The notes under the pieces: model-generated
Databases searched by the model: none
What the model was told of the DNA's origin: nothing
The model's input: only the letters and a program-made list of their open reading frames with translations
NCBI RefSeq assembly: GCF_000419605.1
Contig: NZ_ATTI01000001.1
Span: 1,708,501-1,772,500 of the forward strand
Direction of reading: 5' to 3'
Length of the DNA stretch: 64,000 nt
Origin: Sphingomonas phyllosphaerae 5.2
GTDB lineage: Bacteria; Pseudomonadota; Alphaproteobacteria; Sphingomonadales; Sphingomonadaceae
In this document: positions 1-64,000 of the stretch, piece by piece
Numbering within the stretch: the stretch's first letter is position 1
Layout: every line of letters starts with the position of its first letter
Translations under genes and position numbers: made by a program

Positions 1-127
1 CGCGATTGCGGCGTAACTGAGGGCCTAACGGCCTGACGTTACACCAAAATAGCGCGGTTGGACCCCACCGGGCAACAGAAGGGACTCCAGCGGTTCGGGG
101 AGCACCGGGCAACAGAAGCTCCCCACT
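1..127 (+). ncRNA. ssrA: Probable 3' tail of the coding piece of a two-piece tmRNA
   Basis: The window opens with codons reading Ala-Ile-Ala-Ala-stop (positions 2-16), the type of ending expected of an alphaproteobacterial proteolysis tag. A hairpin follows (GTAAC/GTTAC outer arms at about 12-41). Two further stem-loops share the identical 14-base loop ACCGGGCAACAGAA: one closed by CCC/GGG (64-83) and one by a perfect 7-bp stem GGGGAGC/GCTCCCC (97-124). In permuted alphaproteobacterial ssrA the coding piece is the downstream part of the gene, so a tag followed closely by structured RNA fits. The rest of the gene lies outside the window. The tag ending is seen; the tmRNA identity is inferred and the 3' end is approximate. 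Confidence 0.5.
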
Positions 128-795
128 CACCCTCGTCTGTTCACCAGAACGCGCTGTGCGCCAATAGCATGGCGCGGGCTGTGGTAGGCTGCGGATCGCG
201 GCAGGCGATGTCGATCGCTCGGCGCGTTGCAACCAGCGTCCCGTCGTGGACGGTAATAGCGAGCCAATCGATTCGGTCGTGAGCGAGCCAAGGCTGGCGG
301 GACATGACGCCCGCGCGCCGAAAACCCATCACATTTGATCGGCTTGCTGGCCTTGGCGCAAGAGTCGCATCAGCGTCGCTGGAAAGCCGGTAAGCTGTAC
401 CATCGCGATGGCAGCGGCGTGCTCTGCGATCGATCGATCTCGCCGACGTTCGTTACGCCGGTTGGCGCTTGTAGCGAGTAAGTCGAAGCGCGGCGGATGG
501 CCGTTCGGCGGCAACCCGTCTCCATCTGCGCTCTCGTCGTTTACGTCCCATGGGCCCGATTAGATTGTATCTAGGCGACCTTCAGAACTTGCGCGCATCA
601 ACCGCGTCGGTCGTCGCGCAGACCCGTGGCACATGGGCCGGACAAGCGGATGTGGTGCAGCGTCACGGCATAGCGCAGCTTGAAAAAAGTCGGCGGCTCG
701 TGGAAGCAGTAGAAGGTTGATCTCCGACGGCTCAGCACACTGCGCCCGTCACCATCGCAAACCGGCAAATTCGCGCGCCCGTGTGGCTGACGGCC
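128..795. other. Gene-poor stretch, no supportable gene
   Basis: About 670 bases lie between the tmRNA-like structures and the terminator of the small stress protein. Short open frames exist on both strands (for example 329-514 and 598-819, both reverse), but none has a clear ribosome binding site, recognisable motif or low-complexity bias typical of a real sphingomonad protein. It could be decayed mobile DNA next to tmRNA, a common integration target, but I see no integrase or attachment repeat to support that. Confidence 0.4.
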
Positions 796-832
796 GCAAA
801 ATAGGGGCGCGCCGATCAACCGGCGCGCCGCC
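796..832 (-). terminator. Intrinsic terminator of the 54-residue protein gene
   Basis: A perfect 8-bp stem GGCGCGCC/GGCGCGCC (806-813 and 822-829) encloses an 8-base loop. On the reverse strand it is followed by CCCC and then TATTTT (796-803), giving a stem plus U-rich tail. It begins 8 bases after the stop codon of the gene at 838-1002. Confidence 0.75.
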
Positions 833-837
833 CCATA

Positions 838-1002
838 TCAGTCGTCGCCGAGCAGCGAGGATTTGCGTGGGATCGTTTCCTCGCTCGGCTGCCCCTTGTC
901 GAGCGTATCCGATGGGCGGCGTGCGTCGCCGTCACGCTGGTGCTCCGTCGAAAGGTTCGGCCGCTCGGTCTCGGTGGTCGGGCGAATATCGTCCTTGTCC
1001 AT
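838..1002 (-). CDS. Small acidic, probably disordered stress protein (54 aa)
   Basis: The reading frame starts at ATG 1002, begins MDKDDIRPTTETERPN and ends SSLLGDD. It was accepted as a gene because it has a strong ribosome binding site (AAGGAGA at 1009-1015, six bases from the ATG), an EcfG-type promoter just upstream and an intrinsic terminator just downstream. About a quarter of the residues are Asp or Glu, with many Thr, Ser, Pro, Lys and Arg, no Cys or Trp and almost no hydrophobic runs, so it is likely soluble and intrinsically disordered. I recognise no family. Its promoter suggests expression under general stress. It lies 118 bases after the SDR gene on the same strand, but its own promoter makes it a separate unit. 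Confidence 0.75.
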   Translation of the reverse strand: MDKDDIRPTTETERPNLSTEHQRDGDARRPSDTLDKGQPSEETIPRKSSLLGDD

Positions 1003-1025
1003 GCATCGTCTCCTTCGATGTCCCG

Positions 1026-1051
1026 AACGGATCGAATCGAGACGACGTTCC
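1026..1051 (-). promoter_or_regulatory. EcfG (general stress sigma factor) promoter
   Basis: On the reverse strand GGAAC (1051-1047) is followed after exactly 17 bases by CGTT (1029-1026). This matches the alphaproteobacterial EcfG consensus GGAAC-N16/17-CGTT without mismatch. The expected start of transcription near 1019-1021 falls just upstream of the AAGGAGA ribosome binding site of the 54-residue protein gene. Confidence 0.75.
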
Positions 1052-1120
1052 CGATGCGTCCGGCAGGCCGTGATCGTGCACGAACGAACCGTTCCGAATG
1101 GGCGTGACGAGCATTGCCGC

Positions 1121-1909
1121 TTACCCGTCGATGCTTACCCCCAGCGAAGCGTTGACCAGCCCGCCGTCCACCGCGATCGTCTCGCCGATCACGTAATCGC
1201 CCGCGCGGCTCGCCAGATAGATGGCGGTGCCGGCCATATCCTCGTCGAGGCCGATCCGCTTCGCCGGGATCGACTTGGCGACTGCATCGCCGTGATCGCG
1301 TGCCGCACGGTTCATCTCGCTGGCGAACGCGCCGGGCGCGATCGAGGTGACGTTGATGCCGTCGCGCACCAGCCGTGCGGCCAGCCGTTTGGTCAGATAG
1401 ATCAGCGCCGATTTCGACGCGTGATAGCTGTACGTCTCCCACGGGTTCAGCCGCAACCCGTCAACCGAGGTGATATTGATGACCTTGGCGGGCGCGCCGT
1501 GCGATGCTCCGGCCTTCAACAGTCCATGCAGCGCCTGCGTCAGAAAGAACGGCGACTTGACGTTCAGGTCCATCACCTTGTCCCAGCCCGCCTCCGGGAA
1601 CTCCTCGAACGCCACGCCCCATGCCGCGCCGGCATTGTTGACGAGGATGTCCAGCCGCTCCTCACGTTCCGCCACCGCCGCCGCCAGTGCGCGGCACCCA
1701 TCGACGGTCGCCACGTCCTGCGGCAGCGCGATGCAGTTCGGCCCCAGCGCCGCGGCGGTTTCCTCACACGCCGCGGCCTTGCGGCTGGAGACGTAGACGC
1801 GCGCGCCCTGGGCTACGAAGCCCGCCGCGATCATGCGGCCGATCCCGCGGCTGCCGCCGGTGACCAGGGCGACTCGGCCGTCCAGCCGGAACAGGTTGGT
1901 CGTATCCAT
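1121..1909 (-). CDS. SDR family NAD(P)-dependent oxidoreductase
   Basis: This is a classical short-chain dehydrogenase of 262 residues. The N-terminal Rossmann motif TGGSRGIG is at about residues 17-24, followed by NNAG near residue 91, the catalytic Ser in NITSVDG and the catalytic YxxxK (YSYHASK) near residue 160. The C-terminus carries the usual IAVDGG motif. Such enzymes oxidise or reduce hydroxyl/keto groups with NAD(P)H; the substrate cannot be read from sequence. It lies 11 bases after an acyl-CoA dehydrogenase gene on the same strand, so the two probably form an operon acting on an acyl-CoA or acyl-derived substrate. Confidence 0.9.
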   Translation of the reverse strand: MDTTNLFRLDGRVALVTGGSRGIGRMIAAGFVAQGARVYVSSRKAAACEETAAALGPNCIALPQDVATVDGCRALAAAVAEREERLDILVNNAGAAWGVAFEEFPEAGWDKVMDLNVKSPFFLTQALHGLLKAGASHGAPAKVINITSVDGLRLNPWETYSYHASKSALIYLTKRLAARLVRDGINVTSIAPGAFASEMNRAARDHGDAVAKSIPAKRIGLDEDMAGTAIYLASRAGDYVIGETIAVDGGLVNASLGVSIDG

Positions 1910-1920
1910 CAGTCTCTCCC

Positions 1921-3066
1921 TTATCCGCCGCGCTTCAGCGTCTCACGTGCGATGATCAGTTGCTGGATCTGGCTGGTGCCTTCGTAGATGCGGAACAGCC
2001 GCACGTCGCGGTACAGCCGCTCGACCCCGTAGTCGGCGATATAGCCGGCACCGCCCAGGATCTGCACCGCGCGATCCGCAACGCGGCCGACCATCTCGCT
2101 GGCGAAATATTTGGCGGCGGCGCTTTCCAGTATGACGTCGTCTCCCGCATCCTTCTTCACGGCGGTATCGAGCACCAGCGCGCGCGCGGCGAGTGCCTCC
2201 GTCTTCGAATCGGCGATCATCGCCTGGATCAATTGGTGCTCGGCGATCGGCTTGCCGAATTGTCGTCGCTCGGCGGCATAGGCGACCGCGTCGGCGATCA
2301 GCCGCTCGGCGACGCCGACGCACACCGCCGCGATGTGCAGTCGCCCGCGATCGAGCACACGCATCGCGATCCGGAAACCTTCACCCTCCGCGCCCAGCCG
2401 GTTGGCGGCGGGAACGGGCACGCCGTCGAACACGACGTCGGCGACCTTCGCGCCTTTCTGCCCCATCTTCTTCTCGGGCGGGCCGACCGACACGCCGGGC
2501 AGATCGCGCGGCACCAGGAACGCGGAGACGCCGCGCGCGCCGCTCTCCTCGCCGGTGCGCGCCATCACGGTGAACAGGTCCGCGCGGTCGGCATTGGTGA
2601 TGTAGCGCTTGGTGCCTGACAGCCGATAAACGTCGCCGTCGCGCACTGCGCGGGTGGTGACGCTGCCCGAATCGCTTCCGACATCGGGTTCGGTCAGCGC
2701 GAAGCTGGTGATGATCTCGCCGCTGGCGATCCGCGGCAGCCACGCCGCCTTCTGCTCGGGCGTGCCGGCCATCACCAGTCCCTGGCTGCCGATCCCGACA
2801 TTGGTGCCGAAGGCGGAGCGGAACGCCGGGGTAGTGCGCCCCAGTTCGATCGCGACCCGCGCCTCCTCGTCCATCGTCAGCCCAAGCCCGCCATGCTCCG
2901 GGTCGATCGACAGGCCGAACAGCCCCAGTTCCCGCATCTCGGCGACGATCGCGTCGGGCACCGCATCGTCGGCCTCGACCTGCGCTTCCATCGGCCGCAG
3001 CCGCTCGGCAACGAAGCGGCGAACGGTGGAGAGCAGGGCATCGAACGTGTCGGGATCGAGGGCCAT
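1921..3066 (-). CDS. Acyl-CoA dehydrogenase family protein
   Basis: The 381-residue length and full domain order match acyl-CoA dehydrogenases: N-terminal helices, a middle beta domain containing FALTEPDVGSDSGS (FAD/substrate contact), and a C-terminal helical domain. The catalytic-region signature RIYEGTSQIQQL near residue 362 contains the Glu expected of the active base. The enzyme would introduce a 2,3-double bond into an acyl-CoA, passing electrons to ETF. The start at MALDPDTF fits the family. It is the first gene of a two-gene unit with the SDR. Substrate chain length is not assignable. Confidence 0.9.
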   Translation of the reverse strand: MALDPDTFDALLSTVRRFVAERLRPMEAQVEADDAVPDAIVAEMRELGLFGLSIDPEHGGLGLTMDEEARVAIELGRTTPAFRSAFGTNVGIGSQGLVMAGTPEQKAAWLPRIASGEIITSFALTEPDVGSDSGSVTTRAVRDGDVYRLSGTKRYITNADRADLFTVMARTGEESGARGVSAFLVPRDLPGVSVGPPEKKMGQKGAKVADVVFDGVPVPAANRLGAEGEGFRIAMRVLDRGRLHIAAVCVGVAERLIADAVAYAAERRQFGKPIAEHQLIQAMIADSKTEALAARALVLDTAVKKDAGDDVILESAAAKYFASEMVGRVADRAVQILGGAGYIADYGVERLYRDVRLFRIYEGTSQIQQLIIARETLKRGG

Positions 3067-3427
3067 GGACGACGATGCTTTCGCTGTGAGGGCACGGCAG
3101 GGGTTTAGGCGGTGGCAAGCGCGCCTACAACTGGCAAACGATACCCGACGTTCGAACTGCTGTCACACGAGTGAACGGCTCCACATACTGAAGCTCCTAA
3201 AACAGCGTGCGCAACCGTGCCGACTCGTGATCGCAACGCGCGTGAGCGCAATATTTACGGGTCGGTAAGACTCCAGGGCAGCATCGCTGCCGAGTTTTGC
3301 CGCAATCGTTCGGTTCGTCGTCAGTCATGTGCGGTTCATCTGAAAAGGTTCCCGCGGCGTTTGTTGTTTTAAAACTTCGCGGCTAGCCGAGGGTCATCAA
3401 TTCTGTTGTTTGACCGGGGGGTCGCCC
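3067..3427. other. Intergenic region between divergent genes
   Basis: This 361-base stretch separates the divergently transcribed acyl-CoA dehydrogenase and CHAP-domain genes and must hold their promoters. The only structure I note is the 10-bp palindrome GTTTTAAAAC (3366-3375), about 50 bases before the CHAP gene, AT-rich against a GC-rich background. No convincing open frame is present. Confidence 0.5.
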
Positions 3428-3982
3428 GTGAACGTCAAGGTGTTGGCAGCGCGTTTTGCGCTGGTGGTTTCGTGCGTCCTGATGACGACTGCGCCGGCGC
3501 AGGCGCGCTACCTGCAGTGTGCGCCCTTCGCGCGCGAGGTCTCTGGCATCGACATTCGCGGCAACGCCAACACCTGGTGGGGTCAGGCGGCGGGCCGCTA
3601 CGATCGCGGCAGCGCGCCGCAGGTCGGCGCCGTGATGGCTTTCAAGTCGACCCGGGCGATGCCGGTCGGGCACGTCGCGATGGTCAGCCACATCGTCAGC
3701 GACCGTGAAGTCCTCCTCACCCACGCGAACTGGTCGCATCGCGGCGGGATCGAGCGCGACGTGCGTGCCGTGGATGTCTCCGCTGCCGGCGACTGGAGCG
3801 AAGTGCGCGTGTGGTTCGCGGGTGTCGCCGATCTCGGCACCCGCAGCTACCCGCTTGCCGGTTTCATCTATTCGGGCAAGGCGCCGGCAACCGTCGAGCC
3901 AGCCGCGCCGCTCGCCCCTCTGACCATCGCCACCACCGCGACCGCACCTATCGCGGGCGTGCTGCCGATCGCAGCCGACTGA
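3428..3982 (+). CDS. Secreted CHAP domain protein (putative peptidoglycan amidase/endopeptidase)
   Basis: I chose GTG 3428 because it is preceded by a G-rich ribosome binding site. The in-frame TTG at 3410 would overlap that site. Residues 1-26 form a signal peptide ending APAQA. The CHAP domain follows, with catalytic Cys31 (YLQCAPFAR), WWGQA, and the catalytic His in MPVGHVAMVSH near residue 82, then HANW. A Pro/Ala-rich tail of about 30 residues follows. CHAP enzymes cleave cell-wall peptide bonds as Cys/His hydrolases. Similar short secreted CHAP proteins are common in sphingomonads. Exact specificity is unknown. Confidence 0.85.
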   Translation: MNVKVLAARFALVVSCVLMTTAPAQARYLQCAPFAREVSGIDIRGNANTWWGQAAGRYDRGSAPQVGAVMAFKSTRAMPVGHVAMVSHIVSDREVLLTHANWSHRGGIERDVRAVDVSAAGDWSEVRVWFAGVADLGTRSYPLAGFIYSGKAPATVEPAAPLAPLTIATTATAPIAGVLPIAAD

Positions 3983-3989
3983 AGCGCGA

Positions 3990-4496
3990 TCAGGCCGGGC
4001 GGAACGTCATCGCGACGCCGTTCATACAATAACGCTTCCCGGTCGGCTTCGGACCATCGTCGAAGACATGGCCGAGATGTCCGCCGCAGCGGCTGCAATG
4101 CGCCTCGGTGCGCACCATCCCCAACGTGGAATCCTGCCGATAGCCGATCGCGCGTGGCAGCGCGGCGTAGAAACTCGGCCAGCCGGTGCCGCTCTCGAAC
4201 TTTGTCCGCGACGAGAACGCCGGTTGCGCGCAACCCTTGCACGCGAAGGTGCCGGCGCGATGCTCGTCGTTAAGCGGGCTGCTGAACGGCCGTTCGGTCC
4301 CTTCATGGCGCAGCACGTCATAGGCGTTCGAGCCAAGCTGCGCCTTCCACTGCGCGTCGCTCTTTGCGACGGGGAAATGTTCCGCGGCCTCCGCCTGCCG
4401 CGACCCGCAGGCCAGCAGGGTCGAGGTCAGCAACCCGCCGCCCGCGACGGCGAGGAAGCGGCGGCGATCGAAGGATGGCGTGCTCATGGGGCTCAT
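3990..4496 (-). CDS. msrB: Peptide-methionine (R)-S-oxide reductase, exported
   Basis: MsrB repairs the R form of methionine sulfoxide in proteins. The zinc-binding pairs CKGC and CSRCGGHLGHVFDDG and the catalytic Cys in RYCMNGVAM near the C-terminus are present. The N-terminus has a twin-arginine-like signal (DRRRFLAVAGGGLL) followed by LLACG, which could also be a lipobox, so the enzyme is probably exported. Start ATG 4496 has AAAGG eight bases upstream; a second Met three codons on is an alternative. It converges on the CHAP gene with only 7 bases between the stops. Confidence 0.92.
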   Translation of the reverse strand: MSPMSTPSFDRRRFLAVAGGGLLTSTLLACGSRQAEAAEHFPVAKSDAQWKAQLGSNAYDVLRHEGTERPFSSPLNDEHRAGTFACKGCAQPAFSSRTKFESGTGWPSFYAALPRAIGYRQDSTLGMVRTEAHCSRCGGHLGHVFDDGPKPTGKRYCMNGVAMTFRPA

Positions 4497-4573
4497 ATAA
4501 GAAGCCTTTCGCGGCCCGCCAGGCGGGGGGCAGGGCGCTGTGCGCGGCCGCGCGACCATGCTACGGCGCCGCC

Positions 4574-5836
4574 ATGTCCAATCAAGGCTCGCCCGAAGAA
4601 GTGATCCGGCTGATGGCGCAGCGCGCCCGTGCCGCTGCGCGCACGCTTGCCTCGGCCAGCGATGCGGCGAAGGCCGCCGCGCTGCACCGTGCCGCCGGAT
4701 CGCTGCGCGACGCCGCCCCGCAAATCCTCGCCGCGAATGCCGCCGACCTGACGCGCGGCCGTGACAATGGCCTTTCCGGCGCGATGCTCGATCGGCTCCG
4801 CCTAGACGATACGCGATTGGCCGGCATGGCGGACGCGATCGCCGCTGTCGCGGACCTCGCCGACCCGGTGGGGCAAGTCATCGACGCCAGCACGCGTCCC
4901 AACGGTCTTGCGCTCACCCGGGTGCGCGTGCCGATCGGCGTGATCGGCATCATCTACGAAAGTCGGCCCAACGTCACCGCCGACGCTGCGGCGCTGTGCG
5001 TCCGGTCCGGTAACGCCGTGATCCTGCGTGGTGGATCGGAGGCGGTGGAGAGCAACCGCGCCATCCACGCCGCGCTGGTGGCAGGGCTCGTCGCAGGCGG
5101 GCTGCCCGCCGACGCGGTGCAACTGGTGCCGACGACCGACCGGGCTGCGGTCGGCGCGATGCTGGCGGCGGCGGGCGCGATCGACCTCATCATCCCGCGC
5201 GGCGGCCGGAGCCTGGTCGAGCGCGTGCAGGCCGACGCGCGCGTTTCGGTGCTCGCACATCTCGACGGCATTAACCACGTCTATGTCGATCGTTCCGCCG
5301 TACCCGACATGGCGACCGCGATTGTCGTCGACGCCAAACTGCGCCGCACCGGTGTCTGCGGCGCGATGGAGACGCTGCTGATCGATCGCGACTGGCCGCA
5401 TGCCGCGACGTTGATCGCGGCGCTGATCGACGCCGGCTGCTCCGTCCGCGGCGACCACGCCGCACTTGCCCTCGCGCCGGGGATCGCCGCAGCCGACGAC
5501 GCGGATTGGGACACCGAATATCTCGACGCGATCGCCGCCGTCGCCGTGGTCGACGGCGTCGACGGTGCGCTGGCGCATATCGCCGCGCACGCATCGCATC
5601 ATACCGACGCGATCGTCGCCTCCGATACTGTCGTCGCCGAGCGGTTCTTGCGCGAGGTCGACTCGGCGATCGTACTGTGGAACGCCTCCACGCAATTCGC
5701 CGATGGTGGCGAGTTCGGACTGGGCGCGGAGATCGGCATCGCCACGGGCCGACTTCACGCGCGCGGGCCGGTCGCGTTGGAGGGGCTGACGACCTACAAA
5801 TGGCTGGGGCGTGGCAGCGGTCAGGTTCGCGGTTGA
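4574..5836 (+). CDS. proA: Glutamate-5-semialdehyde dehydrogenase (gamma-glutamyl phosphate reductase)
   Basis: ProA catalyses the second step of proline synthesis, reducing gamma-glutamyl phosphate with NADPH. The 420-residue length from ATG 4574 (MSNQGSPEEV) is typical; the frame stays open upstream but without family similarity. Diagnostic motifs are GVIGIIYESRPNVTADAA, a nucleotide-binding stretch with LRGGSEA, LAHLDGINHVYVD, and the catalytic Cys in TGVCGAMETLL. The next gene, nadD, overlaps its stop codon, starting a tightly packed forward gene run. proB is not in the window. Confidence 0.95.
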   Translation: MSNQGSPEEVIRLMAQRARAAARTLASASDAAKAAALHRAAGSLRDAAPQILAANAADLTRGRDNGLSGAMLDRLRLDDTRLAGMADAIAAVADLADPVGQVIDASTRPNGLALTRVRVPIGVIGIIYESRPNVTADAAALCVRSGNAVILRGGSEAVESNRAIHAALVAGLVAGGLPADAVQLVPTTDRAAVGAMLAAAGAIDLIIPRGGRSLVERVQADARVSVLAHLDGINHVYVDRSAVPDMATAIVVDAKLRRTGVCGAMETLLIDRDWPHAATLIAALIDAGCSVRGDHAALALAPGIAAADDADWDTEYLDAIAAVAVVDGVDGALAHIAAHASHHTDAIVASDTVVAERFLREVDSAIVLWNASTQFADGGEFGLGAEIGIATGRLHARGPVALEGLTTYKWLGRGSGQVRG

Positions 5837-6480
5837 GGACGCGCCGCATCGGCTTGATGGGCGGGTCGTTCAATCCCGCGCATCGTGGCCACCGCCATGT
5901 CACGCTGGAGGCGATCCGCGCGCTGGCGCTGGACGAGATGTGGTGGCTGGTGTCGCCCGGCAATCCGTTGAAGCCCCGCGCCGGCATGGCGCCGTTCGCC
6001 GCGCGGCTCGCGTCCGCACGCGCGATGGCGAGGCGCGCGCCGATCCGCGTCACCGATCTGGAGGCGCGCTGGCGCACCCGCTACACGATTGACACCGTGC
6101 GCGAGGTGGTGCGCCGGTATCCGCGCCACCGCTTCGTCTGGATCATGGGCGCGGACAATCTCGCGCAATTTCATGAATGGGATCAATGGCGTGCCATCGC
6201 CCGTACGATCCCGATTGCGGTGTTGACCCGGCCGGGCTATGACGACGATGCTCTCGCGGCTCCCGCGATGGGCTGGCTGCGGCGCTATCGGCGGCCCGCG
6301 CGCCAGGCGACGAACTGGGCCGAATGGAGTGTGCCAGCCCTGGTGCTGCTGCGTTTCCGCCCCGACCGGACATCCGCGACGCAATTGCGCGCCGTCGATC
6401 CCGACTGGCACGTTCGTTTTGCCAACCCCTTCGCCTTGCCGTCAACCCCCGCCGCGCCCGTGCGGCAACCCCAGGAGTAA
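5833..6480 (+). CDS. nadD: Nicotinate-nucleotide adenylyltransferase
   Basis: NadD makes deamido-NAD from nicotinate mononucleotide and ATP. The nucleotidyltransferase signature GGSFNPAHRGH near the N-terminus contains the HxGH motif, and the C-terminal SATQLR corresponds to the ISSTxIR motif. The start is most likely TTG 5833, which overlaps the proA stop and gives 215 residues; the first ATG would cut into the GGSF motif. Translational coupling to proA is likely. Order nadD-rsfS-rlmH is a conserved bacterial arrangement. Confidence 0.93.
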   Translation: MRTRRIGLMGGSFNPAHRGHRHVTLEAIRALALDEMWWLVSPGNPLKPRAGMAPFAARLASARAMARRAPIRVTDLEARWRTRYTIDTVREVVRRYPRHRFVWIMGADNLAQFHEWDQWRAIARTIPIAVLTRPGYDDDALAAPAMGWLRRYRRPARQATNWAEWSVPALVLLRFRPDRTSATQLRAVDPDWHVRFANPFALPSTPAAPVRQPQE

Positions 6481-6482
6481 CC

Positions 6483-6875
6483 TTGCCCGCCACCGAACCC
6501 GCCCGCCGCTCGTCCGATCCGACGGATGTAGAGGCGCTGCATCGTCTGGTCCTGCAATCGCTGGACGACGATCAGGCAGTGGACACGATCTCGATCCCGC
6601 TTGCCGGCAAGTCGTCGATCGCAGATTACATGGTAATCGCGAGTGGTCGATCGACGCGGCAGGTCGCGTCGATGGCGCAGAAGCTGGCCGAGCGGATCAA
6701 GGCCGAAACCGGCCGCCCGTCGCGGATCGAGGGCTTGCCCAGCGCCGACTGGGTGCTGATCGACGGCGGCGACGTGATCGTGCACCTGTTCCGTCCCGAG
6801 GTCCGCAGCTTCTACAATCTGGAGCGGATGTGGTCATTCGGCGATGCACCGGCGGCACCCACCCCGCCGAACTGA
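6483..6875 (+). CDS. rsfS: Ribosome silencing factor
   Basis: RsfS (Iojap/YbeB family) binds ribosomal protein L14 and blocks subunit joining when nutrients run short. The conserved core is present: KSSIADYMVIASGRSTRQV, GLPSADWVLIDGGDVIVHLF and RSFYNLERMW. The start is TTG 6483, two bases after the nadD stop, with AGGAG about five bases upstream; this gives 130 residues. A Pro/Ala tail follows the core. It is the third gene of the proA-nadD run. Confidence 0.93.
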   Translation: MPATEPARRSSDPTDVEALHRLVLQSLDDDQAVDTISIPLAGKSSIADYMVIASGRSTRQVASMAQKLAERIKAETGRPSRIEGLPSADWVLIDGGDVIVHLFRPEVRSFYNLERMWSFGDAPAAPTPPN

Positions 6876-6994
6876 CCGGATCAACCGATCGCGCGGCTGT
6901 TGAGCTGGCGCGCAGCGACGCGAGTGGCCCGATCGCCGCCGGGTTGCCGCGCATGATACATCGACATGACGATATGTCACGTTAGGGTGGCGCC

Positions 6995-7417
6995 ATGTTG
7001 CTCCACATCGTCGCGCGTGGCCGGATCGGGCGCTCTCCCGAGGCGGAGCTGGTCGAGCGCTACCTGAAGCGGATCGCCTGGCCGACCCGCGTCAGCGAAT
7101 TGCCCGACCGCGGCGGTCGCGAGCCCGAGCGCCCGGCACAGGGGCGACGCATCCTGCTCGACGAGAAGGGCGAGATACTGGGTTCCGCGACCTTCGCCGA
7201 ACGGCTCGGGCGCTGGCGCGACGATGGCGTGCGCGAGGCGCGGTTCCTGATCGGCGCGGCGGATGGTTTTTCAGACCCCGACCGGGCGGAAGCCGACCTG
7301 CTGCTGTCGTTCGGCCGCGCGACCTGGCCGCACCTGCTGGCGCGAGCGTTGCTTGCGGAGCAACTGTTCCGTGCGACCAGCATTCTCGCCAACCACCCCT
7401 ATCATCGCGAGGGGTGA
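6995..7417 (+). CDS. rlmH: 23S rRNA (pseudouridine1915-N3)-methyltransferase
   Basis: RlmH is a SPOUT methyltransferase that modifies pseudouridine 1915 in helix 69 of 23S rRNA. The 140-residue protein has LLDEKGE, the SAM-binding knot with FLIGAADGF (the G-G-A/P-G region) and the characteristic end ILANHPYHREG. ATG 6995 is preceded by TTAGGGTGG. A gap of 119 bases separates it from rsfS, so it may have its own promoter. The stop overlaps the next gene. Confidence 0.95.
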   Translation: MLLHIVARGRIGRSPEAELVERYLKRIAWPTRVSELPDRGGREPERPAQGRRILLDEKGEILGSATFAERLGRWRDDGVREARFLIGAADGFSDPDRAEADLLLSFGRATWPHLLARALLAEQLFRATSILANHPYHREG

Positions 7418-8499
7418 TGCGGCGCACGTCGCTCACTGCAATGGGCGCGGCGCTGGCGCTCGGCGGCAGCGCGCTGGCAGCGCCCGCCACGCCCGACACC
7501 GTTGCCGCGACGCAGGCGAATCGGCACGCCGCGCAGCTTGAGCGGCGCGCCGACAGCACTGCCGACCCGGCGAGGCGCGCGCGGCTCCGCGAGGCGGCGG
7601 TCGCCGCCCGGGTCACCGCTGCCGAGGCCGACATCGCGGTCCTGCGCGCACGCGCCGCCATCATCGGCGAGCGTCTTGCCGCGCAACGACGCGCGTTGGC
7701 CGCGCGCGAGGTGCCGGTCGCACGCTTGCTTGCGGCGCTGACCGCGCTTGCGCGTCGCCCGACCGTCGTGGCGATCGCACAGCCCGGCAGCGTCGCCGAT
7801 CTGGTCCACGTTCGCGCGGTGCTCGACGCCACGCTCCCGACGTTGCGTGCGCGCTCCGCCGACCTGCGTCGGGAGGTCATGCGTGGCCGGATGATGCAGG
7901 CCGGGGCGGCGGCGGCCGAGCAACGGCTCCGCGCCGGCCGGGCGCGGCTGGTCGAGGCGCGCGAGCAACTTGCGGCGGTCACCGACGGCGACGACGATCG
8001 CGCGCTGGCGATGGAGGAGGCGGTGCGCGACACCGCCGAGCGGCTGGCGACGATCGGCAGCGAGCAGGCGGTGCTCGCCGACGTCCTCGCGCTCCCGCTC
8101 TCCACTGCGCGCGCCGTCGCACCGCCCCCGGCGGCCACGGCGTACCGTTTGCCGGTGCCGGGCCGGCTTGTCACCGGCATGGGCGAGGTCTCGGGCAACG
8201 GCGTCCGCGCGCGCGGGTTGACGCTCGCGACCACCGCCGCCGCGCCGGTCGCCGCCCCCGCCGCCGGGCGGATCCGCTACGCTGGCCCGTTCCGCAGCTT
8301 TGGACGGATCGTGATCATCGATCACGGGGCGGGTTGGACGACGCTCGTCACCGGACTCGGCGTCGTCACCGCGCGTGCTGGTATGTTCGTGACTGCCGGC
8401 GCCCCGCTGGGTACCGCACCGGCAATAGAGGGCGCGCGCGTCACCGTGGAGCTGCGCCGTCGCGGTCGCCCGGTCGATATCGCGCAACTCGCTGGATAA
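7417..8499 (+). CDS. EnvC-like murein hydrolase activator
   Basis: The protein has an N-terminal signal peptide (ending near ALAAPA), a long Ala/Arg-rich coiled coil (about residues 25-215) and a C-terminal LytM/M23-like domain (GRIRYAGPFRSFGRIVIIDHGAGW). The zinc ligands of active M23 peptidases appear to be missing: the first HxxxD-type motif is not visible. This is typical of EnvC-type activators, which switch on amidases at the division site rather than cut. ATG 7417 overlaps the rlmH stop (TGATG); GTG 7414 is an alternative. It precedes a Ctp protease, a common pairing in alphaproteobacteria. Confidence 0.85.
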   Translation: MRRTSLTAMGAALALGGSALAAPATPDTVAATQANRHAAQLERRADSTADPARRARLREAAVAARVTAAEADIAVLRARAAIIGERLAAQRRALAAREVPVARLLAALTALARRPTVVAIAQPGSVADLVHVRAVLDATLPTLRARSADLRREVMRGRMMQAGAAAAEQRLRAGRARLVEAREQLAAVTDGDDDRALAMEEAVRDTAERLATIGSEQAVLADVLALPLSTARAVAPPPAATAYRLPVPGRLVTGMGEVSGNGVRARGLTLATTAAAPVAAPAAGRIRYAGPFRSFGRIVIIDHGAGWTTLVTGLGVVTARAGMFVTAGAPLGTAPAIEGARVTVELRRRGRPVDIAQLAG

Positions 8500-8605
8500 C
8501 CGCGAGCATCGCTCAGCCACCGTTCAGCCGCACGGGCGCTTTGATCGGCCCGGCGTTTCCGCTACACCGCGGGATCGACCCTACGCAGGAGCAGTTTCGC
8601 CCGTC

Positions 8606-9991
8606 ATGAAGTCAAAGCTGCTCCCGGCCGTCGCGCTGGTCACCGCCGTCGCCACCGTGCCGGTCGCCACCGGGGCGATGGCCGCATCGGACACCGCCAC
8701 CTATCGCCAGCTCGACCAGTTCCTGGACGTCTACAATCGCGTAAAGGCCGATTACGTCGACAAGGTTACCGACGACCAGCTCATCAAGGGTGCCATCGAC
8801 GGGATGCTGGCGGCACTGGATCCGCACAGCAGCTATGTCGACGCTTCGGACTTCGATAACCTGCGCATCCAGACCGAGGGCAATTACGGCGGCCTCGGCC
8901 TGACGGTCTCGATGGAAGACGGCGCGGTCAAGGTCATCGCGCCACAGGAGGATACGCCCGCCGGGCGCGCCGGGATCAAGTCCGGCGACTTCATCACCCA
9001 TATCGATGGCAAGCTGATCTACGGCGGCACGCTGGACGAGGCGACCGCGCAGATGCGCGGCAAGCCCGGCACCAAGGTGACGCTGACGCTGATCCGCCCC
9101 GGTCGGGACAAGCCGATCATCGTCACCTTGCAACGCGAGGTGATCGTCCAGCGCCCGGTGAAGTGGGAAGTGAAGGGCGATGTCGGCTACATCAACATCA
9201 ACACCTTCTCCGAACAGACCGGCGCCGACACGCGCGCGGCGATCATGGCCATCGACAAGTCGCTCGGGCATCGTCCGCTCGGCTATGTCGTCGACCTGCG
9301 TGAGAACGGCGGCGGGCTACTGACGCAGGCGATCGAAGTGTCGGACGCCTTCCTCGACCGCGGCGAGATCGTCAGCCAGCGCGGGCGCGAGAAGGACGAT
9401 ATCGAACGCTACTTCGCGCGTCCGGGTGACGATGCGCACGGCCTGCCGGTGATCGTACTTACCGATTCGGGCACCGCTTCGGCCAGCGAGATCGTCGCTG
9501 GCGCCTTGCAGGATCATCACCGCGCTCTCGTCATGGGCGAGCGGTCGTTCGGCAAGGGATCGGTGCAGACACTCCTGCAACTCGGGCCGCGCACGGCACT
9601 CCGGCTCACCACCGCGCGCTACTTCACGCCGTCGGGGCGCAGCGTACAAGAGGGCGGGATCGAGCCCGACATCAAGGTGCCGCAGCTCTCCGATCCTGAC
9701 TACAAATCGCGACCGGTGTTCCGGGAAGCCGATCTGCGCCGCCACCTGATCAACGAGATCAAGTCGCCGGACAACGCGGTTCTGGAAGAGGATGTGAAGG
9801 ACGATCCGCGCTTCGCCACCACGCCGGAATCGTTGAAGAAGCAGGGGATCGAGGATTTCCAGCTCTGGTACGCGCTGAAGACGATTGCACGGATCGGTGG
9901 CGCGCAGCAGGTCGCGGCGGTCACGCAGGCGATGACGATCAAGCCGACCGCGGCAGTCGCGCCGACCACGCCGAAGCCGGCCGGGAAGTGA
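8606..9991 (+). CDS. S41 family C-terminal processing peptidase
   Basis: This is a CtpA-type periplasmic protease of 461 residues: signal peptide (to about residue 27), a helical segment, a PDZ domain (GGLGLTVSMEDGAVKVIAP onward, about residues 95-175) and the S41 catalytic core. The Ser/Lys dyad is visible in TDSGTASASEIVAGAL and GERSFGKGSVQT. Family members trim C-terminal tails of periplasmic proteins and often act with cell-wall enzymes, which suits the neighbouring EnvC-like gene. dsbB follows five bases after its stop. Confidence 0.93.
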   Translation: MKSKLLPAVALVTAVATVPVATGAMAASDTATYRQLDQFLDVYNRVKADYVDKVTDDQLIKGAIDGMLAALDPHSSYVDASDFDNLRIQTEGNYGGLGLTVSMEDGAVKVIAPQEDTPAGRAGIKSGDFITHIDGKLIYGGTLDEATAQMRGKPGTKVTLTLIRPGRDKPIIVTLQREVIVQRPVKWEVKGDVGYININTFSEQTGADTRAAIMAIDKSLGHRPLGYVVDLRENGGGLLTQAIEVSDAFLDRGEIVSQRGREKDDIERYFARPGDDAHGLPVIVLTDSGTASASEIVAGALQDHHRALVMGERSFGKGSVQTLLQLGPRTALRLTTARYFTPSGRSVQEGGIEPDIKVPQLSDPDYKSRPVFREADLRRHLINEIKSPDNAVLEEDVKDDPRFATTPESLKKQGIEDFQLWYALKTIARIGGAQQVAAVTQAMTIKPTAAVAPTTPKPAGK

Positions 9992-9995
9992 CCGC

Positions 9996-10490
9996 ATGAC
10001 CGCCCGCCTTCCCGCCGGCTTGCGCAACGCGCGCCTGCTCGCGTTGCTGATCCCGGCCGCGCTGCTCGGTGGCGCCTGGGCATTTCAGCTGATCGGCGGG
10101 CTCTATCCGTGCGAGATGTGCCATTGGCAGCGCTGGCCGCATTACGGCGCGCTGGCGTTCGCCGTGCTGGCTTTCGTGACCAGCGGGCCGCGCGGCAAGG
10201 CGACGCTGATCGCCGGCGGCGCGGCGCTGATCGCGGTGTCGGGGCTGATCGGGATCTTCCACGCCGGCGTCGAATACCACTGGTGGCAGGGCATCACCGC
10301 CTGCACGCAGACGACGAACCTGCACGGCCTGTCGACGGACCAGGCCTTGAAGGACCTGCTCGCTGCCCCCATCGTCCGGTGCGACGCGCCGCAATGGTCG
10401 CTGCTCGGCGTTTCGCTGGCAGGCTGGAACGCGCTGGTTTCGCTGGTCGGCGCGGTGCTGATCGCGATGCAATTGAGGAAGCGTGGATGA
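9996..10490 (+). CDS. DsbB-family disulfide bond formation protein
   Basis: An inner-membrane protein of 164 residues with four predicted helices. DsbB re-oxidises DsbA by passing electrons to quinone. The first Cys pair is in YPCEMCHWQRWPH, after the first helix, and the second periplasmic pair is formed by Cys in ITACTQTT and VRCDAP. The next gene, a ubiquinone synthesis hydroxylase, overlaps its stop by ATGA, coupling a quinone user and a quinone maker. Two DsbA-like proteins that could be its partners lie at 21.4-22.8 kb. Confidence 0.88.
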   Translation: MTARLPAGLRNARLLALLIPAALLGGAWAFQLIGGLYPCEMCHWQRWPHYGALAFAVLAFVTSGPRGKATLIAGGAALIAVSGLIGIFHAGVEYHWWQGITACTQTTNLHGLSTDQALKDLLAAPIVRCDAPQWSLLGVSLAGWNALVSLVGAVLIAMQLRKRG

Positions 10491-11020
10491 CCTGGAAGCC
10501 CGGAGACCGGCCCGCCGCGGCGCGATCGATGATCCGCGTGGATCAGGCCGGCGAGTTCGGCGCGACCCGCATCTACGAAGGTCAGCTGGCGATCATGGGG
10601 CAACGCTCCGCGATGGCGCGTAAAATCTCCGCGATGGCATTGCAGGAAGAGCGACACCGCGCCTTTTTCGACCGGATGATCGTCGAGCGCGGCGTCCGCC
10701 CGACCTTGTTCCAGCCGTTCTGGGACGTCGCCGGCTTTGCGCTGGGCGCGGTCACCGCCGCGATCGGTCCGGAGGCAGCGATGGCGTGCACTGCGGCGGT
10801 CGAGACCGAGATCGACAAGCATTACGAGGAGCAGCTCGTCGCGCTTGGGGATAGCGATCCAGAACTGTCGGAGGCGATCCGCGAGTTCCAGGCCGAAGAG
10901 CTCGAGCATCGCGACACGGCGCTCGCCAACGGCGCGGAGGATGCGCCGGCCTATCCGTTGATGTCGGCGGTGATCCGGCTCGGCTGCCGCGTCGCAATCG
11001 CGACCGCAAAGCGTATCTGA
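10487..11020 (+). CDS. coq7: Demethoxyubiquinone hydroxylase
   Basis: Coq7 is the di-iron monooxygenase that hydroxylates demethoxyubiquinone in ubiquinone synthesis. The 177-residue protein from ATG 10487 (MTWKPGDRPAAARS) shows the ferritin-like iron ligands: Glu in AGEFGATRIYEG, EERH in ALQEERHRAFF, Glu in AAVETEIDKHYEEQL and EELEHRD. The start overlaps the dsbB stop (ATGA). Alphaproteobacteria commonly use Coq7 in place of UbiF. Confidence 0.94.
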   Translation: MTWKPGDRPAAARSMIRVDQAGEFGATRIYEGQLAIMGQRSAMARKISAMALQEERHRAFFDRMIVERGVRPTLFQPFWDVAGFALGAVTAAIGPEAAMACTAAVETEIDKHYEEQLVALGDSDPELSEAIREFQAEELEHRDTALANGAEDAPAYPLMSAVIRLGCRVAIATAKRI

Positions 11021-11038
11021 ATCAAGAAGGTCAGCCCG

Positions 11039-11485
11039 ATGCGTCGTCTTCCCCTCGTCCTGCTGACACTGTGCGCCGCCCCCGCGCTGGCGCAGAGCGG
11101 CCCGCCTGCCAGCACGACGCGCGTACCCAGGACGACCGCGGCCGAGGGCGTTTCGCGCAGCGCGCCCGTCAACGGCGTACTCGTGCTCTACGGCAACGAA
11201 CGCTGCCCCACCAATACCGATGGGGCGGAGGTCGTGGTGTGCACGCGCCGTCCCGCCGAGGAGCAGTTCCGCATCCCCAAGGAGTTGCGCAATTTCGAGG
11301 TGACGCCTGAGAACCAGGCGTGGGCCGCGCGCGCGCAGGCCAACAACGATGTCGGCGCCGTCGGGGTCGGCAGCTGCTCGACGGTCGGCGCAGCCAGCGC
11401 GACCGGTTGCATCACCCAGAACGCCAACCGGTGGAAGCAGGAGCGCCGTGCCGCCGCCAAGCGCGACACGCCGGAGCTGCCGTAG
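11039..11485 (+). CDS. Secreted protein of unknown function, Cys-containing
   Basis: A 148-residue protein with a clear signal peptide (MRRLPLVLLTLCAAPALAQS). The mature part has four Cys (NERCPTN, VVVCTRR, GSCSTVG and TGCITQN) that could form two disulfides, and a basic C-terminus. ATG 11039 has AAGAAGG upstream. It follows coq7 by 18 bases and may be co-transcribed with dsbB, whose product would allow its disulfides to form. I do not recognise a named domain; proteins of this look are frequent in sphingomonads. Confidence 0.8.
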   Translation: MRRLPLVLLTLCAAPALAQSGPPASTTRVPRTTAAEGVSRSAPVNGVLVLYGNERCPTNTDGAEVVVCTRRPAEEQFRIPKELRNFEVTPENQAWAARAQANNDVGAVGVGSCSTVGAASATGCITQNANRWKQERRAAAKRDTPELP

Positions 11486-11585
11486 CGCTCGGAACCGAGC
11501 GCCACGGACCGTTGCTGACCCGATCCTTACGAGATGCCGCAGAGGTTGCCCGCGGATAAGATCGGCGGCAACGGCGGGTAGGGGA

Positions 11586-12218
11586 CTAGGCCTTCGCCTT
11601 CATCCCCTTGACGCGGTGCCAGATATAGAAGGCGATCGCTGCGACCAGCACCACCCCGATGACCGCATCGGCGCGGTGGAAGAACGCCTTAAGCCGCGGA
11701 TCGCTGTTCCATTTGTCGCCCAGCGTCATGCCGACCCACGTGAGCAGCAGGCAGAACGGCCACGATCCGATGAACGTATATACGTGAAACGGGATCAGCT
11801 TCATCCGCGCCACGCCCGCCGGAAAGGCGATGAAGGTCCGGATCACCGGCAGCATCCGCCCGATCAGGATCGCCCACGTGCCCCAGCGATTGAAGAAGCG
11901 ATCGGCCAGATCCAGCTCGCCCGGCCCGATCAGCACGTAGCGGCCAAACTTCTCTGCCATCGGCCGCCCGCCGCGCCGCCCGATCTCATAGGCGACGATC
12001 GAGCCGAGATTGCACCCCAATGCACCCGCGGTCGCCGCCCACCACAGGTTCAGCTCGCCGGTCGACACCAGATAGCCCGCGAACGGCATGATGATCTCGG
12101 ACGGCAGCGGGATGCACGCGCTCTCGATCGCCATCAATAGCGCGATACCCCAGTAACCGCCGGCGGAGATGACGGCGATGGCGAAGCCCGCGAGGGCGGC
12201 AAGGATCTTTTCGACCAT
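11586..12218 (-). CDS. DedA family membrane protein
   Basis: DedA/VTT proteins are inner-membrane proteins, several of which translocate undecaprenyl phosphate or other lipids. The conserved acidic-amphipathic motif is seen in AIESACIPLPSEIIMPFAGYL, followed by GCNLGSIVAYEIGRRGG, then GRMLPVIRTFIAFPAGVARM, the family's Arg-containing signature. About five hydrophobic segments are present. I start it at ATG 12218; a GTG six codons upstream is possible. It is divergent from the aldo/keto reductase gene. Confidence 0.9.
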   Translation of the reverse strand: MVEKILAALAGFAIAVISAGGYWGIALLMAIESACIPLPSEIIMPFAGYLVSTGELNLWWAATAGALGCNLGSIVAYEIGRRGGRPMAEKFGRYVLIGPGELDLADRFFNRWGTWAILIGRMLPVIRTFIAFPAGVARMKLIPFHVYTFIGSWPFCLLLTWVGMTLGDKWNSDPRLKAFFHRADAVIGVVLVAAIAFYIWHRVKGMKAKA

Positions 12219-12265
12219 GCTCCGCGCTTGCGGCACTGCGGCACGAAAGGAAAGCGCGAAAGCGG

Positions 12266-12291
12266 GAACCGTTGTCGTACAGCAACGGTTC
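12266..12291. promoter_or_regulatory. Inverted repeat between dedA and the aldo/keto reductase gene
   Basis: A perfect 9-bp inverted repeat GAACCGTTG / CAACGGTTC with an 8-base spacer lies eight bases before the reductase ATG. It could be a repressor operator. The left arm also supplies GGAAC (12265-12269) and, 17 bases on, GGTT, one mismatch from an EcfG promoter, so a weak stress promoter is a second reading. Confidence 0.4.
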
Positions 12292-12298
12292 GTCGCAC

Positions 12299-13093
12299 AT
12301 GACAGACCTGACCCTGAACGATGGACGCCGGATGCCGCAACTCGGCCTCGGCACCTATCAGATCCCCGACGCGCATGTTCCTTCCGTCGTTCGCGCCGGG
12401 CTCGACCTCGGCTTTCGGCTGGTCGACACCGCCGCGCTCTATCATAACGAGCGCGGTGTCGGGGAAGGTCTGGGCAGCGACGAGGTGTGGGTGACGACCA
12501 AGCTGTGGCACGATCAGCACGGCGACGCCGCCGCGGCTCTCGACGCCAGCCTTGCGCTGCTCGGGCGCGAACACGTTGATCTGTACCTGATCCACTGGCC
12601 GCATCCGTCGGGTGGAAAGTATGTCGATGCGTGGCGTTCGCTGGTGGAATTGCGCGAGCAGGGACTGGCGCGCTCGATCGGCGTATCGAACTTCCTGCCC
12701 GAGCATCTCGACGTGATCGTCGATACCACGGGTGTCACGCCCGCGGTCAACCAGATCGAGCTGCACCCGACCTTCCAGCAGCGCGACGTGCAGGCCGCCA
12801 ATGCCGCCCGCGGCATCGTCACGCAGAGCTGGAGCCCACTGGGGCAGGGCGCCACGCTGAAGGACGAGCGCATCGTCGCCATCGCCGCCGCGGCCGGTGC
12901 AACTCCGGCGCAGGTGATCATCGCCTGGCATCTGGCGAAAGGCTTTTCGGTAATCCCGAAAGCCGGCGACCTCGATCACCTCGCAAGCAATTGGCAGGCG
13001 CAGGACGTGCGGCTTACCGCGGAGCAGATCGCGCAGATCGACGCGATGGACGATCCTGATGGCCGTATGGGTCCCGATCCGCTGGAGGTGTGA
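12299..13093 (+). CDS. Aldo/keto reductase
   Basis: A 264-residue NADPH-dependent aldo/keto reductase of the 2,5-diketo-gluconate reductase type. The barrel motifs are present in order: GLGTYQI, the catalytic Asp and Tyr in FRLVDTAALYHNE, catalytic Lys in WVTTKLWHDQH, His in LIHWPHP, SIGVSNF, and the cofactor-binding end SVIPKAGDLDHLASN. I start at ATG 12299 (MTDLTLNDGRRMPQLG) since it aligns with family N-termini; an upstream ATG at 12272 would read through the inverted repeat. Substrate unknown; typically sugars or small aldehydes. Confidence 0.92.
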   Translation: MTDLTLNDGRRMPQLGLGTYQIPDAHVPSVVRAGLDLGFRLVDTAALYHNERGVGEGLGSDEVWVTTKLWHDQHGDAAAALDASLALLGREHVDLYLIHWPHPSGGKYVDAWRSLVELREQGLARSIGVSNFLPEHLDVIVDTTGVTPAVNQIELHPTFQQRDVQAANAARGIVTQSWSPLGQGATLKDERIVAIAAAAGATPAQVIIAWHLAKGFSVIPKAGDLDHLASNWQAQDVRLTAEQIAQIDAMDDPDGRMGPDPLEV

Positions 13094-13402
13094 CGAAGCG
13101 CGGGTTCGCGGCAACGCAGGGCGGCGACCGGCGACGGTTGTAAAAGCCGCCGCCCTCCACATGACGGGGCGCCCGTCGGGGGTATCCGCACTTGTAAATC
13201 CGGTAGTCTTCATTGCCGCGTAGACTACAATCATGCCGCTGCGTCGGGTCTGGTCGGCAGGCGCACCACGCAGCGACCTCGTCAACACGCTGCTACGACT
13301 TCACCCCCGGCTCAGCATCAACTCTGGTCGCGCTTCATTCCGCGCAAGCCAGCAGCGGGTAACCGGGTCAAGGCGCGGGCGGCTCTCGAAGAGCCACGCC
13401 GA
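13094..13402. other. Intergenic region, no gene seen
   Basis: This stretch separates the convergent aldo/keto reductase and UdgX genes. It includes a short inverted repeat GTAGTCT/AGACTAC (13203-13209 and 13222-13228). Small open frames here have no start signal or recognisable motif. Confidence 0.45.
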
Positions 13403-14806
13403 TTACCCCAGCGCCGCATGCGCGAGCCGCAAGTCCTCCACGAACCGCCCGAACTCCGCTTCGCGCGCGCTTTCATCCGGCAATCGCAACAGATGGCTTG
13501 GATGCACCGTGATCCAGGCCGCGCCGCCGTCGGGCAGCCGCTGCTCGCGCCCGCGTTCGCGCCCGATCGTCATGACCTTGCCGAACAGACTGCGCGCCGC
13601 TGTCGCGCCCAGCGCGACCGTCACTTTCGGCTGCAACAGCATCTGCTCCTGCTCGATCCACCACCGGCACGCTTCGATCTCGCCGGCATCGGGCTTGGCA
13701 TGAATGCGACGCTTGCCGCGCGGTTCGAATTTGAAGTGCTTCACCGCGTTCGTGACGTAAGTCTCCGCGCGCGTGATCCCCGCCGCGGCCAGTGCGCGAT
13801 CGAACATCTGCCCCGCCGGTCCGACGAACGGATGCCCCGCCAGATCCTCCTGGTCCCCGGGCTGCTCGCCGACGAACATCATCGGCGCCGACACCGGACC
13901 CTCGCCGAACACCGTCTGCGTCGCGTGCTTGTGCAGGTGGCAGCGCGTGCATGCGAGCGCCTCCTCGCGCAGCGCCTCCCACGCACCCTGCACGTTACTG
14001 CCGATCTCGGTGCGGTCGCGCGCGCGTTCGATCATCCCACTCTCCCGTGCCTGCGCGCTGGCGAGCAACTGCGGCACCAGCGCCGTCTCCGGCATGTTCT
14101 TCCAATACTTTCGCGGCATCTCTTTCAGCATCGCCTTAACCTTGACGCGTGCCGGGTTGAAAATGCTCGAATAGTAGGTCTTCCACACCTCTTCGATCGG
14201 GTCGCCTCCCGGCGCATCGCCGCGCGCTGCGCCCGGCCCCTCGTGCAGCGCCGCTCCATCCCAATGCACCGACACCTCCGGGGTCAGGATCGACCAGCGC
14301 ATGCTCGCGAAGCGGTTGACGAAGAATGCAGCATTGGCGCGCACGATATGATGTTCGGGCTCGAACCACGCGACGTAGCGCTCGCCCGCGCCCACTCCAT
14401 CGGCAACGCTGCGAAAGCGCAGGAACGCGCGCATCTTGTGGATGTCGCGACGTACCGCCTTCGCCAACCCCTCCAGCCGCCGGACGAGGGGATCGGCATG
14501 ATCTTCGACCAGCCGCGGTGTTTCTCGCAGTCGCCACAGCAACGCGTAGAGCAAGGCAAAGCGCTCCGGATCCTGATGCAGCACCGCATCACCGGCAAGC
14601 GCGATGAACCCGCGCGAGACCCGCAGCGGCGAGGCGGCAGCCGGCGGGGCCGACACCGCCTCCGCCGTCGCCGCGAACAGATCCGACGCCGCCGCGCCGA
14701 CTTGCCACACGACGCGGTCGGGCGGCACGTCATCGGCGATCAGCGCTCGCGCCGCCTCACGCCACGCATCCATGTCGTCGGGGGCGGGAAGGGTGACGGC
14801 GCGCAT
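13403..14806 (-). CDS. DUF4130 - UdgX fusion, putative uracil-DNA glycosylase that crosslinks to DNA
   Basis: A 467-residue two-part protein. The N-terminal half (about 1-245) resembles the DUF4130 'probable DNA metabolism' domain, with HKMRAFLRFR and WSILTPEVSVHWDG. The C-terminal half is UdgX-type family 4-like uracil-DNA glycosylase: Cys ligands in ALACTRCHLHK for a 4Fe-4S cluster, motif GEQPGDQEDL, the diagnostic loop KRRIHAKP with His369, and HPSHLLRL. In mycobacterial UdgX the equivalent His forms a covalent bond to the abasic site left after uracil removal. It is the last gene of a reverse-strand cassette, nine bases after a hemerythrin gene and downstream of a radical SAM gene. Confidence 0.9.
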   Translation of the reverse strand: MRAVTLPAPDDMDAWREAARALIADDVPPDRVVWQVGAAASDLFAATAEAVSAPPAAASPLRVSRGFIALAGDAVLHQDPERFALLYALLWRLRETPRLVEDHADPLVRRLEGLAKAVRRDIHKMRAFLRFRSVADGVGAGERYVAWFEPEHHIVRANAAFFVNRFASMRWSILTPEVSVHWDGAALHEGPGAARGDAPGGDPIEEVWKTYYSSIFNPARVKVKAMLKEMPRKYWKNMPETALVPQLLASAQARESGMIERARDRTEIGSNVQGAWEALREEALACTRCHLHKHATQTVFGEGPVSAPMMFVGEQPGDQEDLAGHPFVGPAGQMFDRALAAAGITRAETYVTNAVKHFKFEPRGKRRIHAKPDAGEIEACRWWIEQEQMLLQPKVTVALGATAARSLFGKVMTIGRERGREQRLPDGGAAWITVHPSHLLRLPDESAREAEFGRFVEDLRLAHAALG

Positions 14807-14815
14807 CTGGACGGG

Positions 14816-15301
14816 TTACTCGCGCTCGTCGCCACCCGGCGGATTGTCGCGCGCCAGCTCCAGCTCGGCGGGCTTGCGCTCTTCATAGGTCGCGGCAAGC
14901 CGCTCCTCGGTCGCGTCGTCGAGCTTCTCCTCGGCGGCAGGGAACATCTCTTCCTCCTCCTCGTCGATGTGGTGCTCGTAGCGATGGCGCATGTGCTGGA
15001 ACTTCGCCTCCCACGCGTCCGTCCCGAACTCCATGTCGAGCAGTTCGCCGAGCAGGTCGTCGACTTCCTTGTGCTCCGCTACCGAATGCCGCGCCTCGTC
15101 ACGCAGGTCGGGCTTGCCGAGCATGGTGGCGTAGAGCGACTCTTCCTCGGCCGCGGCGTGGCTCTGCACCTCCAGCCGGAACGCGTCGAACAGCTCGCGG
15201 CGTGCGTCGACGGCACCGTCCAGCTCACCCAGCTGCTTGAGCATCCCGCGCTGCTTGTCGTGATCGCGCTTCAGATCGGCGTAGATGTCCGCATGTGCCA
15301 T
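14816..15301 (-). CDS. Hemerythrin-like HHE domain protein
   Basis: A 161-residue helical protein with the full set of apparent di-iron ligands: His in KRDHDKQRG, His and Glu in VQSHAAAEEES, His in EARHSVAEHKE and HHIDEEEEEMFP. Hemerythrin-like proteins bind O2, NO or act in iron or oxidative-stress responses. ATG 15301 has a strong AAGGAGA site. The C-terminal 25 residues are polar and probably disordered. It sits between the radical SAM gene (62 bases upstream) and UdgX (nine bases downstream) on the same strand, suggesting a role in the same DNA-repair pathway, perhaps oxygen or iron protection of the Fe-S partners; that role is inference. Confidence 0.88.
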   Translation of the reverse strand: MAHADIYADLKRDHDKQRGMLKQLGELDGAVDARRELFDAFRLEVQSHAAAEEESLYATMLGKPDLRDEARHSVAEHKEVDDLLGELLDMEFGTDAWEAKFQHMRHRYEHHIDEEEEEMFPAAEEKLDDATEERLAATYEERKPAELELARDNPPGGDERE

Positions 15302-15363
15302 GATCGTCTCCTTCGTGGCGCCAGCGCACGAAGCGGTCCGCTCGTTTCACCCGCGATTCATTC

Positions 15364-16626
15364 TCACGCGCCGAACAATTCCAGCTGCTGGCGCGCAGGC
15401 CGCGGCGCGACCAGCGGTTTCAGCTCGGCCTGGTCTGCCAGTACCACCGGTCGCCAGTCCTCCGCGATGATGAACGGCCGGATGCGCGCGATCGACACCG
15501 TCAACCGCGCGACATCGTCGAGCCGCAACCGCCGCCAGCGCCGCGCCGCTAGGATGCTCTTGACCGCCTTGGTGCCCAGTCCCGGCACACGCCACAGCAT
15601 CTCTCGCGACGCCCGGTTTACGTCGACCGGGAAGTGCTCACGAAACTTCAACGCCCACGCCAGCTTGGGATCGATATCCAGCGGCAGCATTCCCGTTGCC
15701 GTATCGGTCGCCGCCACCACTTCGCCTGGTTGAAAGCCGTAGAAACGCATCAGCCAGTCCGACTGATACAGTCGATGCTCGCGCATCAACGGCGGACGTT
15801 GCAGCGGCAGGACGCTCGATGCATCGGGGATCGGGCTGAACGCCGAGTAATAGACGCGCCGCAAACCGAAGCGATCGTAGAGCGTCGACGCCTTGGTCAC
15901 GATGTCGCCGTCGGTCGCGGCATCCGCGCCGACGATCATCTGCGTCGATTGCTCCGCGGGTGCGAAGCGTGGCGCGGACTTGTAGCGGGTGCGTGCATCG
16001 GCCGTATCGTCGATAGCAGTGCGCATCTCGCCCATCGCGCCCTCGATCCGCGCTTCGCTCTTCTCGGGCGCCAGCCGCTTCAACCCGCCGACCGTCGGCA
16101 GCTCGACGTTGATCGAGACGCGGTCGGCATAAAGCCCGGCCTGGTGCACCAGCTCCGGATCGGCATCGGGAATGGTCTTGAGATGGATATAGCCACGGAA
16201 GTTGTGATCCTCGCGCAACGATCGCGCGACCTCGACCAGCTGCTCCATCGTGTAATTGGAGGATTTGATGATCCCCGACGACAGGAACAGCCCCTCGATA
16301 TAATTGCGCCGATAGAAAGCGATCGTGAGGTTTACGACCTCCTGTGCCGTGAAGCGCGCGCGCCGCACGTTCGAGCTCTTGCGGTTGATGCAATAATGGC
16401 AGTCGAAGATGCAGCTGTTCGTCAACAGGATCTTCAACAACGAAATGCAGCGGCCATCGGGCGCATAGGCGTGGCAAATGCCCATCCCTTCCGTCGATCC
16501 CAGCCCCTTGCCGTCCGCCGAGTTACGCTTCGTGGTGCCCGACGACGCGCAGGACGCATCGTATTTCGCGGCGTCGGCGAGGATCTCCAGCTTCTGTTGT
16601 ACATCGAGCTGGGCCATCTGTTCCAT
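15364..16626 (-). CDS. Putative DNA modification/repair radical SAM protein
   Basis: A 420-residue radical SAM enzyme with the cluster motif CxxxCxxC at Cys72, Cys76 and Cys79 (NSCIFDCHYCINRKSS). Three further Cys precede it (residues 26, 51 and 60). Near the C-terminus, PVDVNRASREMLWRVPGLG followed by KAVKSIL is a helix-hairpin-helix DNA-binding motif. This matches the family described as a putative DNA modification/repair radical SAM protein found beside UdgX/DUF4130. It heads the reverse cassette radical SAM - hemerythrin - UdgX. Its ATG lies only two bases from the first ATG of the opposite-strand gene. Its reaction is not established. Confidence 0.9.
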   Translation of the reverse strand: MEQMAQLDVQQKLEILADAAKYDASCASSGTTKRNSADGKGLGSTEGMGICHAYAPDGRCISLLKILLTNSCIFDCHYCINRKSSNVRRARFTAQEVVNLTIAFYRRNYIEGLFLSSGIIKSSNYTMEQLVEVARSLREDHNFRGYIHLKTIPDADPELVHQAGLYADRVSINVELPTVGGLKRLAPEKSEARIEGAMGEMRTAIDDTADARTRYKSAPRFAPAEQSTQMIVGADAATDGDIVTKASTLYDRFGLRRVYYSAFSPIPDASSVLPLQRPPLMREHRLYQSDWLMRFYGFQPGEVVAATDTATGMLPLDIDPKLAWALKFREHFPVDVNRASREMLWRVPGLGTKAVKSILAARRWRRLRLDDVARLTVSIARIRPFIIAEDWRPVVLADQAELKPLVAPRPARQQLELFGA

Positions 16627-16628
16627 CT

Positions 16629-17924
16629 ATGTTCGAACTGGCGGCTTGTCGAGAGCGTATCGCTTTGCCAAAGATCAACACCGTGCAAAGGACCATCGAT
16701 CGGCTTGGCCCCAGCGGCCCGTATCTCGCGCTTGCACTAACGTGCCTGATCGGCTGGGGGTTCAAGGCGCATTGCGGTGCGGGCTGGACGGGCGCCGAAC
16801 AATATACCACGGGCTGCTACAGCGACGCCGTGCCGTTCTGGGGATTGCGTGGGCTGGCGGCAGGGCAGGTGCCGTACTTCCAGGCGCGGATGGAATATCC
16901 GGTGCTGACCGGCGCGCTGATCTGGTTCGAGGCGCTGGTCGCACGCGTGATCGGTGGGCGCGGCGCGGATGCCGCGGACTTCCTGAACGCCGTGACGCTG
17001 GGCAACGCAATCCTCGCCTTCGTCGTGCTGGAGTTTTTTCGCAACGCCGGTATCGGCCTGCGTCGTCAATATGGCTGGGCACTCGCGCCGCCTCTGGTGC
17101 TGTATCTCGGGCACAATTGGGATCTGCTGGCGGTGACGTTCGCGATTGCCGCGCTGCTCGCGGCGTGGCGCGCAGAGTCGGTAAAGGCGACTGGGCTGGC
17201 GGCGCTCGGCGGCGCGGCGAAGCTGTTCCCGATACTGATGCTTCCGCTGCTCGGGCTCGGTGCGTTAACGCACGCGGGGCGCTCGTGGCCGAAACGCATC
17301 GCCGGCGCGGCGCTGCTGGTTGCAGTCGCGGTCGGAGCGTGGGGCGCGGTGAACCTGCCGGTCGCCGCGCTCGCCTTCGAGAACTGGCGCGAGTTCTACG
17401 CCTTCTCCGGCGAGCGCGCCGGCACCGCCGCCAGCATCTGGGAATTGCTGGCGCAGTTCGGCTGGTGGGCGACCGATATACCGACCCGCAACTTCTGGTC
17501 GTTCGTGCTCTTCGCGGGCGGCGCGGCGACGATCGTCGCGGTCGGCTGGCGGCGGCACGGTGCGCGGCCGTGGTTGCTGTTCATGCCGGTGCTCGCGTGG
17601 TTCCTGCTGACGAACAAGGTGTATTCTCCGCAGTTCGATCTGTGGCTGTGGCCGATGATCGTGCTGACGGGCACGCGCGTGCGTGCGATGGCGCTGTTCC
17701 TGCTCGGTGACATCGCCGCCTATTTCGCCGAATTCTGGATGTTCGCCGGAATGGAGAATGCATGGCCCTCTGCGACGCAGCCCGACATCCTTGCCGCTGC
17801 GATCGTGCGCGGTGCCGCGATGCTGTGGCTGATCCACGGCGCGGTGCGCGATCCAGCCCCGGCGTGGGTCACTCGGCCGCGAGCAGCTCCGCAGCCTGAA
17901 GATCGACCGATACCAGACGGCTGA
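16629..17924 (+). CDS. Multi-spanning membrane protein, probable GT87-like glycosyltransferase
   Basis: A protein of up to 431 residues with about ten hydrophobic segments, resembling the GT-C superfamily DUF2029/GT87 mannosyltransferase-like group: an early acidic loop (GCYSDAVPFWGLRGLAAG, VPYFQARMEYP), and the later motif NKVYSPQFDLWLWPM. The true start may lie downstream of ATG 16629 (for example GTG 16683), since that ATG is almost abutting the divergent radical SAM start. The 3' end overlaps the 3' end of smc by 56 bases on opposite strands. Function is inferred only from the membrane-glycosyltransferase look. Confidence 0.7.
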   Translation: MFELAACRERIALPKINTVQRTIDRLGPSGPYLALALTCLIGWGFKAHCGAGWTGAEQYTTGCYSDAVPFWGLRGLAAGQVPYFQARMEYPVLTGALIWFEALVARVIGGRGADAADFLNAVTLGNAILAFVVLEFFRNAGIGLRRQYGWALAPPLVLYLGHNWDLLAVTFAIAALLAAWRAESVKATGLAALGGAAKLFPILMLPLLGLGALTHAGRSWPKRIAGAALLVAVAVGAWGAVNLPVAALAFENWREFYAFSGERAGTAASIWELLAQFGWWATDIPTRNFWSFVLFAGGAATIVAVGWRRHGARPWLLFMPVLAWFLLTNKVYSPQFDLWLWPMIVLTGTRVRAMALFLLGDIAAYFAEFWMFAGMENAWPSATQPDILAAAIVRGAAMLWLIHGAVRDPAPAWVTRPRAAPQPEDRPIPDG

Positions 17925-20900
17925 CGCCTTTCTCGACCATCGTCACCCCGAACAGGCGGTGCATGCGGCTCATCGTCACCGCATTGTGCGTGACGATCAG
18001 GTAGCGCGTGTCGGTCTCGCGGGTCATCCGGTCGAGCAGGTCGCAGAACCGCTCGATATTGGCATCGTCCAGCGGCGCGTCGACTTCGTCCAACACGCAG
18101 ATCGGCGCGGGATTGGTCAGGAATAGCCCGAAGATCAACGCGATCGCGGTCAACGCCTGCTCGCCGCCGGACAAAAGGGTCAGCGATTGCAGCCGCTTGC
18201 CCGGTGGCTGCGCCATGATCTCCAGCCCGGCCTCCAGCGGATCATCCGAATCGATCAGCGCCAGGTGCGCCTGTCCGCCGTCGAACAGCGTCGTGAACAG
18301 CCGCCGGAAATGTCCGTCGACCGCCTCGAACGCCGCCAGCAGGCGTTGCCGCCCCTCGCGATTGAGCGTCCCGATCGATCCGCGCAGCCGGTTTACGGCC
18401 TGGCCCAGCTCGTCGCGCTCGGCCGCGGTCGCAGTGCCGGCGCTCTCCAGCTCGGCCAATTCGCGCTCGGCGACCAAATTGACCGGACCCAGCCGCTCGC
18501 GGTCCATCATCAGCCGCTCATGCGCTGCCGATTCGTCGGCCGGCGTCGCGACGGCCGCGCTCTCGAACCCGACCTTCGCCGGCAGCAGCGGGGCCGGACA
18601 TTCGAACCTCTCCCCGGACACGCGCCCCATCTCGACCCGCCGCAGTTCGTGACCTTCGGCGCGCGCCGCCGCCCCGGCACGCGCCTCGCGCGCGCTCGCC
18701 AGCGCCTCGCCGGCGCGCGCCAGCGCTGCGTCGGCGGCACGCAGCGCGAGGTCCGCCTCGCGCTCCGCCGCTTGCGTCGCTTCGGCCGCCGCGCCTGCCG
18801 CGTGGTGCCGCGCTGCCAGCGCATCGATCTCCGCCGTCAGCGCCGCCGGCCGCTCGCCCAGTGTCGCGAGTTCGCCGTCGAGCGTCGCGGCTCGCGCGTC
18901 CATGTCCGCGATCCGCCGTGCCGCCTCGCCCGCGCGGGTCCGCCAGCCGTCCGCCTCCGCCGCAGCACCAAGCCGGCGTGCGCGCGCGTCGGACAGCGTC
19001 CGCTCCTGCGTGCTGCGGTCGGCGCGCGCCAGCGCGACATGCGCGCGCGCCGCCTCCGCTTCGCCGCGCAGCCGCGCCGTCGCGCCCGCCGCCGTCGCTC
19101 CGTCGGGCAGCGCCGTCAGCGCGTCCGCCGCGCGTTCCTGCTCGGCCAGCGCGGCCGCAGCCTCGCCCGTCACCCGTGCCGCACGCGCCGCGAGGTCGGT
19201 GCGCTGCCCGGCAAGCCGCTCGATCAGCGCCACGGCGCGATCCTCATCGCGCTGGGCATCGCGCGCGTCGCGCTCCGCCTGCGTCAGCAGCGCCCGCGCC
19301 GATTGGGCCGCCGCCCGTGCCCGCGCGATCCGCTCGTCCAGCCTTGCGCGCCGCGCCACGGCGGCATCGACTGTTGCCAGCGCCGCCGGCCGCTCCGCCT
19401 CCAGCGCCGCCAGCCGGTTGAGCCGCTGCAAGCGCTCCGCCGCCGCGACCCCGCCGGTGTCGCTGAAATAACCGTCCCAGCGCCGCACCCGGCCGTCGCG
19501 GGTCACCAGCCGCTGCCCGGCCTGCAGCACCTGTCCGGCATCCGCCTCCACCACGAACACCTGCGACAGCCGCCGCCCCAACGCCGGCGGCGCCGTAACC
19601 CGTGCGGCAAGCGGCAGGGTGCCAACCGGGGGAGCCGGGTCCGCTGGATCGACGTCGGCGCCGGTCCACTCGGCCAGCGCCGTTTCCAGCTCGTCGCCCA
19701 TTGCCGCCGCCAACGCGCGCTCGAACCCCGGCTCGGCGCGCACCGCATCCAGCAAGCGGTCGCCCTCGCGCGCCGTCGCGAGCGTCAACGCGGTGACCTC
19801 GCCGTCCAGTGCGGCCAGCGCAGCCAACGCCGCCGCACGCGCCGCCTCGGCGGGGTCACGCTCCTCGCGCGCCTCCGCCTCGCTCGTCTCGCCCCAGTTC
19901 AGCGCCGCCTGCGCCTTGCCAGCCTGCGCCTGTGCCGCGGCGATCGCCGTTTGCGCCAGGCCGCGCTGCGCCTCCAGCACCGCCGGGTCGTCGAGCGCCT
20001 CGATCGCCGTCGCCAACTGGATCGCCTCATGCCGCGCGCGTTCGTGCCGCGCCGCCGCCGCAGCGTGCGCGGCCGTCGCGACGCGCCGCTCTGCCGCTTC
20101 CGCCGCCTCGGCAGACATCGCCTGCGCCAGCGCGACCTCGACATCGCGCGCGCGCCGCTCCGCTTCCGCCAGCGTTGTATCCAGAGCCGGCAGCGCCGCC
20201 GTGCCTTCCGCGACGCGCCGGTCGAGTTCCTCGGCCTCCGCCGCCAGTCGCGCCAGCGCCGCCGCCGCGTCATGCGCCAGCGCATCCTCACGCGCGCGAT
20301 CCTCGTCGATCCGCGCACGCGCCTCCTGCATCTCGCCGAGCCGCCGCTCGACCCCGTGGCGCTGCTCGTGCGCACGCGTCAACCGGTGCGCGACCTCACC
20401 CGCCGCATCGCGTGCCGCCAGCGCCGCATCGCGCGCCGCGACATGCCGGGCGGCCTCCGCATGCTGCGCCTCCTGCGCCGCCGCGCTCGCCGCTGTCGCG
20501 AGCGCGGCCGCCGCCTCCGCCGCTTCGGCCTCGCCCTTCGCCGCGGTTGCCGCCGCCGCCGCATCGCGCCACCGCGCGAAGATCATTCGCCCCTCGGCGA
20601 CCCGGATCTGCTCGGAAAACAGGCGATAACGCTCCGCCGCGCGCGCCTGCCGCCGCAGCGCCGCGACCCGCGTCGATTGATCCGCCAGCAGCTCGTCAAG
20701 CCGCGCCAGATTGGCTTCGGTCGCCCGCAGCCGCGTCTCGGCATCCTTGCGCCGTACGTGCAGCCCGGCGATCCCTGCCGCTTCCTCCAGCATCGCCCGG
20801 CGCTCGGCAGGGCGCGCGGCGATCACCGCACCGATCCGGTTCTGGCTGACCAGGGCGGGGGAATGCGCGCCGGTCGCGGCATCGGCGAACAGGAGCTGCA

Positions 20901-21261
20901 CGTCCTTGGCGCGCACATCGCGGCCATCGATGCGATACGCCGAGCCCGCGCCGCGCTCGATCCGCCGTACGACCTCGCTCTCCTCGGGGCCGTCCGGCCC
21001 GTCGCGCTCGGCGAGCAGCGCCACCTCGGCGAAGTCGCGCGGCGGACGTGTCGCGGTGCCCGCGAAGATCACGTCCTCCATCCCGGCGCCGCGCATCGAC
21101 CGCGCGCTGTTCTCGCCCATCGTCCAGCGCAGCGCTTCGAGGAGGTTCGATTTGCCGCAGCCGTTGGGGCCGACGACGCCGGTCAGTCCGGGTTCGATCC
21201 GCAGGTCGGCGGGATCGACGAAGCTCTTGAACCCGGACAGGCGCAGGCGTTTTATCCGCAT
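17869..21261 (-). CDS. smc: Chromosome segregation protein SMC
   Basis: An 1130-residue SMC ATPase that loops and condenses DNA. The N-terminal head has the Walker A GPNGCGKSN at about residue 32; two very long Ala/Glu/Arg-rich coiled coils flank a central hinge (around residues 500-610); the C-terminal head has LLSGGEQALTAIALIF (ABC signature) and ICVLDEVDAPLDDAN (Walker B). Start ATG 21261 (MRIKRLRLSGFKSFVDP) is chosen because family proteins begin here. It is preceded by dciA and two dsbA-like genes, a conserved alphaproteobacterial order. The gene produces long spurious open frames on the other strand because of its Ala-rich codons. Confidence 0.96.
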   Translation of the reverse strand: MRIKRLRLSGFKSFVDPADLRIEPGLTGVVGPNGCGKSNLLEALRWTMGENSARSMRGAGMEDVIFAGTATRPPRDFAEVALLAERDGPDGPEESEVVRRIERGAGSAYRIDGRDVRAKDVQLLFADAATGAHSPALVSQNRIGAVIAARPAERRAMLEEAAGIAGLHVRRKDAETRLRATEANLARLDELLADQSTRVAALRRQARAAERYRLFSEQIRVAEGRMIFARWRDAAAAATAAKGEAEAAEAAAALATAASAAAQEAQHAEAARHVAARDAALAARDAAGEVAHRLTRAHEQRHGVERRLGEMQEARARIDEDRAREDALAHDAAAALARLAAEAEELDRRVAEGTAALPALDTTLAEAERRARDVEVALAQAMSAEAAEAAERRVATAAHAAAAARHERARHEAIQLATAIEALDDPAVLEAQRGLAQTAIAAAQAQAGKAQAALNWGETSEAEAREERDPAEAARAAALAALAALDGEVTALTLATAREGDRLLDAVRAEPGFERALAAAMGDELETALAEWTGADVDPADPAPPVGTLPLAARVTAPPALGRRLSQVFVVEADAGQVLQAGQRLVTRDGRVRRWDGYFSDTGGVAAAERLQRLNRLAALEAERPAALATVDAAVARRARLDERIARARAAAQSARALLTQAERDARDAQRDEDRAVALIERLAGQRTDLAARAARVTGEAAAALAEQERAADALTALPDGATAAGATARLRGEAEAARAHVALARADRSTQERTLSDARARRLGAAAEADGWRTRAGEAARRIADMDARAATLDGELATLGERPAALTAEIDALAARHHAAGAAAEATQAAEREADLALRAADAALARAGEALASAREARAGAAARAEGHELRRVEMGRVSGERFECPAPLLPAKVGFESAAVATPADESAAHERLMMDRERLGPVNLVAERELAELESAGTATAAERDELGQAVNRLRGSIGTLNREGRQRLLAAFEAVDGHFRRLFTTLFDGGQAHLALIDSDDPLEAGLEIMAQPPGKRLQSLTLLSGGEQALTAIALIFGLFLTNPAPICVLDEVDAPLDDANIERFCDLLDRMTRETDTRYLIVTHNAVTMSRMHRLFGVTMVEKGVSRLVSVDLQAAELLAAE

Positions 21262-21339
21262 GGCGTCGTCCGGCTCACGACGGCAGCGCCATCGCACGCA
21301 GGCGGTGGGGGCAGGCGCGCATCGCCCCGCCCCCGCTCA

Positions 21340-21361
21340 GGCGTCCGTGGCGAGGGACGCC
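21340..21361 (-). terminator. Hairpin downstream of the DsbA-like lipoprotein gene
   Basis: A 7-bp stem GGCGTCC/GGACGCC with an 8-base loop begins eight bases after the stop of the gene ending at 21370. There is no T tract, so termination is plausible but unproven. A second GC-rich stem (GGGGGC/GCCCCC, about 21307-21334) follows. Confidence 0.4.
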
Positions 21362-21369
21362 CGCCCGCA

Positions 21370-22125
21370 TCACGCGCCCGCGTTCTTCAGCGCACCCTCG
21401 ACCTGCGCCCACGTCACGCCGTCCACTTTCGCGCCGTTCAGGATGAAGGTCGGCGTGCCGGTGACGCCATTCTTGTCGCTGCCGTCCTGCATCAACTTGG
21501 TCAACGCATCGATCGCCTTGGCATCCGTCAGGCACGCGCGCGCCTGCGCCTCGGGGACGCCGCGCTGCTGGATGAACTCGAGGAAGCCCATCTTCTCGGC
21601 CCATGCGGTCGCGACCTGGGCCGGCGCGGCATTCTGGGTCTGCTGCAGGAACGCCTGATCCTGCGCAATCTTCATCTGCGTATCCAGGAACTTGGGCTGG
21701 TCGATATACATCTGCTCCAGGATCGGGAAGAACGGCTGCGGCCCCGCGCAACGCCCCAGCAACGCCGCGGCGAGATCGGGCGGGCCGTGGACCAGGAAGT
21801 CGCGGAACTCGTACGACACCTTGCCGCTCTTGACGTAATTCTCCTCCAGCGGACGCATGCCGGTCTGGCCGAACGCGCCGCATGTCGGGCACGTCCGAGA
21901 TCCGTATTCGACCAGCTTCAGCGTCGCGTCGGGATTGCCCATCACGTAGCCGCCGGCCGGCGTGACCGACACCACCTGCGTCCAGTCCTGCCCGGCCGGT
22001 GCCGCCACCGCCTTCACCGATCCGGCCGGCGCGGTCGGCGTGCTGCTGTTGCCGTCGCCCGCACCGCTGCCGCAGCCGGCGAGCAGCGCCAGCGTCGCGG
22101 CGAGGGGGATTGCCATACGCTTCAT
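21370..22125 (-). CDS. DsbA-like thioredoxin-fold lipoprotein
   Basis: Start ATG 22125 is favoured by GGAG eight bases upstream; an in-frame ATG at 22146 overlaps the previous stop. The N-terminus is a lipoprotein signal with lipobox LLAGC. The DsbA/thioredoxin_4 fold follows: KLVEYGSRTCPTCGAFG with redox CPTC, a helical insert, and TGTPTFILNGAKVDG containing the cis-Pro. At 251 residues it would catalyse disulfide exchange in the periplasm while anchored to a membrane. It lies in an operon dciA - dsbA - this gene, ahead of smc. Confidence 0.9.
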   Translation of the reverse strand: MKRMAIPLAATLALLAGCGSGAGDGNSSTPTAPAGSVKAVAAPAGQDWTQVVSVTPAGGYVMGNPDATLKLVEYGSRTCPTCGAFGQTGMRPLEENYVKSGKVSYEFRDFLVHGPPDLAAALLGRCAGPQPFFPILEQMYIDQPKFLDTQMKIAQDQAFLQQTQNAAPAQVATAWAEKMGFLEFIQQRGVPEAQARACLTDAKAIDALTKLMQDGSDKNGVTGTPTFILNGAKVDGVTWAQVEGALKNAGA

Positions 22126-22142
22126 CCGTGTCACTCCGTCGC

Positions 22143-22805
22143 TCATTTCGCACCGGCCGCGCGCAATTGCGGCTGCAACTCCGCCCAGCCGACATTCTGG
22201 ATCAGCCGCCCGTTGATCTCGAAGGCGGGCGTGCCCTGTACCTTGCTGGTCGCTTCCGACACCGCGATCGTCCGCTTCACGGCGGCATCGTTGGCGAAGC
22301 ACGCTGCGATCGCGGCGGCCGGAGCCCCGGCCTCGCGCGCGATCGCCGGCAACCCGGCGCCCTCGGCGACCGCGGAAAGCTGTGCCAGCTGCGGCCAACT
22401 CTTCACGCGCTCGCGATTGCCCTCGGCCCATGCGGCGGCGCGCTCATACCATTGTTCCTGCCGCGCGAAGAACGCGGCATGCACCTTGGGGAAGGCCGCG
22501 GCGCCGGCGCAGCGCGCCAGCGTCGCCGCCGCCAGGTCGATCCCGTCATGCACCTGATTGCGGATCTCGACGCTGGTCGATCCCGAACGGACCATCGCGT
22601 CCAGCGTCGCGTCTGCTTCCTTCTCGAAATGCGCGCAATGCGGGCACGTGTAGCTGACGTACTCCACCAGCTTCACCCGCGCCTTGGGATTGCCGATCAG
22701 GTAGCTGCCGGAGGCGACGGGCGTGGCGACCGCGGTCCACGGACGCGGTGCGGTCGCCGCGACCAGCGCGACGGCGGAGAGCAGGGGGAGCAGGAAGCGC
22801 GTCAT
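22143..22805 (-). CDS. DsbA-like periplasmic thiol:disulfide oxidoreductase
   Basis: A 220-residue protein with a signal peptide (MTRFLLPLLSAVALVAATAP) and the DsbA-type fold: YLIGNPKARVKLVEYVSYTC onward with active site CPHC, and VQGTPAFEINGRLI with the cis-Pro. The start ATG 22805 overlaps the dciA stop by ATGA. The CPHC dipeptide is the one found in classic oxidising DsbA, unlike CPTC in the neighbouring paralogue, so the two may differ in redox potential or substrate. Redox partner is probably the DsbB at 10.0 kb. Confidence 0.92.
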   Translation of the reverse strand: MTRFLLPLLSAVALVAATAPRPWTAVATPVASGSYLIGNPKARVKLVEYVSYTCPHCAHFEKEADATLDAMVRSGSTSVEIRNQVHDGIDLAAATLARCAGAAAFPKVHAAFFARQEQWYERAAAWAEGNRERVKSWPQLAQLSAVAEGAGLPAIAREAGAPAAAIAACFANDAAVKRTIAVSEATSKVQGTPAFEINGRLIQNVGWAELQPQLRAAGAK

Positions 22806-23317
22806 CGGACCTTCGGCAGCACGGGGCGGGGGGCGGCGACGCCGGAGGCGAGCGCCTCCAGCACGGCCTTCAACTCGGGATCGGCGATGGTGCGCAGGCT
22901 CTGCCCCATCTCCGCAGGGGCGGGCACCAGCGACGGCGGCGCGCGGCGCTCCGGCCGTCGCGTCACCTCGCCCTGCCGGATCGCGACGCGCACCACCGCG
23001 GCGTAGCCGAAGAAGCGGTTCACGCGCTCGATGATCTCGGCGCTCAGGTGGCTCATCATCGGGGCATGTGCACCGCGCACGGTCAGCGTCAGGACGCCGT
23101 CCTGTTTCTTGCCCATCGGAAAACGGATCGATTCGGGGGTGCTGGCCGATGCGAGTCGCTCGCCGACGATCTCCGGCCAGCGCGTCACGATTGCCGATTG
23201 TACGAAGCCGAAACGGCGGAACGCCGCGCCGCCGACGCTCGGCAGCAGTTCGGCGACCTGCCGCGAACGGTTGTGGCGCGGGGATTCGGAAGGTGGATCG
23301 CCGGCGCGCTTGCTCAT
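22802..23317 (-). CDS. dciA: DciA-type helicase-loading protein (DUF721)
   Basis: DciA proteins help load the replicative helicase in bacteria that lack DnaC. The domain is recognised by FGFVQSAIVTRWPEIVGERLA followed by a beta-rich half (DGVLTLTVRGAHAPMM, INRFFGY-like NRFFGYAAVVRVAI). The protein has 171 residues from ATG 23317; ATG 23329 is a possible alternative. Its C-terminal part (about 45 residues) is a Pro-rich linker and a short conserved helix (PELKAVLEALASGV). It is divergent from mutY and first in the reverse operon leading to smc. Confidence 0.85.
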   Translation of the reverse strand: MSKRAGDPPSESPRHNRSRQVAELLPSVGGAAFRRFGFVQSAIVTRWPEIVGERLASASTPESIRFPMGKKQDGVLTLTVRGAHAPMMSHLSAEIIERVNRFFGYAAVVRVAIRQGEVTRRPERRAPPSLVPAPAEMGQSLRTIADPELKAVLEALASGVAAPRPVLPKVR

Positions 23318-23343
23318 TCCACTGCCCATGCCATAGCCGGGGC

Positions 23344-24384
23344 ATGGACGCCAAGCACCGGATCGACATCGCGACGCCGTTGCTGGACTGGTATGACCAT
23401 CATCGCCGCGACTTGCCGTGGCGCGCGCCGCCCGGCGAGCTGCCCGATCCGTACCGCGTCTGGCTCAGCGAAGTGATGCTCCAGCAGACGACCGTCGCCA
23501 CCGTCCGCCCGCGTTTTACGGAATGGACGCGCCGCTGGCCGACATTCGCGGATCTCGCCGCCGCCGACGAGGGCGATGTGATGGCCGCCTGGGCGGGCCT
23601 CGGTTATTATGCCCGGGCGCGCAATCTGCTCGCCGCCGCACGCACGATCGCCGTGGATCATGCCGGGGAGTTGCCCGATACCGAGTCGGCGCTTCGGGCG
23701 CTGCCCGGCTTTGGTGATTATACCGCCGCCGCCGTGGCCGCGATCGCCTTCGGGCGCCGCGCGGTGGTGGTGGATGCCAATGTCGAGCGTGTCGTCGCGC
23801 GGCTGTTCGCGATCGGCGTGTCGCTCCCCGCCGCACGCAAGCCGATCCGCGCCGCCGCCGCTTCGATCACGCCCGATGCGCGCGCCGGCGATTTCGCGCA
23901 GGCGGTGATGGACCTCGGCTCGGCGATCTGCACGCCGCGCCGTCCGCGCTGTCTGCTGTGCCCGCTGCAGCATGCCTGCGCCGCGCAGGCCGCCGGCCTG
24001 GCAGAGGCGTTTCCGGTCAAGAAGCCGAAGGCCGCCCGGCCGCACCGCCACGGCACGATCTTCTGGTTGCAACGCGGCGACGCGGTGCTGCTGGTTCGCC
24101 GTCCGGACAAGGGGCTGCTCGGTGGGATGCGGGCGTTCCCGACCGGGGCGTGGACCGACACGCCGCCACTGCTCGCGGATGCGCCCGCCATTGCCGATTG
24201 GCGTATGCTGGACGAGCAGGTTGTGCACGGCTTCACGCATTTCACGATCGACCTGGCCGTCGCGGTGGCGCACACAGCGGCCGCGAGCAACGCGGGCGAA
24301 TGGTGGCCGGTGGCGCGGCTGGACGAGGCCGGTTTGCCGACGGTGTTCGCGAAGGCGGCGGATGTGGTGAGGAGATGCGCATGA
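23344..24384 (+). CDS. mutY: A/G-specific adenine DNA glycosylase
   Basis: MutY removes adenine mispaired with 8-oxoguanine. The 346-residue protein has the catalytic Glu in SEVMLQQTTV, the helix-hairpin-helix LPGFGDYTAAAVAAIAFG followed by catalytic Asp in VVVDANVERV, and the 4Fe-4S loop C-x6-C-x2-C-x5-C (CTPRRPRCLLCPLQHAC). The C-terminal third is a MutT-like domain for 8-oxoG recognition. Start ATG 23344 is in the conserved position; the frame extends upstream across dciA without family similarity. The following serine hydrolase gene overlaps its stop by ATGA. Confidence 0.95.
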   Translation: MDAKHRIDIATPLLDWYDHHRRDLPWRAPPGELPDPYRVWLSEVMLQQTTVATVRPRFTEWTRRWPTFADLAAADEGDVMAAWAGLGYYARARNLLAAARTIAVDHAGELPDTESALRALPGFGDYTAAAVAAIAFGRRAVVVDANVERVVARLFAIGVSLPAARKPIRAAAASITPDARAGDFAQAVMDLGSAICTPRRPRCLLCPLQHACAAQAAGLAEAFPVKKPKAARPHRHGTIFWLQRGDAVLLVRRPDKGLLGGMRAFPTGAWTDTPPLLADAPAIADWRMLDEQVVHGFTHFTIDLAVAVAHTAAASNAGEWWPVARLDEAGLPTVFAKAADVVRRCA

Positions 24385-25736
24385 CGACGAAGCGATGGAC
24401 GACGGCGACGCTGACGGTCGCGCTGCTGGCGACCGCGGGTGCCCCGGCGCAGCAAGCCGCTCCGCGACCGCAACCCGCCCCCGCGCGCAGCGCCGACGCC
24501 GCCCCCACGCGCAGCCCCGACGCCGCCTCTGCCGCGGCGCTGCTGCCGCAGACGCAGGCGCTTTATGACGGGTATGTCCGTGCGAAGAAGATGCCGGGCA
24601 TCGTCGGCGCGTTCGGGCTGGGCGAGCTGCCGACGGTCTTCGTCGCCGCGGGCGACATCTCGCTTGATCCGGGCGCTGCTGCGGCCGGCCCCGATTCGCT
24701 GTGGCGCGTCTACTCGATGACCAAGCCGGTCACCGGGATGGCGGCGATGCTGCTGGTCGAGGACGGCAAGCTCTCGCTCGACGATCCGCTCTCGAAATTC
24801 TTTCCGGCGTTCGCGAAGATGCGCGTGCTGACCAGCCCGGACACCTCGCTGGACACGCGCCCCGCGACGAAGCCGATCACGATCCGTGAGCTGATGACCC
24901 ATACGTCCGGGCTCGGCTACCAGATCAACGCCAAAGGGCCGCTGCTCAAGGAATATGAGCGGCTCGGCCTCGTTCCGTTCACTGCCAACGCGCAGACCGA
25001 GGCGCAGGCGCGGCGAACCCGCCCGGCCTCGCTCATCGCCTTCGCCGAACGTGCCGCGCAGGCGCCGCTGGTCGCCGAGCCGGGGACGACCTGGCACTAC
25101 TCGATGGGCCTCGACGTGCTCGCCGCGGTGGTCGAGAAAGTGAGCGGGATGCTGTTCGAGCGCTTCGTGCAGACGCGGCTGTTCGCGCCGCTCCGGATGA
25201 CGTCGTCGTTCTGGCAGGTCCCGCGCGCAAACATCGGGCGCTTTGCGAGCAACTATGTCTTCGTGGAGGACACACTTTCGCCGCTCGATCCCGCCGCTCG
25301 GTCGCCGTGGCTGGAGGCGCCCAGCTTCCCGTATGGCGGCGCCGGGCTGGTCAGCAGCGCGCGCGATTACGACCGCTTTCTCCACATGCTCCAGAACTAC
25401 GGCACGCTCGACGGTGTCCGGGTGATGAAGGACGCGACGGCCCGACTGGCGATGTCGAATTTGATGCCGTCCGGCGTCACCTTCGACAACGACGGGCAGC
25501 AACGCGGCTTCGGCGCTGGCGGCGTCGTCTACCTGACCGACGATCCCGCCGGCGCCAGCAAGGGCAGCTATGGCTGGGCCGGCGCGGCGGGAACGCTCGC
25601 GATCGTCGACCCGGCGAAGCGGTTCCGCAGCACGATCATGGTGAACTACTTCCCGGCCGAGAAGTGGCCGCTTGGCAAGGAAACTTTCGGCGCAATCCGG
25701 CGTGATGCGGCGCGGCTGCACGGCGGGCGCTGGTGA
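24381..25736 (+). CDS. Class C beta-lactamase-type serine hydrolase, exported
   Basis: A 451-residue penicillin-binding-protein-fold hydrolase. A signal peptide (to about residue 24, ending GAPAQQ) and a Pro/Ala linker precede the domain. The SxxK nucleophile motif is SMTK (WRVYSMTKPVTGMAAM); the second motif is HYSMGLDVL, with Tyr-Ser in place of Tyr-x-Asn; the third is GWAGAAGT in place of KTG. It is therefore an esterase- or peptidase-like member rather than an evident beta-lactamase. ATG 24381 has GAGGAG six bases upstream; ATG 24375 is also in frame. Coupled to mutY by a 4-bp overlap. Confidence 0.9.
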   Translation: MTTKRWTTATLTVALLATAGAPAQQAAPRPQPAPARSADAAPTRSPDAASAAALLPQTQALYDGYVRAKKMPGIVGAFGLGELPTVFVAAGDISLDPGAAAAGPDSLWRVYSMTKPVTGMAAMLLVEDGKLSLDDPLSKFFPAFAKMRVLTSPDTSLDTRPATKPITIRELMTHTSGLGYQINAKGPLLKEYERLGLVPFTANAQTEAQARRTRPASLIAFAERAAQAPLVAEPGTTWHYSMGLDVLAAVVEKVSGMLFERFVQTRLFAPLRMTSSFWQVPRANIGRFASNYVFVEDTLSPLDPAARSPWLEAPSFPYGGAGLVSSARDYDRFLHMLQNYGTLDGVRVMKDATARLAMSNLMPSGVTFDNDGQQRGFGAGGVVYLTDDPAGASKGSYGWAGAAGTLAIVDPAKRFRSTIMVNYFPAEKWPLGKETFGAIRRDAARLHGGRW

Positions 25737-25770
25737 GGCACAGGGCGAGAGCAAGCGTGAGGGCAGGGAA

Positions 25771-26646
25771 GTGATCGAGACCGGCTTCACGGGCGGCACG
25801 CTCGACCGCGCCGACGCGCTGCGCCACGATGCACCCGCCGTCGCGGCGCTGCTCGCCGATCCCACATCGCGGCTGTTGCTGCTGCGCGATTTCGAGCCGG
25901 TCGTCACCGATGACGGCCGGCTCGCCTGGGGTTCGGTCGCCGACGCGCCCGCCGGCGCCACCTTCGTGCTGCTCGGGTTGGGTGAGGGCCGCGCACATTT
26001 CGCCGCGATCGTACCCGGCGAAGCTCCGCCACCGCCGTACCGCTCGCCCTCGCTCTTCGCGCTCCTCGATCGCTTGCGCGGCGGAGAGGCCGCCACCTTC
26101 GCGGCGGCGCGCGCGTTGATCGATTGGCACGCGCGCCATCCGTTCTGCGCGCGCTGCGGCCACGGCACAACGCCGTTCCGCGCCGGCTGGGGCCGCGCCT
26201 GCCCGAACTGCAAGGCCGAGCACTTCCCGCGGGTCGATCCGGTCGTCATCATGATCGCCGAGCATGACGGCCGCGCACTGGTCGGGCGGCAGCCGTCGTG
26301 GCCGGCGGGCCGCTATTCTGCGCTGGCCGGGTTCCTCGAACCCGGCGAGTCGATCGAGGAAGCCGTCGCGCGCGAGATCGGCGAGGAGGCTGGCGTGCCG
26401 GTGACGGACGTGCGCTACGTCGCCAGCCAGCCGTGGCCGTTTCCGTCGCAACTGATGATCGCGTGTATCGCGCGCGCCGAGCACGACACGATCACGCTCG
26501 ACACCAATGAGCTGGAACATGCGATGTGGGTCACCCGCGACGAAGCCCGCGCGGCGCTGGCGGGCGAGCCGGGCGCGTTCGGCGCCCCACCGCCCTACGC
26601 GATCGCGCACGCCTTGCTGAAGGCATGGGTGGAGGGCGGGGCGTAG
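25771..26646 (+). CDS. nudC: NAD(+) diphosphatase
   Basis: NudC hydrolyses NAD(H) and can remove NAD caps from RNA. Zinc ligands are seen as FCARCGH and CPNCKAEHFPR; the Nudix box is complete (GFLEPGESIEEAVAREIGEE followed by AG); and the family-specific SQPWPFPSQLM follows. I choose GTG 25771 (291 residues), preceded by AGGG, though the spacing is short; ATG 25702 inside the previous gene is possible. It is 34 bases after the serine hydrolase on the same strand. Confidence 0.93.
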   Translation: MIETGFTGGTLDRADALRHDAPAVAALLADPTSRLLLLRDFEPVVTDDGRLAWGSVADAPAGATFVLLGLGEGRAHFAAIVPGEAPPPPYRSPSLFALLDRLRGGEAATFAAARALIDWHARHPFCARCGHGTTPFRAGWGRACPNCKAEHFPRVDPVVIMIAEHDGRALVGRQPSWPAGRYSALAGFLEPGESIEEAVAREIGEEAGVPVTDVRYVASQPWPFPSQLMIACIARAEHDTITLDTNELEHAMWVTRDEARAALAGEPGAFGAPPPYAIAHALLKAWVEGGA

Positions 26647-27153
26647 GTCGGTCTGCGTTGTGCCAGCCGGTTGGGTTGGTCCTGCACGTCCTGTATGGGT
26701 CGGGGGTGCGCCCGACCTATTCCTGCGACCGGGCTGCAGGAAACCGGTGCTGCACGACTGGATTCACGCAGGGCGCTGTCACCGATATCAACACCCTTGC
26801 GAAGGCTACGGGCCAGCTGGAAAAGCGATCGGGACGACGCACTCGCTCAGCCCGCTCGACCCGCTGAATACGAATCGCGATGACCTAGTGCGAGCCTGCT
26901 TTGCCTCCGGGCAAGCTTGGCACGAACGGTAATCGACAACGGAACAGGCGGGCGTCCGACCATCCGCCTCTCACACCATCGTCAATCCGGCAAAAACCAC
27001 CCCGGTCGCCAAAATCACTGTGACGAACCGCTCGCTTGCCTGAACCGGCCCGCCATGGACCCCGATACCGCCTGGATGGCAGGTAGGGCGTGTGGCCGGG
27101 AGAACGTCGCGACATTTTTTAGTATCGGCACGCCACGGACGCCCGCCTAAACC
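26647..27153. other. Intergenic region, no gene seen
   Basis: About 500 bases lie between the convergent nudC and gyrB genes. Overlapping short frames exist on both strands without start signals or motifs. Structure noted: AGGTCGG at the nudC stop (26645-26652) is complementary to CCGACCT near 26712-26719, and TTGCC/GGCAA forms a small hairpin at 26901-26914. Either could help end nudC transcription. Confidence 0.4.
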
Positions 27154-27185
27154 CAGGGCGAAGCATCCTCAGATGCTTCGCCCTG
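27154..27185 (-). terminator. Strong hairpin downstream of gyrB
   Basis: A perfect 14-bp stem (CAGGGCGAAGCATC with its complement) and a 4-base loop CTCA lies 34 bases after the gyrB stop. On the reverse strand it is followed by GGGTTTAGG, a weak T run. It is most likely the terminator of gyrB, and could also block nudC read-through. Confidence 0.65.
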
Positions 27186-27218
27186 AAGCGCCAAGCTCCC
27201 GCCGGCCTGACGCCCCGG

Positions 27219-29753
<2,535 letters not shown>

Positions 29754-30965
29754 CTATGCCTCTGCCCGGTCGCGTAACCCGGCGTAGAGCACGGCCGCCA
29801 CCGTCAGCGCGATGGCCGCGAGCGCCAGTGCGGTGCCGTCGCCGCCGGTCGCATCGTGCAGCGCACCGAAGCCTATGATCCCCGCGCCGCTACCCACCAG
29901 CGCGACAACGATCAGCGTGCCGTAGATCTCGCCATACTCGCGCAGGCCGAACAGTCGCGCGGCAAAGAACGGGAACAGGTCGTTTTCCGCGCCATTCATC
30001 AGCCCCGCCAGAAACACTCCCGCCGCGAGTGCGGCCAGCCCCAGCCCCGGTACCTGCAGGAACGCGAACCCGCCTGCCGAGACGAGCGCCACCACGGTTG
30101 CGATCCGCTGCGGGCTGATCCGGTCGATCAGCGCGCCGAACGCGACCCGCGCCGCGATCTGCGAGGCACCGAACGCGGTCAGCAGCAGCGCCGCCTCCGG
30201 CACCGAAAGCCCCCGCGCGATCCCGAACGGCACCAGTTGCGTGACCAGACCGATCGTGCCCAGATTGATGAAGAACCCGGTCAGCCCCAACCGCCAGAAG
30301 CGCGGGTCGCGCCGCGCCGTCGCGGCACTTACGCCGGCGGCCGGCGCCGATGCCAGCGGCGCGGCCGCGGTCGCGCCGCGAATTGCCAGCAACGCCACCG
30401 GCATCGCGATCAGCGTCGAATAGACCGCCAGCACCACGAATCCGCCGCGCCATCCTCCGTGCGCGATCACGGCGCCCAGGACGATTGGCAGCGTCAATGT
30501 CGCGAGCGGCAATCCCGAGGTCGCGATCCCCAACGCGAGCCCGCGATGCAGCACGAACCGCGCCGCGATCAACTTCCCGTACGCCAGTGCGCTCGTCCCC
30601 GGAACCGTCATGGCGAGGCACAGCACCAGCAGGTGATATTGCCACAGTGCGCCCGTCATCCCCGCCATCGCGAGATAGGCCGCGCCCAGCAACGTCATGC
30701 ACGAGACGATCGTCGAGCGCACCCCGACGCGATCGACGATGCGCCCCAGCCACGGCACCGCGAGACTTCCCGCGAAGCCGAGTCCGCTCGCCAGTGAGAT
30801 CTGCCCGCGGCTCCAGCCGAACTCCGCGATCAAGCCAGGAACGAACAGGCTCGACATGTTCTGGAACAACGCCGGCCCCGCACCGCTGCCCACCACCGCG
30901 CCCAGCACGATGGGCCAGCCCCGCCGCCATTCGCTGTGGTTCGTTGAGGGCGCGGTAGCGTGCAT
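29754..30965 (-). CDS. MFS transporter (tandem paralogue 1)
   Basis: About 403 residues with twelve predicted membrane helices. MFS features include FGWSRGQISLASGLG and GRIVDRVGVRS in the loop after helix 2. It shares long runs with the next gene, such as AGLMNGAENDLFPFFAARLF and GLREYGEIYGT, so the pair arose by tandem duplication. I start it at ATG 30965, ten bases after the upstream stop; ATG 31001 would overlap that gene. It looks like the monocarboxylate/oxalate-formate antiporter-like branch; substrate unknown. Confidence 0.88.
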   Translation of the reverse strand: MHATAPSTNHSEWRRGWPIVLGAVVGSGAGPALFQNMSSLFVPGLIAEFGWSRGQISLASGLGFAGSLAVPWLGRIVDRVGVRSTIVSCMTLLGAAYLAMAGMTGALWQYHLLVLCLAMTVPGTSALAYGKLIAARFVLHRGLALGIATSGLPLATLTLPIVLGAVIAHGGWRGGFVVLAVYSTLIAMPVALLAIRGATAAAPLASAPAAGVSAATARRDPRFWRLGLTGFFINLGTIGLVTQLVPFGIARGLSVPEAALLLTAFGASQIAARVAFGALIDRISPQRIATVVALVSAGGFAFLQVPGLGLAALAAGVFLAGLMNGAENDLFPFFAARLFGLREYGEIYGTLIVVALVGSGAGIIGFGALHDATGGDGTALALAAIALTVAAVLYAGLRDRAEA

Positions 30966-30975
30966 GATGCGGGCG

Positions 30976-32226
30976 CTAGCGAGCGGAAGCGTCGGCGTCA
31001 TCCGGCGCGCGATCGGGCAGGATCAGAAAGCACGTCGCGGCCAGCAACAAGGCGCCGCACCCCAGCGTCAACGCGGCGCCATATCCGCCGGTCATGTCGT
31101 GGAGCCGCCCGAACCCGATAATACCCACCGCAGTGCCCGACAGCGCGATCGGGATAGCGGTGCCGTAGATCTCGGCATAGGCGCGCAGGCCGAACAGCCG
31201 GGCGGCGAAGAACGGCAGCAGGTCGTTTTCCGCACCGTTCATCAATCCGGCGAGGAACACCAGCGCCATGATCGTCGCCAGCCCGCTCGGCGCGAACGTC
31301 AGGGCGACGAATGCCGCGGCGGAAACGATCGCGAACGTCGCCGCGACGGGTTGCGGCCGCATCCGATCGATCAGCCAGCCGACCACCAGCCGCCCGGCGA
31401 TCGCGCTGCTGGCAAACCCGGTCAGCAGCAGCGCCGCCTGCGCCGAACTCAGCTTCAGTTCCAGCCCGATCGGCACCAGTTGCGTGACGAACCCCGTCGT
31501 TGCCGCGTTGATCAGCCATGCCGACGCGACCATGATCCAGAACCGCCGGTCGCGCCGAGCCGCCGCGGCGCTCGTCCCCGGCAGCGCCGCCGCCGCTGCC
31601 GCGCTTGCGGGCAGCGCCGGTGCCGAGCGCAGGCTCAGCACGATCAACGGCAGCGCCAGCACCACGGATCCGCCCGCCAGCGTCGCGAACCCGGCACGCC
31701 ATCCGTAATGCCCGATGACCGCTCCGAGCACCGGCGCCGCGACGATCGTCGCCACTGCCAATCCGGAGGTGCCCAGCGCCAGCGCCAGCCCGCGATGCGC
31801 AACGAATCGCGCCGCGATCAACTTGCCGTAGACAAGGCTGCTGGTCCCCGGCAGCGCCAGCACGAGCATCACGACCCCAAGCTGATAGCGCCAGATCGCG
31901 CGTCCGCCGTTGGTCCCCATCGCCGTCAGCCAGAGGTACGCGACCCCGAGCAGCAGCATCGACGCGACGATCACCGGGCGCACCCCGATCCGGTCGGCGG
32001 CACGGCCGACCAGCGGCGCCATCACCGCTCCGCCGAGCGCCAGCCCCGCGGCGGTCGCGATGTCGCCGCGCGACCAGCCGAACGTCGCCTCCAGACCCGG
32101 CGTGAACAGGCTCGACAGGTTCTGGTAAAGCCCCGGTCCCAGGCCCGCGCCGAGCATTGCCGCCGCCACCACCGGCCAGCCGCCGCGCCATTCGGCAATC
32201 GCCTGGTGGCGATGGGGTAGGGGCAC
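30976..32226 (-). CDS. MFS transporter (tandem paralogue 2)
   Basis: The upstream member of the MFS pair, about 416 residues if GTG 32226 (VPLPHRHQAIAEWRGGWP) is the start. An ATG at 32361 is in frame but would run into the 3' end of recF and adds an unrelated basic sequence. Shared family stretches include YQNLSSLFTPGLEATFGWSR, GRAADRIGVRPV and AGLMNGAENDLLPFFAARLF. It follows recF by 88 bases and precedes paralogue 1 by ten, so recF-MFS-MFS-gyrB may be partly co-transcribed. Substrate unknown. Confidence 0.85.
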   Translation of the reverse strand: MPLPHRHQAIAEWRGGWPVVAAAMLGAGLGPGLYQNLSSLFTPGLEATFGWSRGDIATAAGLALGGAVMAPLVGRAADRIGVRPVIVASMLLLGVAYLWLTAMGTNGGRAIWRYQLGVVMLVLALPGTSSLVYGKLIAARFVAHRGLALALGTSGLAVATIVAAPVLGAVIGHYGWRAGFATLAGGSVVLALPLIVLSLRSAPALPASAAAAAALPGTSAAAARRDRRFWIMVASAWLINAATTGFVTQLVPIGLELKLSSAQAALLLTGFASSAIAGRLVVGWLIDRMRPQPVAATFAIVSAAAFVALTFAPSGLATIMALVFLAGLMNGAENDLLPFFAARLFGLRAYAEIYGTAIPIALSGTAVGIIGFGRLHDMTGGYGAALTLGCGALLLAATCFLILPDRAPDDADASAR

Positions 32227-32314
32227 ATGCTCGGTCAGGCGCGATGGTCCTTGGATCGGGGGAATGTCGTCACAACGCCGTAACGTCGGAAATGGTGTCC
32301 GCGAAACGATATCG

Positions 32315-33352
32315 CTACAATCCGATCCAGGTCGCGGTATCGATCGCCGCGAATAGCGCACGCTCGGTCCCGGTCATCCAAACCTGACCCAGAGGCGACA
32401 GTCGTGCGAACAGCGCCGTCCGCCGCGCCGGGTCGAGATGCGCCGCCACCTCATCCAGCAGCAGCACCGGCGCCCGCCCTGCGATTGCCGCCACCAACTC
32501 GGCATGTGCCAGCACGATCGCGAGCAGCAGCGCCTTCTGCTCGCCCGTCGAGGCGGTCGCGGCGGGCCGCGCCTTGTCGACATGCGTCACGATCAGGTCG
32601 CCGCGATGCGGCCCGCTCAGCGTCCGCCCGGCGGCGGCGTCGCGCGCCCGACCCTGTCGCAGCGCCTCCGCCAGTGTCCCGGCGTCCCCGCTCCATCCTT
32701 CCAGCGCGATCCGCGCCCGCGCGATATCGCCCGGCGGCTGTGCCGCGAGCGCGGCGTCCAGCGCCGCAACGGTGCGGCGTCGTGCCGCATCCAGCGCCGC
32801 GCCATGCTGCGCCATTTGCGCCTCCAGCGCTGCCAGCCAGTCCGGATCGAGCGCGCCGCGCGCCAGCAACCGGTTGCGGTCGCGCATCGCCGCTTCGTAG
32901 CGTGCGCCGTCGCGGGCATGCCCCGGTTCCAGCGCAAGCGTCAGCCGGTCAAGGAATCGTCGCCGTCCGCCCGCCGCCTCGGTGAACAGTCGGTCCATCG
33001 CCGGTGTGAGCCACAGTACCGCCAGCCGCTCGGCCAGGGCGGTCGCGGGGGTTGCGGCGCCGTTGACTCGAACCACCCGCCGCTCGGGCGCCGCTGCCAG
33101 CGTGCCGGTGCCCAGCGTGACACCATCCTCCAGCGTGGCGGCGATCCCGAACCCGCCCGGACCGTCGCTGCGCGCCACCTCGGTCAGCGCCGAGCGGCGC
33201 AGACCGCGACCGGGCGCGAGCAACGACACCGCCTCCAGCACATTGGTCTTCCCTGCGCCGTTCGCCCCGGTCAGCACGACAAAGCCCGCGCCCGGCGCAA
33301 GGCTGAGCGCGGCGTGGTTGCGGACATCGGTGAGGACGAGGCGGGACAGCAT
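32315..33352 (-). CDS. recF: DNA replication and repair protein RecF
   Basis: RecF loads RecA at single-strand gaps with RecO and RecR. The 345-residue protein from ATG 33352 ([13 protein letters not shown]) has the Walker [11 protein letters not shown], the SMC-like signature [16 protein letters not shown] and Walker [14 protein letters not shown]. The frame stays open further upstream but without family similarity. Divergent from rarD, whose ATG is about 240 bases away. Confidence 0.93.
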
Positions 33353-33594
33353 GACGCGCGACGCTGGTAGGGGCAAAGCGCGGGGGTGGCGACCGTTTCC
33401 TGACGGCGCCGACCGGGGTCGGTCTTCGAAGGACCGACCGAAGCCGCTTTCGCAATCCGGGAAGCCGCCCGCAGGATCCCGGTGGTCGGCCGCGCCATCA
33501 GCCGCCGGCCACTTCGTTGGCGGCACCTCACCCGTCCCATGTCTGGCGCTCGCCACCCTTGCATCTGTTGCTGCCACCCGCGACAGCGCGCGGC

Positions 33595-34464
33595 ATGACG
33601 ACCCCCGCGACCCGCAACGGCCTGATCCTCGGAATTGGTGCCTACACCCTTTGGGGCCTGCTTCCGATCTACCTGCATCTGCTGCACGGCGTGCCGGCGC
33701 TTCAGGTGCTTGCCCATCGCGTCCTCTGGTCGCTGCTCCTGCTCGCGCTCGTCATCGTCGTGCTCCGCCGCGCGGCCGCGATTCGCGCCGCCGCGCGTGG
33801 GCGCACGTTGCTGCTGCTGTGCGCGTCGGCCGCGCTGATCGCGGTCAACTGGATGGTCTACATCTGGTCGGTCCAGAATGGCCACGTGTTGGAGGCGAGC
33901 CTCGGCTATTTCATCAATCCGCTCGTCAACGTTGCGCTCGGCACGATCGTGCTCGGCGAACGCATCGGCCGTATGCAGAAGGCGGCGGTAGCGGTCGCGG
34001 CGATCGGCGTCATGGTGATGGCCAGCGCGGGCGCCGGCGCGCTGTGGATCCCGCTCACCCTTGCGTTCAGCTTCGGACTGTATGGGCTGATCCGTAAGGT
34101 CGCCGCGATCGACGCGCTCGGCGGGCTCACCGTGGAGACCGCGCTTCTCGCTGCGCCCGCATTGGCGGTACTGCTGCTGGGGTCTGAGCCTGTGTTCGGG
34201 CGCGGCACGCAGACCGACATGCTGCTCGTGCTGGCTGGTGCGGTCACCGCCGCACCACTGCTGATGTTCGCTGCCGCCGCGCGCCGGCTGCGCTACGCCA
34301 CGATGGGGCTGTTGCAATATATCGCGCCGACGCTGCAGTTCCTGGAGGCTGTGATCCTCTTTCGGGAGCCGCTGCGCACGATGCACATCGTCACCTTCGC
34401 GCTGATCTGGATAGGTTGTGCGCTTTACGCGCTCGGCAGCCGGCCGAAGCGTCTCATTCCCTAG
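33595..34464 (+). CDS. rarD: EamA family transporter RarD
   Basis: A 289-residue inner-membrane protein with ten predicted helices made of two EamA repeats. RarD-type motifs are [44 protein letters not shown] followed by YFINPLVNV, and [17 protein letters not shown]. The substrate of RarD is uncertain (chloramphenicol sensitivity was the historical phenotype). ATG 33595 ([13 protein letters not shown]) is the natural start. The stop overlaps the end of the opposite-strand symporter gene by 11 bases. Confidence 0.9.
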
Positions 34465-35683
34465 GTTCACGCCGCCCGAGCCATGCGGTGGTCGCGAGGT
34501 CCATCGTCACGTTTCCGACGGTGCGAACGATGTCCGGGATCGTCTCGACCGCGACCAGCAATCCCAGCGGCGCCACCGGTGCGCCGATCGTCCCCGCGAT
34601 CGGCGCGATCGCGCTGACGTAGCTGACCGTCCCTGGCAGGCTGACCGATCCCAACGAAGTAAGCGTCGCCACCACCACGCCGATCGCGAGCGTTGCCGGC
34701 GACAGCGCCACGCCGAACCACGTCGCGACATAGATCGCTACCGCCAGGTTCATCGCCGGCCCGGTTGCTCGAAAGATCGCGACCGCCAGCGGTAGCGTGA
34801 CGCCCGCCGTGCCGACCGGCACCCCCAGTTCGCGTGCGCCTTCCAGCATCGCCGGCACGGAGGCGAGCGAGGACTGCGTGCTGATCGCCACCGCCTGCGA
34901 CGGCAGCGCGGCGCGCGCGAACCTCGCCAGCGGCACGCCCGCGCCGATCCGTGCGACCGGATAGGCCAGCAGCGTGACGATCACCCCGACGCTGGAGACG
35001 ACCAGGATGTAATGTACCAACGCTCCGAATGCGCCGGTACCCGCGCGCGCGCCGACGACCAGTGCCAGCGCAAAGACGCCGGCCGGCGCGATCCACAGCA
35101 CCCAGTCGATCACCACCAGCATCGCGTCGCGCAGCGCAGTGAAGAACCGCACCAGCAGCGCGCGTCCGTCCGCATCGATGCGCGCGATCGCGAACGCGAA
35201 AACGAGCGTGAAGATAATGAGCGACAGAAACGAGTCGCTGGCCGCGGCATGGACGATGTTGGTCGGTACGATCCCGGCGAAGAACTCGCCCAGCGGCGGC
35301 ACCGCCGGCACCTTGCCCGCTCCTACCAGCGCCGCGCGCAGCGCTGCCGCGGATGTAGCCGGCAGCGGCACCAACGCAAGGATCAGCGGCGTGACCAACG
35401 CAGCGATCGTCGCGGATAGGAAGAGGAAACCGACGTACAGCGCGATCGCCCGCCCGGCGAGGCGTCCCGCCTTCGCCGCCTCCGCGGTCGCAGCGACGCC
35501 GGTGACCAGCAGCGAGACGACGAGCGGCACGATCGTCATCTGCAACCCGTGCAGCCAGGCGGTGCCGACCGGCTCGGCGACCGCGATCGTGCCCGGCACC
35601 GTGGCCGGCGCGAACGCCGCCAGCGCAACGCCCGCCGACAGACCGATCAGCAGCGACAGGAGGATGCGGGTGGCTTGCGACAT
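34454..35683 (-). CDS. Dicarboxylate/amino acid:cation symporter (DAACS family)
   Basis: A 409-residue membrane transporter. Characteristic stretches are [20 protein letters not shown], the Ser-rich hairpin [15 protein letters not shown] and [13 protein letters not shown] at the position of the NMDGT-like substrate site, then a second hairpin [12 protein letters not shown]. The family imports glutamate, aspartate or C4-dicarboxylates with Na+ or H+. The substituted NMDGT motif makes substrate prediction unsafe. Divergent from glmM (66 bases between starts). Confidence 0.9.
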
Positions 35684-35749
35684 ACGGGGATTTCGCCCTT
35701 CGGCAGCTTGTGGCTATGGACGTGTCAGGCCAAGCGAACGGAAGGCACG

Positions 35750-37087
35750 ATGGCAAGAAAATATTTCGGCACCGACGGGATTCGCGGGCTGACCAACGCT
35801 GGCGCGATGACCGCGGAAATGGCGATGAAGGTCGGGATGGCGGCCGGTCGCCACTTTTTGCGCGGTGACCACCGCCACCGGGTGGTGATCGGAAAGGACA
35901 CGCGGCTGTCGGGCTATATGCTCGAAAGCGCGTTGCAGGCCGGGTTCACCAGCGTCGGGATGGACGTCACGCTCGTTGGTCCGATGCCGACGCCGGCGGT
36001 GGCGATGCTGACCAAGTCGATGCGCGCCGACATGGGGGTGATGATCTCCGCCAGCCACAATCCGTTCTACGACAACGGCATCAAGCTGTTTGGCCCGGAC
36101 GGTTATAAGTTGTCCGATGAGGACGAACTCGCGATCGAGGCGGCGATCGACGGTGACGTGACGCTTGCGCCCGCCGGCGAGATCGGCCGTGCCAAGCGCA
36201 TCGACGACGCGCGCGGCCGCTACATCCACTTCGCCAAATCGACCTTCCCCAACGACCTGCGGCTCGACGGGATGAAGGTAGTGGTCGATTGCGCCAACGG
36301 TGCCGCTTACCAGGTTGCGCCGGAAGCGCTTTGGGAACTCGGGGCCGACCTTGTCCAGATCGGCGTGCATCCCAACGGCCTCAACATCAACGACCGGATC
36401 GGCTCGACTCACCCCGCGGCATTGTCCGCGGCGGTGATCGAGCACGGCGCCGACATCGGCATCGCGCTGGACGGCGACGCCGATCGGCTGATCGTCGTGG
36501 ACGAGAAGGGCCGCGTGGTCGATGGCGATCAATTGATGGCCACGATCGCTGCCGGCTGGGCGCGCGCCGGGCGGCTGGCCGGGGGTGGGCTGGTCGCCAC
36601 CGTCATGTCCAACCTCGGGCTGGAGCGACACCTCGCGGCGCAGGGGCTGGGTTTGATCCGCACCGCGGTCGGCGATCGTCACGTGCTGGAGGCGATGCGG
36701 CGACGTGGCTACAACGTCGGCGGAGAGCAATCCGGCCACATCATCCTCAGCGATTACGCGACGACGGGCGACGGGCTGGTGGCCGCCTTGCAGGTGCTCG
36801 CCGAGGTTTGCCGCGCCGGTGCGCCGGCCAGCGAGGTGCTGCACCGGTTCGAGCCGCTGCCGCAACTTCTCAAGAACGTTCGCTTCGCGGGCGGCAAGCC
36901 GCTGGAGACCGACGACGTCAAGGCGGTGATCGCCGCCGCGGAGACCGAACTGGCCGGCAGGGGCCGGCTGGTCATCCGTCCCTCGGGCACCGAGCCGGTG
37001 ATCCGGGTCATGGCCGAGGGTGACGATCTCGCCCACGTCGAACAGGTCGTGGATCGCATCTGCGACGCGGTTCGCGCCGCCGTGTGA
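35750..37087 (+). CDS. glmM: Phosphoglucosamine mutase
   Basis: GlmM converts glucosamine-6-phosphate to glucosamine-1-phosphate for UDP-GlcNAc and cell-wall synthesis. The 445-residue protein opens [13 protein letters not shown], has the catalytic phosphoserine in [16 protein letters not shown], the metal loop DGDADR, the sugar loop GGEQSGHII and the phosphate loop [18 protein letters not shown] 35750 has GGAAGG upstream. A run of ten G follows directly after the stop codon. Confidence 0.96.
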
Positions 37088-37097
37088 GGGGGGGGGG
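37088..37097 (+). repeat. Ten-base poly-G tract immediately after the glmM stop
   Basis: Ten consecutive G lie directly after the TGA of glmM. Such tracts slip easily in replication and sequencing. Because it lies outside the coding frame, length change would not alter GlmM. Confidence 0.95.
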
Positions 37098-37228
37098 CTT
37101 CCGCCCAGTTGCCGGTCCGCGCGTCGCCCGCCGGTCAGCGCCTTCGGGAAACCCGGCATTGACCGGGCTGTAGTTGCGAAATTTCCGCGGCGACGCTCAG
37201 CACACCGTCACGATGTACTGCCCGGGTA

Positions 37229-37261
37229 GCCCCGACCCGTGCCCGGGCGGCGGGTCGGGGC
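37229..37261 (-). terminator. GC-rich hairpin downstream of gpmA
   Basis: An 11-bp perfect stem (GCCCCGACCCG with its complement) and an 11-base loop lies six bases after the gpmA stop, between convergent glmM and gpmA. No T tract on the gpmA strand, so it may stabilise the 3' end or act as a bidirectional terminator. Confidence 0.55.
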
Positions 37262-37267
37262 AAGGCG

Positions 37268-37954
37268 TCACCGCTCGTTGAGATAATAACGATCCGTTGC
37301 GTTCAGCGCCGCGTCGAGTTCGTAGACGATCGGCTGCCCGGTGGGGATCTCCAGCCCGGTGATCTCATCGTCCGAAATCCCCGACAAGTGCTTCACCAGC
37401 GCGCGCAGCGAATTGCCGTGCGCGGAGATCAAGACCCGCTGCCCATCCTTCAGCGCGGGCGCGATCCGCCCTTCCCAATACGGCAGCACGCGCGCGATCG
37501 TGTCCTTGAGGCTTTCGGTAGTCGGCACGTCGATCCCGGCGTAGCGACGGTCGCCCGACAGGTCGAACTCGCTGCCCGGTTCGATCGGCGGCGGCGGCAC
37601 GTCGAAGCTGCGCCGCCAGACGTGCACCTGCTCCTCGCCGTGCTTGGCCGCGGTCTCGGCCTTGTCGAGGCCGGTCAGTCCCCCGTAATGCCGCTCGTTC
37701 AGCCGCCAGTCCTTTTCGACGGGCAGCCAGAGCCGCCCCATCGCCTCCAGCGCCAGGTTCAGCGTCTTGATGGCGCGCGTCTGAAGCGAGGTGAACGTCT
37801 GATCGAAGTCCAGCCCCTTTGCGGCCATCAATTCGCCTGCGGCGCGCGCCTCTGCCGCGCCTTTCTGGGTCACGTCGACGTCCCACCAGCCGGTGAAACG
37901 GTTCTCGAGGTTCCAGGCCGACTGGCCATGGCGGATCAGGACGAGCGTGGGCAT
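37268..37954 (-). CDS. gpmA: 2,3-bisphosphoglycerate-dependent phosphoglycerate mutase
   Basis: This glycolytic enzyme interconverts 3- and 2-phosphoglycerate. The 228-residue protein has the phosphohistidine motif [46 protein letters not shown], and the second catalytic His in [18 protein letters not shown] 37954 is five bases after AGGGAGA. It shares one base with the stop of the upstream GNAT gene (TGATG), so the two are probably translationally coupled. Confidence 0.96.
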
Positions 37955-38421
37955 CAATGTCTCCCTTGAAGGTCGAGCGTCAGGAACTGGTTGTGCGGGC
38001 TGGCCGCATAATCACCGAACGGCGCGCAGGTGACGAACCCGGCGCGGGTATAAAGCGATAGCGCAGGCGCATAGGCGGGCGTCACGCCGGTCTCGAGATA
38101 TAGTCGCGCATAGCCGCGCGCACGTGCTGCGGCCACGATCGCGGCCAGCATCGCGGCGCCGACGCCGCGCCCGCGCCATGCATCGGCGGTGCGCATCGAC
38201 TTCACTTCTCCACTTTCGGCGTCAAGCGCACGCAGTGCGCCCATGCCGATCGGCGTCTCGCCATTCCAGGCGGTCCAGAAAGTGACGTCGGGCCTGCGCA
38301 GTCCGCTCGCGTCGAGTGCAAACGAGAAGCCGGCCGGTGTGTTGGCGCGCTGCTCCGCGACATGCGCCGCGAGCAGCGTCGCGATCGCCGGATTGGCGGG
38401 ATCGTCGATCCTGATCTCCAT
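37954..38421 (-). CDS. GNAT family N-acetyltransferase
   Basis: A 155-residue acetyltransferase. The acetyl-CoA pyrophosphate loop is [20 protein letters not shown] (R-x-x-G-x-G/A), followed by [10 protein letters not shown] and SLYTRAGF. Start ATG 38421 ([11 protein letters not shown]) has AGGGGG a few bases upstream; the frame continues upstream into a region that is antisense to the hydrolase gene. The acceptor substrate is not predictable. It is divergent from the dienelactone hydrolase gene. Confidence 0.9.
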
Positions 38422-38494
38422 TGCGACCCCCTGCTTGCCCGGTGCTAAGCTCCGCTCTAGCGAACGGGACAAGCGACACAACAGGAACAGCGCC

Positions 38495-39217
38495 ATGACG
38501 ATCCGCCGCCGCACCCTCGTCCACGACGGTCCCGGAGGTCCGTTCGAAGGCGTGTTCGCCTGGGATGACGGCACCGATGTGGCGCGACCCGCGGTGCTGG
38601 TCATCCCCAACGTGCTCGGCCAGAAGGAGGCCGACAACCGGAAAGCGGAGGATCTTGCCGCACTCGGCTATGCTGCCTTCGCTTGCGATCTGTTTGGACA
38701 GGGGAAGCGAACGCAGCGTGGAGAGGGTTCCAGCCGCTACATGGACGAGCTGAATGCCGACCGTACCCTGCTGCGCGAGCGGTTGCGCGCCACGCTTGCC
38801 GCCTGCGCCGCCCAGCCTGAGGTCGACGCGGGCCGGATCGCCGCAATCGGTTTCTGCTTCGGCGGCAAATGCGTGCTCGACATGGCACGCGCCGGGTTGC
38901 CGATCCGCGGCGGCGTCAGCCTCCACGGCGTCTACGATCGCCCGGACTACGACAGCGTAGCGCCGATCACCGTGCCGTTGCTGGTCTGCCACGGCTGGGA
39001 CGATCCGCTCGCCCCGCCCGACGCGCTGGTAGCGTTGGGCCAGGAACTGACCGCAGCGGACGCCGACTGGCAAATCCACGCTTACGGTCACGCTGGCCAC
39101 GGCTTCACTGATCGCGCGCTCACCGCCGCTGGATCCGGGTTCGGCTACGACGAAGGGGCGGATCGCCGTAGCTGGGCGGCTTTGTGCGCTTTTGTACAAG
39201 AAGTCTTTGAGAAATGA
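38495..39217 (+). CDS. Dienelactone hydrolase family protein
   Basis: An alpha/beta hydrolase of 240 residues with the DLH triad: nucleophile Cys in AIGFCFGGKC, Asp in CHGWDDPLAPP and His in GHAGHGFTDR. Dienelactone hydrolases open lactone rings in aromatic degradation, but many genomic members have other ester substrates. ATG 38495 has AGGAA upstream. It stands alone with no aromatic degradation genes nearby, so a general hydrolase role is as likely. Confidence 0.9.
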   Translation: MTIRRRTLVHDGPGGPFEGVFAWDDGTDVARPAVLVIPNVLGQKEADNRKAEDLAALGYAAFACDLFGQGKRTQRGEGSSRYMDELNADRTLLRERLRATLAACAAQPEVDAGRIAAIGFCFGGKCVLDMARAGLPIRGGVSLHGVYDRPDYDSVAPITVPLLVCHGWDDPLAPPDALVALGQELTAADADWQIHAYGHAGHGFTDRALTAAGSGFGYDEGADRRSWAALCAFVQEVFEK

Positions 39218-39338
39218 TCGAAAATACATTCGGATATTTAAGGAAACTGGCCTAATGTAACCCAGATTGGCGCGGGATGTTGATGATTTCGTCCGACGGT
39301 CGCGGTAATCCGTGTGAAAAGGTCGGGGGCACTGCGCG

Positions 39339-39860
39339 ATGGGAGTTACTGTATACGCGCCTGCGCCAATGCCGAACGACGAAGCGGCGCGCGAGCGCGC
39401 GGTGCTTGCCTCCGGTGTGCTCGACGCGCGCGCCGATCCGGTTCTGGTCGATTTGGTCGATCAGGCGCGGCGTAAGTTCGGTACAGGCATGGCGGCGGTC
39501 TCGGTACTGTCCCGCGACTGGGAATATCTGATCGCGGCTGCAGGGGTCACCTCGCGCACCTACAGTCGCCGCATGTCGCTGTGCGGGCACGCGATCATGA
39601 CTCCTCGCGCGGTCTTCTGCGTGGAGGACGCACGCGCCGACCCACGCTTTGCGGATAACCCGGTGTTGATCGACGGCGGGCAGGTGCGCTTCTACGCCGG
39701 TGCGCCGCTCGTCGACGCCGACACGCTGCCGCTCGGCACCTTTTGCGTCTTCGACCGCATCCCGAGAAACGACTTCGGCGCATACGAGCGAATGCAGCTG
39801 CAGCAGATGTCCGAAGCGGTGATGATCCGGCTCGCCGAACGACGGCAGGCGTTGTCCTAA
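39339..39860 (+). CDS. Stand-alone GAF domain protein
   Basis: A 173-residue protein consisting essentially of one GAF domain: MAAVSVLSRDWEYLIAAAGV, MSLCGHAIMTPRAVFCVEDA, FYAGAPLVDADTLPLGTFCV and a C-terminal helix (QLQQMSEAVMIRLAERR) that would normally lead into an output domain. No kinase, cyclase or DNA-binding part is attached. Such free GAF proteins may sense small molecules or redox state and act in trans. Ligand and partner unknown. Confidence 0.85.
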   Translation: MGVTVYAPAPMPNDEAARERAVLASGVLDARADPVLVDLVDQARRKFGTGMAAVSVLSRDWEYLIAAAGVTSRTYSRRMSLCGHAIMTPRAVFCVEDARADPRFADNPVLIDGGQVRFYAGAPLVDADTLPLGTFCVFDRIPRNDFGAYERMQLQQMSEAVMIRLAERRQALS

Positions 39861-40140
39861 TCGTTCCCGCACATGATGGCTTCAGTTACTTGCGGTTGAA
39901 TGAGGGGCAACGTCAGGTGCCCCGATCGGGAACTTTCATTGCCATCCTCTGGTCGCCGCAACTCGAGCCGGGACCCTGCTTTTCCGAGCGGCAACTCTGG
40001 CGACGCACAAATTGCCGTTCGATGGGGCTGCCCCGCTCCCGTCGACGCGCTCAGCGGGGCAATTCAGAGCGTTCAGCTACGGCGCCGGAGCATGTGCCGG
40101 TACCAGTGCTGCTTGGATTGACGCTCCGCACCCGAACGAA
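39861..40140. other. Intergenic region, no gene seen
   Basis: This stretch separates convergent GAF and chorismate mutase genes. A hairpin GGGGCA/TGCCCC (39904-39923) lies about 45 bases after the GAF stop and may end its transcript. No convincing reading frame is present. Confidence 0.45.
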
Positions 40141-40422
40141 TCATACCGCGGCGGCGGCGCGATGGTGGCGGATTACCTCGTCGATGATGAAGCGCAGGAA
40201 CTTTTCCGAGAATTCCGGGTCCAGCTCGGCGTTCTCGCTCAATTGCCGCAGACGGGCGATCTGAGCCTCCTCGCGCCCCGGGTCGGCGGCCGGAAGCCCG
40301 GTGGTCGCCTTGTGCGCGCCGACCGCCTGCGTAATCTTGAACCGCTCCGCCAGCAGGCAGACCAGCGCCGCGTCGATGTTGTCGATGCTCTTGCGATAGC
40401 CCTTCAGAACGTCGTCGGTCAT
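40141..40422 (-). CDS. Chorismate mutase (AroQ class)
   Basis: A 93-residue all-helical chorismate mutase domain, converting chorismate to prephenate for Phe/Tyr synthesis. Recognisable stretches are YRKSIDNIDAALVCLLAERF, VGAHKATTGLPAADPGREEA and FLRFIIDEVIRHH. I start at ATG 40422 (MTDDVLKGYRK), preceded by GGGGGAAGG; the open frame extends 29 codons further upstream without family similarity. Free-standing rather than fused to prephenate dehydratase or dehydrogenase. Divergent from the polyprenyl synthase gene. Confidence 0.92.
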   Translation of the reverse strand: MTDDVLKGYRKSIDNIDAALVCLLAERFKITQAVGAHKATTGLPAADPGREEAQIARLRQLSENAELDPEFSEKFLRFIIDEVIRHHRAAAAV

Positions 40423-40528
40423 CACGCCTTCCCCCGGCCTTAACGGTAGTTTCTCATGCTTGCCCGCAACCCGCAGGACAAGCCTGCGCTTGCGTTGCGC
40501 GCACGCCACCCCGTAAGGGCAGGATCAG

Positions 40529-41539
40529 ATGAGCGCTACCTTGCACCGACTTCCCGGCCACACGCCCTCGCTCGATCCGATGATCGCGCGGGTCGCGGGC
40601 GACATGGATCACGTCAACGCCGTGATCGTGGCGCGTATGCGATCCGATATCCCGTTGATCCCCGAACTTGCCGGGCATCTGATCGCCGGGGGCGGAAAGC
40701 GGATGCGCCCGATGCTGACGCTCGCGGGCGCGCAGCTCGTAGGGTATGCGGGCGATCGTCACCACCTGCTGGCTGCGGCGGTCGAGTTCATCCACACCGC
40801 CACGTTGCTGCACGACGACGTGGTTGATGGCTCCGACCTGCGCCGCGGCAAGCGCACTGCCAATATCATCTGGGGAAATCCCGCCAGCGTGCTTGTTGGC
40901 GATTTCCTCTTCTCGCGTTCGTTCGAGCTGATGGTGGCCGGTGGCAACATGCGCGCCCTGGAGATTCTCTCGAACGCCTCCGCGGTGATTGCGGAGGGCG
41001 AGGTGAACCAATTGACCGCGGCGCGTCGCGTCGACCTCCCGGAGGAGCGTTACCTCGACATCATCCACGCCAAGACGGCGGCGTTGTTCGCCGCCGCCTG
41101 CCGGATCGCGGGCGTCGTGGCGGAGCGTCCCGCCGCCGAGGAGCAGGCGCTCGATTCGTACGGCCGCAACCTCGGTATCGCCTTCCAGCTCGTCGACGAT
41201 GCGATCGACTACACCAGCGATGCGGGCACGATGGGCAAGGACGCCGGCGACGACTTCCGCGAGGGCAAGATGACGCTACCGGTCATCCTCGCCTATGCCC
41301 GCGGCGCGGTGGAGGATCGCACCTTCTGGCGCGACGCGGTCGAGGGACGTCGTGCCAGCGACGCCGACTTCGCGCACGCCATCGACCTCGTTCGTCGCAC
41401 TCGCGCTGTCGATGATACGCTCGCTCGCGCGCGCCACTACGGGCAGCGCGCGATCGAGTCGCTGTCGATCTTCCCCGACAGCGCGATCAAGGATGCGATG
41501 GTCGAGGCGGTCGAGTTCGCGGTGGCACGCGCCTACTGA
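40529..41539 (+). CDS. ispB: Trans-polyprenyl diphosphate synthase (ubiquinone side chain)
   Basis: This enzyme builds the long prenyl tail of ubiquinone (decaprenyl in most sphingomonads). The 336-residue protein has both Asp-rich motifs: first in TLLHDDVVDGSDLRRG (DDxxD) and second in FQLVDDAIDYTSD, together with GGGKRMRPML and GKDAGDDFREGKMTLPVIL. Chain length cannot be read reliably from sequence. The 3' end overlaps the convergent OYE gene by seven bases. Shares a pathway with coq7 at 10.5 kb. Confidence 0.94.
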   Translation: MSATLHRLPGHTPSLDPMIARVAGDMDHVNAVIVARMRSDIPLIPELAGHLIAGGGKRMRPMLTLAGAQLVGYAGDRHHLLAAAVEFIHTATLLHDDVVDGSDLRRGKRTANIIWGNPASVLVGDFLFSRSFELMVAGGNMRALEILSNASAVIAEGEVNQLTAARRVDLPEERYLDIIHAKTAALFAAACRIAGVVAERPAAEEQALDSYGRNLGIAFQLVDDAIDYTSDAGTMGKDAGDDFREGKMTLPVILAYARGAVEDRTFWRDAVEGRRASDADFAHAIDLVRRTRAVDDTLARARHYGQRAIESLSIFPDSAIKDAMVEAVEFAVARAY

Positions 41540-42648
41540 CCCGGGTCGACCGCGAACAGGTCCTTGTACTGTCGCGGTTGCGAGCGAAGATACTGGTCCG
41601 GCGCCTTCACGCGTCCGCCCAGTGCCGCCGCGGCATGCCATGGCCAGCGCGGATCGTAGAGGATCGTGCGGGCCAGCGCGATCATGTCGGCATCGCCGGT
41701 CGCGACGATCGCCTCGGCTTGCTCATAGTCGGTGATGAGCCCAACCGCCACGACCGGGATCGCCACCGCCTGCTTCACCGCACGCGCCAGTGGCACCTGA
41801 TAGCTTGGCCCGACAGGGATCTGCTGCCGCGGGTCCAGCCCGCCACTCGACACATGGATCGACGCACATCCCCTCGACTCCAGCGCTTTTGCGAAGGCGA
41901 CGGTCTGCGTGGCATCCCAGCCGCCCGCGACCCAGTCGCTCCCCGACACCCGCACCGTCACCGGCCGGTCCGCGGGAAAGGCCGCGCGCACGGCGTCGAA
42001 CACTTCCAGCGGGAACCGCATGCGATTTTCGAGCGATCCGCCGTAATCGTCGTCACGATGGTTGGAGAGCGGCGACAGGAATTGGTGAAGCAGATAGCCG
42101 TGCGCCGCATGGATCTGCACCGCGTCGATCCCCAGTCGGGCGGCACGGACCGTAGCTGCGGCAAAACCGTCGCGAACCCGTCTCATACCCTCCTGGTCCA
42201 GCGCGATCGGGGCGTGATCCGCTGCATCGAATGGCTCAGGGGAGGGGGCAACCGTCCGCCAGCCATTCGGATGATCCGGTGCAAGCTGTGCGCCGCCCGC
42301 CCATGGAAGATCTGTCGATGCCTTGCGACCGGCGTGCGCCAGCTGCAAGGCGATCGGCATGTCCGAGTATCTACGGATTGATCCGAGCGTCTGCGCCATC
42401 GCAGCCTCGGTCTTGTCGTCCCACAGGCCGACGTCGGCATAACTGATGCGACCCGCGGGCTCCACCGCAGTCGCTTCAATCGTCAGGATGGCGGCGCCGG
42501 AAAGCGCGAGTTGACCCAAATGGATCGTGTGCCAATCGGTCATGCACCCATCGACTGCCGAATATTGGCACATCGGCGCGACGACGATTCGGTTGGCGAG
42601 CGACAGCCCGGCCAAATCGAGGGGTTCGAACAATTTGGGTCCGCTCAT
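41533..42648 (-). CDS. Old yellow enzyme family NADH:flavin oxidoreductase (YqjM-like)
   Basis: A 371-residue FMN-dependent ene-reductase. The N-terminal NRIVVAPMCQYSAVDG carries the Cys typical of the YqjM/thermophilic-like class; substrate-binding HAAHGYLLHQFLSPLSNHR and YGGSLENRMRFPLEV follow; ADMIALARTILYDPRWPW is the phosphate-binding end. These enzymes reduce activated C=C bonds of electrophiles with NAD(P)H. tRNA-Pro is encoded upstream on the same strand. Confidence 0.93.
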   Translation of the reverse strand: MSGPKLFEPLDLAGLSLANRIVVAPMCQYSAVDGCMTDWHTIHLGQLALSGAAILTIEATAVEPAGRISYADVGLWDDKTEAAMAQTLGSIRRYSDMPIALQLAHAGRKASTDLPWAGGAQLAPDHPNGWRTVAPSPEPFDAADHAPIALDQEGMRRVRDGFAAATVRAARLGIDAVQIHAAHGYLLHQFLSPLSNHRDDDYGGSLENRMRFPLEVFDAVRAAFPADRPVTVRVSGSDWVAGGWDATQTVAFAKALESRGCASIHVSSGGLDPRQQIPVGPSYQVPLARAVKQAVAIPVVAVGLITDYEQAEAIVATGDADMIALARTILYDPRWPWHAAAALGGRVKAPDQYLRSQPRQYKDLFAVDPGQ

Positions 42649-42726
42649 CGGTGACTGGCTCCGGTGTGTGAGCCGTCCCTACGCATCAGCAGAACGTTGG
42701 TGCCGCCGGGTGCGGCAAAAGTGAAG

Positions 42727-42803
42727 TGGTCGGGGAAAGAGGATTCGAACCTCCGGCCCCTGCCTCCCGAAGACAGTGCTCTACCAGGCTGAGCTATTCC
42801 CCG
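42727..42803 (-). tRNA. tRNA-Pro, anticodon CGG
   Basis: A 77-base tRNA with encoded CCA. The 7-bp acceptor stem is CGGGGAA/TTCCCCG with discriminator A; the D arm contains AGCTCAGCCTGGTAGAGC; the anticodon stem CTGTC/GGCAG encloses loop TTCGGGA, giving anticodon CGG for codon CCG; the T arm contains GGTTCGAATCC. The first base C1 pairing with G72 is the usual bacterial tRNA-Pro identity feature. Confidence 0.96.
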
Positions 42804-42922
42804 ACCAGGGTTGTCGACCGGATGTGCCGGCGACAGGGCGCGGCTTATATCAGCGGAAATTCGTAGCGCAAGCGGGTAATCGCGGCTGTTATTCCGCCCC
42901 TGCGTCGCTACGCTCATCCGCC

Positions 42923-43501
42923 ATGTCGCCCGTCGAATGGATCGCCACCGCCCTCGGCATCGCCTGCGTCTTGCTCGCTGCACGGCGTAGCATCTGGACG
43001 TTCCCGGTCGCGATCGTCTCGGTCATTCTCCTCGGCGTGGTCGTGTTCGAGGCGCGGCTCTATTCCGACGCGTTGCTGCAACTCTTTTTCGTCGCCGCCA
43101 ACCTTTACGGCTGGCTGACGTGGCGTCGCACGCAGGCGCGCACGGGTGACGTGCCGGTCGGCATGCTGGACGCGGCCGGACGCACGCGCTGGAGTGTTGC
43201 GATCCTGTCCGGCTGGCTTGTCTGCGGCGCTGCAATGCACCGCTGGACGGACGCTGCGCTGCCGTGGTTGGATGCCGGGATCGCTGCGGCCAGCATCGCT
43301 GCGCAGCTGCTGATGGCGCAGCGGCGGCTCGAGAATTGGTGGCTGTGGGTCGCGGTCGATCTCGCGTCGGTGCCGCTGTACCTCGCCAAGGGCCTGTATC
43401 TGTTCGCAGGATTGTACGCCGTTTATCTCGGGCTCGCACTGTGGGGACTGGCGAGCTGGTCGCGGTCCGCGCGTGGAGAGTGGCGGGTCGTGGCGGCATG
43501 A
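42923..43501 (+). CDS. pnuC: PnuC-type nicotinamide riboside transporter
   Basis: A 192-residue membrane protein with about seven helices. PnuC features are the N-terminal LLAARRSIWTFPVAIVSVIL, FFVAANLYGWLTWRR and the C-terminal ENWWLWVAVDLASVPLYLAK with LYLFAGLYAVYLGLALWG. It would let nicotinamide riboside into the cell by facilitated diffusion, with trapping by phosphorylation. The next gene, an NMR-kinase-like ATPase, overlaps its stop (ATGA), which strongly supports this role. Confidence 0.93.
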   Translation: MSPVEWIATALGIACVLLAARRSIWTFPVAIVSVILLGVVVFEARLYSDALLQLFFVAANLYGWLTWRRTQARTGDVPVGMLDAAGRTRWSVAILSGWLVCGAAMHRWTDAALPWLDAGIAAASIAAQLLMAQRRLENWWLWVAVDLASVPLYLAKGLYLFAGLYAVYLGLALWGLASWSRSARGEWRVVAA

Positions 43502-44028
43502 GCCTGCGTACCGTTTGTCTCCATGGGCCGGAGAGCACCGGCAAGTCCACGATGGCACCGCGGCTCGCGAGCGCGTTCGACTCGATTTGCGTTGCCGAAT
43601 TCGGCCGCGCCTATTGCGAGGCGCATGGCACTGACCTTAGCATGTCCGACCTCGTCGCGATCGCGGAGACGCAGGACGCCAACGCGCAGCAGGCGCTCGC
43701 CAGCGGCGCTCGCCCCGTCATTCTCGATACGGACCCGCTGATGAGCGCGGTCTGGGCCGACATGATGTTCGGCCGCCGCGATCCGTGGTTCGATCGCTGG
43801 ACCGCCACCGCCGACCTCTACCTCCTCTTCGACATCGATCTGCCGTGGGTGGACGACGGTACGCGCATGTTCGGCTCCACCGGCGAGCGGCAGCGCTTCT
43901 TCGACCTCTCGAGGCGCGAGTTGGAACGACGCGGCGTGCCATGGGTGCTGGTCGATGGCACCGGCCCGCGCCGCTACCGCAACGCGCTCGCCGCCATCCG
44001 TGCCGCAATGGGAGCGGCTGGCGTTTGA
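43498..44028 (+). CDS. NadR-type nicotinamide riboside kinase (AAA ATPase)
   Basis: A 176-residue P-loop kinase with Walker A CLHGPESTGKSTMAP, VAEFGRAYCEAHG, ETQDANAQQAL and LDTDPLMSAVWADMMFG followed by the lid RQRFFDLSRRELE. This is the kinase domain of NadR; the adenylyltransferase and helix-turn-helix parts are absent, so the protein should only phosphorylate nicotinamide riboside to NMN. Overlap with pnuC by ATGA makes a two-gene NAD salvage unit. Confidence 0.9.
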   Translation: MSLRTVCLHGPESTGKSTMAPRLASAFDSICVAEFGRAYCEAHGTDLSMSDLVAIAETQDANAQQALASGARPVILDTDPLMSAVWADMMFGRRDPWFDRWTATADLYLLFDIDLPWVDDGTRMFGSTGERQRFFDLSRRELERRGVPWVLVDGTGPRRYRNALAAIRAAMGAAGV

Positions 44029-44084
44029 GGTGGGGCTGGTCTAACGCGGCCCGCTAACGCCTCTTTCTTCGTCCGGACGCCTTT

Positions 44085-45896
44085 GTGACCACCCCGATCA
44101 ACACGATCCGTAATTTCTCGATCATCGCGCACATCGATCATGGCAAGTCGACGCTTGCCGACCGCCTGATCCAGGCGACCGGCGGCTTGTCCGACCGTGA
44201 GATGAGCGAACAAGTACTCGACAACATGGACATCGAGAAAGAGCGCGGGATCACGATCAAGGCGCAGACCGTGCGCCTGTCGTACAAAGCGCATGACGGC
44301 GTTACGTACACGCTGAACCTGATGGACACGCCGGGCCACGTTGATTTCGCCTATGAGGTGTCGCGCTCGCTGGCCGCGTGTGAGGGCGCGCTGCTGGTCG
44401 TCGATGCCGCGCAGGGTGTCGAGGCGCAGACGCTGGCGAACGTTTATCAGTCGATCGAGCACGATCACGAGATTGTGCCCGTTATCAATAAGATCGACCT
44501 CCCTGCTGCCGAACCGGAGAAGGTTCGAGCGGAGATTGAGGACGTCATCGGGCTCGACGCTTCGGAGGCGGTGCTGGCGAGCGCCAAGTCCGGGATCGGC
44601 ATTGCCGACATCCTAGAGGCCATCGTGAAGAAGATCCCGGCGCCGAAGGGCGACCCTGATGCACCGTTGAAGGCGATGCTGGTCGACTCTTGGTACGATC
44701 CGTACCTGGGCGTGGTGATCCTGATCCGTGTGATCGACGGCACCCTTAAGAAGGGGCAGCAGGTCACCTTCATGCAGGCCGGCACCAACCATCTGGTCGA
44801 CCGCGTCGGATGTTTCCGTCCGAAGATCGAGCAGTTGACCGATCTCGGGCCGGGCGAGATCGGCTTCATCACCGCGCAGATCAAGGACGTCGCACAGGCG
44901 CGTGTCGGGGACACGCTTACCGATACCAAGCGTCCGACCACAAAGGCGCTGCCGGGCTTCAAGGAAGTCCAGCCGGTGGTGTTCTGCGGGCTTTTTCCTA
45001 TCGATGCCAACGACTTCGAGAAGCTTCGTGAGAGCATTTCGAAGCTGCGGCTGAACGACGCCTCGTTCAGTTTCGAGATGGAGACGTCGGCGGCGCTCGG
45101 CTTCGGCTTCCGCTGCGGCTTCCTCGGCCTCCTGCACCTGGAAATCATCCAGGAGCGTCTGACGCGCGAGTACGATCTCGATCTGATCACCACTGCGCCG
45201 AGCGTCGTCTACCAGATCGAGCTCAGCCATGGTGCCGGGCACATGGACCTGCACAATCCGGCCGACATGCCGGACCCCAACAAGATCGAGACGATTTCCG
45301 AGCCGTGGATCGAAGCCGTGATCTACGTTCCCGACGAATATCTCGGCAGCATCCTGAAACTCTGTCAGGACCGTCGCGGTATCCAGAAGAACCTGACCTA
45401 CGTCGGCGGGCGCGCGCAGGCGACCTACGAGCTACCGCTCAACGAAGTCGTATTCGACTTCTACGATCGGCTGAAGTCGCTGTCGAAGGGCTATGCCAGC
45501 TTCGACTATCGTCAGATCGGGTATCGCGAAGGTGATCTGGTGAAGATGAGCATTCTCGTCAACGAGGAGCCTGTCGACGCGCTGAGCATGATCGTCCACC
45601 GCGGCACTGCCGAGACCCGCGGGCGCGGTATGTGCGAGCGATTGAAGGAATTGATCCCGCGCCACCTGTTCAAGATTCCGATTCAAGCAGCGATCGGCGG
45701 TAAGGTTATCGCACGTGAGACGATCAGCGCGATGCGCAAGGACGTGACCGCCAAATGCTATGGTGGCGACGCAACACGTAAGCGCAAGCTGCTGGATAAG
45801 CAGAAAAAAGGTAAGGCAAAGATGCGCGAGTACGGCTCGGTCAGCATCCCGCAGGAGGCGTTCATCGCCGCCCTGCGGATGGGCGACGAGAGCTGA
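44085..45896 (+). CDS. lepA: Elongation factor 4
   Basis: LepA is a ribosomal translation GTPase linked to back-translocation and 30S assembly. The 603-residue protein from GTG 44085 shows G1 [14 protein letters not shown], the switch [14 protein letters not shown]3 [11 protein letters not shown]4 NKIDLP, and the C-terminal domain specific for LepA with [20 protein letters not shown]. Length and domain order are standard. Codon use is less extreme than neighbours, as expected of a conserved gene. Confidence 0.97.
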
Positions 45897-45940
45897 GGTC
45901 ACCGCGCGTAGCGCGGTTGTACGCGGGCGCAGACGATGCG

Positions 45941-46705
45941 ATGACCGCCATCATGCGCTTCCTGCTCCCGCTGCTCGCCCTCTTCGCAATCGCTCCGACG
46001 GCGGCCGCGCAAGACAAGGCACCGCTCGTCCTCGCGGCGGCCAGCATGCAGGAGGCTCTGACCGACGCTGCCGATGCGTGGACCAGGACTGGGCACGAGC
46101 GCCCGCGCATCTCGTTCGCGGCCTCATCGGCACTGGCGCGGCAGATCGCGGCTGGCGGGCGCGCCGACCTGTTCGTCTCGGCCGACAGCGACTGGATGGA
46201 CGATCTCGCGAAGCGCGGCCTGATCGTACCTGGCACCCGCGCGATACTGGTGCGCAATCAGTTGGTAGTTGTCGCGCGTCCCGGACTGCCGCGGGTCGCC
46301 GCGACGAAGGGCGCGGCGTTGGCGAAAATCCTTGGCGCGGCCCCGCTGGCGATGGCGGATCCCGATAGCGTGCCCGCCGGCAAATACGGCCGGGAAGCGT
46401 TGATGCGGCTCCGCGCCTGGGCCGCGGTCGCGGCGCATGTCGTGCGAGCCGAGAACGTTCGCGCCGCGCTGGCATTGGTCGAGCGGGGCGCCGCACCATA
46501 CGGTATCGTCTACGCCACCGATGCACGCGCTGCCACCGGGATACAGGTCGCTGGCGTCTTCCCGCCGCGCAGCCATGCGCCGATCGTCTACCCGATCGCG
46601 CGGTTGACCGCCGGCACCGCGAACGAAGCCGAGGGCTTCCGGCGCTTCCTGTTGTCGCGTGCGGGGCAGGCGATCTTGGCGCGGCGCGGCTTCGCTACCC
46701 ATTGA
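45941..46705 (+). CDS. modA: Molybdate ABC transporter, periplasmic binding protein
   Basis: A 254-residue binding protein with a signal peptide (to about residue 24, ending TAAAQ). ModA features are PLVLAAASMQEALTDAADAW, ISFAASSALARQIAAGGRAD followed by LFVSADSDWMDDLA, and YGIVYATDARA. It captures molybdate (or tungstate) for the ModBC channel. ATG 45941 is chosen, with ATG 45953 as alternative. The stop overlaps the modB start. No ModE-type regulator or Moco riboswitch was recognised upstream. Confidence 0.94.
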   Translation: MTAIMRFLLPLLALFAIAPTAAAQDKAPLVLAAASMQEALTDAADAWTRTGHERPRISFAASSALARQIAAGGRADLFVSADSDWMDDLAKRGLIVPGTRAILVRNQLVVVARPGLPRVAATKGAALAKILGAAPLAMADPDSVPAGKYGREALMRLRAWAAVAAHVVRAENVRAALALVERGAAPYGIVYATDARAATGIQVAGVFPPRSHAPIVYPIARLTAGTANEAEGFRRFLLSRAGQAILARRGFATH

Positions 46706-47385
46706 GCGACTTGCTGCCGATTGTCCGGCTGACGTTGCTGGTCGGCGGCACCGCGACGCTTGGGGCATTACCGATTGCCTTTCTGCTCGCCTGGGTGCTG
46801 GCGCGTTGGCGATTTCCCGGCAAGGTGTTGGTCGACGCTCTGGTCCACCTGCCGCTGGTGGTGCCGCCGGTGGTTACGGGCTGGCTCCTGCTGCTCGCCT
46901 TTGCACCTGCCGGTCCGCTCGGCGGCGCGCTGGAGCGATGGTTCGGTGTTTCGGTGCTGTTCCGCTGGACTGGCGCGGCGATCGCCGCTGCGGTCATGGC
47001 ATTGCCGCTGATGGTGCGCGCGATGCGGCTGTCGATCGAGGCGGTCGATCGACGCCTGGAGCAGGCGGCGCGCACGCTCGGTGCATCGCGCTGGCGGGCA
47101 TATGCCACGATCACGCTGCCGCTCGCCGCGCCGGGCATCGCCGCGGCGTTCGTGCTCGGGCTGGCGCGCGCGATCGGCGAGTTCGGCGCGACGATTACCT
47201 TCGTCTCCAACGTGCCCGGCGAGACGCAGACGCTGCCGCTTGCCATTTACGCCGCGCTGCAACGGCCGGGCGGCGAGGCGGAGGTGTGGCGCCTCGCGGC
47301 GGTATCGGTCGCGCTGTCGCTGGTCGCGTTGATCGTGTCTGAGGCGCTGGTGCGGCGCGCGGGGCGGGGCGTGCATGTCCTTTGA
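46702..47385 (+). CDS. modB: Molybdate ABC transporter permease
   Basis: A 227-residue inner-membrane permease with five or six helices. The cytoplasmic EAA loop that contacts the ATPase is visible as EQAARTLGASRWRAYATITL, followed by LGLARAIGEFGATITFVSN, a typical ModB/CysT-type end. Start is TTG 46702, overlapping the modA stop (TTGA). The following modC overlaps by 11 bases. Confidence 0.94.
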   Translation: MSDLLPIVRLTLLVGGTATLGALPIAFLLAWVLARWRFPGKVLVDALVHLPLVVPPVVTGWLLLLAFAPAGPLGGALERWFGVSVLFRWTGAAIAAAVMALPLMVRAMRLSIEAVDRRLEQAARTLGASRWRAYATITLPLAAPGIAAAFVLGLARAIGEFGATITFVSNVPGETQTLPLAIYAALQRPGGEAEVWRLAAVSVALSLVALIVSEALVRRAGRGVHVL

Positions 47386-47980
47386 TGTGGACGTCCACCT
47401 GCGACGCGGCGATGTGGCGGTCGGCGCGTGCTTCGTGGCGGACGACGGCCTGACAGTGCTGGTCGGACCATCCGGGGTGGGCAAGACCAGCCTGCTCGAC
47501 ATCATCGCCGGGCTATTGCGTCCGGTGCACGGCCATGTCCGGGTCGCTGGGCGCACGCTGTTCGACGCGCACGCGGGTATCGATCTGCCGCCAGAGCAGC
47601 GCCGCGCCGGCTACGTCTTTCAGGATGCGCGGCTGTTCCCGCACCGCCGGGTGCAGGCGAACCTGCTTTACGGCGCGCGCGACGCAACGCGGTTGGCGGA
47701 AGTCGTCACAACGCTGGATATCGCGCACCTGCTGCGCCGCTGGCCACGCACCCTGTCCGGCGGCGAGGCGCGTCGCGTCGCGATCGGCCGCGCCCTGCTC
47801 AGCGATCCCGCGTTCCTGCTGCTCGATGAGCCACTGTCGTCGCTCGACCCGGCGCGCCGTGAGGAAGCGATGCGCGCGATCGAACGCGTACGTGATGCGC
47901 GTGTGGTGCCGATCCTGATGGTCACGCATGACGTGCGGGAGGCCAAACGGCTCGGCGATCGCGTGATCACGATCGGCTGA
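47375..47980 (+). CDS. modC: Molybdate ABC transporter ATP-binding protein, short form
   Basis: A 201-residue ATPase with Walker A VGPSGVGKTS, Q-loop GYVFQDARLFPHR, ABC signature LSGGEARRVAIGRAL, Walker B AFLLLDEPLSSLD and switch His in MVTHDVREA. Typical ModC is about 350 residues and ends in a molybdate-binding MOP domain; that domain is absent here, so feedback gating by cytoplasmic molybdate is probably lost. The stop is followed by a structured inverted-repeat element. Confidence 0.92.
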   Translation: MSFDVDVHLRRGDVAVGACFVADDGLTVLVGPSGVGKTSLLDIIAGLLRPVHGHVRVAGRTLFDAHAGIDLPPEQRRAGYVFQDARLFPHRRVQANLLYGARDATRLAEVVTTLDIAHLLRRWPRTLSGGEARRVAIGRALLSDPAFLLLDEPLSSLDPARREEAMRAIERVRDARVVPILMVTHDVREAKRLGDRVITIG

Positions 47981-47990
47981 AAGCGCTCAA

Positions 47991-48112
47991 GCCGATGTAA
48001 GTCGCTCGAGAGGATCGACGTTTTTGCTATGGCTTTGAGCCGGGGTTCGCTTCTGACGTCGTCAAGAGCCGCTCGCGGTCCAGCTCTGGAGCCTGCGAGC
48101 GACTTACGCGGC
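47991..48112. repeat. Structured element with terminal inverted repeats between modC and mtgA
   Basis: A perfect 12-bp inverted repeat, GTAAGTCGCTCG (47997-48008) against its complement at 48096-48107, is extended by GCCG/CGGC (47991-47994 and 48109-48112) after a small internal loop. The 87-base interior has further short hairpins (GGCTTTGAGCC near 48030). It fills nearly the whole gap between the convergent stops. Possible readings are a bidirectional terminator, a REP/MITE-like repeat or a small RNA. Confidence 0.55.
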
Positions 48113-48787
48113 TTAGCGAAGACACGCGTCCAGGCCGCCACGTCGAACGATCCCGACGTAGCGCGCAATCTGGTTGCCGCGTCGCCGCACGAACCCGCCC
48201 GGTGCCACCGCCTCCCGCTTTTTAGGCAACGGCAACACCGCGGCGATCCGCGCCGCCTCGACGGGGCTGAGTGTCGCTGCGGAATGGCCGAAATAGCGCT
48301 CCGCACCGGCTTCGACTCCGTAGGTCCCGATCCCGGTTTCGGCGACGTTGAGGTAGACTTCCATGATGCGCTTCTTGCCCCAGATCGTCTCGATCAGGAC
48401 GGTGAACCACGCCTCCAGTGCCTTGCGCAGGTAGCCACCACCCTGAAAGAGGAACGCGTTCTTTGCGGTCTGCTGGCTTATGGTCGATCCGCCGCGGATG
48501 CGTCCGCCCTTCGCGTTGCTCGCCACCGCGCCGGCGAGTGCGTTCCAGTCAAACCCGTGATGGCTGCAGAAGTGACTGTCCTCGCCCGCGATCGCGGCGC
48601 GCGCCATGTCCGGGTCGATCCGTGACAAGGGCGTCCAGTCCTTCGTAACCGAATGGCCGCTCAGCAGATCGCCGGCCATCGTCATCGTGAACGGCACCGG
48701 CACGAAGGCGTAGATGCCGACCCACAACAGCGATACGACGACGAATCCGCCGACGATCTTGAACAGCAGGCGCAGCGCAGTGAACAT
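48113..48787 (-). CDS. mtgA: Monofunctional biosynthetic peptidoglycan transglycosylase
   Basis: MtgA polymerises lipid II into glycan strands. The 224-residue protein has one N-terminal membrane anchor (VGGFVVVSLLWVGIYAF) and a GT51 domain: catalytic Glu in AGEDSHFCSHHGFDW, GGSTISQQTAKNAFL, the second Glu region in KKRIMEVYLNVAETG, and GAERYFGHSAATLSPVEAA. No transpeptidase domain. Convergent with modC, tail-to-tail across the inverted-repeat element. Confidence 0.95.
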   Translation of the reverse strand: MFTALRLLFKIVGGFVVVSLLWVGIYAFVPVPFTMTMAGDLLSGHSVTKDWTPLSRIDPDMARAAIAGEDSHFCSHHGFDWNALAGAVASNAKGGRIRGGSTISQQTAKNAFLFQGGGYLRKALEAWFTVLIETIWGKKRIMEVYLNVAETGIGTYGVEAGAERYFGHSAATLSPVEAARIAAVLPLPKKREAVAPGGFVRRRGNQIARYVGIVRRGGLDACLR

Positions 48788-48880
48788 GCGACTTGCCCTA
48801 CCGGGCGTGGGGGCGATTGCTCAAGCCCCGTCGAGGTTTCGGGGGAGCGCCGACGATCGCCTCGTCGGCGCGCTCCGTCT

Positions 48881-49783
48881 TCAGGCCGTCAGCAGGCGTT
48901 TGTCGCCGGCCAGTCGCATCATCGCGCGCTGCAACTTCTCGAACGCGCGCACCTCGATCTGGCGGACGCGCTCGCGGCTTACGCCGTACACCTGACTCAG
49001 TTCCTCGAGTGTTTTGGGATCGTCCGTCAGCCGGCGCTCGGTCAGAATGTGCTTCTCGCGATCGTTCAGGTCGCCCATCGCGTTCAACAGCATGTCGTGG
49101 CGAACGTCGGCCTCCTGCTGGTCGGCGACAACCGAATCCTGCAAGGGCGAGTCATCGGCCAGCCAATCCTGCCACTGACCTTCGCCGTCCTCGCGCATCG
49201 AGACGTTGAGCGACGTGTCGCCGCCCATCGCCATGCGCCGGTTCATGCTGACGACATCCGCCTCGGTCACGCCGAGATCCGTTGCGATCTTCTGCACGTT
49301 CTCGGGCGTGAGATCGCCGTCCTCGAACGCGTCGAGTCGCGCCTTCATGCGCCGCAGATTGAAGAACAACTTCTTCTGCGCAGCCGTGGTGCCCATCTTT
49401 ACGAGGCTCCACGAACGCAGGATGAATTCCTGGATCGAGGCGCGGATCCACCACATCGCATAGGTGGCGAGCCGGAAGCCACGATCGGGCTCGAACTTCT
49501 TCACGCCCTGCATCAGGCCGATATTGCCCTCGGAGATCAGCTCGCTGACCGGCAAGCCGTAGCCGCGATAGCCCATCGCGATCTTCGCCACGAGCCGCAG
49601 ATGGCTGGTCACCAATTGTGCCGCCGCGTCGGTATCACCGTGCTCCTGAAAGCGCTTCGCGAGCATATATTCCTGCTCGGGCGCCAGGATCGGGAATTTC
49701 TTGATTTCCGACAGATAGCGATTGAGGCTCTGCTCCCCGCCGAGCGCAGGAATCGTCGCGGGGACGTTGCTGCGGGTTGCCAT
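48881..49783 (-). CDS. rpoH: RNA polymerase sigma factor RpoH (sigma-32)
   Basis: A 300-residue group 3 sigma factor for heat shock. Region 2 contains LVAKIAMGYRGYGLPVSELI, EGNIGLMQGVKKFEPDRGFR and LATYAMWWIRASIQEFILRS; the RpoH box QKKLFFNLRR is present and distinguishes it from RpoD; region 4 has LEELSQVYGVSRERVRQIEV. ATG 49783 has AGGGAG upstream; the longer in-frame extension would overlap rluD. It is 73 bases after rluD on the same strand and likely shares a transcript or has its own promoter in that gap. Confidence 0.96.
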   Translation of the reverse strand: MATRSNVPATIPALGGEQSLNRYLSEIKKFPILAPEQEYMLAKRFQEHGDTDAAAQLVTSHLRLVAKIAMGYRGYGLPVSELISEGNIGLMQGVKKFEPDRGFRLATYAMWWIRASIQEFILRSWSLVKMGTTAAQKKLFFNLRRMKARLDAFEDGDLTPENVQKIATDLGVTEADVVSMNRRMAMGGDTSLNVSMREDGEGQWQDWLADDSPLQDSVVADQQEADVRHDMLLNAMGDLNDREKHILTERRLTDDPKTLEELSQVYGVSRERVRQIEVRAFEKLQRAMMRLAGDKRLLTA

Positions 49784-49856
49784 GGTCGTTGATCTCCCTT
49801 CCTTGCGGAAAACGCGTGGCACCCACATGGACGGCACCCCGATCGCGTGTCCCAAC

Positions 49857-50804
49857 CTATACGACAAGCTGCGTGAACAGTTCCTGCATGTCCGGCGGCA
49901 TCGCACTATCGAACGCCAGCGTGGCGCCCGTAATCGGGTGGATGAACCCGAGATGCGCGGCATGCAACGCCTGACGCCGGAAATTCAGCGTTTCCAGAAC
50001 GCCTTTGTGAGCATGTTTTGTTCTACCATAAACGGGGTCGCCCAACAAGGCATGGCCGATCGATGCCATGTGGACGCGCACCTGGTGCGTGCGCCCCGTC
50101 TCGAGGCGGCATTCGACGAGCGTCGCCTCTCGCAGCGGCTCGATCGTGCGATAGTGGGTAATCGCGCGCTTGCCGCCCTGTACGATCGCCACCTTCTTGC
50201 GATTGTTGGGCGACCGGGCGAGCGGCGCGTCGACGCTGCCAGCAACCGGCATCGGGCGCCCTCCGACGATGGCGCGGTAACGGCGGTCGATGCTGTGGGC
50301 CGCGAATTGCTTCGCCAGGCCTTCGTGCGTGCGATCGGTCTTGGCGGCGATCATCAGCCCGGACGTGTCCTTGTCGATGCGATGGACGATGCCGGGACGC
50401 GCGACCCCGCCGATCCCGGACAGCGATCCGCGGCAATGGTGCAGCAGCGCGTTGACCAACGTACCGTCGAGATTGCCGGCTGCGGGGTGAACGACCAATC
50501 CGGCGGGCTTGTCGATGACGATCAGATGCTCGTCCTCCCACGCGATCACCAACGGAATGTCCTGCGCCTCGTTATGGGCGGGGGTGGGGGCGGGCACGGC
50601 GACCTGGAACGCCTCGCCTCCGCGCGCCTTGCGGGAGGGATCGCGCATCGCGGTGCCGGCCTGCGTCACTTGCCCGGCGTTGATGAGCACCTTCAGCCGT
50701 TCGCGTGAAAGCGTCGGCACCGCATCGGCCAGCGCACGGTCCACCCGCCACCCGTCGGTGGTTGCGGCGATCGTCGCTTCGATGATGATGACCCCCCGGT
50801 CCAT
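49857..50804 (-). CDS. rluD: RluA-family 23S rRNA pseudouridine synthase (RluD-like)
   Basis: A 315-residue enzyme with an N-terminal S4 RNA-binding domain (WRVDRALADAVPTLSRERLK) and a pseudouridine synthase core: DEHLIVIDKPAGLVVHPAAG, catalytic Asp in GIVHRIDKDTSGLMIAAK, and LETGRTHQVRVHMASIGHAL. The S4 domain and motifs fit RluD, which modifies helix 69 of 23S rRNA, the same helix later methylated by RlmH (7.0 kb). Divergent from the JAMM gene with only 17 bases between starts. Confidence 0.92.
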   Translation of the reverse strand: MDRGVIIIEATIAATTDGWRVDRALADAVPTLSRERLKVLINAGQVTQAGTAMRDPSRKARGGEAFQVAVPAPTPAHNEAQDIPLVIAWEDEHLIVIDKPAGLVVHPAAGNLDGTLVNALLHHCRGSLSGIGGVARPGIVHRIDKDTSGLMIAAKTDRTHEGLAKQFAAHSIDRRYRAIVGGRPMPVAGSVDAPLARSPNNRKKVAIVQGGKRAITHYRTIEPLREATLVECRLETGRTHQVRVHMASIGHALLGDPVYGRTKHAHKGVLETLNFRRQALHAAHLGFIHPITGATLAFDSAMPPDMQELFTQLVV

Positions 50805-50821
50805 TGCTAAGGTAGATGGCG

Positions 50822-51277
50822 ATGAGGGTGGAAATTACAATTGCCATGCGCGACGAACTGGTTCGCCGCGCGGCGGCATCGCGCGACGAGATCTGCGGGT
50901 TGTTGCTCGGCCAGGGGGGCATCGTCGCACAGCTGCTGCCGACCGGCAACGTTGCCGCCGAGCCGGCGATCCGCTTCGAGATCGACCCTGTCGCGCTGAT
51001 CGCGGCACACCGTGCGGCGCGGGGCGGCGGCCCCGCCGTCATCGGCCATTTTCACTCCCATCCGTCCGGCGTGGCGCATCCGTCGCTCCGCGATGCCGCC
51101 GATGCCGCACCCGACGGCGCGATCTGGCTGATCGTCGCCGGTGCGGAGGTGAGCGCTTGGCAAGCGTCGCCGAACGGCGCGCTGCATGGGCGGTTCGATC
51201 CGCTCGCGCTGCTCGTATCCGGTTGCGCCGGCCCCGGCGACTCGCCACAAGGTGAGATCGCCACTCCCCCTAGGTAG
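50822..51277 (+). CDS. JAMM/MPN domain metalloprotease-like protein
   Basis: A 151-residue protein with a complete JAMM zinc site: Glu in RDEICGLLLGQ (residue 23) and H-x-H-x(7)-S-x2-D in GHFHSHPSGVAHPSLRD. Prokaryotic JAMM proteins process ubiquitin-like sulfur carriers or other small tails. Here no MoaD/ThiS-like or E1-like gene is adjacent; chpT follows after 10 bases. ATG 50822 is preferred (AAGG nine bases upstream) over ATG 50816. The C-terminal 20 residues look disordered. Substrate unknown. Confidence 0.87.
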   Translation: MRVEITIAMRDELVRRAAASRDEICGLLLGQGGIVAQLLPTGNVAAEPAIRFEIDPVALIAAHRAARGGGPAVIGHFHSHPSGVAHPSLRDAADAAPDGAIWLIVAGAEVSAWQASPNGALHGRFDPLALLVSGCAGPGDSPQGEIATPPR

Positions 51278-51287
51278 TTACCCACCG

Positions 51288-51932
51288 ATGACCATCAGCC
51301 CGGTCGATTTCGCTTCGCTGCTTTGTTCGCGGCTGTGCCACGATCTCCTCTCGCCCGTCGGCGCACTGAACAACGGGCTGGAGCTGCTAAACGACGAAAC
51401 CGATCCGGATATGCGCGCGCGGTGTCTCGAACTGCTCAACGAGAGTGCGCGGACCTCGGCGAACAAGCTCAAGTTCTTCCGGCTGGCGTTCGGCGCCGCG
51501 GGCGGGTTTGGCGAGCGCGTCGACGTGCGCGAGGCGCGGCAGGCAATCGAAGGGCTGCTCGGCGACAACAAGCGCTTGCAATTGCAATGGATGGTCGAGG
51601 ACGCCGAACTGCCCAAGGCGGCGGTGAAGGTGCTGCTCAACCTTGCGCTGATCGCGGGCGATACCTTGGTGCGTGGCGGCACGGTGACGATCGGTACGGA
51701 GGTCAGCCCCAATGCGACCGAGATCGTGCTGCGTGCCGAAGGACCGCGTATCGTTCTCGATCCGGAACTGCGCGCGACCCTGACCGGGGCGGCACCCGAC
51801 GAATCGGTGACCCCGCGCGCGGCTGCCGCGTTCCTGGTCCACGCGATCGCGGCCGAGGTCGGCGGATCGGTGATGGTCAGCGAGCCGCTCGACAACACAC
51901 TGCTGTTCGGCGCCGCGCTGCCGCACCGCTAA
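51288..51932 (+). CDS. chpT: Histidine phosphotransferase ChpT
   Basis: ChpT relays phosphate from the CckA kinase to CtrA and CpdR in the alphaproteobacterial cell-cycle pathway. The 214-residue protein has the phosphorylatable His18 in LLCSRLCHDLLSPVGALNNG followed by LELLNDE and a degenerate kinase-like C-terminal domain (AVKVLLNLALIAGDTL, PDESVTPRAAAAFLVHAIAA). ATG 51288 is ten bases after the JAMM stop. Its position directly upstream of a chemotaxis operon links cell-cycle signalling and motility. Confidence 0.9.
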   Translation: MTISPVDFASLLCSRLCHDLLSPVGALNNGLELLNDETDPDMRARCLELLNESARTSANKLKFFRLAFGAAGGFGERVDVREARQAIEGLLGDNKRLQLQWMVEDAELPKAAVKVLLNLALIAGDTLVRGGTVTIGTEVSPNATEIVLRAEGPRIVLDPELRATLTGAAPDESVTPRAAAAFLVHAIAAEVGGSVMVSEPLDNTLLFGAALPHR

Positions 51933-51940
51933 GCGCGGGG

Positions 51941-51956
51941 TAAACACCCTTTTAAC
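51941..51956 (+). promoter_or_regulatory. CtrA-box-like sequence upstream of cheA
   Basis: TAAA-N7-TTAAC in the 69-base gap before cheA is one mismatch from the CtrA consensus TTAA-N7-TTAA. AT-rich sequence is rare in this window, which raises its significance somewhat. Function is inferred. Confidence 0.4.
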
Positions 51957-52001
51957 GCCTGCCGTGCGATGTCGCCCTGACAGTCGGGGCTACGGGACCG
52001 C

Positions 52002-54296
52002 ATGGACGATCTGCTGCAGGAATTCATTGCGGAAACGCGCGAAACGCTCGAGGCGATCTCGGGCGAGATCGTCGGTTGGGAAGCCGATCCGGACGACCGG
52101 GGACGGCTGGATGCGATTTTCCGTTTCGTCCACACCATCAAGGGTAGCTGCGGCTTCCTCGATCTGCCGCGGCTCGCGCGGCTGAGTCACGGCGCGGAGG
52201 ATGCGCTGGCGGCGGTGCGGGCCGGCGAGCGCACGCCAGATCCCGCATTGGTCAACGCGATCCTGGCGATTATCGATCGCATCAGCGAGTTGGTCGAGGC
52301 GATCGACGCGGGCGAGTCGCTGCCGGAGGATGGCGAGGCATTGCTGATCGCCGCCCTGGACGGTGCGATCGCGCGGGAAGGCACAGCGCCGGAGGCGGCG
52401 CAGGCGATCGACGCAACCTCCGCCGCGGCTACGTCACGTGCGACACCCAAGCGATCGGTGCGGTTGTCCGTCGATCTGCTCGATCGGATGATGAGCGGCG
52501 TTTCCGACATGGTGCTCGCCCGCAACCAGCTGGCTCGTCACTTGCGGATGATGGACGATCCGCGGCTGGAATCGATGCTGGAGCGGCTCAGCAGCTCTGT
52601 GGACGAGCTGCGCGACACGGTGACGCGGACGCGGATGCAGCGGGTCGAATCGCTCTTCTCGGCGTTGCCGCGCCTCGCGCGTGATGCCGCAGCGGCACTC
52701 GACAAGTCGGTGGCGTTGACGATCGAGGGCGGTGACGTCGAGCTCGATCGGGAGATGATAGAGCTGCTGCGCGATCCGCTCGTTCATCTGGTCCGGAACG
52801 CGGTCGACCACGGGATCGAGGATCGGGCCGAACGGACGCGCGTCGGCAAGTCAGCGACCGGGCAATTGCGGATCGTCGCGCGGCAGGCCGGAAACCTCAT
52901 CATCATCGAGATCGCCGACGACGGGCGCGGGATCGATAGCGACCGACTGCGCGCCAAGGCATTGCGTGAACAGCCGCAGCGCGCCGCCGAACTGGCTGGG
53001 CTGGACGAGGAAGGGCGGCTGCGGCTGATCTTCGAGCCTGGCCTGTCGTCGCGCGACGAGGTCACCGCGCTGTCAGGGCGCGGCGTCGGCATGGACGTGG
53101 TGAAAGCCAATGTGGAGCAGGCCGGCGGCCGCATCTCGCTGGCGAGCCGTCCGGGGCAGGGACTGACGATCGGGCTGGAGGTGCCGCTGACGCTGGCGAT
53201 CCTGAATGCGGTGCTGGTCGACGCGGCGGGCACGCGCTTCGCGATCCCGCGCCAGTCGGTGGACGAGATCGTCGCGGTCGATGGTGGCGCGGTGCGCGTC
53301 GATCGGCTGGCGAGTGGCGCGATGGTGCTGCTGCGCGGGCAGCGGCTCCCGATGGTGGCGTTACCGGCGCTGCTCGGCCGCGACATCGCCGAAGCCGCGC
53401 CGCGGTATCTCGCGATCGTGTCGCTGCGCGAGGGGCGGTTCGCGCTCGCACTGGACGGCGTACGCGACACGCAGGAGCTGGTGGTGAAGCCCGCCGCCCC
53501 CGCGGTGATGTGCGCGGGCATCTACGCCGGGCAGATGTTGCCCGATGATGGCGCGCCGATCCTGCTGCTCGATTGCGCGGCGATCGCTGCGCGGGCGGCG
53601 CTGACCTTTGAACGGGCAGTGGAAACCGCTGCCGAGACCGAGACGACGGAGGCGGTCCGGGCGCTGCTGTTCGACGATATCGATGGCGCGCGCCGCATGA
53701 TCGTCTCCGACGCAGTCGATAGGATCGAGGGTGTGGCTCCGGGCGCGATCCGTGCGTTGGCCGGCGGGCTGTGGCTGACGATCGGCGACCGCTCGATCCC
53801 GGTTTGGGCGGGAACCGGCGCGATCGCCGGAGAGGTACGCAAGGTGTTGCGCCTGCAGATCGACGGGCAGGAGCTGGCCTATCCCATTGCCGATCCGATC
53901 GAGATCGTACCGTTGCCACCGGAGATCGCGCCGGCCGCCGATCCTGACGGCGTGATCGCCGGGCTGGCGGTCATCGATGGTGAGCCGATCGAACTGGTCG
54001 ATCCGCTGGCGCTGTTCGCGTTCGCGCCGGTCGCGGCGGAGCGGCCGTTGTGCTTGCTGCATGGCGCAGAGAGCGGCTGGATGGAGGCCTTCCTGAAGCC
54101 GGCGATCGAACAGGCGGGATACCGGGTGGTTCGCGCGGTTCCGCCGGGTGCGTCCGCCACGCTGGCGCTGGCGATGGAGGACGACCCGGAGACGCCGGCG
54201 GTCCCGGCGCTGCGGCTCAGTCGCGAGCGCGGCCGGCCGCTTTATCGATACGACCGCGCCGCGTTGATCGCCGCGCTGAGGGGATATGCCGCATGA
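52002..54296 (+). CDS. cheA: Chemotaxis histidine kinase CheA with extra C-terminal domains
   Basis: A 764-residue kinase: HPt domain with phosphorylatable His44 (FRFVHTIKGSCGFLD), dimerisation helices (about 145-215), GHKL ATPase domain with N-box HLVRNAVDHGIEDRAERTR near residue 262 and GRGVGMDVVKANVE, and a CheW-like domain (about 390-525). Beyond that are about 220 extra residues: a second CheW-like segment and a terminal receiver-like fold (RPLCLLHGAESGW to the end) in which the usual Asp-Asp pocket and phosphoacceptor are not visible. First gene of cheA-cheW-cheY-cheB-cheR. No receptor (MCP) gene lies in the window. Confidence 0.93.
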   Translation: MDDLLQEFIAETRETLEAISGEIVGWEADPDDRGRLDAIFRFVHTIKGSCGFLDLPRLARLSHGAEDALAAVRAGERTPDPALVNAILAIIDRISELVEAIDAGESLPEDGEALLIAALDGAIAREGTAPEAAQAIDATSAAATSRATPKRSVRLSVDLLDRMMSGVSDMVLARNQLARHLRMMDDPRLESMLERLSSSVDELRDTVTRTRMQRVESLFSALPRLARDAAAALDKSVALTIEGGDVELDREMIELLRDPLVHLVRNAVDHGIEDRAERTRVGKSATGQLRIVARQAGNLIIIEIADDGRGIDSDRLRAKALREQPQRAAELAGLDEEGRLRLIFEPGLSSRDEVTALSGRGVGMDVVKANVEQAGGRISLASRPGQGLTIGLEVPLTLAILNAVLVDAAGTRFAIPRQSVDEIVAVDGGAVRVDRLASGAMVLLRGQRLPMVALPALLGRDIAEAAPRYLAIVSLREGRFALALDGVRDTQELVVKPAAPAVMCAGIYAGQMLPDDGAPILLLDCAAIAARAALTFERAVETAAETETTEAVRALLFDDIDGARRMIVSDAVDRIEGVAPGAIRALAGGLWLTIGDRSIPVWAGTGAIAGEVRKVLRLQIDGQELAYPIADPIEIVPLPPEIAPAADPDGVIAGLAVIDGEPIELVDPLALFAFAPVAAERPLCLLHGAESGWMEAFLKPAIEQAGYRVVRAVPPGASATLALAMEDDPETPAVPALRLSRERGRPLYRYDRAALIAALRGYAA

Positions 54297-54727
54297 CCGA
54301 TCGCCTGCATCTGTTGGCGCGCGTCGGGACATGCGGGTTGCTGTTCGATGCCGGCCGCGTCGACTCGGTCGTCGAGGTCGCCAGCACAGTGCCCGCGCCG
54401 GGGGCGGCGCCAGCGATCGTCGGCCTGGCCGCGATGCGCAGCCGCGTCGCGACGGTGATCGACGTACGCGCGCTGTTCGGGCTGGCACCGATGGCTCGCG
54501 ACGGCACGGGCGGCCGCGCGGTCGCGACGATCGTTGACGGGCATCTGTACGCAATCGCCGTCGATGCACTGGAGGACGTATCGTCCTTCACGATCTCCAC
54601 TGCACCGATCGGGAACGGAGCTGCCAGTGAGTGGGATTTCGTTACCGGCGTCGCGGATGGTGTCGGCGAAACGCTGATGGCCGTCGACGTCGACCGCCTG
54701 GTCGAGCGTGCCAGCACGCTGGGCTGA
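54293..54727 (+). CDS. cheW: CheW-like chemotaxis coupling protein
   Basis: A 144-residue single CheW domain linking receptors to CheA. Seen are the paired beta-barrel strands GTCGLLFDAGRVDSVVEVA, IVGLAAMRSRVATVIDVRAL and the mid-domain AIAVDALEDVSSF. ATG 54293 overlaps the cheA stop (ATGA), which suggests a fixed ratio with CheA. The sequence is divergent from enteric CheW. Confidence 0.88.
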   Translation: MTDRLHLLARVGTCGLLFDAGRVDSVVEVASTVPAPGAAPAIVGLAAMRSRVATVIDVRALFGLAPMARDGTGGRAVATIVDGHLYAIAVDALEDVSSFTISTAPIGNGAASEWDFVTGVADGVGETLMAVDVDRLVERASTLG

Positions 54728-54736
54728 AAAGCACCA

Positions 54737-54751
54737 TTAACTCGATCGTTA
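54737..54751 (+). promoter_or_regulatory. CtrA-box-like sequence upstream of cheY
   Basis: TTAA-N7-GTTA lies in the 70-base gap between cheW and cheY, one mismatch from the CtrA consensus. Together with the site before cheA it suggests CtrA input into the chemotaxis operon. Inferred only. Confidence 0.4.
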
Positions 54752-54797
54752 CTGCGCCTGGCGCAGGATAGTTCGTCGCCAGAAAATCGGACATAGC

Positions 54798-55163
54798 ATG
54801 AAGACCTGCCTGATCGTCGATGATTCCAAGGTGATTCGCAAGGTCGCGCGTCACATCCTCGAGGCGCTCGACTTCGCGGTGTCGGAAGCGTGCGACGGGC
54901 GCGAGGCGCTGACCCATTGCCGGCAATCGTGCCCGGACGTTATCCTGCTCGACTGGAACATGCCGGTGATGAGCGGCATGGAGTTCCTGCGCGCGCTGGG
55001 TTCCGAAACGCTTCCGCATCGCCCGAAGGTGGTGTTCTGCACGACCGAAAACGGCATGGCGCACATCCGGGCCGCTATCGAGGCCGGCGCCGACGAATAT
55101 GTGATGAAGCCGTTCGACCGGGAGACGCTGCACAGCAAGCTCCAGATCGTCGGCGTCGCCTGA
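54798..55163 (+). CDS. cheY: Chemotaxis response regulator CheY
   Basis: A 121-residue single receiver domain: acidic pocket Asp8-Asp9 (LIVDDSKVIR), phosphoacceptor Asp52 (ILLDWNMPVMSG), switch Thr82 (VVFCTTENG) and conserved Lys104 (YVMKPFDRE). It would carry the signal from CheA to the flagellar motor. The 70-base gap before it holds a possible CtrA box, so it may have its own promoter. Confidence 0.93.
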   Translation: MKTCLIVDDSKVIRKVARHILEALDFAVSEACDGREALTHCRQSCPDVILLDWNMPVMSGMEFLRALGSETLPHRPKVVFCTTENGMAHIRAAIEAGADEYVMKPFDRETLHSKLQIVGVA

Positions 55164-55190
55164 ACGCCTCGCGCGGGTTTCGGGACGGTC

Positions 55191-56252
55191 ATGAATCAGC
55201 GCATCGGCTTCGGCTCGTCAGGGCGGCGGGACGCACGCGTCCTGATCGTCGACGACTCGGCGGTCGCGCGCGCTGCGCTGTCGCGCTTCATCACCGGTAG
55301 CGGCCGCTTCCAGCTCGCCGGTGCGGTGCCCGATGCGCAGCGTGCGATGGCGTTCCTTCGCGTCGAGCGGGTCGACCTTATCCTGCTCGATCTCGTCATG
55401 CCGCATCAGAACGGCATCGACGCACTCCCCGAATTGCTGAAGGCCGGTGGCGGCGCGCGCGTGCTGGTCGTCTCCAGTGCCGCCGCGACCGGGGCCGAAG
55501 TGACGATGCGCGCGCTGGCGCTGGGGGCGGCGGATACGTTGGTGAAGCCAAGCATCGGCGCATTCGCCACCCGCTTCGGCGAGACGTTGCTCGCCCGGTT
55601 AGACCTGCTTGCCGCATCCGGCGAGTCGGGCACGGCCCCGCGTCGCACCACGGTGATGACGCCCCCGCCGTTCGATGCGATCGCCATCGGTGCGTCGACC
55701 GGCGGCATCCACGCGCTCGCCTCGCTGCTCGCGCAGGTTCCGAAGCACATGACGCAGCCGATCGCGATCACCCAGCACTTGCCACCCTCCTTCTCGCCGT
55801 TCTTTGCCGCGCAGGTGGGCACCTCTGCGCAACGCCCGTGCCGGGTCGGTGAGGAACGTGGGCGGCTCTGCGCCGGCGAGGTTCTGATCGCGCCGGGCGA
55901 CGCCCATCTGCTGCTCGCGAAGCTGCCGGACGGCAGCATCGGTACGCAGCTGTCGCAGGCGCCGTCGCCGACCGGCAACCGCCCCTCGGTCGATCCGATG
56001 TTCACCAGCATGGCTACCGTCTACGGCCCGCGCCTGCTTGCGATTGTCTTGACCGGTATGGGGCGCGACGGGCTGGAGGGAGCGCGTGCCGTACGCGCCG
56101 CCGGCGGAACCATCGTGGTGCAGGATCGCGAATCGTCGGTCGTGTGGGGAATGCCGGGGGCGGTGGCCGGTGCCGGGCTCGCCGACGCGGTGCTCGCCCC
56201 GCACGAGATCGGCGCGATGATCGCGGCCCAGCGCGTCGGCGTACGCGCATGA
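55191..56252 (+). CDS. cheB: Protein-glutamate methylesterase CheB
   Basis: A 353-residue two-domain protein: receiver (Asp21-Asp22, phosphoacceptor Asp67 in ILLDLVMPHQNGID) and methylesterase with catalytic Ser in AIGASTGGIHAL, His in ITQHLPPSFSPFF and Asp in VLTGMGRDGLEG. It removes methyl groups from receptors for adaptation, opposing CheR. The cheR start overlaps its stop by ATGA. Confidence 0.94.
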   Translation: MNQRIGFGSSGRRDARVLIVDDSAVARAALSRFITGSGRFQLAGAVPDAQRAMAFLRVERVDLILLDLVMPHQNGIDALPELLKAGGGARVLVVSSAAATGAEVTMRALALGAADTLVKPSIGAFATRFGETLLARLDLLAASGESGTAPRRTTVMTPPPFDAIAIGASTGGIHALASLLAQVPKHMTQPIAITQHLPPSFSPFFAAQVGTSAQRPCRVGEERGRLCAGEVLIAPGDAHLLLAKLPDGSIGTQLSQAPSPTGNRPSVDPMFTSMATVYGPRLLAIVLTGMGRDGLEGARAVRAAGGTIVVQDRESSVVWGMPGAVAGAGLADAVLAPHEIGAMIAAQRVGVRA

Positions 56253-57079
56253 TCGGCGATATCGATTCGGGTTCCGCACGAGTCTTTGCCGCGCTGCTGG
56301 AGGCGCGCACCGGGCAACGGATCGCGGCAGGACGAAGCTGGCGGTTCGAGGCGGCGCTCGGCCCGTTGCTCCAGGCATTGTCGCTCGATCGGGTCGAGCA
56401 ACTCGCCGCCCGCCTGATCGAGGGCAAGGACAAGTCGCTCGCCGATCGAATCATCGACGCGTTGCTGAACCAGGAGACCTCGTTCTTCCGCGATGCCGGG
56501 GTGATCGAAGGCGCGGTCGCTGCGGTGGCTGGCACGCCTACCCCGCTGCGCATCTGGAGCGCGGCGTGCGCGACCGGGCAGGAGCCGCTGTCAGTCGCGA
56601 TGCTGTGCGCGGAAGCGGGCGGCGCGATGCCGGAAATCGTCGCCACCGACGTCTCGGCCGCGGCGACTGCGCGCGCGCGCGATGGCAGCTACACGCAATT
56701 CGAGATCCAGCGCGGATTGCCTGTTCGCCGCATGGTGAAGTGGTTCGAGCCCACCACGGACAACAATTGGCGCGCCTCCCCGGAACTGCTGCGAGCGATC
56801 CAGTATCGGCGTCACAACCTGGTCGTCGATGCGCCCCCGGCGGGCGAGTTCGACCTGATCCTGTGCCGCAACGTGCTGTTCTACCTCGCGCCGCAATTGC
56901 GCGAGCAGGTACTGGCGCGGTTGGCGGGCGCGCTGCGTCCGGACGGGCTGCTGCTGCTCGGCGCCGGCGAAACGGTGATCGGGCAGTCCGAACGATTGCG
57001 GCCCAGCCCGCGCGTTCGCGGCCTGTACGAGCGCGTACCCGGCGATGCCGACGGGAAGAAGGTTTACACCGGCCGCTGA
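56249..57079 (+). CDS. cheR: Chemotaxis protein methyltransferase CheR
   Basis: A 276-residue SAM-dependent methyltransferase that methylates receptor glutamates. The N-terminal helical domain has LLNQETSFFRDAGVIEG; the SAM fold has IWSAACATGQEPLSVAML, IVATDVSAAATARARDG and FDLILCRNVLFYLAPQL. Coupled to cheB by a 4-base overlap and the last gene of the chemotaxis operon. Confidence 0.94.
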   Translation: MIGDIDSGSARVFAALLEARTGQRIAAGRSWRFEAALGPLLQALSLDRVEQLAARLIEGKDKSLADRIIDALLNQETSFFRDAGVIEGAVAAVAGTPTPLRIWSAACATGQEPLSVAMLCAEAGGAMPEIVATDVSAAATARARDGSYTQFEIQRGLPVRRMVKWFEPTTDNNWRASPELLRAIQYRRHNLVVDAPPAGEFDLILCRNVLFYLAPQLREQVLARLAGALRPDGLLLLGAGETVIGQSERLRPSPRVRGLYERVPGDADGKKVYTGR

Positions 57080-57172
57080 TTTCGCGACGGACGATGCCAC
57101 AGGGGCAACGGTGGCGAGGTCGATGGTGAAAATCGAGGCGATCGGGTGGCGTGAAACCGGTGGGGTGTTGCG

Positions 57173-57862
57173 ATGAGATGCCATGAGGCGCCATCGCCCA
57201 ACTTCAACGAGCGCGCATTGCCGATCTCGATGATCGTGCTGCATTACACCGGCATGCAAACCGCGCAGCACGCGCTCGACCGGCTCCGCGATCCGGCCGC
57301 CGAGGTGTCGTGTCATTACTTCGTCGACGAGGATGGCGCCGTCACGCGGCTGGTGCCCGACGACAAGCGCGCCTGGCATGCCGGGGCCTCGCACTGGCGC
57401 GGCGTCACCGACATCAACTCGGCATCGATCGGGATCGAGATCGTGAACCCCGGGCATGACCATGGGTATCGCCCGTTCCCGGAGCCGCAGGTCGATGCGG
57501 TGGTGCGGCTGGTGGCGCATGTGAAGGACGCGTACGAGATCACGCGCGGGAACGTCGTCGGCCATTCCGACATCGCGCCGCAACGCAAGCGCGATCCCGG
57601 CGAGCTGTTCCCGTGGCACCGTCTGGCGCGGCTCCGGCTGGCGCTGCCGCGACCCACGAAGAACCTGGTCGATCCGATGTGGGGCGAGGCGGCGTTCTGC
57701 CTCGCGCTGGAGCGGTTCGGCTATGACGTCGGAAACCGCATGGCCGCGATCATGGCCTTCCAGCGTCGCTTCCGCCCCGAGTTGATCGATGGCGAGATGG
57801 ATGCCGAGTGCCGGATGATCCTGCTCGCACTGCTGCTTCCCAAACCGCAAGGGGATGAGTAG
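57173..57862 (+). CDS. N-acetylmuramoyl-L-alanine amidase (AmiD/AmpD type)
   Basis: A 229-residue amidase_2 domain protein cutting between MurNAc and the stem peptide. Zinc ligands are His in MIVLHYTGMQ, His in VVGHSDIAPQRKRDPG and the following Asp; HYFVDEDGAVTRLV and RAWHAGASHWRG are also typical. The C-terminus (about 165-225) resembles a peptidoglycan-binding helical domain. No signal peptide is visible from ATG 57173, so it may be a cytoplasmic muropeptide-recycling enzyme. It ends ten bases before rnpB. Confidence 0.9.
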   Translation: MRCHEAPSPNFNERALPISMIVLHYTGMQTAQHALDRLRDPAAEVSCHYFVDEDGAVTRLVPDDKRAWHAGASHWRGVTDINSASIGIEIVNPGHDHGYRPFPEPQVDAVVRLVAHVKDAYEITRGNVVGHSDIAPQRKRDPGELFPWHRLARLRLALPRPTKNLVDPMWGEAAFCLALERFGYDVGNRMAAIMAFQRRFRPELIDGEMDAECRMILLALLLPKPQGDE

Positions 57863-57871
57863 GGAGGGCGC

Positions 57872-58264
57872 GCCAGAGGGCCGGGCGGCCGCGTCACGCA
57901 TCTGCGTGCCGAGGAAAGTCCGGGCTCCACGGAACAACGGTGGCGGGTAACGCCCGCCGGCTTCTGCCTCGCGGCGGAAGTCAGGGACAGTGCAACAGAG
58001 AGCAGACGGCCTGGGCCTCGGCCCGGTCATGGTGAAAGGGTGCGGTAAGAGCGCACCGCGCGGCCGGTAACGGTCGTGGCACGGTAAACCCCACCGGGAG
58101 CAAGACCGAATAGGGGCGGCATGGCGGCGCTTGCGTCGTCGGGGTGTGTTCCCACCCGCTGCCCGGGTTGGTTGCTGGAGCGCGTCGGCAACGGCGCGCC
58201 AAGAGGAATGGTCGCCTATCTCCCGCAAGGGGGTGGACAGAACCCGGCTTACAGGCCCTCTGGC
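57872..58264 (+). ncRNA. rnpB: RNase P RNA, bacterial class A
   Basis: The catalytic RNA that trims tRNA 5' ends. The conserved core is present in order: GAGGAAAGTCCGGGCTCC (CR-I), GGTAAGAGCGCACCG, GGTAAACCCCACCGGGAGCA (CR-III region, CR-IV) and the 3' ACAGAACCCGGCTTACAGG (CR-V region). An 11-bp P1 helix closes the molecule: GCCAGAGGGCC (57872-57882) with GGCCCTCTGGC (58254-58264). The ends are set by this helix and could extend a few bases. Confidence 0.95.
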
Positions 58265-58330
58265 AAATTGCGGTACGATCGGGTGGCCGGCGGTTGGCGC
58301 GGGCAGCCCGCAACCTTATGTGGCGGGCGA

Positions 58331-58879
58331 ATGGTACGAACTCCGACCCGATCGAACGACTGGGGCTTTCCCCGCTGGCGTGGCTATGGCGCCAACCGTG
58401 AGGCCACGACCGTGAAGCTGTGCGACCGTCACGGGTGCACGGAACCGGGGACGTGCCCGGCGCCCAAGTCCCCGAACAGCCCTGAGCGCTGGTATTTCTG
58501 CCAGGCGCATGCCGCGGAATACAATCGGGGCTGGAACTACTTCGAGGGACTGTCGGCCGAGGAAGCTGCACAGCGCGAGGCGGACGAGCGACGCGATGCC
58601 GGCGGCTTCTCGCAATCGAAGCACCAGGCATGGGCAGGGCCGGGCGACGGCACGCGCTCACGCGACGAGATGCGCGCGCTGGAGGTGCTTGAACTGGAGG
58701 TTGACGCGACCTTCGACGACGTGCGGCTGGCGTGGCGGCGGCTCGCGAAGTCGAACCATCCCGACGTGCGTCCGGGCGACAAGGAAGCGGCGTCGCGCTT
58801 CCAGGCGATCCAGGCGGCCTATGACGTGCTGCGCGTCGCAGAGGATGCGCGGACGTGGAAGCCGGAGATGGGCGCGTGA
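58331..58879 (+). CDS. J-domain protein with Cys-rich N-terminal region
   Basis: A 182-residue protein from ATG 58331; the frame runs back into rnpB, so the start must lie after 58264. The C-terminal third is a J domain with HPD (AWRRLAKSNHPDVRPGDKEA) that would recruit an Hsp70. The N-terminal part has Cys/His pairs (LCDRHGCTEPGTC and YFCQAHAAEYN) that could bind a metal. Conserved in sphingomonads and relatives beside a small 2Fe-2S protein, whose start overlaps its stop (GTGA). Client unknown. Confidence 0.87.
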   Translation: MVRTPTRSNDWGFPRWRGYGANREATTVKLCDRHGCTEPGTCPAPKSPNSPERWYFCQAHAAEYNRGWNYFEGLSAEEAAQREADERRDAGGFSQSKHQAWAGPGDGTRSRDEMRALEVLELEVDATFDDVRLAWRRLAKSNHPDVRPGDKEAASRFQAIQAAYDVLRVAEDARTWKPEMGA

Positions 58880-59169
58880 AGGATCACGTCCGCGCCGGAT
58901 GGACCGGCGCGGTGCTGGTCTGCGGCAAATGCTCGAAGAAGCTGGAGGGCGGGTTCGGCGCGAAAGGCAAGGCCTCGCTCGCCAAGGCGCTGCGTGGCGA
59001 ACCGGCATTCGGCAAGGGCCGCAAGGCCGCGATTGGCGTGGTCGAGACACGTTGCCTCGGCATCTGCCCCAAGGGCGCGGTGACGATTGTCGACAGCCGC
59101 ACGCCGGGGCGGTGGCGGATCGTGCCGCTCGGGGCGGACGTCGAAGCGCTGGCCGACGAGTTGCGGTAG
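58876..59169 (+). CDS. Small thioredoxin-like 2Fe-2S ferredoxin-type protein
   Basis: A 97-residue protein from GTG 58876. Two Cys pairs are visible: VLVCGKCSKKLEGG near the N-terminus and TRCLGICPKGAVTIV in the second half, the pattern of the (2Fe-2S) thioredoxin-like ferredoxin family. It overlaps the J-domain gene stop, suggesting they are made together, perhaps for Fe-S cluster handling. Precise role unknown. Confidence 0.82.
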   Translation: MKDHVRAGWTGAVLVCGKCSKKLEGGFGAKGKASLAKALRGEPAFGKGRKAAIGVVETRCLGICPKGAVTIVDSRTPGRWRIVPLGADVEALADELR

Positions 59170-59484
59170 CTTTTCGAGAACGAATCGCCTCCGGTCGGGA
59201 TGGCGAAATCACGGTCTCACGATGTGAGCACACGTCGCCCGCCTCGAGCCGATCGCGCTTATACCCTCTTCCGTAAATCGTGTGCCGCAGAACCAGGTTC
59301 GGCGCTGAAGATCGGTGGGTGTCGGGACGACCTTCACCGACACCGAACGAATCTTCACGCCTGCCACGCCGTCATCCATCTTCATCATCGCGAGCATAGC
59401 GAACCAATCCCGCGCCGGACTCAGGCGACGCCGATGTCTTCGCTGCGCTCGCAATGATCAACTTCGATCGCCGGACGACGGCGA
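59170..59484. other. Intergenic region, no gene seen
   Basis: This stretch separates the convergent 2Fe-2S protein gene and paoC. Short frames on both strands lack start signals and motifs. I see no clear terminator hairpin with a T tract. Confidence 0.45.
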
Positions 59485-61680
59485 TCACGCCATCGGCAAG
59501 TCCTTCAGCACCTTGTCGAGCGTCAGCGGATAGTCACGGATTCGCACGCCGCACGCGTTGTAGACCGCGTTCGCGACCGCTGCCGCCGCGCCGCACAGCC
59601 CGAGTTCGCCGACACCCTTTGCCTTCATCGGCGACGTCTTGTCGTCGAGCGTGTCGAGGAAGACGACCTCCTGATGCGGCACGTCGAGGTGGACCGGGAC
59701 GTGATATTCCGCGAGGTCGTGGTTTACGAAATAGCCGAAACGCGGATCGACTACGGCATCTTCCATCAACGCGGCGCCGATCCCCATCGTCATGCCGCCG
59801 ATCACCTGGCTGCGCGCCGACTTGGGGTTGAGGATGCGGCCGGCGTCATAAACGCCCGACATTCGGCGCACGCGGATCTCGCCGGTATAGGCGTTCACCG
59901 CCGCTTCGACGAAATGCGCGCCGAAGGTCGCCTGCGCATAGTCCTTCTCCAGCGTGCCATATTCCATCGCATCCTCTCCGCTGATCCCGTCGTCGCCCGC
60001 CGCCTTGGCGAGCTCGACGGAGCGGTTGCCGCTGGTCACCTTGCCGTCGGCGAAGGTCACGTCGTCCGAGTTGAAGCCAAGCTTCTGCGCGATCCGGCGG
60101 CGGAGGTCGACGCACGCGGCATAGACGCCCGCCGTCGAGCTGTTGCCGCCCCATTGTCCACCCGATCCCGAGGACACCGGGAAACTGCTGTCACCCAGCA
60201 GCACGACGACCTTGTCGAGCGGCACGCCCAGCATCTCCGCGGCGGTCTGCGCGATGATCGTGTAGCTGCCGGTGCCGATGTCGGTCATGTCGGTAGCGAC
60301 CGTCACCACCCCCTCGCGATCGACGCCGACGCGCGCCGCCGACTTCATGTTCATGTTGTTGCGGAACGCCGCCGCCATGCCCATGCCGACCAGCCAGTCG
60401 CCGTCACGGACCTGACCGGGCTTCGCGCTGCGGCGTTCCCATCCGAACGCGTTGGCGCCTTGCTCCAGGCAACGCACGAGATTGCGATCGGAGAATTTAC
60501 GTTCCGGCTGCTCGGGGTCGACCATCGTGTCGTTGACGACGCGGAAGCGCACCGGGTCCATGCCCAGCTTCTCCGCCATCTCGTCCATCGCGACTTCCAG
60601 TGCCATCATGCCCGGCGCCTCGCCGGGCGCGCGCATCGCATTCGCCTCTGGCAGGTCTAGCACCGCCAGATGCGTTTCGGTCAGGCGGTTCGCGCCCGCG
60701 TAAAGCAATTGGGTCTGGTTGGCCGCAGTCTCTGGTCCGCCCCCGGGCAGGTCACCCGACCATGTCTGGTGCGCGATCGCGGTGATCTTGCCCGATTTCT
60801 CGGCACCGATGCGGATCCGCTGGATCGTCGCCGGCCGGTGGGTGGTGTTGTTCATCAGCTGCGGACGCGCCAGCGCGACCTTTACCGGCCGCCCCGCTGC
60901 CTTCGCGGCCAGCGCGGCCATCACTGCGTCGGAGCGCACCCACAATTTGCCGCCGAAGCCGCCGCCGACGTAAGGGGAGATGAGCCGTATCTTGTCCTTG
61001 GGAACCAGCAACGTCTCGCTCATGTCGCGCACGCCCCATGCGATCATCTGATTGCTGGTCCACAAGGTCAGCTGATCGCCGTTCCACGCCGCAATGGTCG
61101 CGTGCGGCTCCATCATCATGTGGCTCTGGTCGGGGGTGGTGTAGGTCGCGTCGAGCTTGACGGGCGCGCCGGCGAACGCGCCCGCGAAGTCGCCGCGTGC
61201 AGTCTTCATCTTGTCGCCCTTGGCGATCGGCGCACCGTCCTTGGCGGCCGCCAGCTCGTACTTGCCGCCGGCGCGGGCATAGTCGACGCGCACGCGCTTC
61301 GCGCCATCGCGTGCCTGCTCGAAGGTTTCGGCGACCACCACGGCGACCGCCTGATCGTAATGCTCGACCGTCGGACCGGCGAGCATCGTGGCGGTATGCG
61401 CCTTCGCCTTGCCGAGCTTGCCGGCATTCTCATACGTCACCACCGCCAGCACGCCCGGCGCGCGCAACGCGTCGCTGCTGTCGATGCGGGTAATCCGGCC
61501 CTTCGCCACGGCTGCGCCCACGATCACGCCATAGGCATGATTGGGTGCGACGTCGTTGCGCTCGAACGCGTAGGGGGCGGTGCCGCTGACCTTCAGCGGA
61601 CCGTCGATGCGGTCTGTCGGCTTGCCGATGACCTTCAACTGGTCGATCGGGTTCTTGCCGGCGGGAATATCGAACTTCAT
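59485..61680 (-). CDS. paoC: Molybdenum aldehyde oxidoreductase, molybdopterin-binding subunit (PaoC-like)
   Basis: The 731-residue large subunit of a xanthine-oxidase-family enzyme. Motifs seen are [11 protein letters not shown] (Moco contact), [38 protein letters not shown] and [19 protein letters not shown], whose Glu corresponds to the catalytic base. No signal peptide is apparent; family enzymes move through Tat with the small subunit. It overlaps the paoB stop (ATGA) and is last in paoA-paoB-paoC. No XdhC/PaoD-type maturation gene is visible in the window. Confidence 0.9.
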
Positions 61681-62630
61681 GCCGCGCGTCCTTCGGCGAG
61701 CACCGCGGCGAGCGTACGCTCGACCAGCGGCAGTTTATAGGCGTTCTGCGAGGTGGGGGTGGAGCCGGCCAGCGCGGCGGCGGCGATCGCCTTCGCGCCA
61801 CCGTCCATACGCGTCTCCGCGGCCGCGACCCGCCACGGCTTGTGCGCAAGGCCGCCGAACGCGAAGCGCGGCGTACCGCTCTCCGGCAGGATCGCGGCGA
61901 CCGATATCGTGGCGAAGGCGTAGGAGGCGCGGTCGCGCACCTTGCGGTAGATGTGCGTGCCGCGCACCGGCGCTGGCAGGGTGACGGCGGTGATCATCTC
62001 GCCCGGATTCAGCACGGTCTCGATCCACGGCGTGTTGCCGGGCAGGCGATGGAAGTCGGCGATGGCGATCGCGCGCACCCGTCCTCCGGCGTCGACCGTC
62101 TCCACCGTCGCATCGAGGGCGCGCATCGCCACTGCCATGTCGCTGGGATGGGTTGCGATGCAATCCTTGCTCGTCCCGATCACCGCCAGTGCACGGCTGT
62201 AGCCGCCCAGGGCCGCACAGCCGGAGCCCGGCTTGCGCTTGTTGCACGCCTGGTTGGTGTCGTAGAAATACGGGCAGCGCGTCCGCTGGAGCAGGTTGCC
62301 GGCGGTGGTCGCCTTGTTGCGCAATTGCCCCGATGCGCCCGACAGCAGCGCGCGGCTGAGCACGCCGTAGTCACTTCGCACGCGCGGATCGGCGGCCAGC
62401 GCCGTGTTGCGGACCAGTGCGCCCACACGCAGACCGCCCTCCGGCGTCGCCGCGATCGTATCGAGGCCAAGGCGGTTGACGTCGACGAGGTGCGTCGGCG
62501 TCTCGACCTGCAGCTTCATCAGGTCGAGCAGGTTGGTGCCGCCTGCCACGAACTTCGCGCCGGGTTTCGCCGCGACCGCTGCTGCCGCAGCGGCGGGGCT
62601 GGTCGCGCGCTCGTAGGTGAAAGGCTTCAT
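61677..62630 (-). CDS. paoB: Molybdenum aldehyde oxidoreductase, FAD-binding subunit (PaoB-like)
   Basis: A 317-residue FAD subunit of the CO-dehydrogenase flavoprotein type, with [18 protein letters not shown] (FAD pyrophosphate loop) and [20 protein letters not shown]. The following insertion [20 protein letters not shown] carries Cys residues for the extra 4Fe-4S cluster that marks PaoB/YagS and 4-hydroxybenzoyl-CoA reductase-like enzymes. ATG 62630 overlaps the paoA stop. Electrons pass from Moco via the 2Fe-2S subunit to FAD here. Confidence 0.9.
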
Positions 62631-63265
62631 GCAACATTCTCCGCGCCGGCGACGTCGGCGATGGCCGCGACGATGTTCGAATATGCGGCACAGCGGCAGA
62701 TGTTGCCGCTCATCCGCTCGCGCACCTCCTGCGCGTCGAGGCGCGATCCGGCGGTGAGATCGGACGAGACGTAGCTCGGCACCCCGTCCTTGATCTCCTG
62801 CAACATCGCGACTGCCGCCATGATCTGCCCGGGTGTGCAGTAACCGCACTGATAGCCGTCGTGCTTCACGAACGCGGCCTGCATCGGATGCAGGTCGCCC
62901 GGCTTACCCAGGCCCTCGATGGTGGTGATGTCGTCGCCGTCGTGCATCACCGCCAGCGTCAGGCAGGAATTGATCCGCTTGCCCTCCACCATCACCGTGC
63001 ACGCGCCGCATTGGCCATGGTCGCACCCCTTCTTGCTGCCGGTCAGGTGCAGATGCTCGCGCAAGGCATCCAGCAGTGTCACGCGCGGGTCGAGGTCCAG
63101 CGTGCGCTTCTTCCCGTTGACGGTGAAGGCGACGGGCATCGTCGCGGCGGGCGCCTCGGCGGGCAGCGGCAGCGCATCGACGGGGAGCGCCGCAGAGGAA
63201 GCCGCGGCCGCGCCGCTGACGAGCGCCCCCCGGCGCGTGAGGGAAATTCCGGTGCTGTCGGTCAT
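62627..63265 (-). CDS. paoA: Molybdenum aldehyde oxidoreductase, 2Fe-2S subunit (PaoA-like)
   Basis: A 212-residue small subunit. The N-terminus has a Tat signal ([20 protein letters not shown]), so the assembled enzyme is probably periplasmic. The plant-type cluster is [20 protein letters not shown]; the second cluster is [13 protein letters not shown] and [12 protein letters not shown] start at ATG 63265 (MTDSTGISL); an ATG nine codons upstream is possible. First gene of the operon, divergent from the aldolase-like gene, so promoters lie in 63266-63422. Confidence 0.92.
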
Positions 63266-63422
63266 GTCGATCCTGCTGTGGAGAGGCGGCAAGGCGACCG
63301 CGTCCGTCGATGAAACGCGCTCGATCCATGTTATATCCGGCTGTAAGACAACGATACCCCACCCGCTGGCGGAGGGCCACTGCCTGTATTAACATCCGTG
63401 TCAGATAGCGGAGAGGACGGGC

Positions 63423-64000
63423 ATGGCATCGATTGCGACGATGGAGCCGACGGCGATGGCGCCGGGCGAGTGGGAAGCGCGCGTCGATCTGGCCGCGGCA
63501 TATCGGCTGGTGGCGCTATACGGCTGGGACGATCTGATCTTCACGCACCTCTCGGCGCGTGTGCCGGGGCCCGAGCATCATTTCCTCATCAACCCGTATG
63601 ACATGATGTTCGAGGAGATAACCGCCTCCTCGCTGGTAAAGATCGATGTCGAAGGTCAGCCGGTCGGCCCGAGCAGCCATCCGGTCAACCCGGCCGGCTT
63701 CACGATCCATTCCGCGATCCACATGGCGCGGGACGATGCGCACGCGGTGATGCACCTCCACACCCCGTACGGGCAGGCGGTGTCGGCGATGGCGTGCGGG
63801 CTGCTGCCGCACACGCAGACCGCGATGATCTCCGGCCATGACATCGCCTATCACGACTATGAGGGGATCGCGACCGACCTGGAGGAGCGCGATCGGCTGG
63901 TAACCGATCTCGGCGACCGACATGCGATGATCCTGCGCAATCACGGCACGCTGACGGTCGGCGACTCGGTCGCATCGTGCTTTCTGCGGCTCTATTTCCT
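63423..64000 (+). CDS. Class II aldolase/adducin family protein (partial)
   Basis: The first 192 residues are visible and the gene runs off the window. The aldolase/adducin fold is recognised by LVALYGWDDLIFTHLSARVP, zinc-ligand histidines in AVMHLHTPYGQAVSAMACG and a further His in MILRNHGTLTVGDSVASC. Members include sugar-phosphate aldolases and decarboxylase-like proteins; larger members like this often occur in catabolic clusters. It is divergent from paoABC, and substrate cannot be named. Confidence 0.88.
   Translation, partial: MASIATMEPTAMAPGEWEARVDLAAAYRLVALYGWDDLIFTHLSARVPGPEHHFLINPYDMMFEEITASSLVKIDVEGQPVGPSSHPVNPAGFTIHSAIHMARDDAHAVMHLHTPYGQAVSAMACGLLPHTQTAMISGHDIAYHDYEGIATDLEERDRLVTDLGDRHAMILRNHGTLTVGDSVASCFLRLYF

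Follow-up and report, generated by a model that had tools for sequence, protein, structure and literature searches.

A predicted LexA-controlled cassette of radical SAM, hemerythrin-like and DUF4130-UdgX genes in Sphingomonas phyllosphaerae

Genes of the cassette

The window, the whole stretch of 64,000 nucleotides analysed from S. phyllosphaerae 5.2, possesses three reverse-strand ORFs at positions 13403..14806, 14816..15301 and 15364..16626. They were found to be tightly packed, as the first-pass annotation had described, with a gap of 62 nt between the radical SAM and HHE genes (15302..15363, reverse strand) and of 9 nt between the HHE and DUF4130-UdgX genes (14807..14815, reverse strand). 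The longer gap is without a terminator-like site, and the three genes would be co-transcribed. The identities previously given to them were borne out by the family models TIGR03916, PF01814 and TIGR03915 together with TIGR03914.

The gene at 15364..16626 (reverse strand) encodes a radical SAM protein of the rSAM_link_UDG family, which matched TIGR03916 with 569.9 bits (cut-off 343.5). Its CX3CX2C cluster motif is formed by Cys72, Cys76 and Cys79. Scores just below the Pfam cut-offs were obtained for PF04055 (28.3 against 29.5) and for HHH_3 at residues 333-362 (22.3 against 27). HHH_3 corresponds to the C-terminal helix-hairpin-helix proposed earlier.

The gene at 13403..14806 (reverse strand) encodes DUF4130 (TIGR03915, residues 9-241, 218.8 against a cut-off of 112.25) fused to UdgX (TIGR03914, residues 243-461). 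The UdgX half carries GEQPGD at 313, the KRRIH loop at 365-369 and HPSHLLR at 435, and the loop with its His369 had been correctly read before. On the basis of motifs and fold, this half would excise uracil and capture the abasic site via His369. In a Foldseek search for the fold of DUF4130, the 50 matches listed comprised one phage polymerase and otherwise uracil/thymine-DNA glycosylases; every one is best read as a match of the UdgX half.

Between these two genes is situated that of a hemerythrin-like HHE protein (14816..15301, reverse strand) of 161 amino acids with five predicted helices, matching PF01814 at residues 6-123 with 66.3 bits against a gathering cut-off of 25.3. The candidate ligands H14, H48, E52, H72/E76/H77, H110/H111 and E114/E115 are invariant among the aligned orthologues (101 loci used, 90 kept after identical sequences were dropped), and the protein would be loaded with diiron. 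The O2-carrier signature is printed in a review (PMC9388753) as H-HxxxE-HxxxH-HxxxxD, while here the third motif is HxxxEH and Glu takes the place of the final Asp. The earlier description as a complete hemerythrin-like protein applies to the HHE domain and does not extend to this signature. Because the canonical signature is not present, the proposed O2 carriage or sensing is weakened, and an O2 carrier was rejected as a candidate. An O2 carrier or O2 sensor gating the pathway would agree with the hemerythrin fold and the HHE domain, but with a departing signature and no attached signalling domain it appears highly improbable.

The predicted model of the HHE protein (pLDDT 93.8) has helices at residues 6-26, 31-61, 67-89, 95-126 and 129-152, composing a predicted bundle plus fifth helix as in mycobacterial HLP. 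Its best fold match was M. kansasii HLP 6q09 (E 1.4e-4, TM 0.75, identity 28%), which is reported to act as a NO peroxidase and, weakly, as a catalase (PMC8913304). The iron ligands of the mycobacterial HLP are given there as four His, two Glu and one Tyr, the Tyr being said to be unseen in HLPs from other sources. In alignment with 6q09, the His and Glu positions of the HHE protein coincide, and Tyr57 is level with one of two neighbouring Tyr residues, which makes it a candidate equivalent of the Tyr ligand.

The only NCBIfam match of the HHE protein was NF053874, the family of the P. aeruginosa persister protein PA2171, with 60.5 bits. PA2171 is reported to bind the ribosome and FtsZ (PMC13041383), and by analogy the HHE protein might serve as an SOS growth brake, holding back translation or division for as long as the repair enzymes are active. 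The score is far below the cut-off of 190, and the match is not specific because a different HHE protein scores 64.5 with this model. A PA2171-like brake was rejected on this ground, and a growth brake is considered very unlikely.

LexA box and putative promoter

An exact LexA box, GAAC-N7-GAAC (GTTC-N7-GTTC on the forward strand), is situated at 16620..16634 on the reverse strand, where it overlaps the likely -10 and the start of the radical SAM gene. It was absent from the first-pass annotation. The box is the sole exact match in the whole window, and GTTC-N7-GTTC is the alphaproteobacterial LexA consensus (PMC12700426). Genes of this genome reading as lexA, uvrA and imuA, named from their translation without a family search, also have the motif in front of them. 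Identical upstreams were removed, and the 137 kept were split at 78% identity. Among the homologues with at least 78% identity, the box was found at the radical SAM start in all 77 distinct upstreams, while about 0.3% is expected by shuffling. LexA would bind at this box and control the operon.

The radical SAM gene probably starts at Met4 (16617), since the first ATG falls within the LexA box and many relatives have ATC there; a start at 16617 would be leaderless. From the majority consensus of the 77 distinct upstreams, a sigma-70-type promoter is predicted at 16625..16653 (reverse strand), composed of CTCGAC at 16648-16653, a 17-nt spacer and ATAGAT at 16625-16630, with the -10 word falling inside the LexA box. 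A scan with a strict promoter consensus did not recover the radical SAM promoter. The 300 bases upstream of HHE showed no LexA box where HHE-UdgX has parted from radical SAM. Among the loci without radical SAM the one exception was L135, with an exact box at -90 that was taken as chance.

Distribution and partnerships of the genes

The 201 Sphingomonas genomes contain 110 HHE orthologues, and at least 101 of them are near radical SAM or a UdgX. Counts of radical SAM-UdgX pairs and of HHE neighbours were made on the best 150 matches of each gene search. Among the matches listed, at least 71 of the 110 are flanked within 6 kb by co-directional radical SAM on the 5' side and UdgX on the 3' side, and five further HHE loci were full cassettes on reading their fetched sequence. 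Both neighbours lie within 400 bases in at least 59 of the 110, again among the matches listed, and this arrangement is far beyond chance. The position of HHE between the two genes, which the earlier note had put forward for checking in related genomes, recurs there, within Sphingomonadaceae. Of the genomes possessing radical SAM, 105 of 177 have an HHE orthologue, compared to 4 of the 24 lacking radical SAM (Fisher p 1.1e-4, a value which ignores kinship and genome incompleteness).

HHE is absent from 50 of the 121 radical SAM-UdgX pairs listed in Sphingomonas and from all 59 DUF4130 loci read outside this genus; therefore the operon evidently works without it. Judged from gene content, HHE is a recurrent, dispensable addition to the operon in Sphingomonadaceae, found in a sub-lineage only. 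A GC-rich palindromic repeat occupies its position in six close relatives. Inspection of eight HHE-less gaps revealed no convincing HHE remnants, and six of them share a stretch of about 25 bases that follows the stop codon of radical SAM. On the HHE tree, the full-cassette label has to change at least 10 times along starred branches. HHE is situated elsewhere in 11 of 15 genomes of the Novosphingobium group, and radical SAM and UdgX are paired in all seven of these that have radical SAM. As a single origin of the four cassettes of this group was not rejected (p 0.156), we do not claim that HHE entered the operon more than once there.

This distribution bears on the explanation that HHE is a passenger, a general-stress gene settled in a convenient inducible operon, whose product is not specifically linked to either UdgX or radical SAM. 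The pairs lacking HHE, the repeat standing in its place and the occurrence of HHE as a stand-alone gene in many relatives all favour it. The promoter-like word GGAAC-N15-18-CGTT, expected at about 0.001 per upstream by chance, also points this way, being present in 4 of 26 upstreams that lack an adjoining radical SAM or full-length DUF4130-UdgX gene (a few of them HHE-UdgX loci) and in none of 65 HHE upstreams after radical SAM. An EcfG-type promoter for the cassette HHE was rejected (0 of 65 after radical SAM, 0 of 13 before UdgX alone). However, the nearness of most HHE orthologues to radical SAM or UdgX, the HHE-UdgX pair kept in three genomes without radical SAM and the changes on the HHE tree, even with a single origin allowed in the Novosphingobium group, argue against a passenger, which seems possible but doubtful.

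Outside Sphingomonas, radical SAM is present in 57 of the 59 DUF4130 loci read, and UdgX was undetected in 23 of the 59. In the nine Sphingomonas genomes whose UdgX lacks full DUF4130, no radical SAM gene was seen, and an HHE orthologue is absent from six of them. Three genomes that lack radical SAM (G043, G091 and G154) have HHE directly 5' of a DUF4130-less UdgX, and a start-stop overlap of HHE and UdgX was found at locus L207. On this gene order, radical SAM-DUF4130 and HHE-UdgX are separable partnerships. That HHE tends to adjoin UdgX hints at joint action of the two, but falls short of proving it. The idea of a lesion-processing unit agrees with the co-directional genes, the damage-response promoter with its LexA box and the recurrent middle position of HHE. 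Its other part, a radical SAM protein resolving or modifying the UdgX-DNA adduct, was rejected because radical SAM follows DUF4130 and not UdgX.

An independent HHE-UdgX pairing was considered in genome G158. There a different HHE protein has as its neighbour a divergent UdgX paralogue with a KRRLH loop and, in the part read, no cysteine. This pairing was dropped as evidence because the paralogue was detected at E 1e-60 in 4 of the 201 genomes, and of its three further loci the two that were read have no HHE next to it.

The same partnerships bear on an HHE protein acting as iron supplier or Fe-S protector, which would store or donate iron for the radical SAM and UdgX clusters. Both enzymes are of Fe-S families, the HHE candidate ligands are invariant, and PMC8913304 mentions that some hemerythrin-like proteins repair Fe-S centres. 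This role is nevertheless quite improbable, as the HHE link outlives radical SAM yet holds to UdgX, and relatives manage without HHE.

Favoured interpretation and comparison with known systems

The three genes, the LexA box, the recurrent position of HHE and the survival of the HHE-UdgX pair where the other parts are missing are established at the level of sequence. The interpretation we tentatively favour, giving it somewhat less than an even chance, is a LexA-controlled lesion-processing operon with an auxiliary diiron HHE protein for Fe-S repair enzymes, UdgX above all. Radical SAM and DUF4130 would form a conserved pair, probably performing one radical reaction on a base lesion. HHE, a stand-alone gene in some relatives, would have come to lie in the operon in Sphingomonadaceae, and on LexA cleavage it would be made together with UdgX. 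It would consume peroxide or NO, which would destroy Fe-S clusters and deaminate cytosine. This activity and any physical contact are presumed, and HHE possibly scavenges peroxide or NO around UdgX.

A bolder form, which we regard as unlikely, is that HHE would be a DNA-repair-dedicated hemerythrin-like diiron enzyme, induced with UdgX by LexA cleavage and destroying NO and peroxide at the repair site, with HHE-UdgX as its own functional unit separable from radical SAM-DUF4130. If true, one operon would remove a cytosine-deaminating, Fe-S-attacking agent as well as the uracil left in DNA. The survey places the operon under a LexA box, gives HHE a testable substrate class (peroxide, NO) and, by splitting the set into radical SAM/DUF4130 and HHE/UdgX, says which proteins to purify together.

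COG4277 is presumably this HhH/radical SAM family. SOS/LexA control of the UDG base-excision operon COG1573-COG4277 in Alphaproteobacteria, Verrucomicrobia and Bacteroidetes is already in print (PMC8565304), and there too a UDG and a second repair gene are under LexA. The SplB radical SAM protein (COG1533) is listed separately in that paper and, unlike here, the word 'hemerythrin' is absent from it. The three domains DUF4130, SplB-like radical SAM and UDG are named together, as here, in PMC3765255, where DUF4130 is called a predicted mutagenesis-related enzyme; 'hemerythrin' is absent from this paper as well.

M. smegmatis UdgX (6ajp, 6ajo and others) shares the KRRIH loop, the GEQPG and HPS motifs, the fold and about 51% identity with the UdgX half, but here UdgX is fused to DUF4130 and shares its operon with radical SAM and HHE. 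M. kansasii HLP 6q09 resembles the predicted HHE model in its four-helix bundle and fifth helix, and differs in its distant sequence and its genomic setting, while its Tyr ligand has a candidate counterpart in Tyr57. PA2171 is likewise hemerythrin-like, of similar length and with five helices, but the score of the HHE protein is well below the family cut-off. Hemerythrin papers with SOS-response wording were also looked at. In the V. cholerae paper this wording occurs in a reference only. The QnrB one (PMC6617969) uses a hemerythrin-like protein as neutral control: over-expression of the M. smegmatis protein, a different protein from HHE, left the E. coli mutation rate unchanged.

The three genes and their candidate LexA box

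The radical SAM, hemerythrin-like (HHE) and DUF4130-UdgX genes together occupy 16626-13403 on the reverse strand of the window, in a source genome of 3.9 Mb. In the family profile search, the radical SAM protein matched TIGR03916 (569.9 bits), the HHE protein matched PF01814 (66.3 bits) and the third gene was found to be a DUF4130-UdgX fusion matching TIGR03915 and TIGR03914. The intergenic gaps are 62 bases between radical SAM and HHE and 9 bases between HHE and DUF4130-UdgX. Motif reading placed the radical SAM cysteines at Cys72, Cys76 and Cys79 and distinguished GEQPGD, KRRIH with the terminal His369, and HPSHLLR in the UdgX part. The closest named records of the HHE protein are from Sphingomonas. 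The reverse-strand arrangement, gaps and family matches claimed in the first-pass annotation were borne out, motif reading confirmed its KRRIH loop with His369, and the observation of a three-gene cassette stands. The interpretation given there, a possible DNA lesion processing system with the hemerythrin as buffer or sensor, was upheld in part only.

A candidate LexA box of 15 bases, GAAC-ATAGATG-GAAC, lies at 16634-16620 on the reverse strand and includes the first radical SAM ATG. The window has no second GTTC-N7-GTTC match on either strand, and this pattern is the LexA consensus given for Caulobacter in PMC12700426. The box was present at -60 to +25 in all 77 distinct upstreams of radical SAM homologues with at least 78% identity and in 32 of the 60 below 78%, compared with 0.3% of shuffled sequences. 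The 28 less similar upstreams lacking it there represent loci outside Alphaproteobacteria and a few alphaproteobacterial loci; in the alphaproteobacterial L161, L163, L164, L167 and L168 the box is situated farther upstream, and L158, also alphaproteobacterial, showed none in the locus as read. Among the class-sample DUF4130 loci outside Sphingomonas, 15 of 16 carry the box. The aligned upstream consensus is promoter-like: the box overlies the -10 position and the Met4 ATG follows some seven bases further on, so that translation probably does not begin at the first ATG. A strict promoter scan gave no match.

The bare pattern is not specific, since the whole source genome holds 102 GTTC-N7-GTTC sites compared with 35 for the reversed control pattern. 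From these, 16 regions were taken, chosen mostly for AT-rich spacers; among them the box precedes genes reading as lexA, uvrA, imuA, radA and rmuC (named from translations, not by family search), and several have no clear gene behind it. At 1002-1221 of L176, a locus outside Sphingomonas, the box was observed right ahead of a DUF4130-UdgX gene with no intervening radical SAM gene.

Occurrence and partners of the hemerythrin

Among 201 Sphingomonas genomes, 177 have radical SAM, 190 a UdgX-type protein and 151 an HHE match at E 0.001. Close HHE orthologues number 110, in 109 of these 151 genomes, after which the match scores drop from 167.4 to 42.7 bits. Among the matches listed, at least 71 of the 110 are flanked within 6 kb, on the same strand, by radical SAM on the 5' side and UdgX on the 3' side; by the same matches a further 12 have a radical SAM neighbour alone, 12 a UdgX neighbour alone, and 15 have neither partner. 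These counts were drawn from the best 150 radical SAM and the best 150 UdgX matches and are therefore undercounts. On DNA reading, two UdgX-only cases (G039, G185) are full cassettes; G152 and G026 were left out of the reading. All 15 neither-partner cases were read (G075 is the named locus L134, matched by coordinates): G015, G056 and G144 are full cassettes, G043, G091 and G154 are HHE-UdgX pairs without DUF4130, and nine are stand-alone in the roughly 4 kb flanking them on either side, with the L134 stretch truncated where its contig ends. Listed matches and the five further cassettes therefore give full cassettes for at least 76 of 110 orthologues, and 101 of 110 near a radical SAM or UdgX partner.

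Outside Sphingomonas, 59 DUF4130 loci were read, comprising 16 of 18 class-sample rows (the other two being Sphingomonas) and 43 from further searches; in one of these searches 25 of 75 rows were not taken as loci, two of those genomes being covered by the class sample. Radical SAM adjoins DUF4130 in 57 of the 59. The exceptions are L176, where the roughly 1.2 kb of contig preceding DUF4130 carries a box and lacks radical SAM, and L204, where the copy is a weak second one and the genome also has a pair. UdgX was undetected in 23 of the 59, one of which (L179) is cut by a contig end. The placing of the hemerythrin between the other two genes is recovered in at least 76 of its 110 orthologues; 50 of the 121 radical SAM-UdgX pairs listed lie in genomes without a close HHE orthologue (71 have HHE near), and none of the 59 outside loci has HHE in the roughly 1.5 to 4 kb read each side.

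In nine Sphingomonas genomes (G004, G012, G041, G043, G085, G088, G091, G154, G155) the DUF4130 part of UdgX is missing or incomplete, G012 retaining a remnant of the DUF4130 end. Radical SAM was found in none of the nine (G012 and G088 are less than 90% complete). HHE is directly 5' of UdgX in three, with HHE stop and UdgX start overlapping at L207; the other six gave weak HHE matches only. HHE and UdgX also stay close, radical SAM being absent from the DNA read, in one clade of seven HHE-tree rows, two of which belong to the genus sample (G001, G021) and have radical SAM elsewhere in the genome. It follows that radical SAM belongs with DUF4130, and that HHE, when near one partner only, is mostly with UdgX.

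A divergent UdgX paralogue was found at L278 (G158, 3-2004), immediately 3' of a different HHE protein whose long tail is rich in D, R and G. The paralogue has a KRRLH loop and GEQPGN, and the portion that was read contains no cysteine; at E 1e-60 it is present in 4 of 201 genomes. Next to HHE or UdgX, a beta-helix-like gene recurs as an insertion, apparently accompanied by a cytochrome-like partner (named by reading; L104, L123, L126, L140, L141, L272, L274, L275).

History of the hemerythrin gene

Across the 90 rows of an HHE tree, 14 changes of the full-cassette label are needed, compared with 29.5 in shuffles, and well-supported branches force at least 10 of the 14. In the Novosphingobium group all 15 genomes have one HHE copy at E 1e-20, stand-alone in 11 and in a cassette in 4; a single origin of these four cassettes was not rejected (p 0.156). 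Radical SAM is present in 11 of the 15, and all seven genomes combining it with stand-alone HHE show radical SAM followed directly by UdgX, with a box in the locus. Neighbours of stand-alone HHE read as topoisomerase IB-like, beta-helix-like and SMC. Of 26 HHE upstreams where neither radical SAM nor a full-length DUF4130-UdgX adjoins, 4 hold an EcfG-like promoter word. In Novosphingobium, stand-alone HHE genes (L113, L119, L120, L127) are preceded at -53 to -91 by GGAAC-N15-18-CGTT words that resemble EcfG general-stress promoters.

In six close relatives (L008-L013) the HHE slot between radical SAM and UdgX holds about 25 shared bases and then a palindromic, GC-rich repeat some 100-150 bases long, which may represent secondary loss of HHE. 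Records titled Arthrobacter and Actinobacteria (L105, L118) carry sphingomonad-type cassettes and fall inside Sphingomonadaceae on the tree; they are probably misnamed or mixed assemblies.

Structure and putative role

The AlphaFold model of HHE, built from 70 orthologues, reached a pLDDT of 93.8. Its best fold match, and the only one below E 0.001, is the Mycobacterium kansasii HLP structure 6q09 (28% identity, TM 0.75), a protein for which PMC8913304 reports NO peroxidase and weak catalase activity and a ligand set of four His, two Glu and one Tyr. H14, H48, E52, H72, E76, H77, H110, H111, E114 and E115 of HHE are invariant in the rows aligned. Tyr57 is invariant too, and may correspond to the mycobacterial Tyr ligand. 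The HHE protein lacks the O2-carrier hemerythrin signature, and the model of the Pseudomonas aeruginosa protein PA2171 gave a weak, unspecific match. Cytosine deamination and attack on Fe-S clusters are established effects of NO chemistry. UdgX has been proposed, in PMC10359453, to protect AP sites where conditions turn C into U.

In the mostly non-subscription literature searched, no paper with both 'UdgX' and 'radical SAM' was found, and, judging mostly from titles and the first lines of abstracts, none describing a hemerythrin linked to uracil-DNA glycosylase or the SOS response; subscription journals lay mostly outside the search, so an earlier description is possible. COG4277 is presumably the radical SAM/HhH family of the window. 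An alphaproteobacterial UDG operon (COG1573-COG4277) under SOS control was previously reported in PMC8565304. The operon of the three genes belongs to a known type of SOS repair operon and carries in addition a lineage-specific hemerythrin, a new variant in which the role of the hemerythrin is putative.
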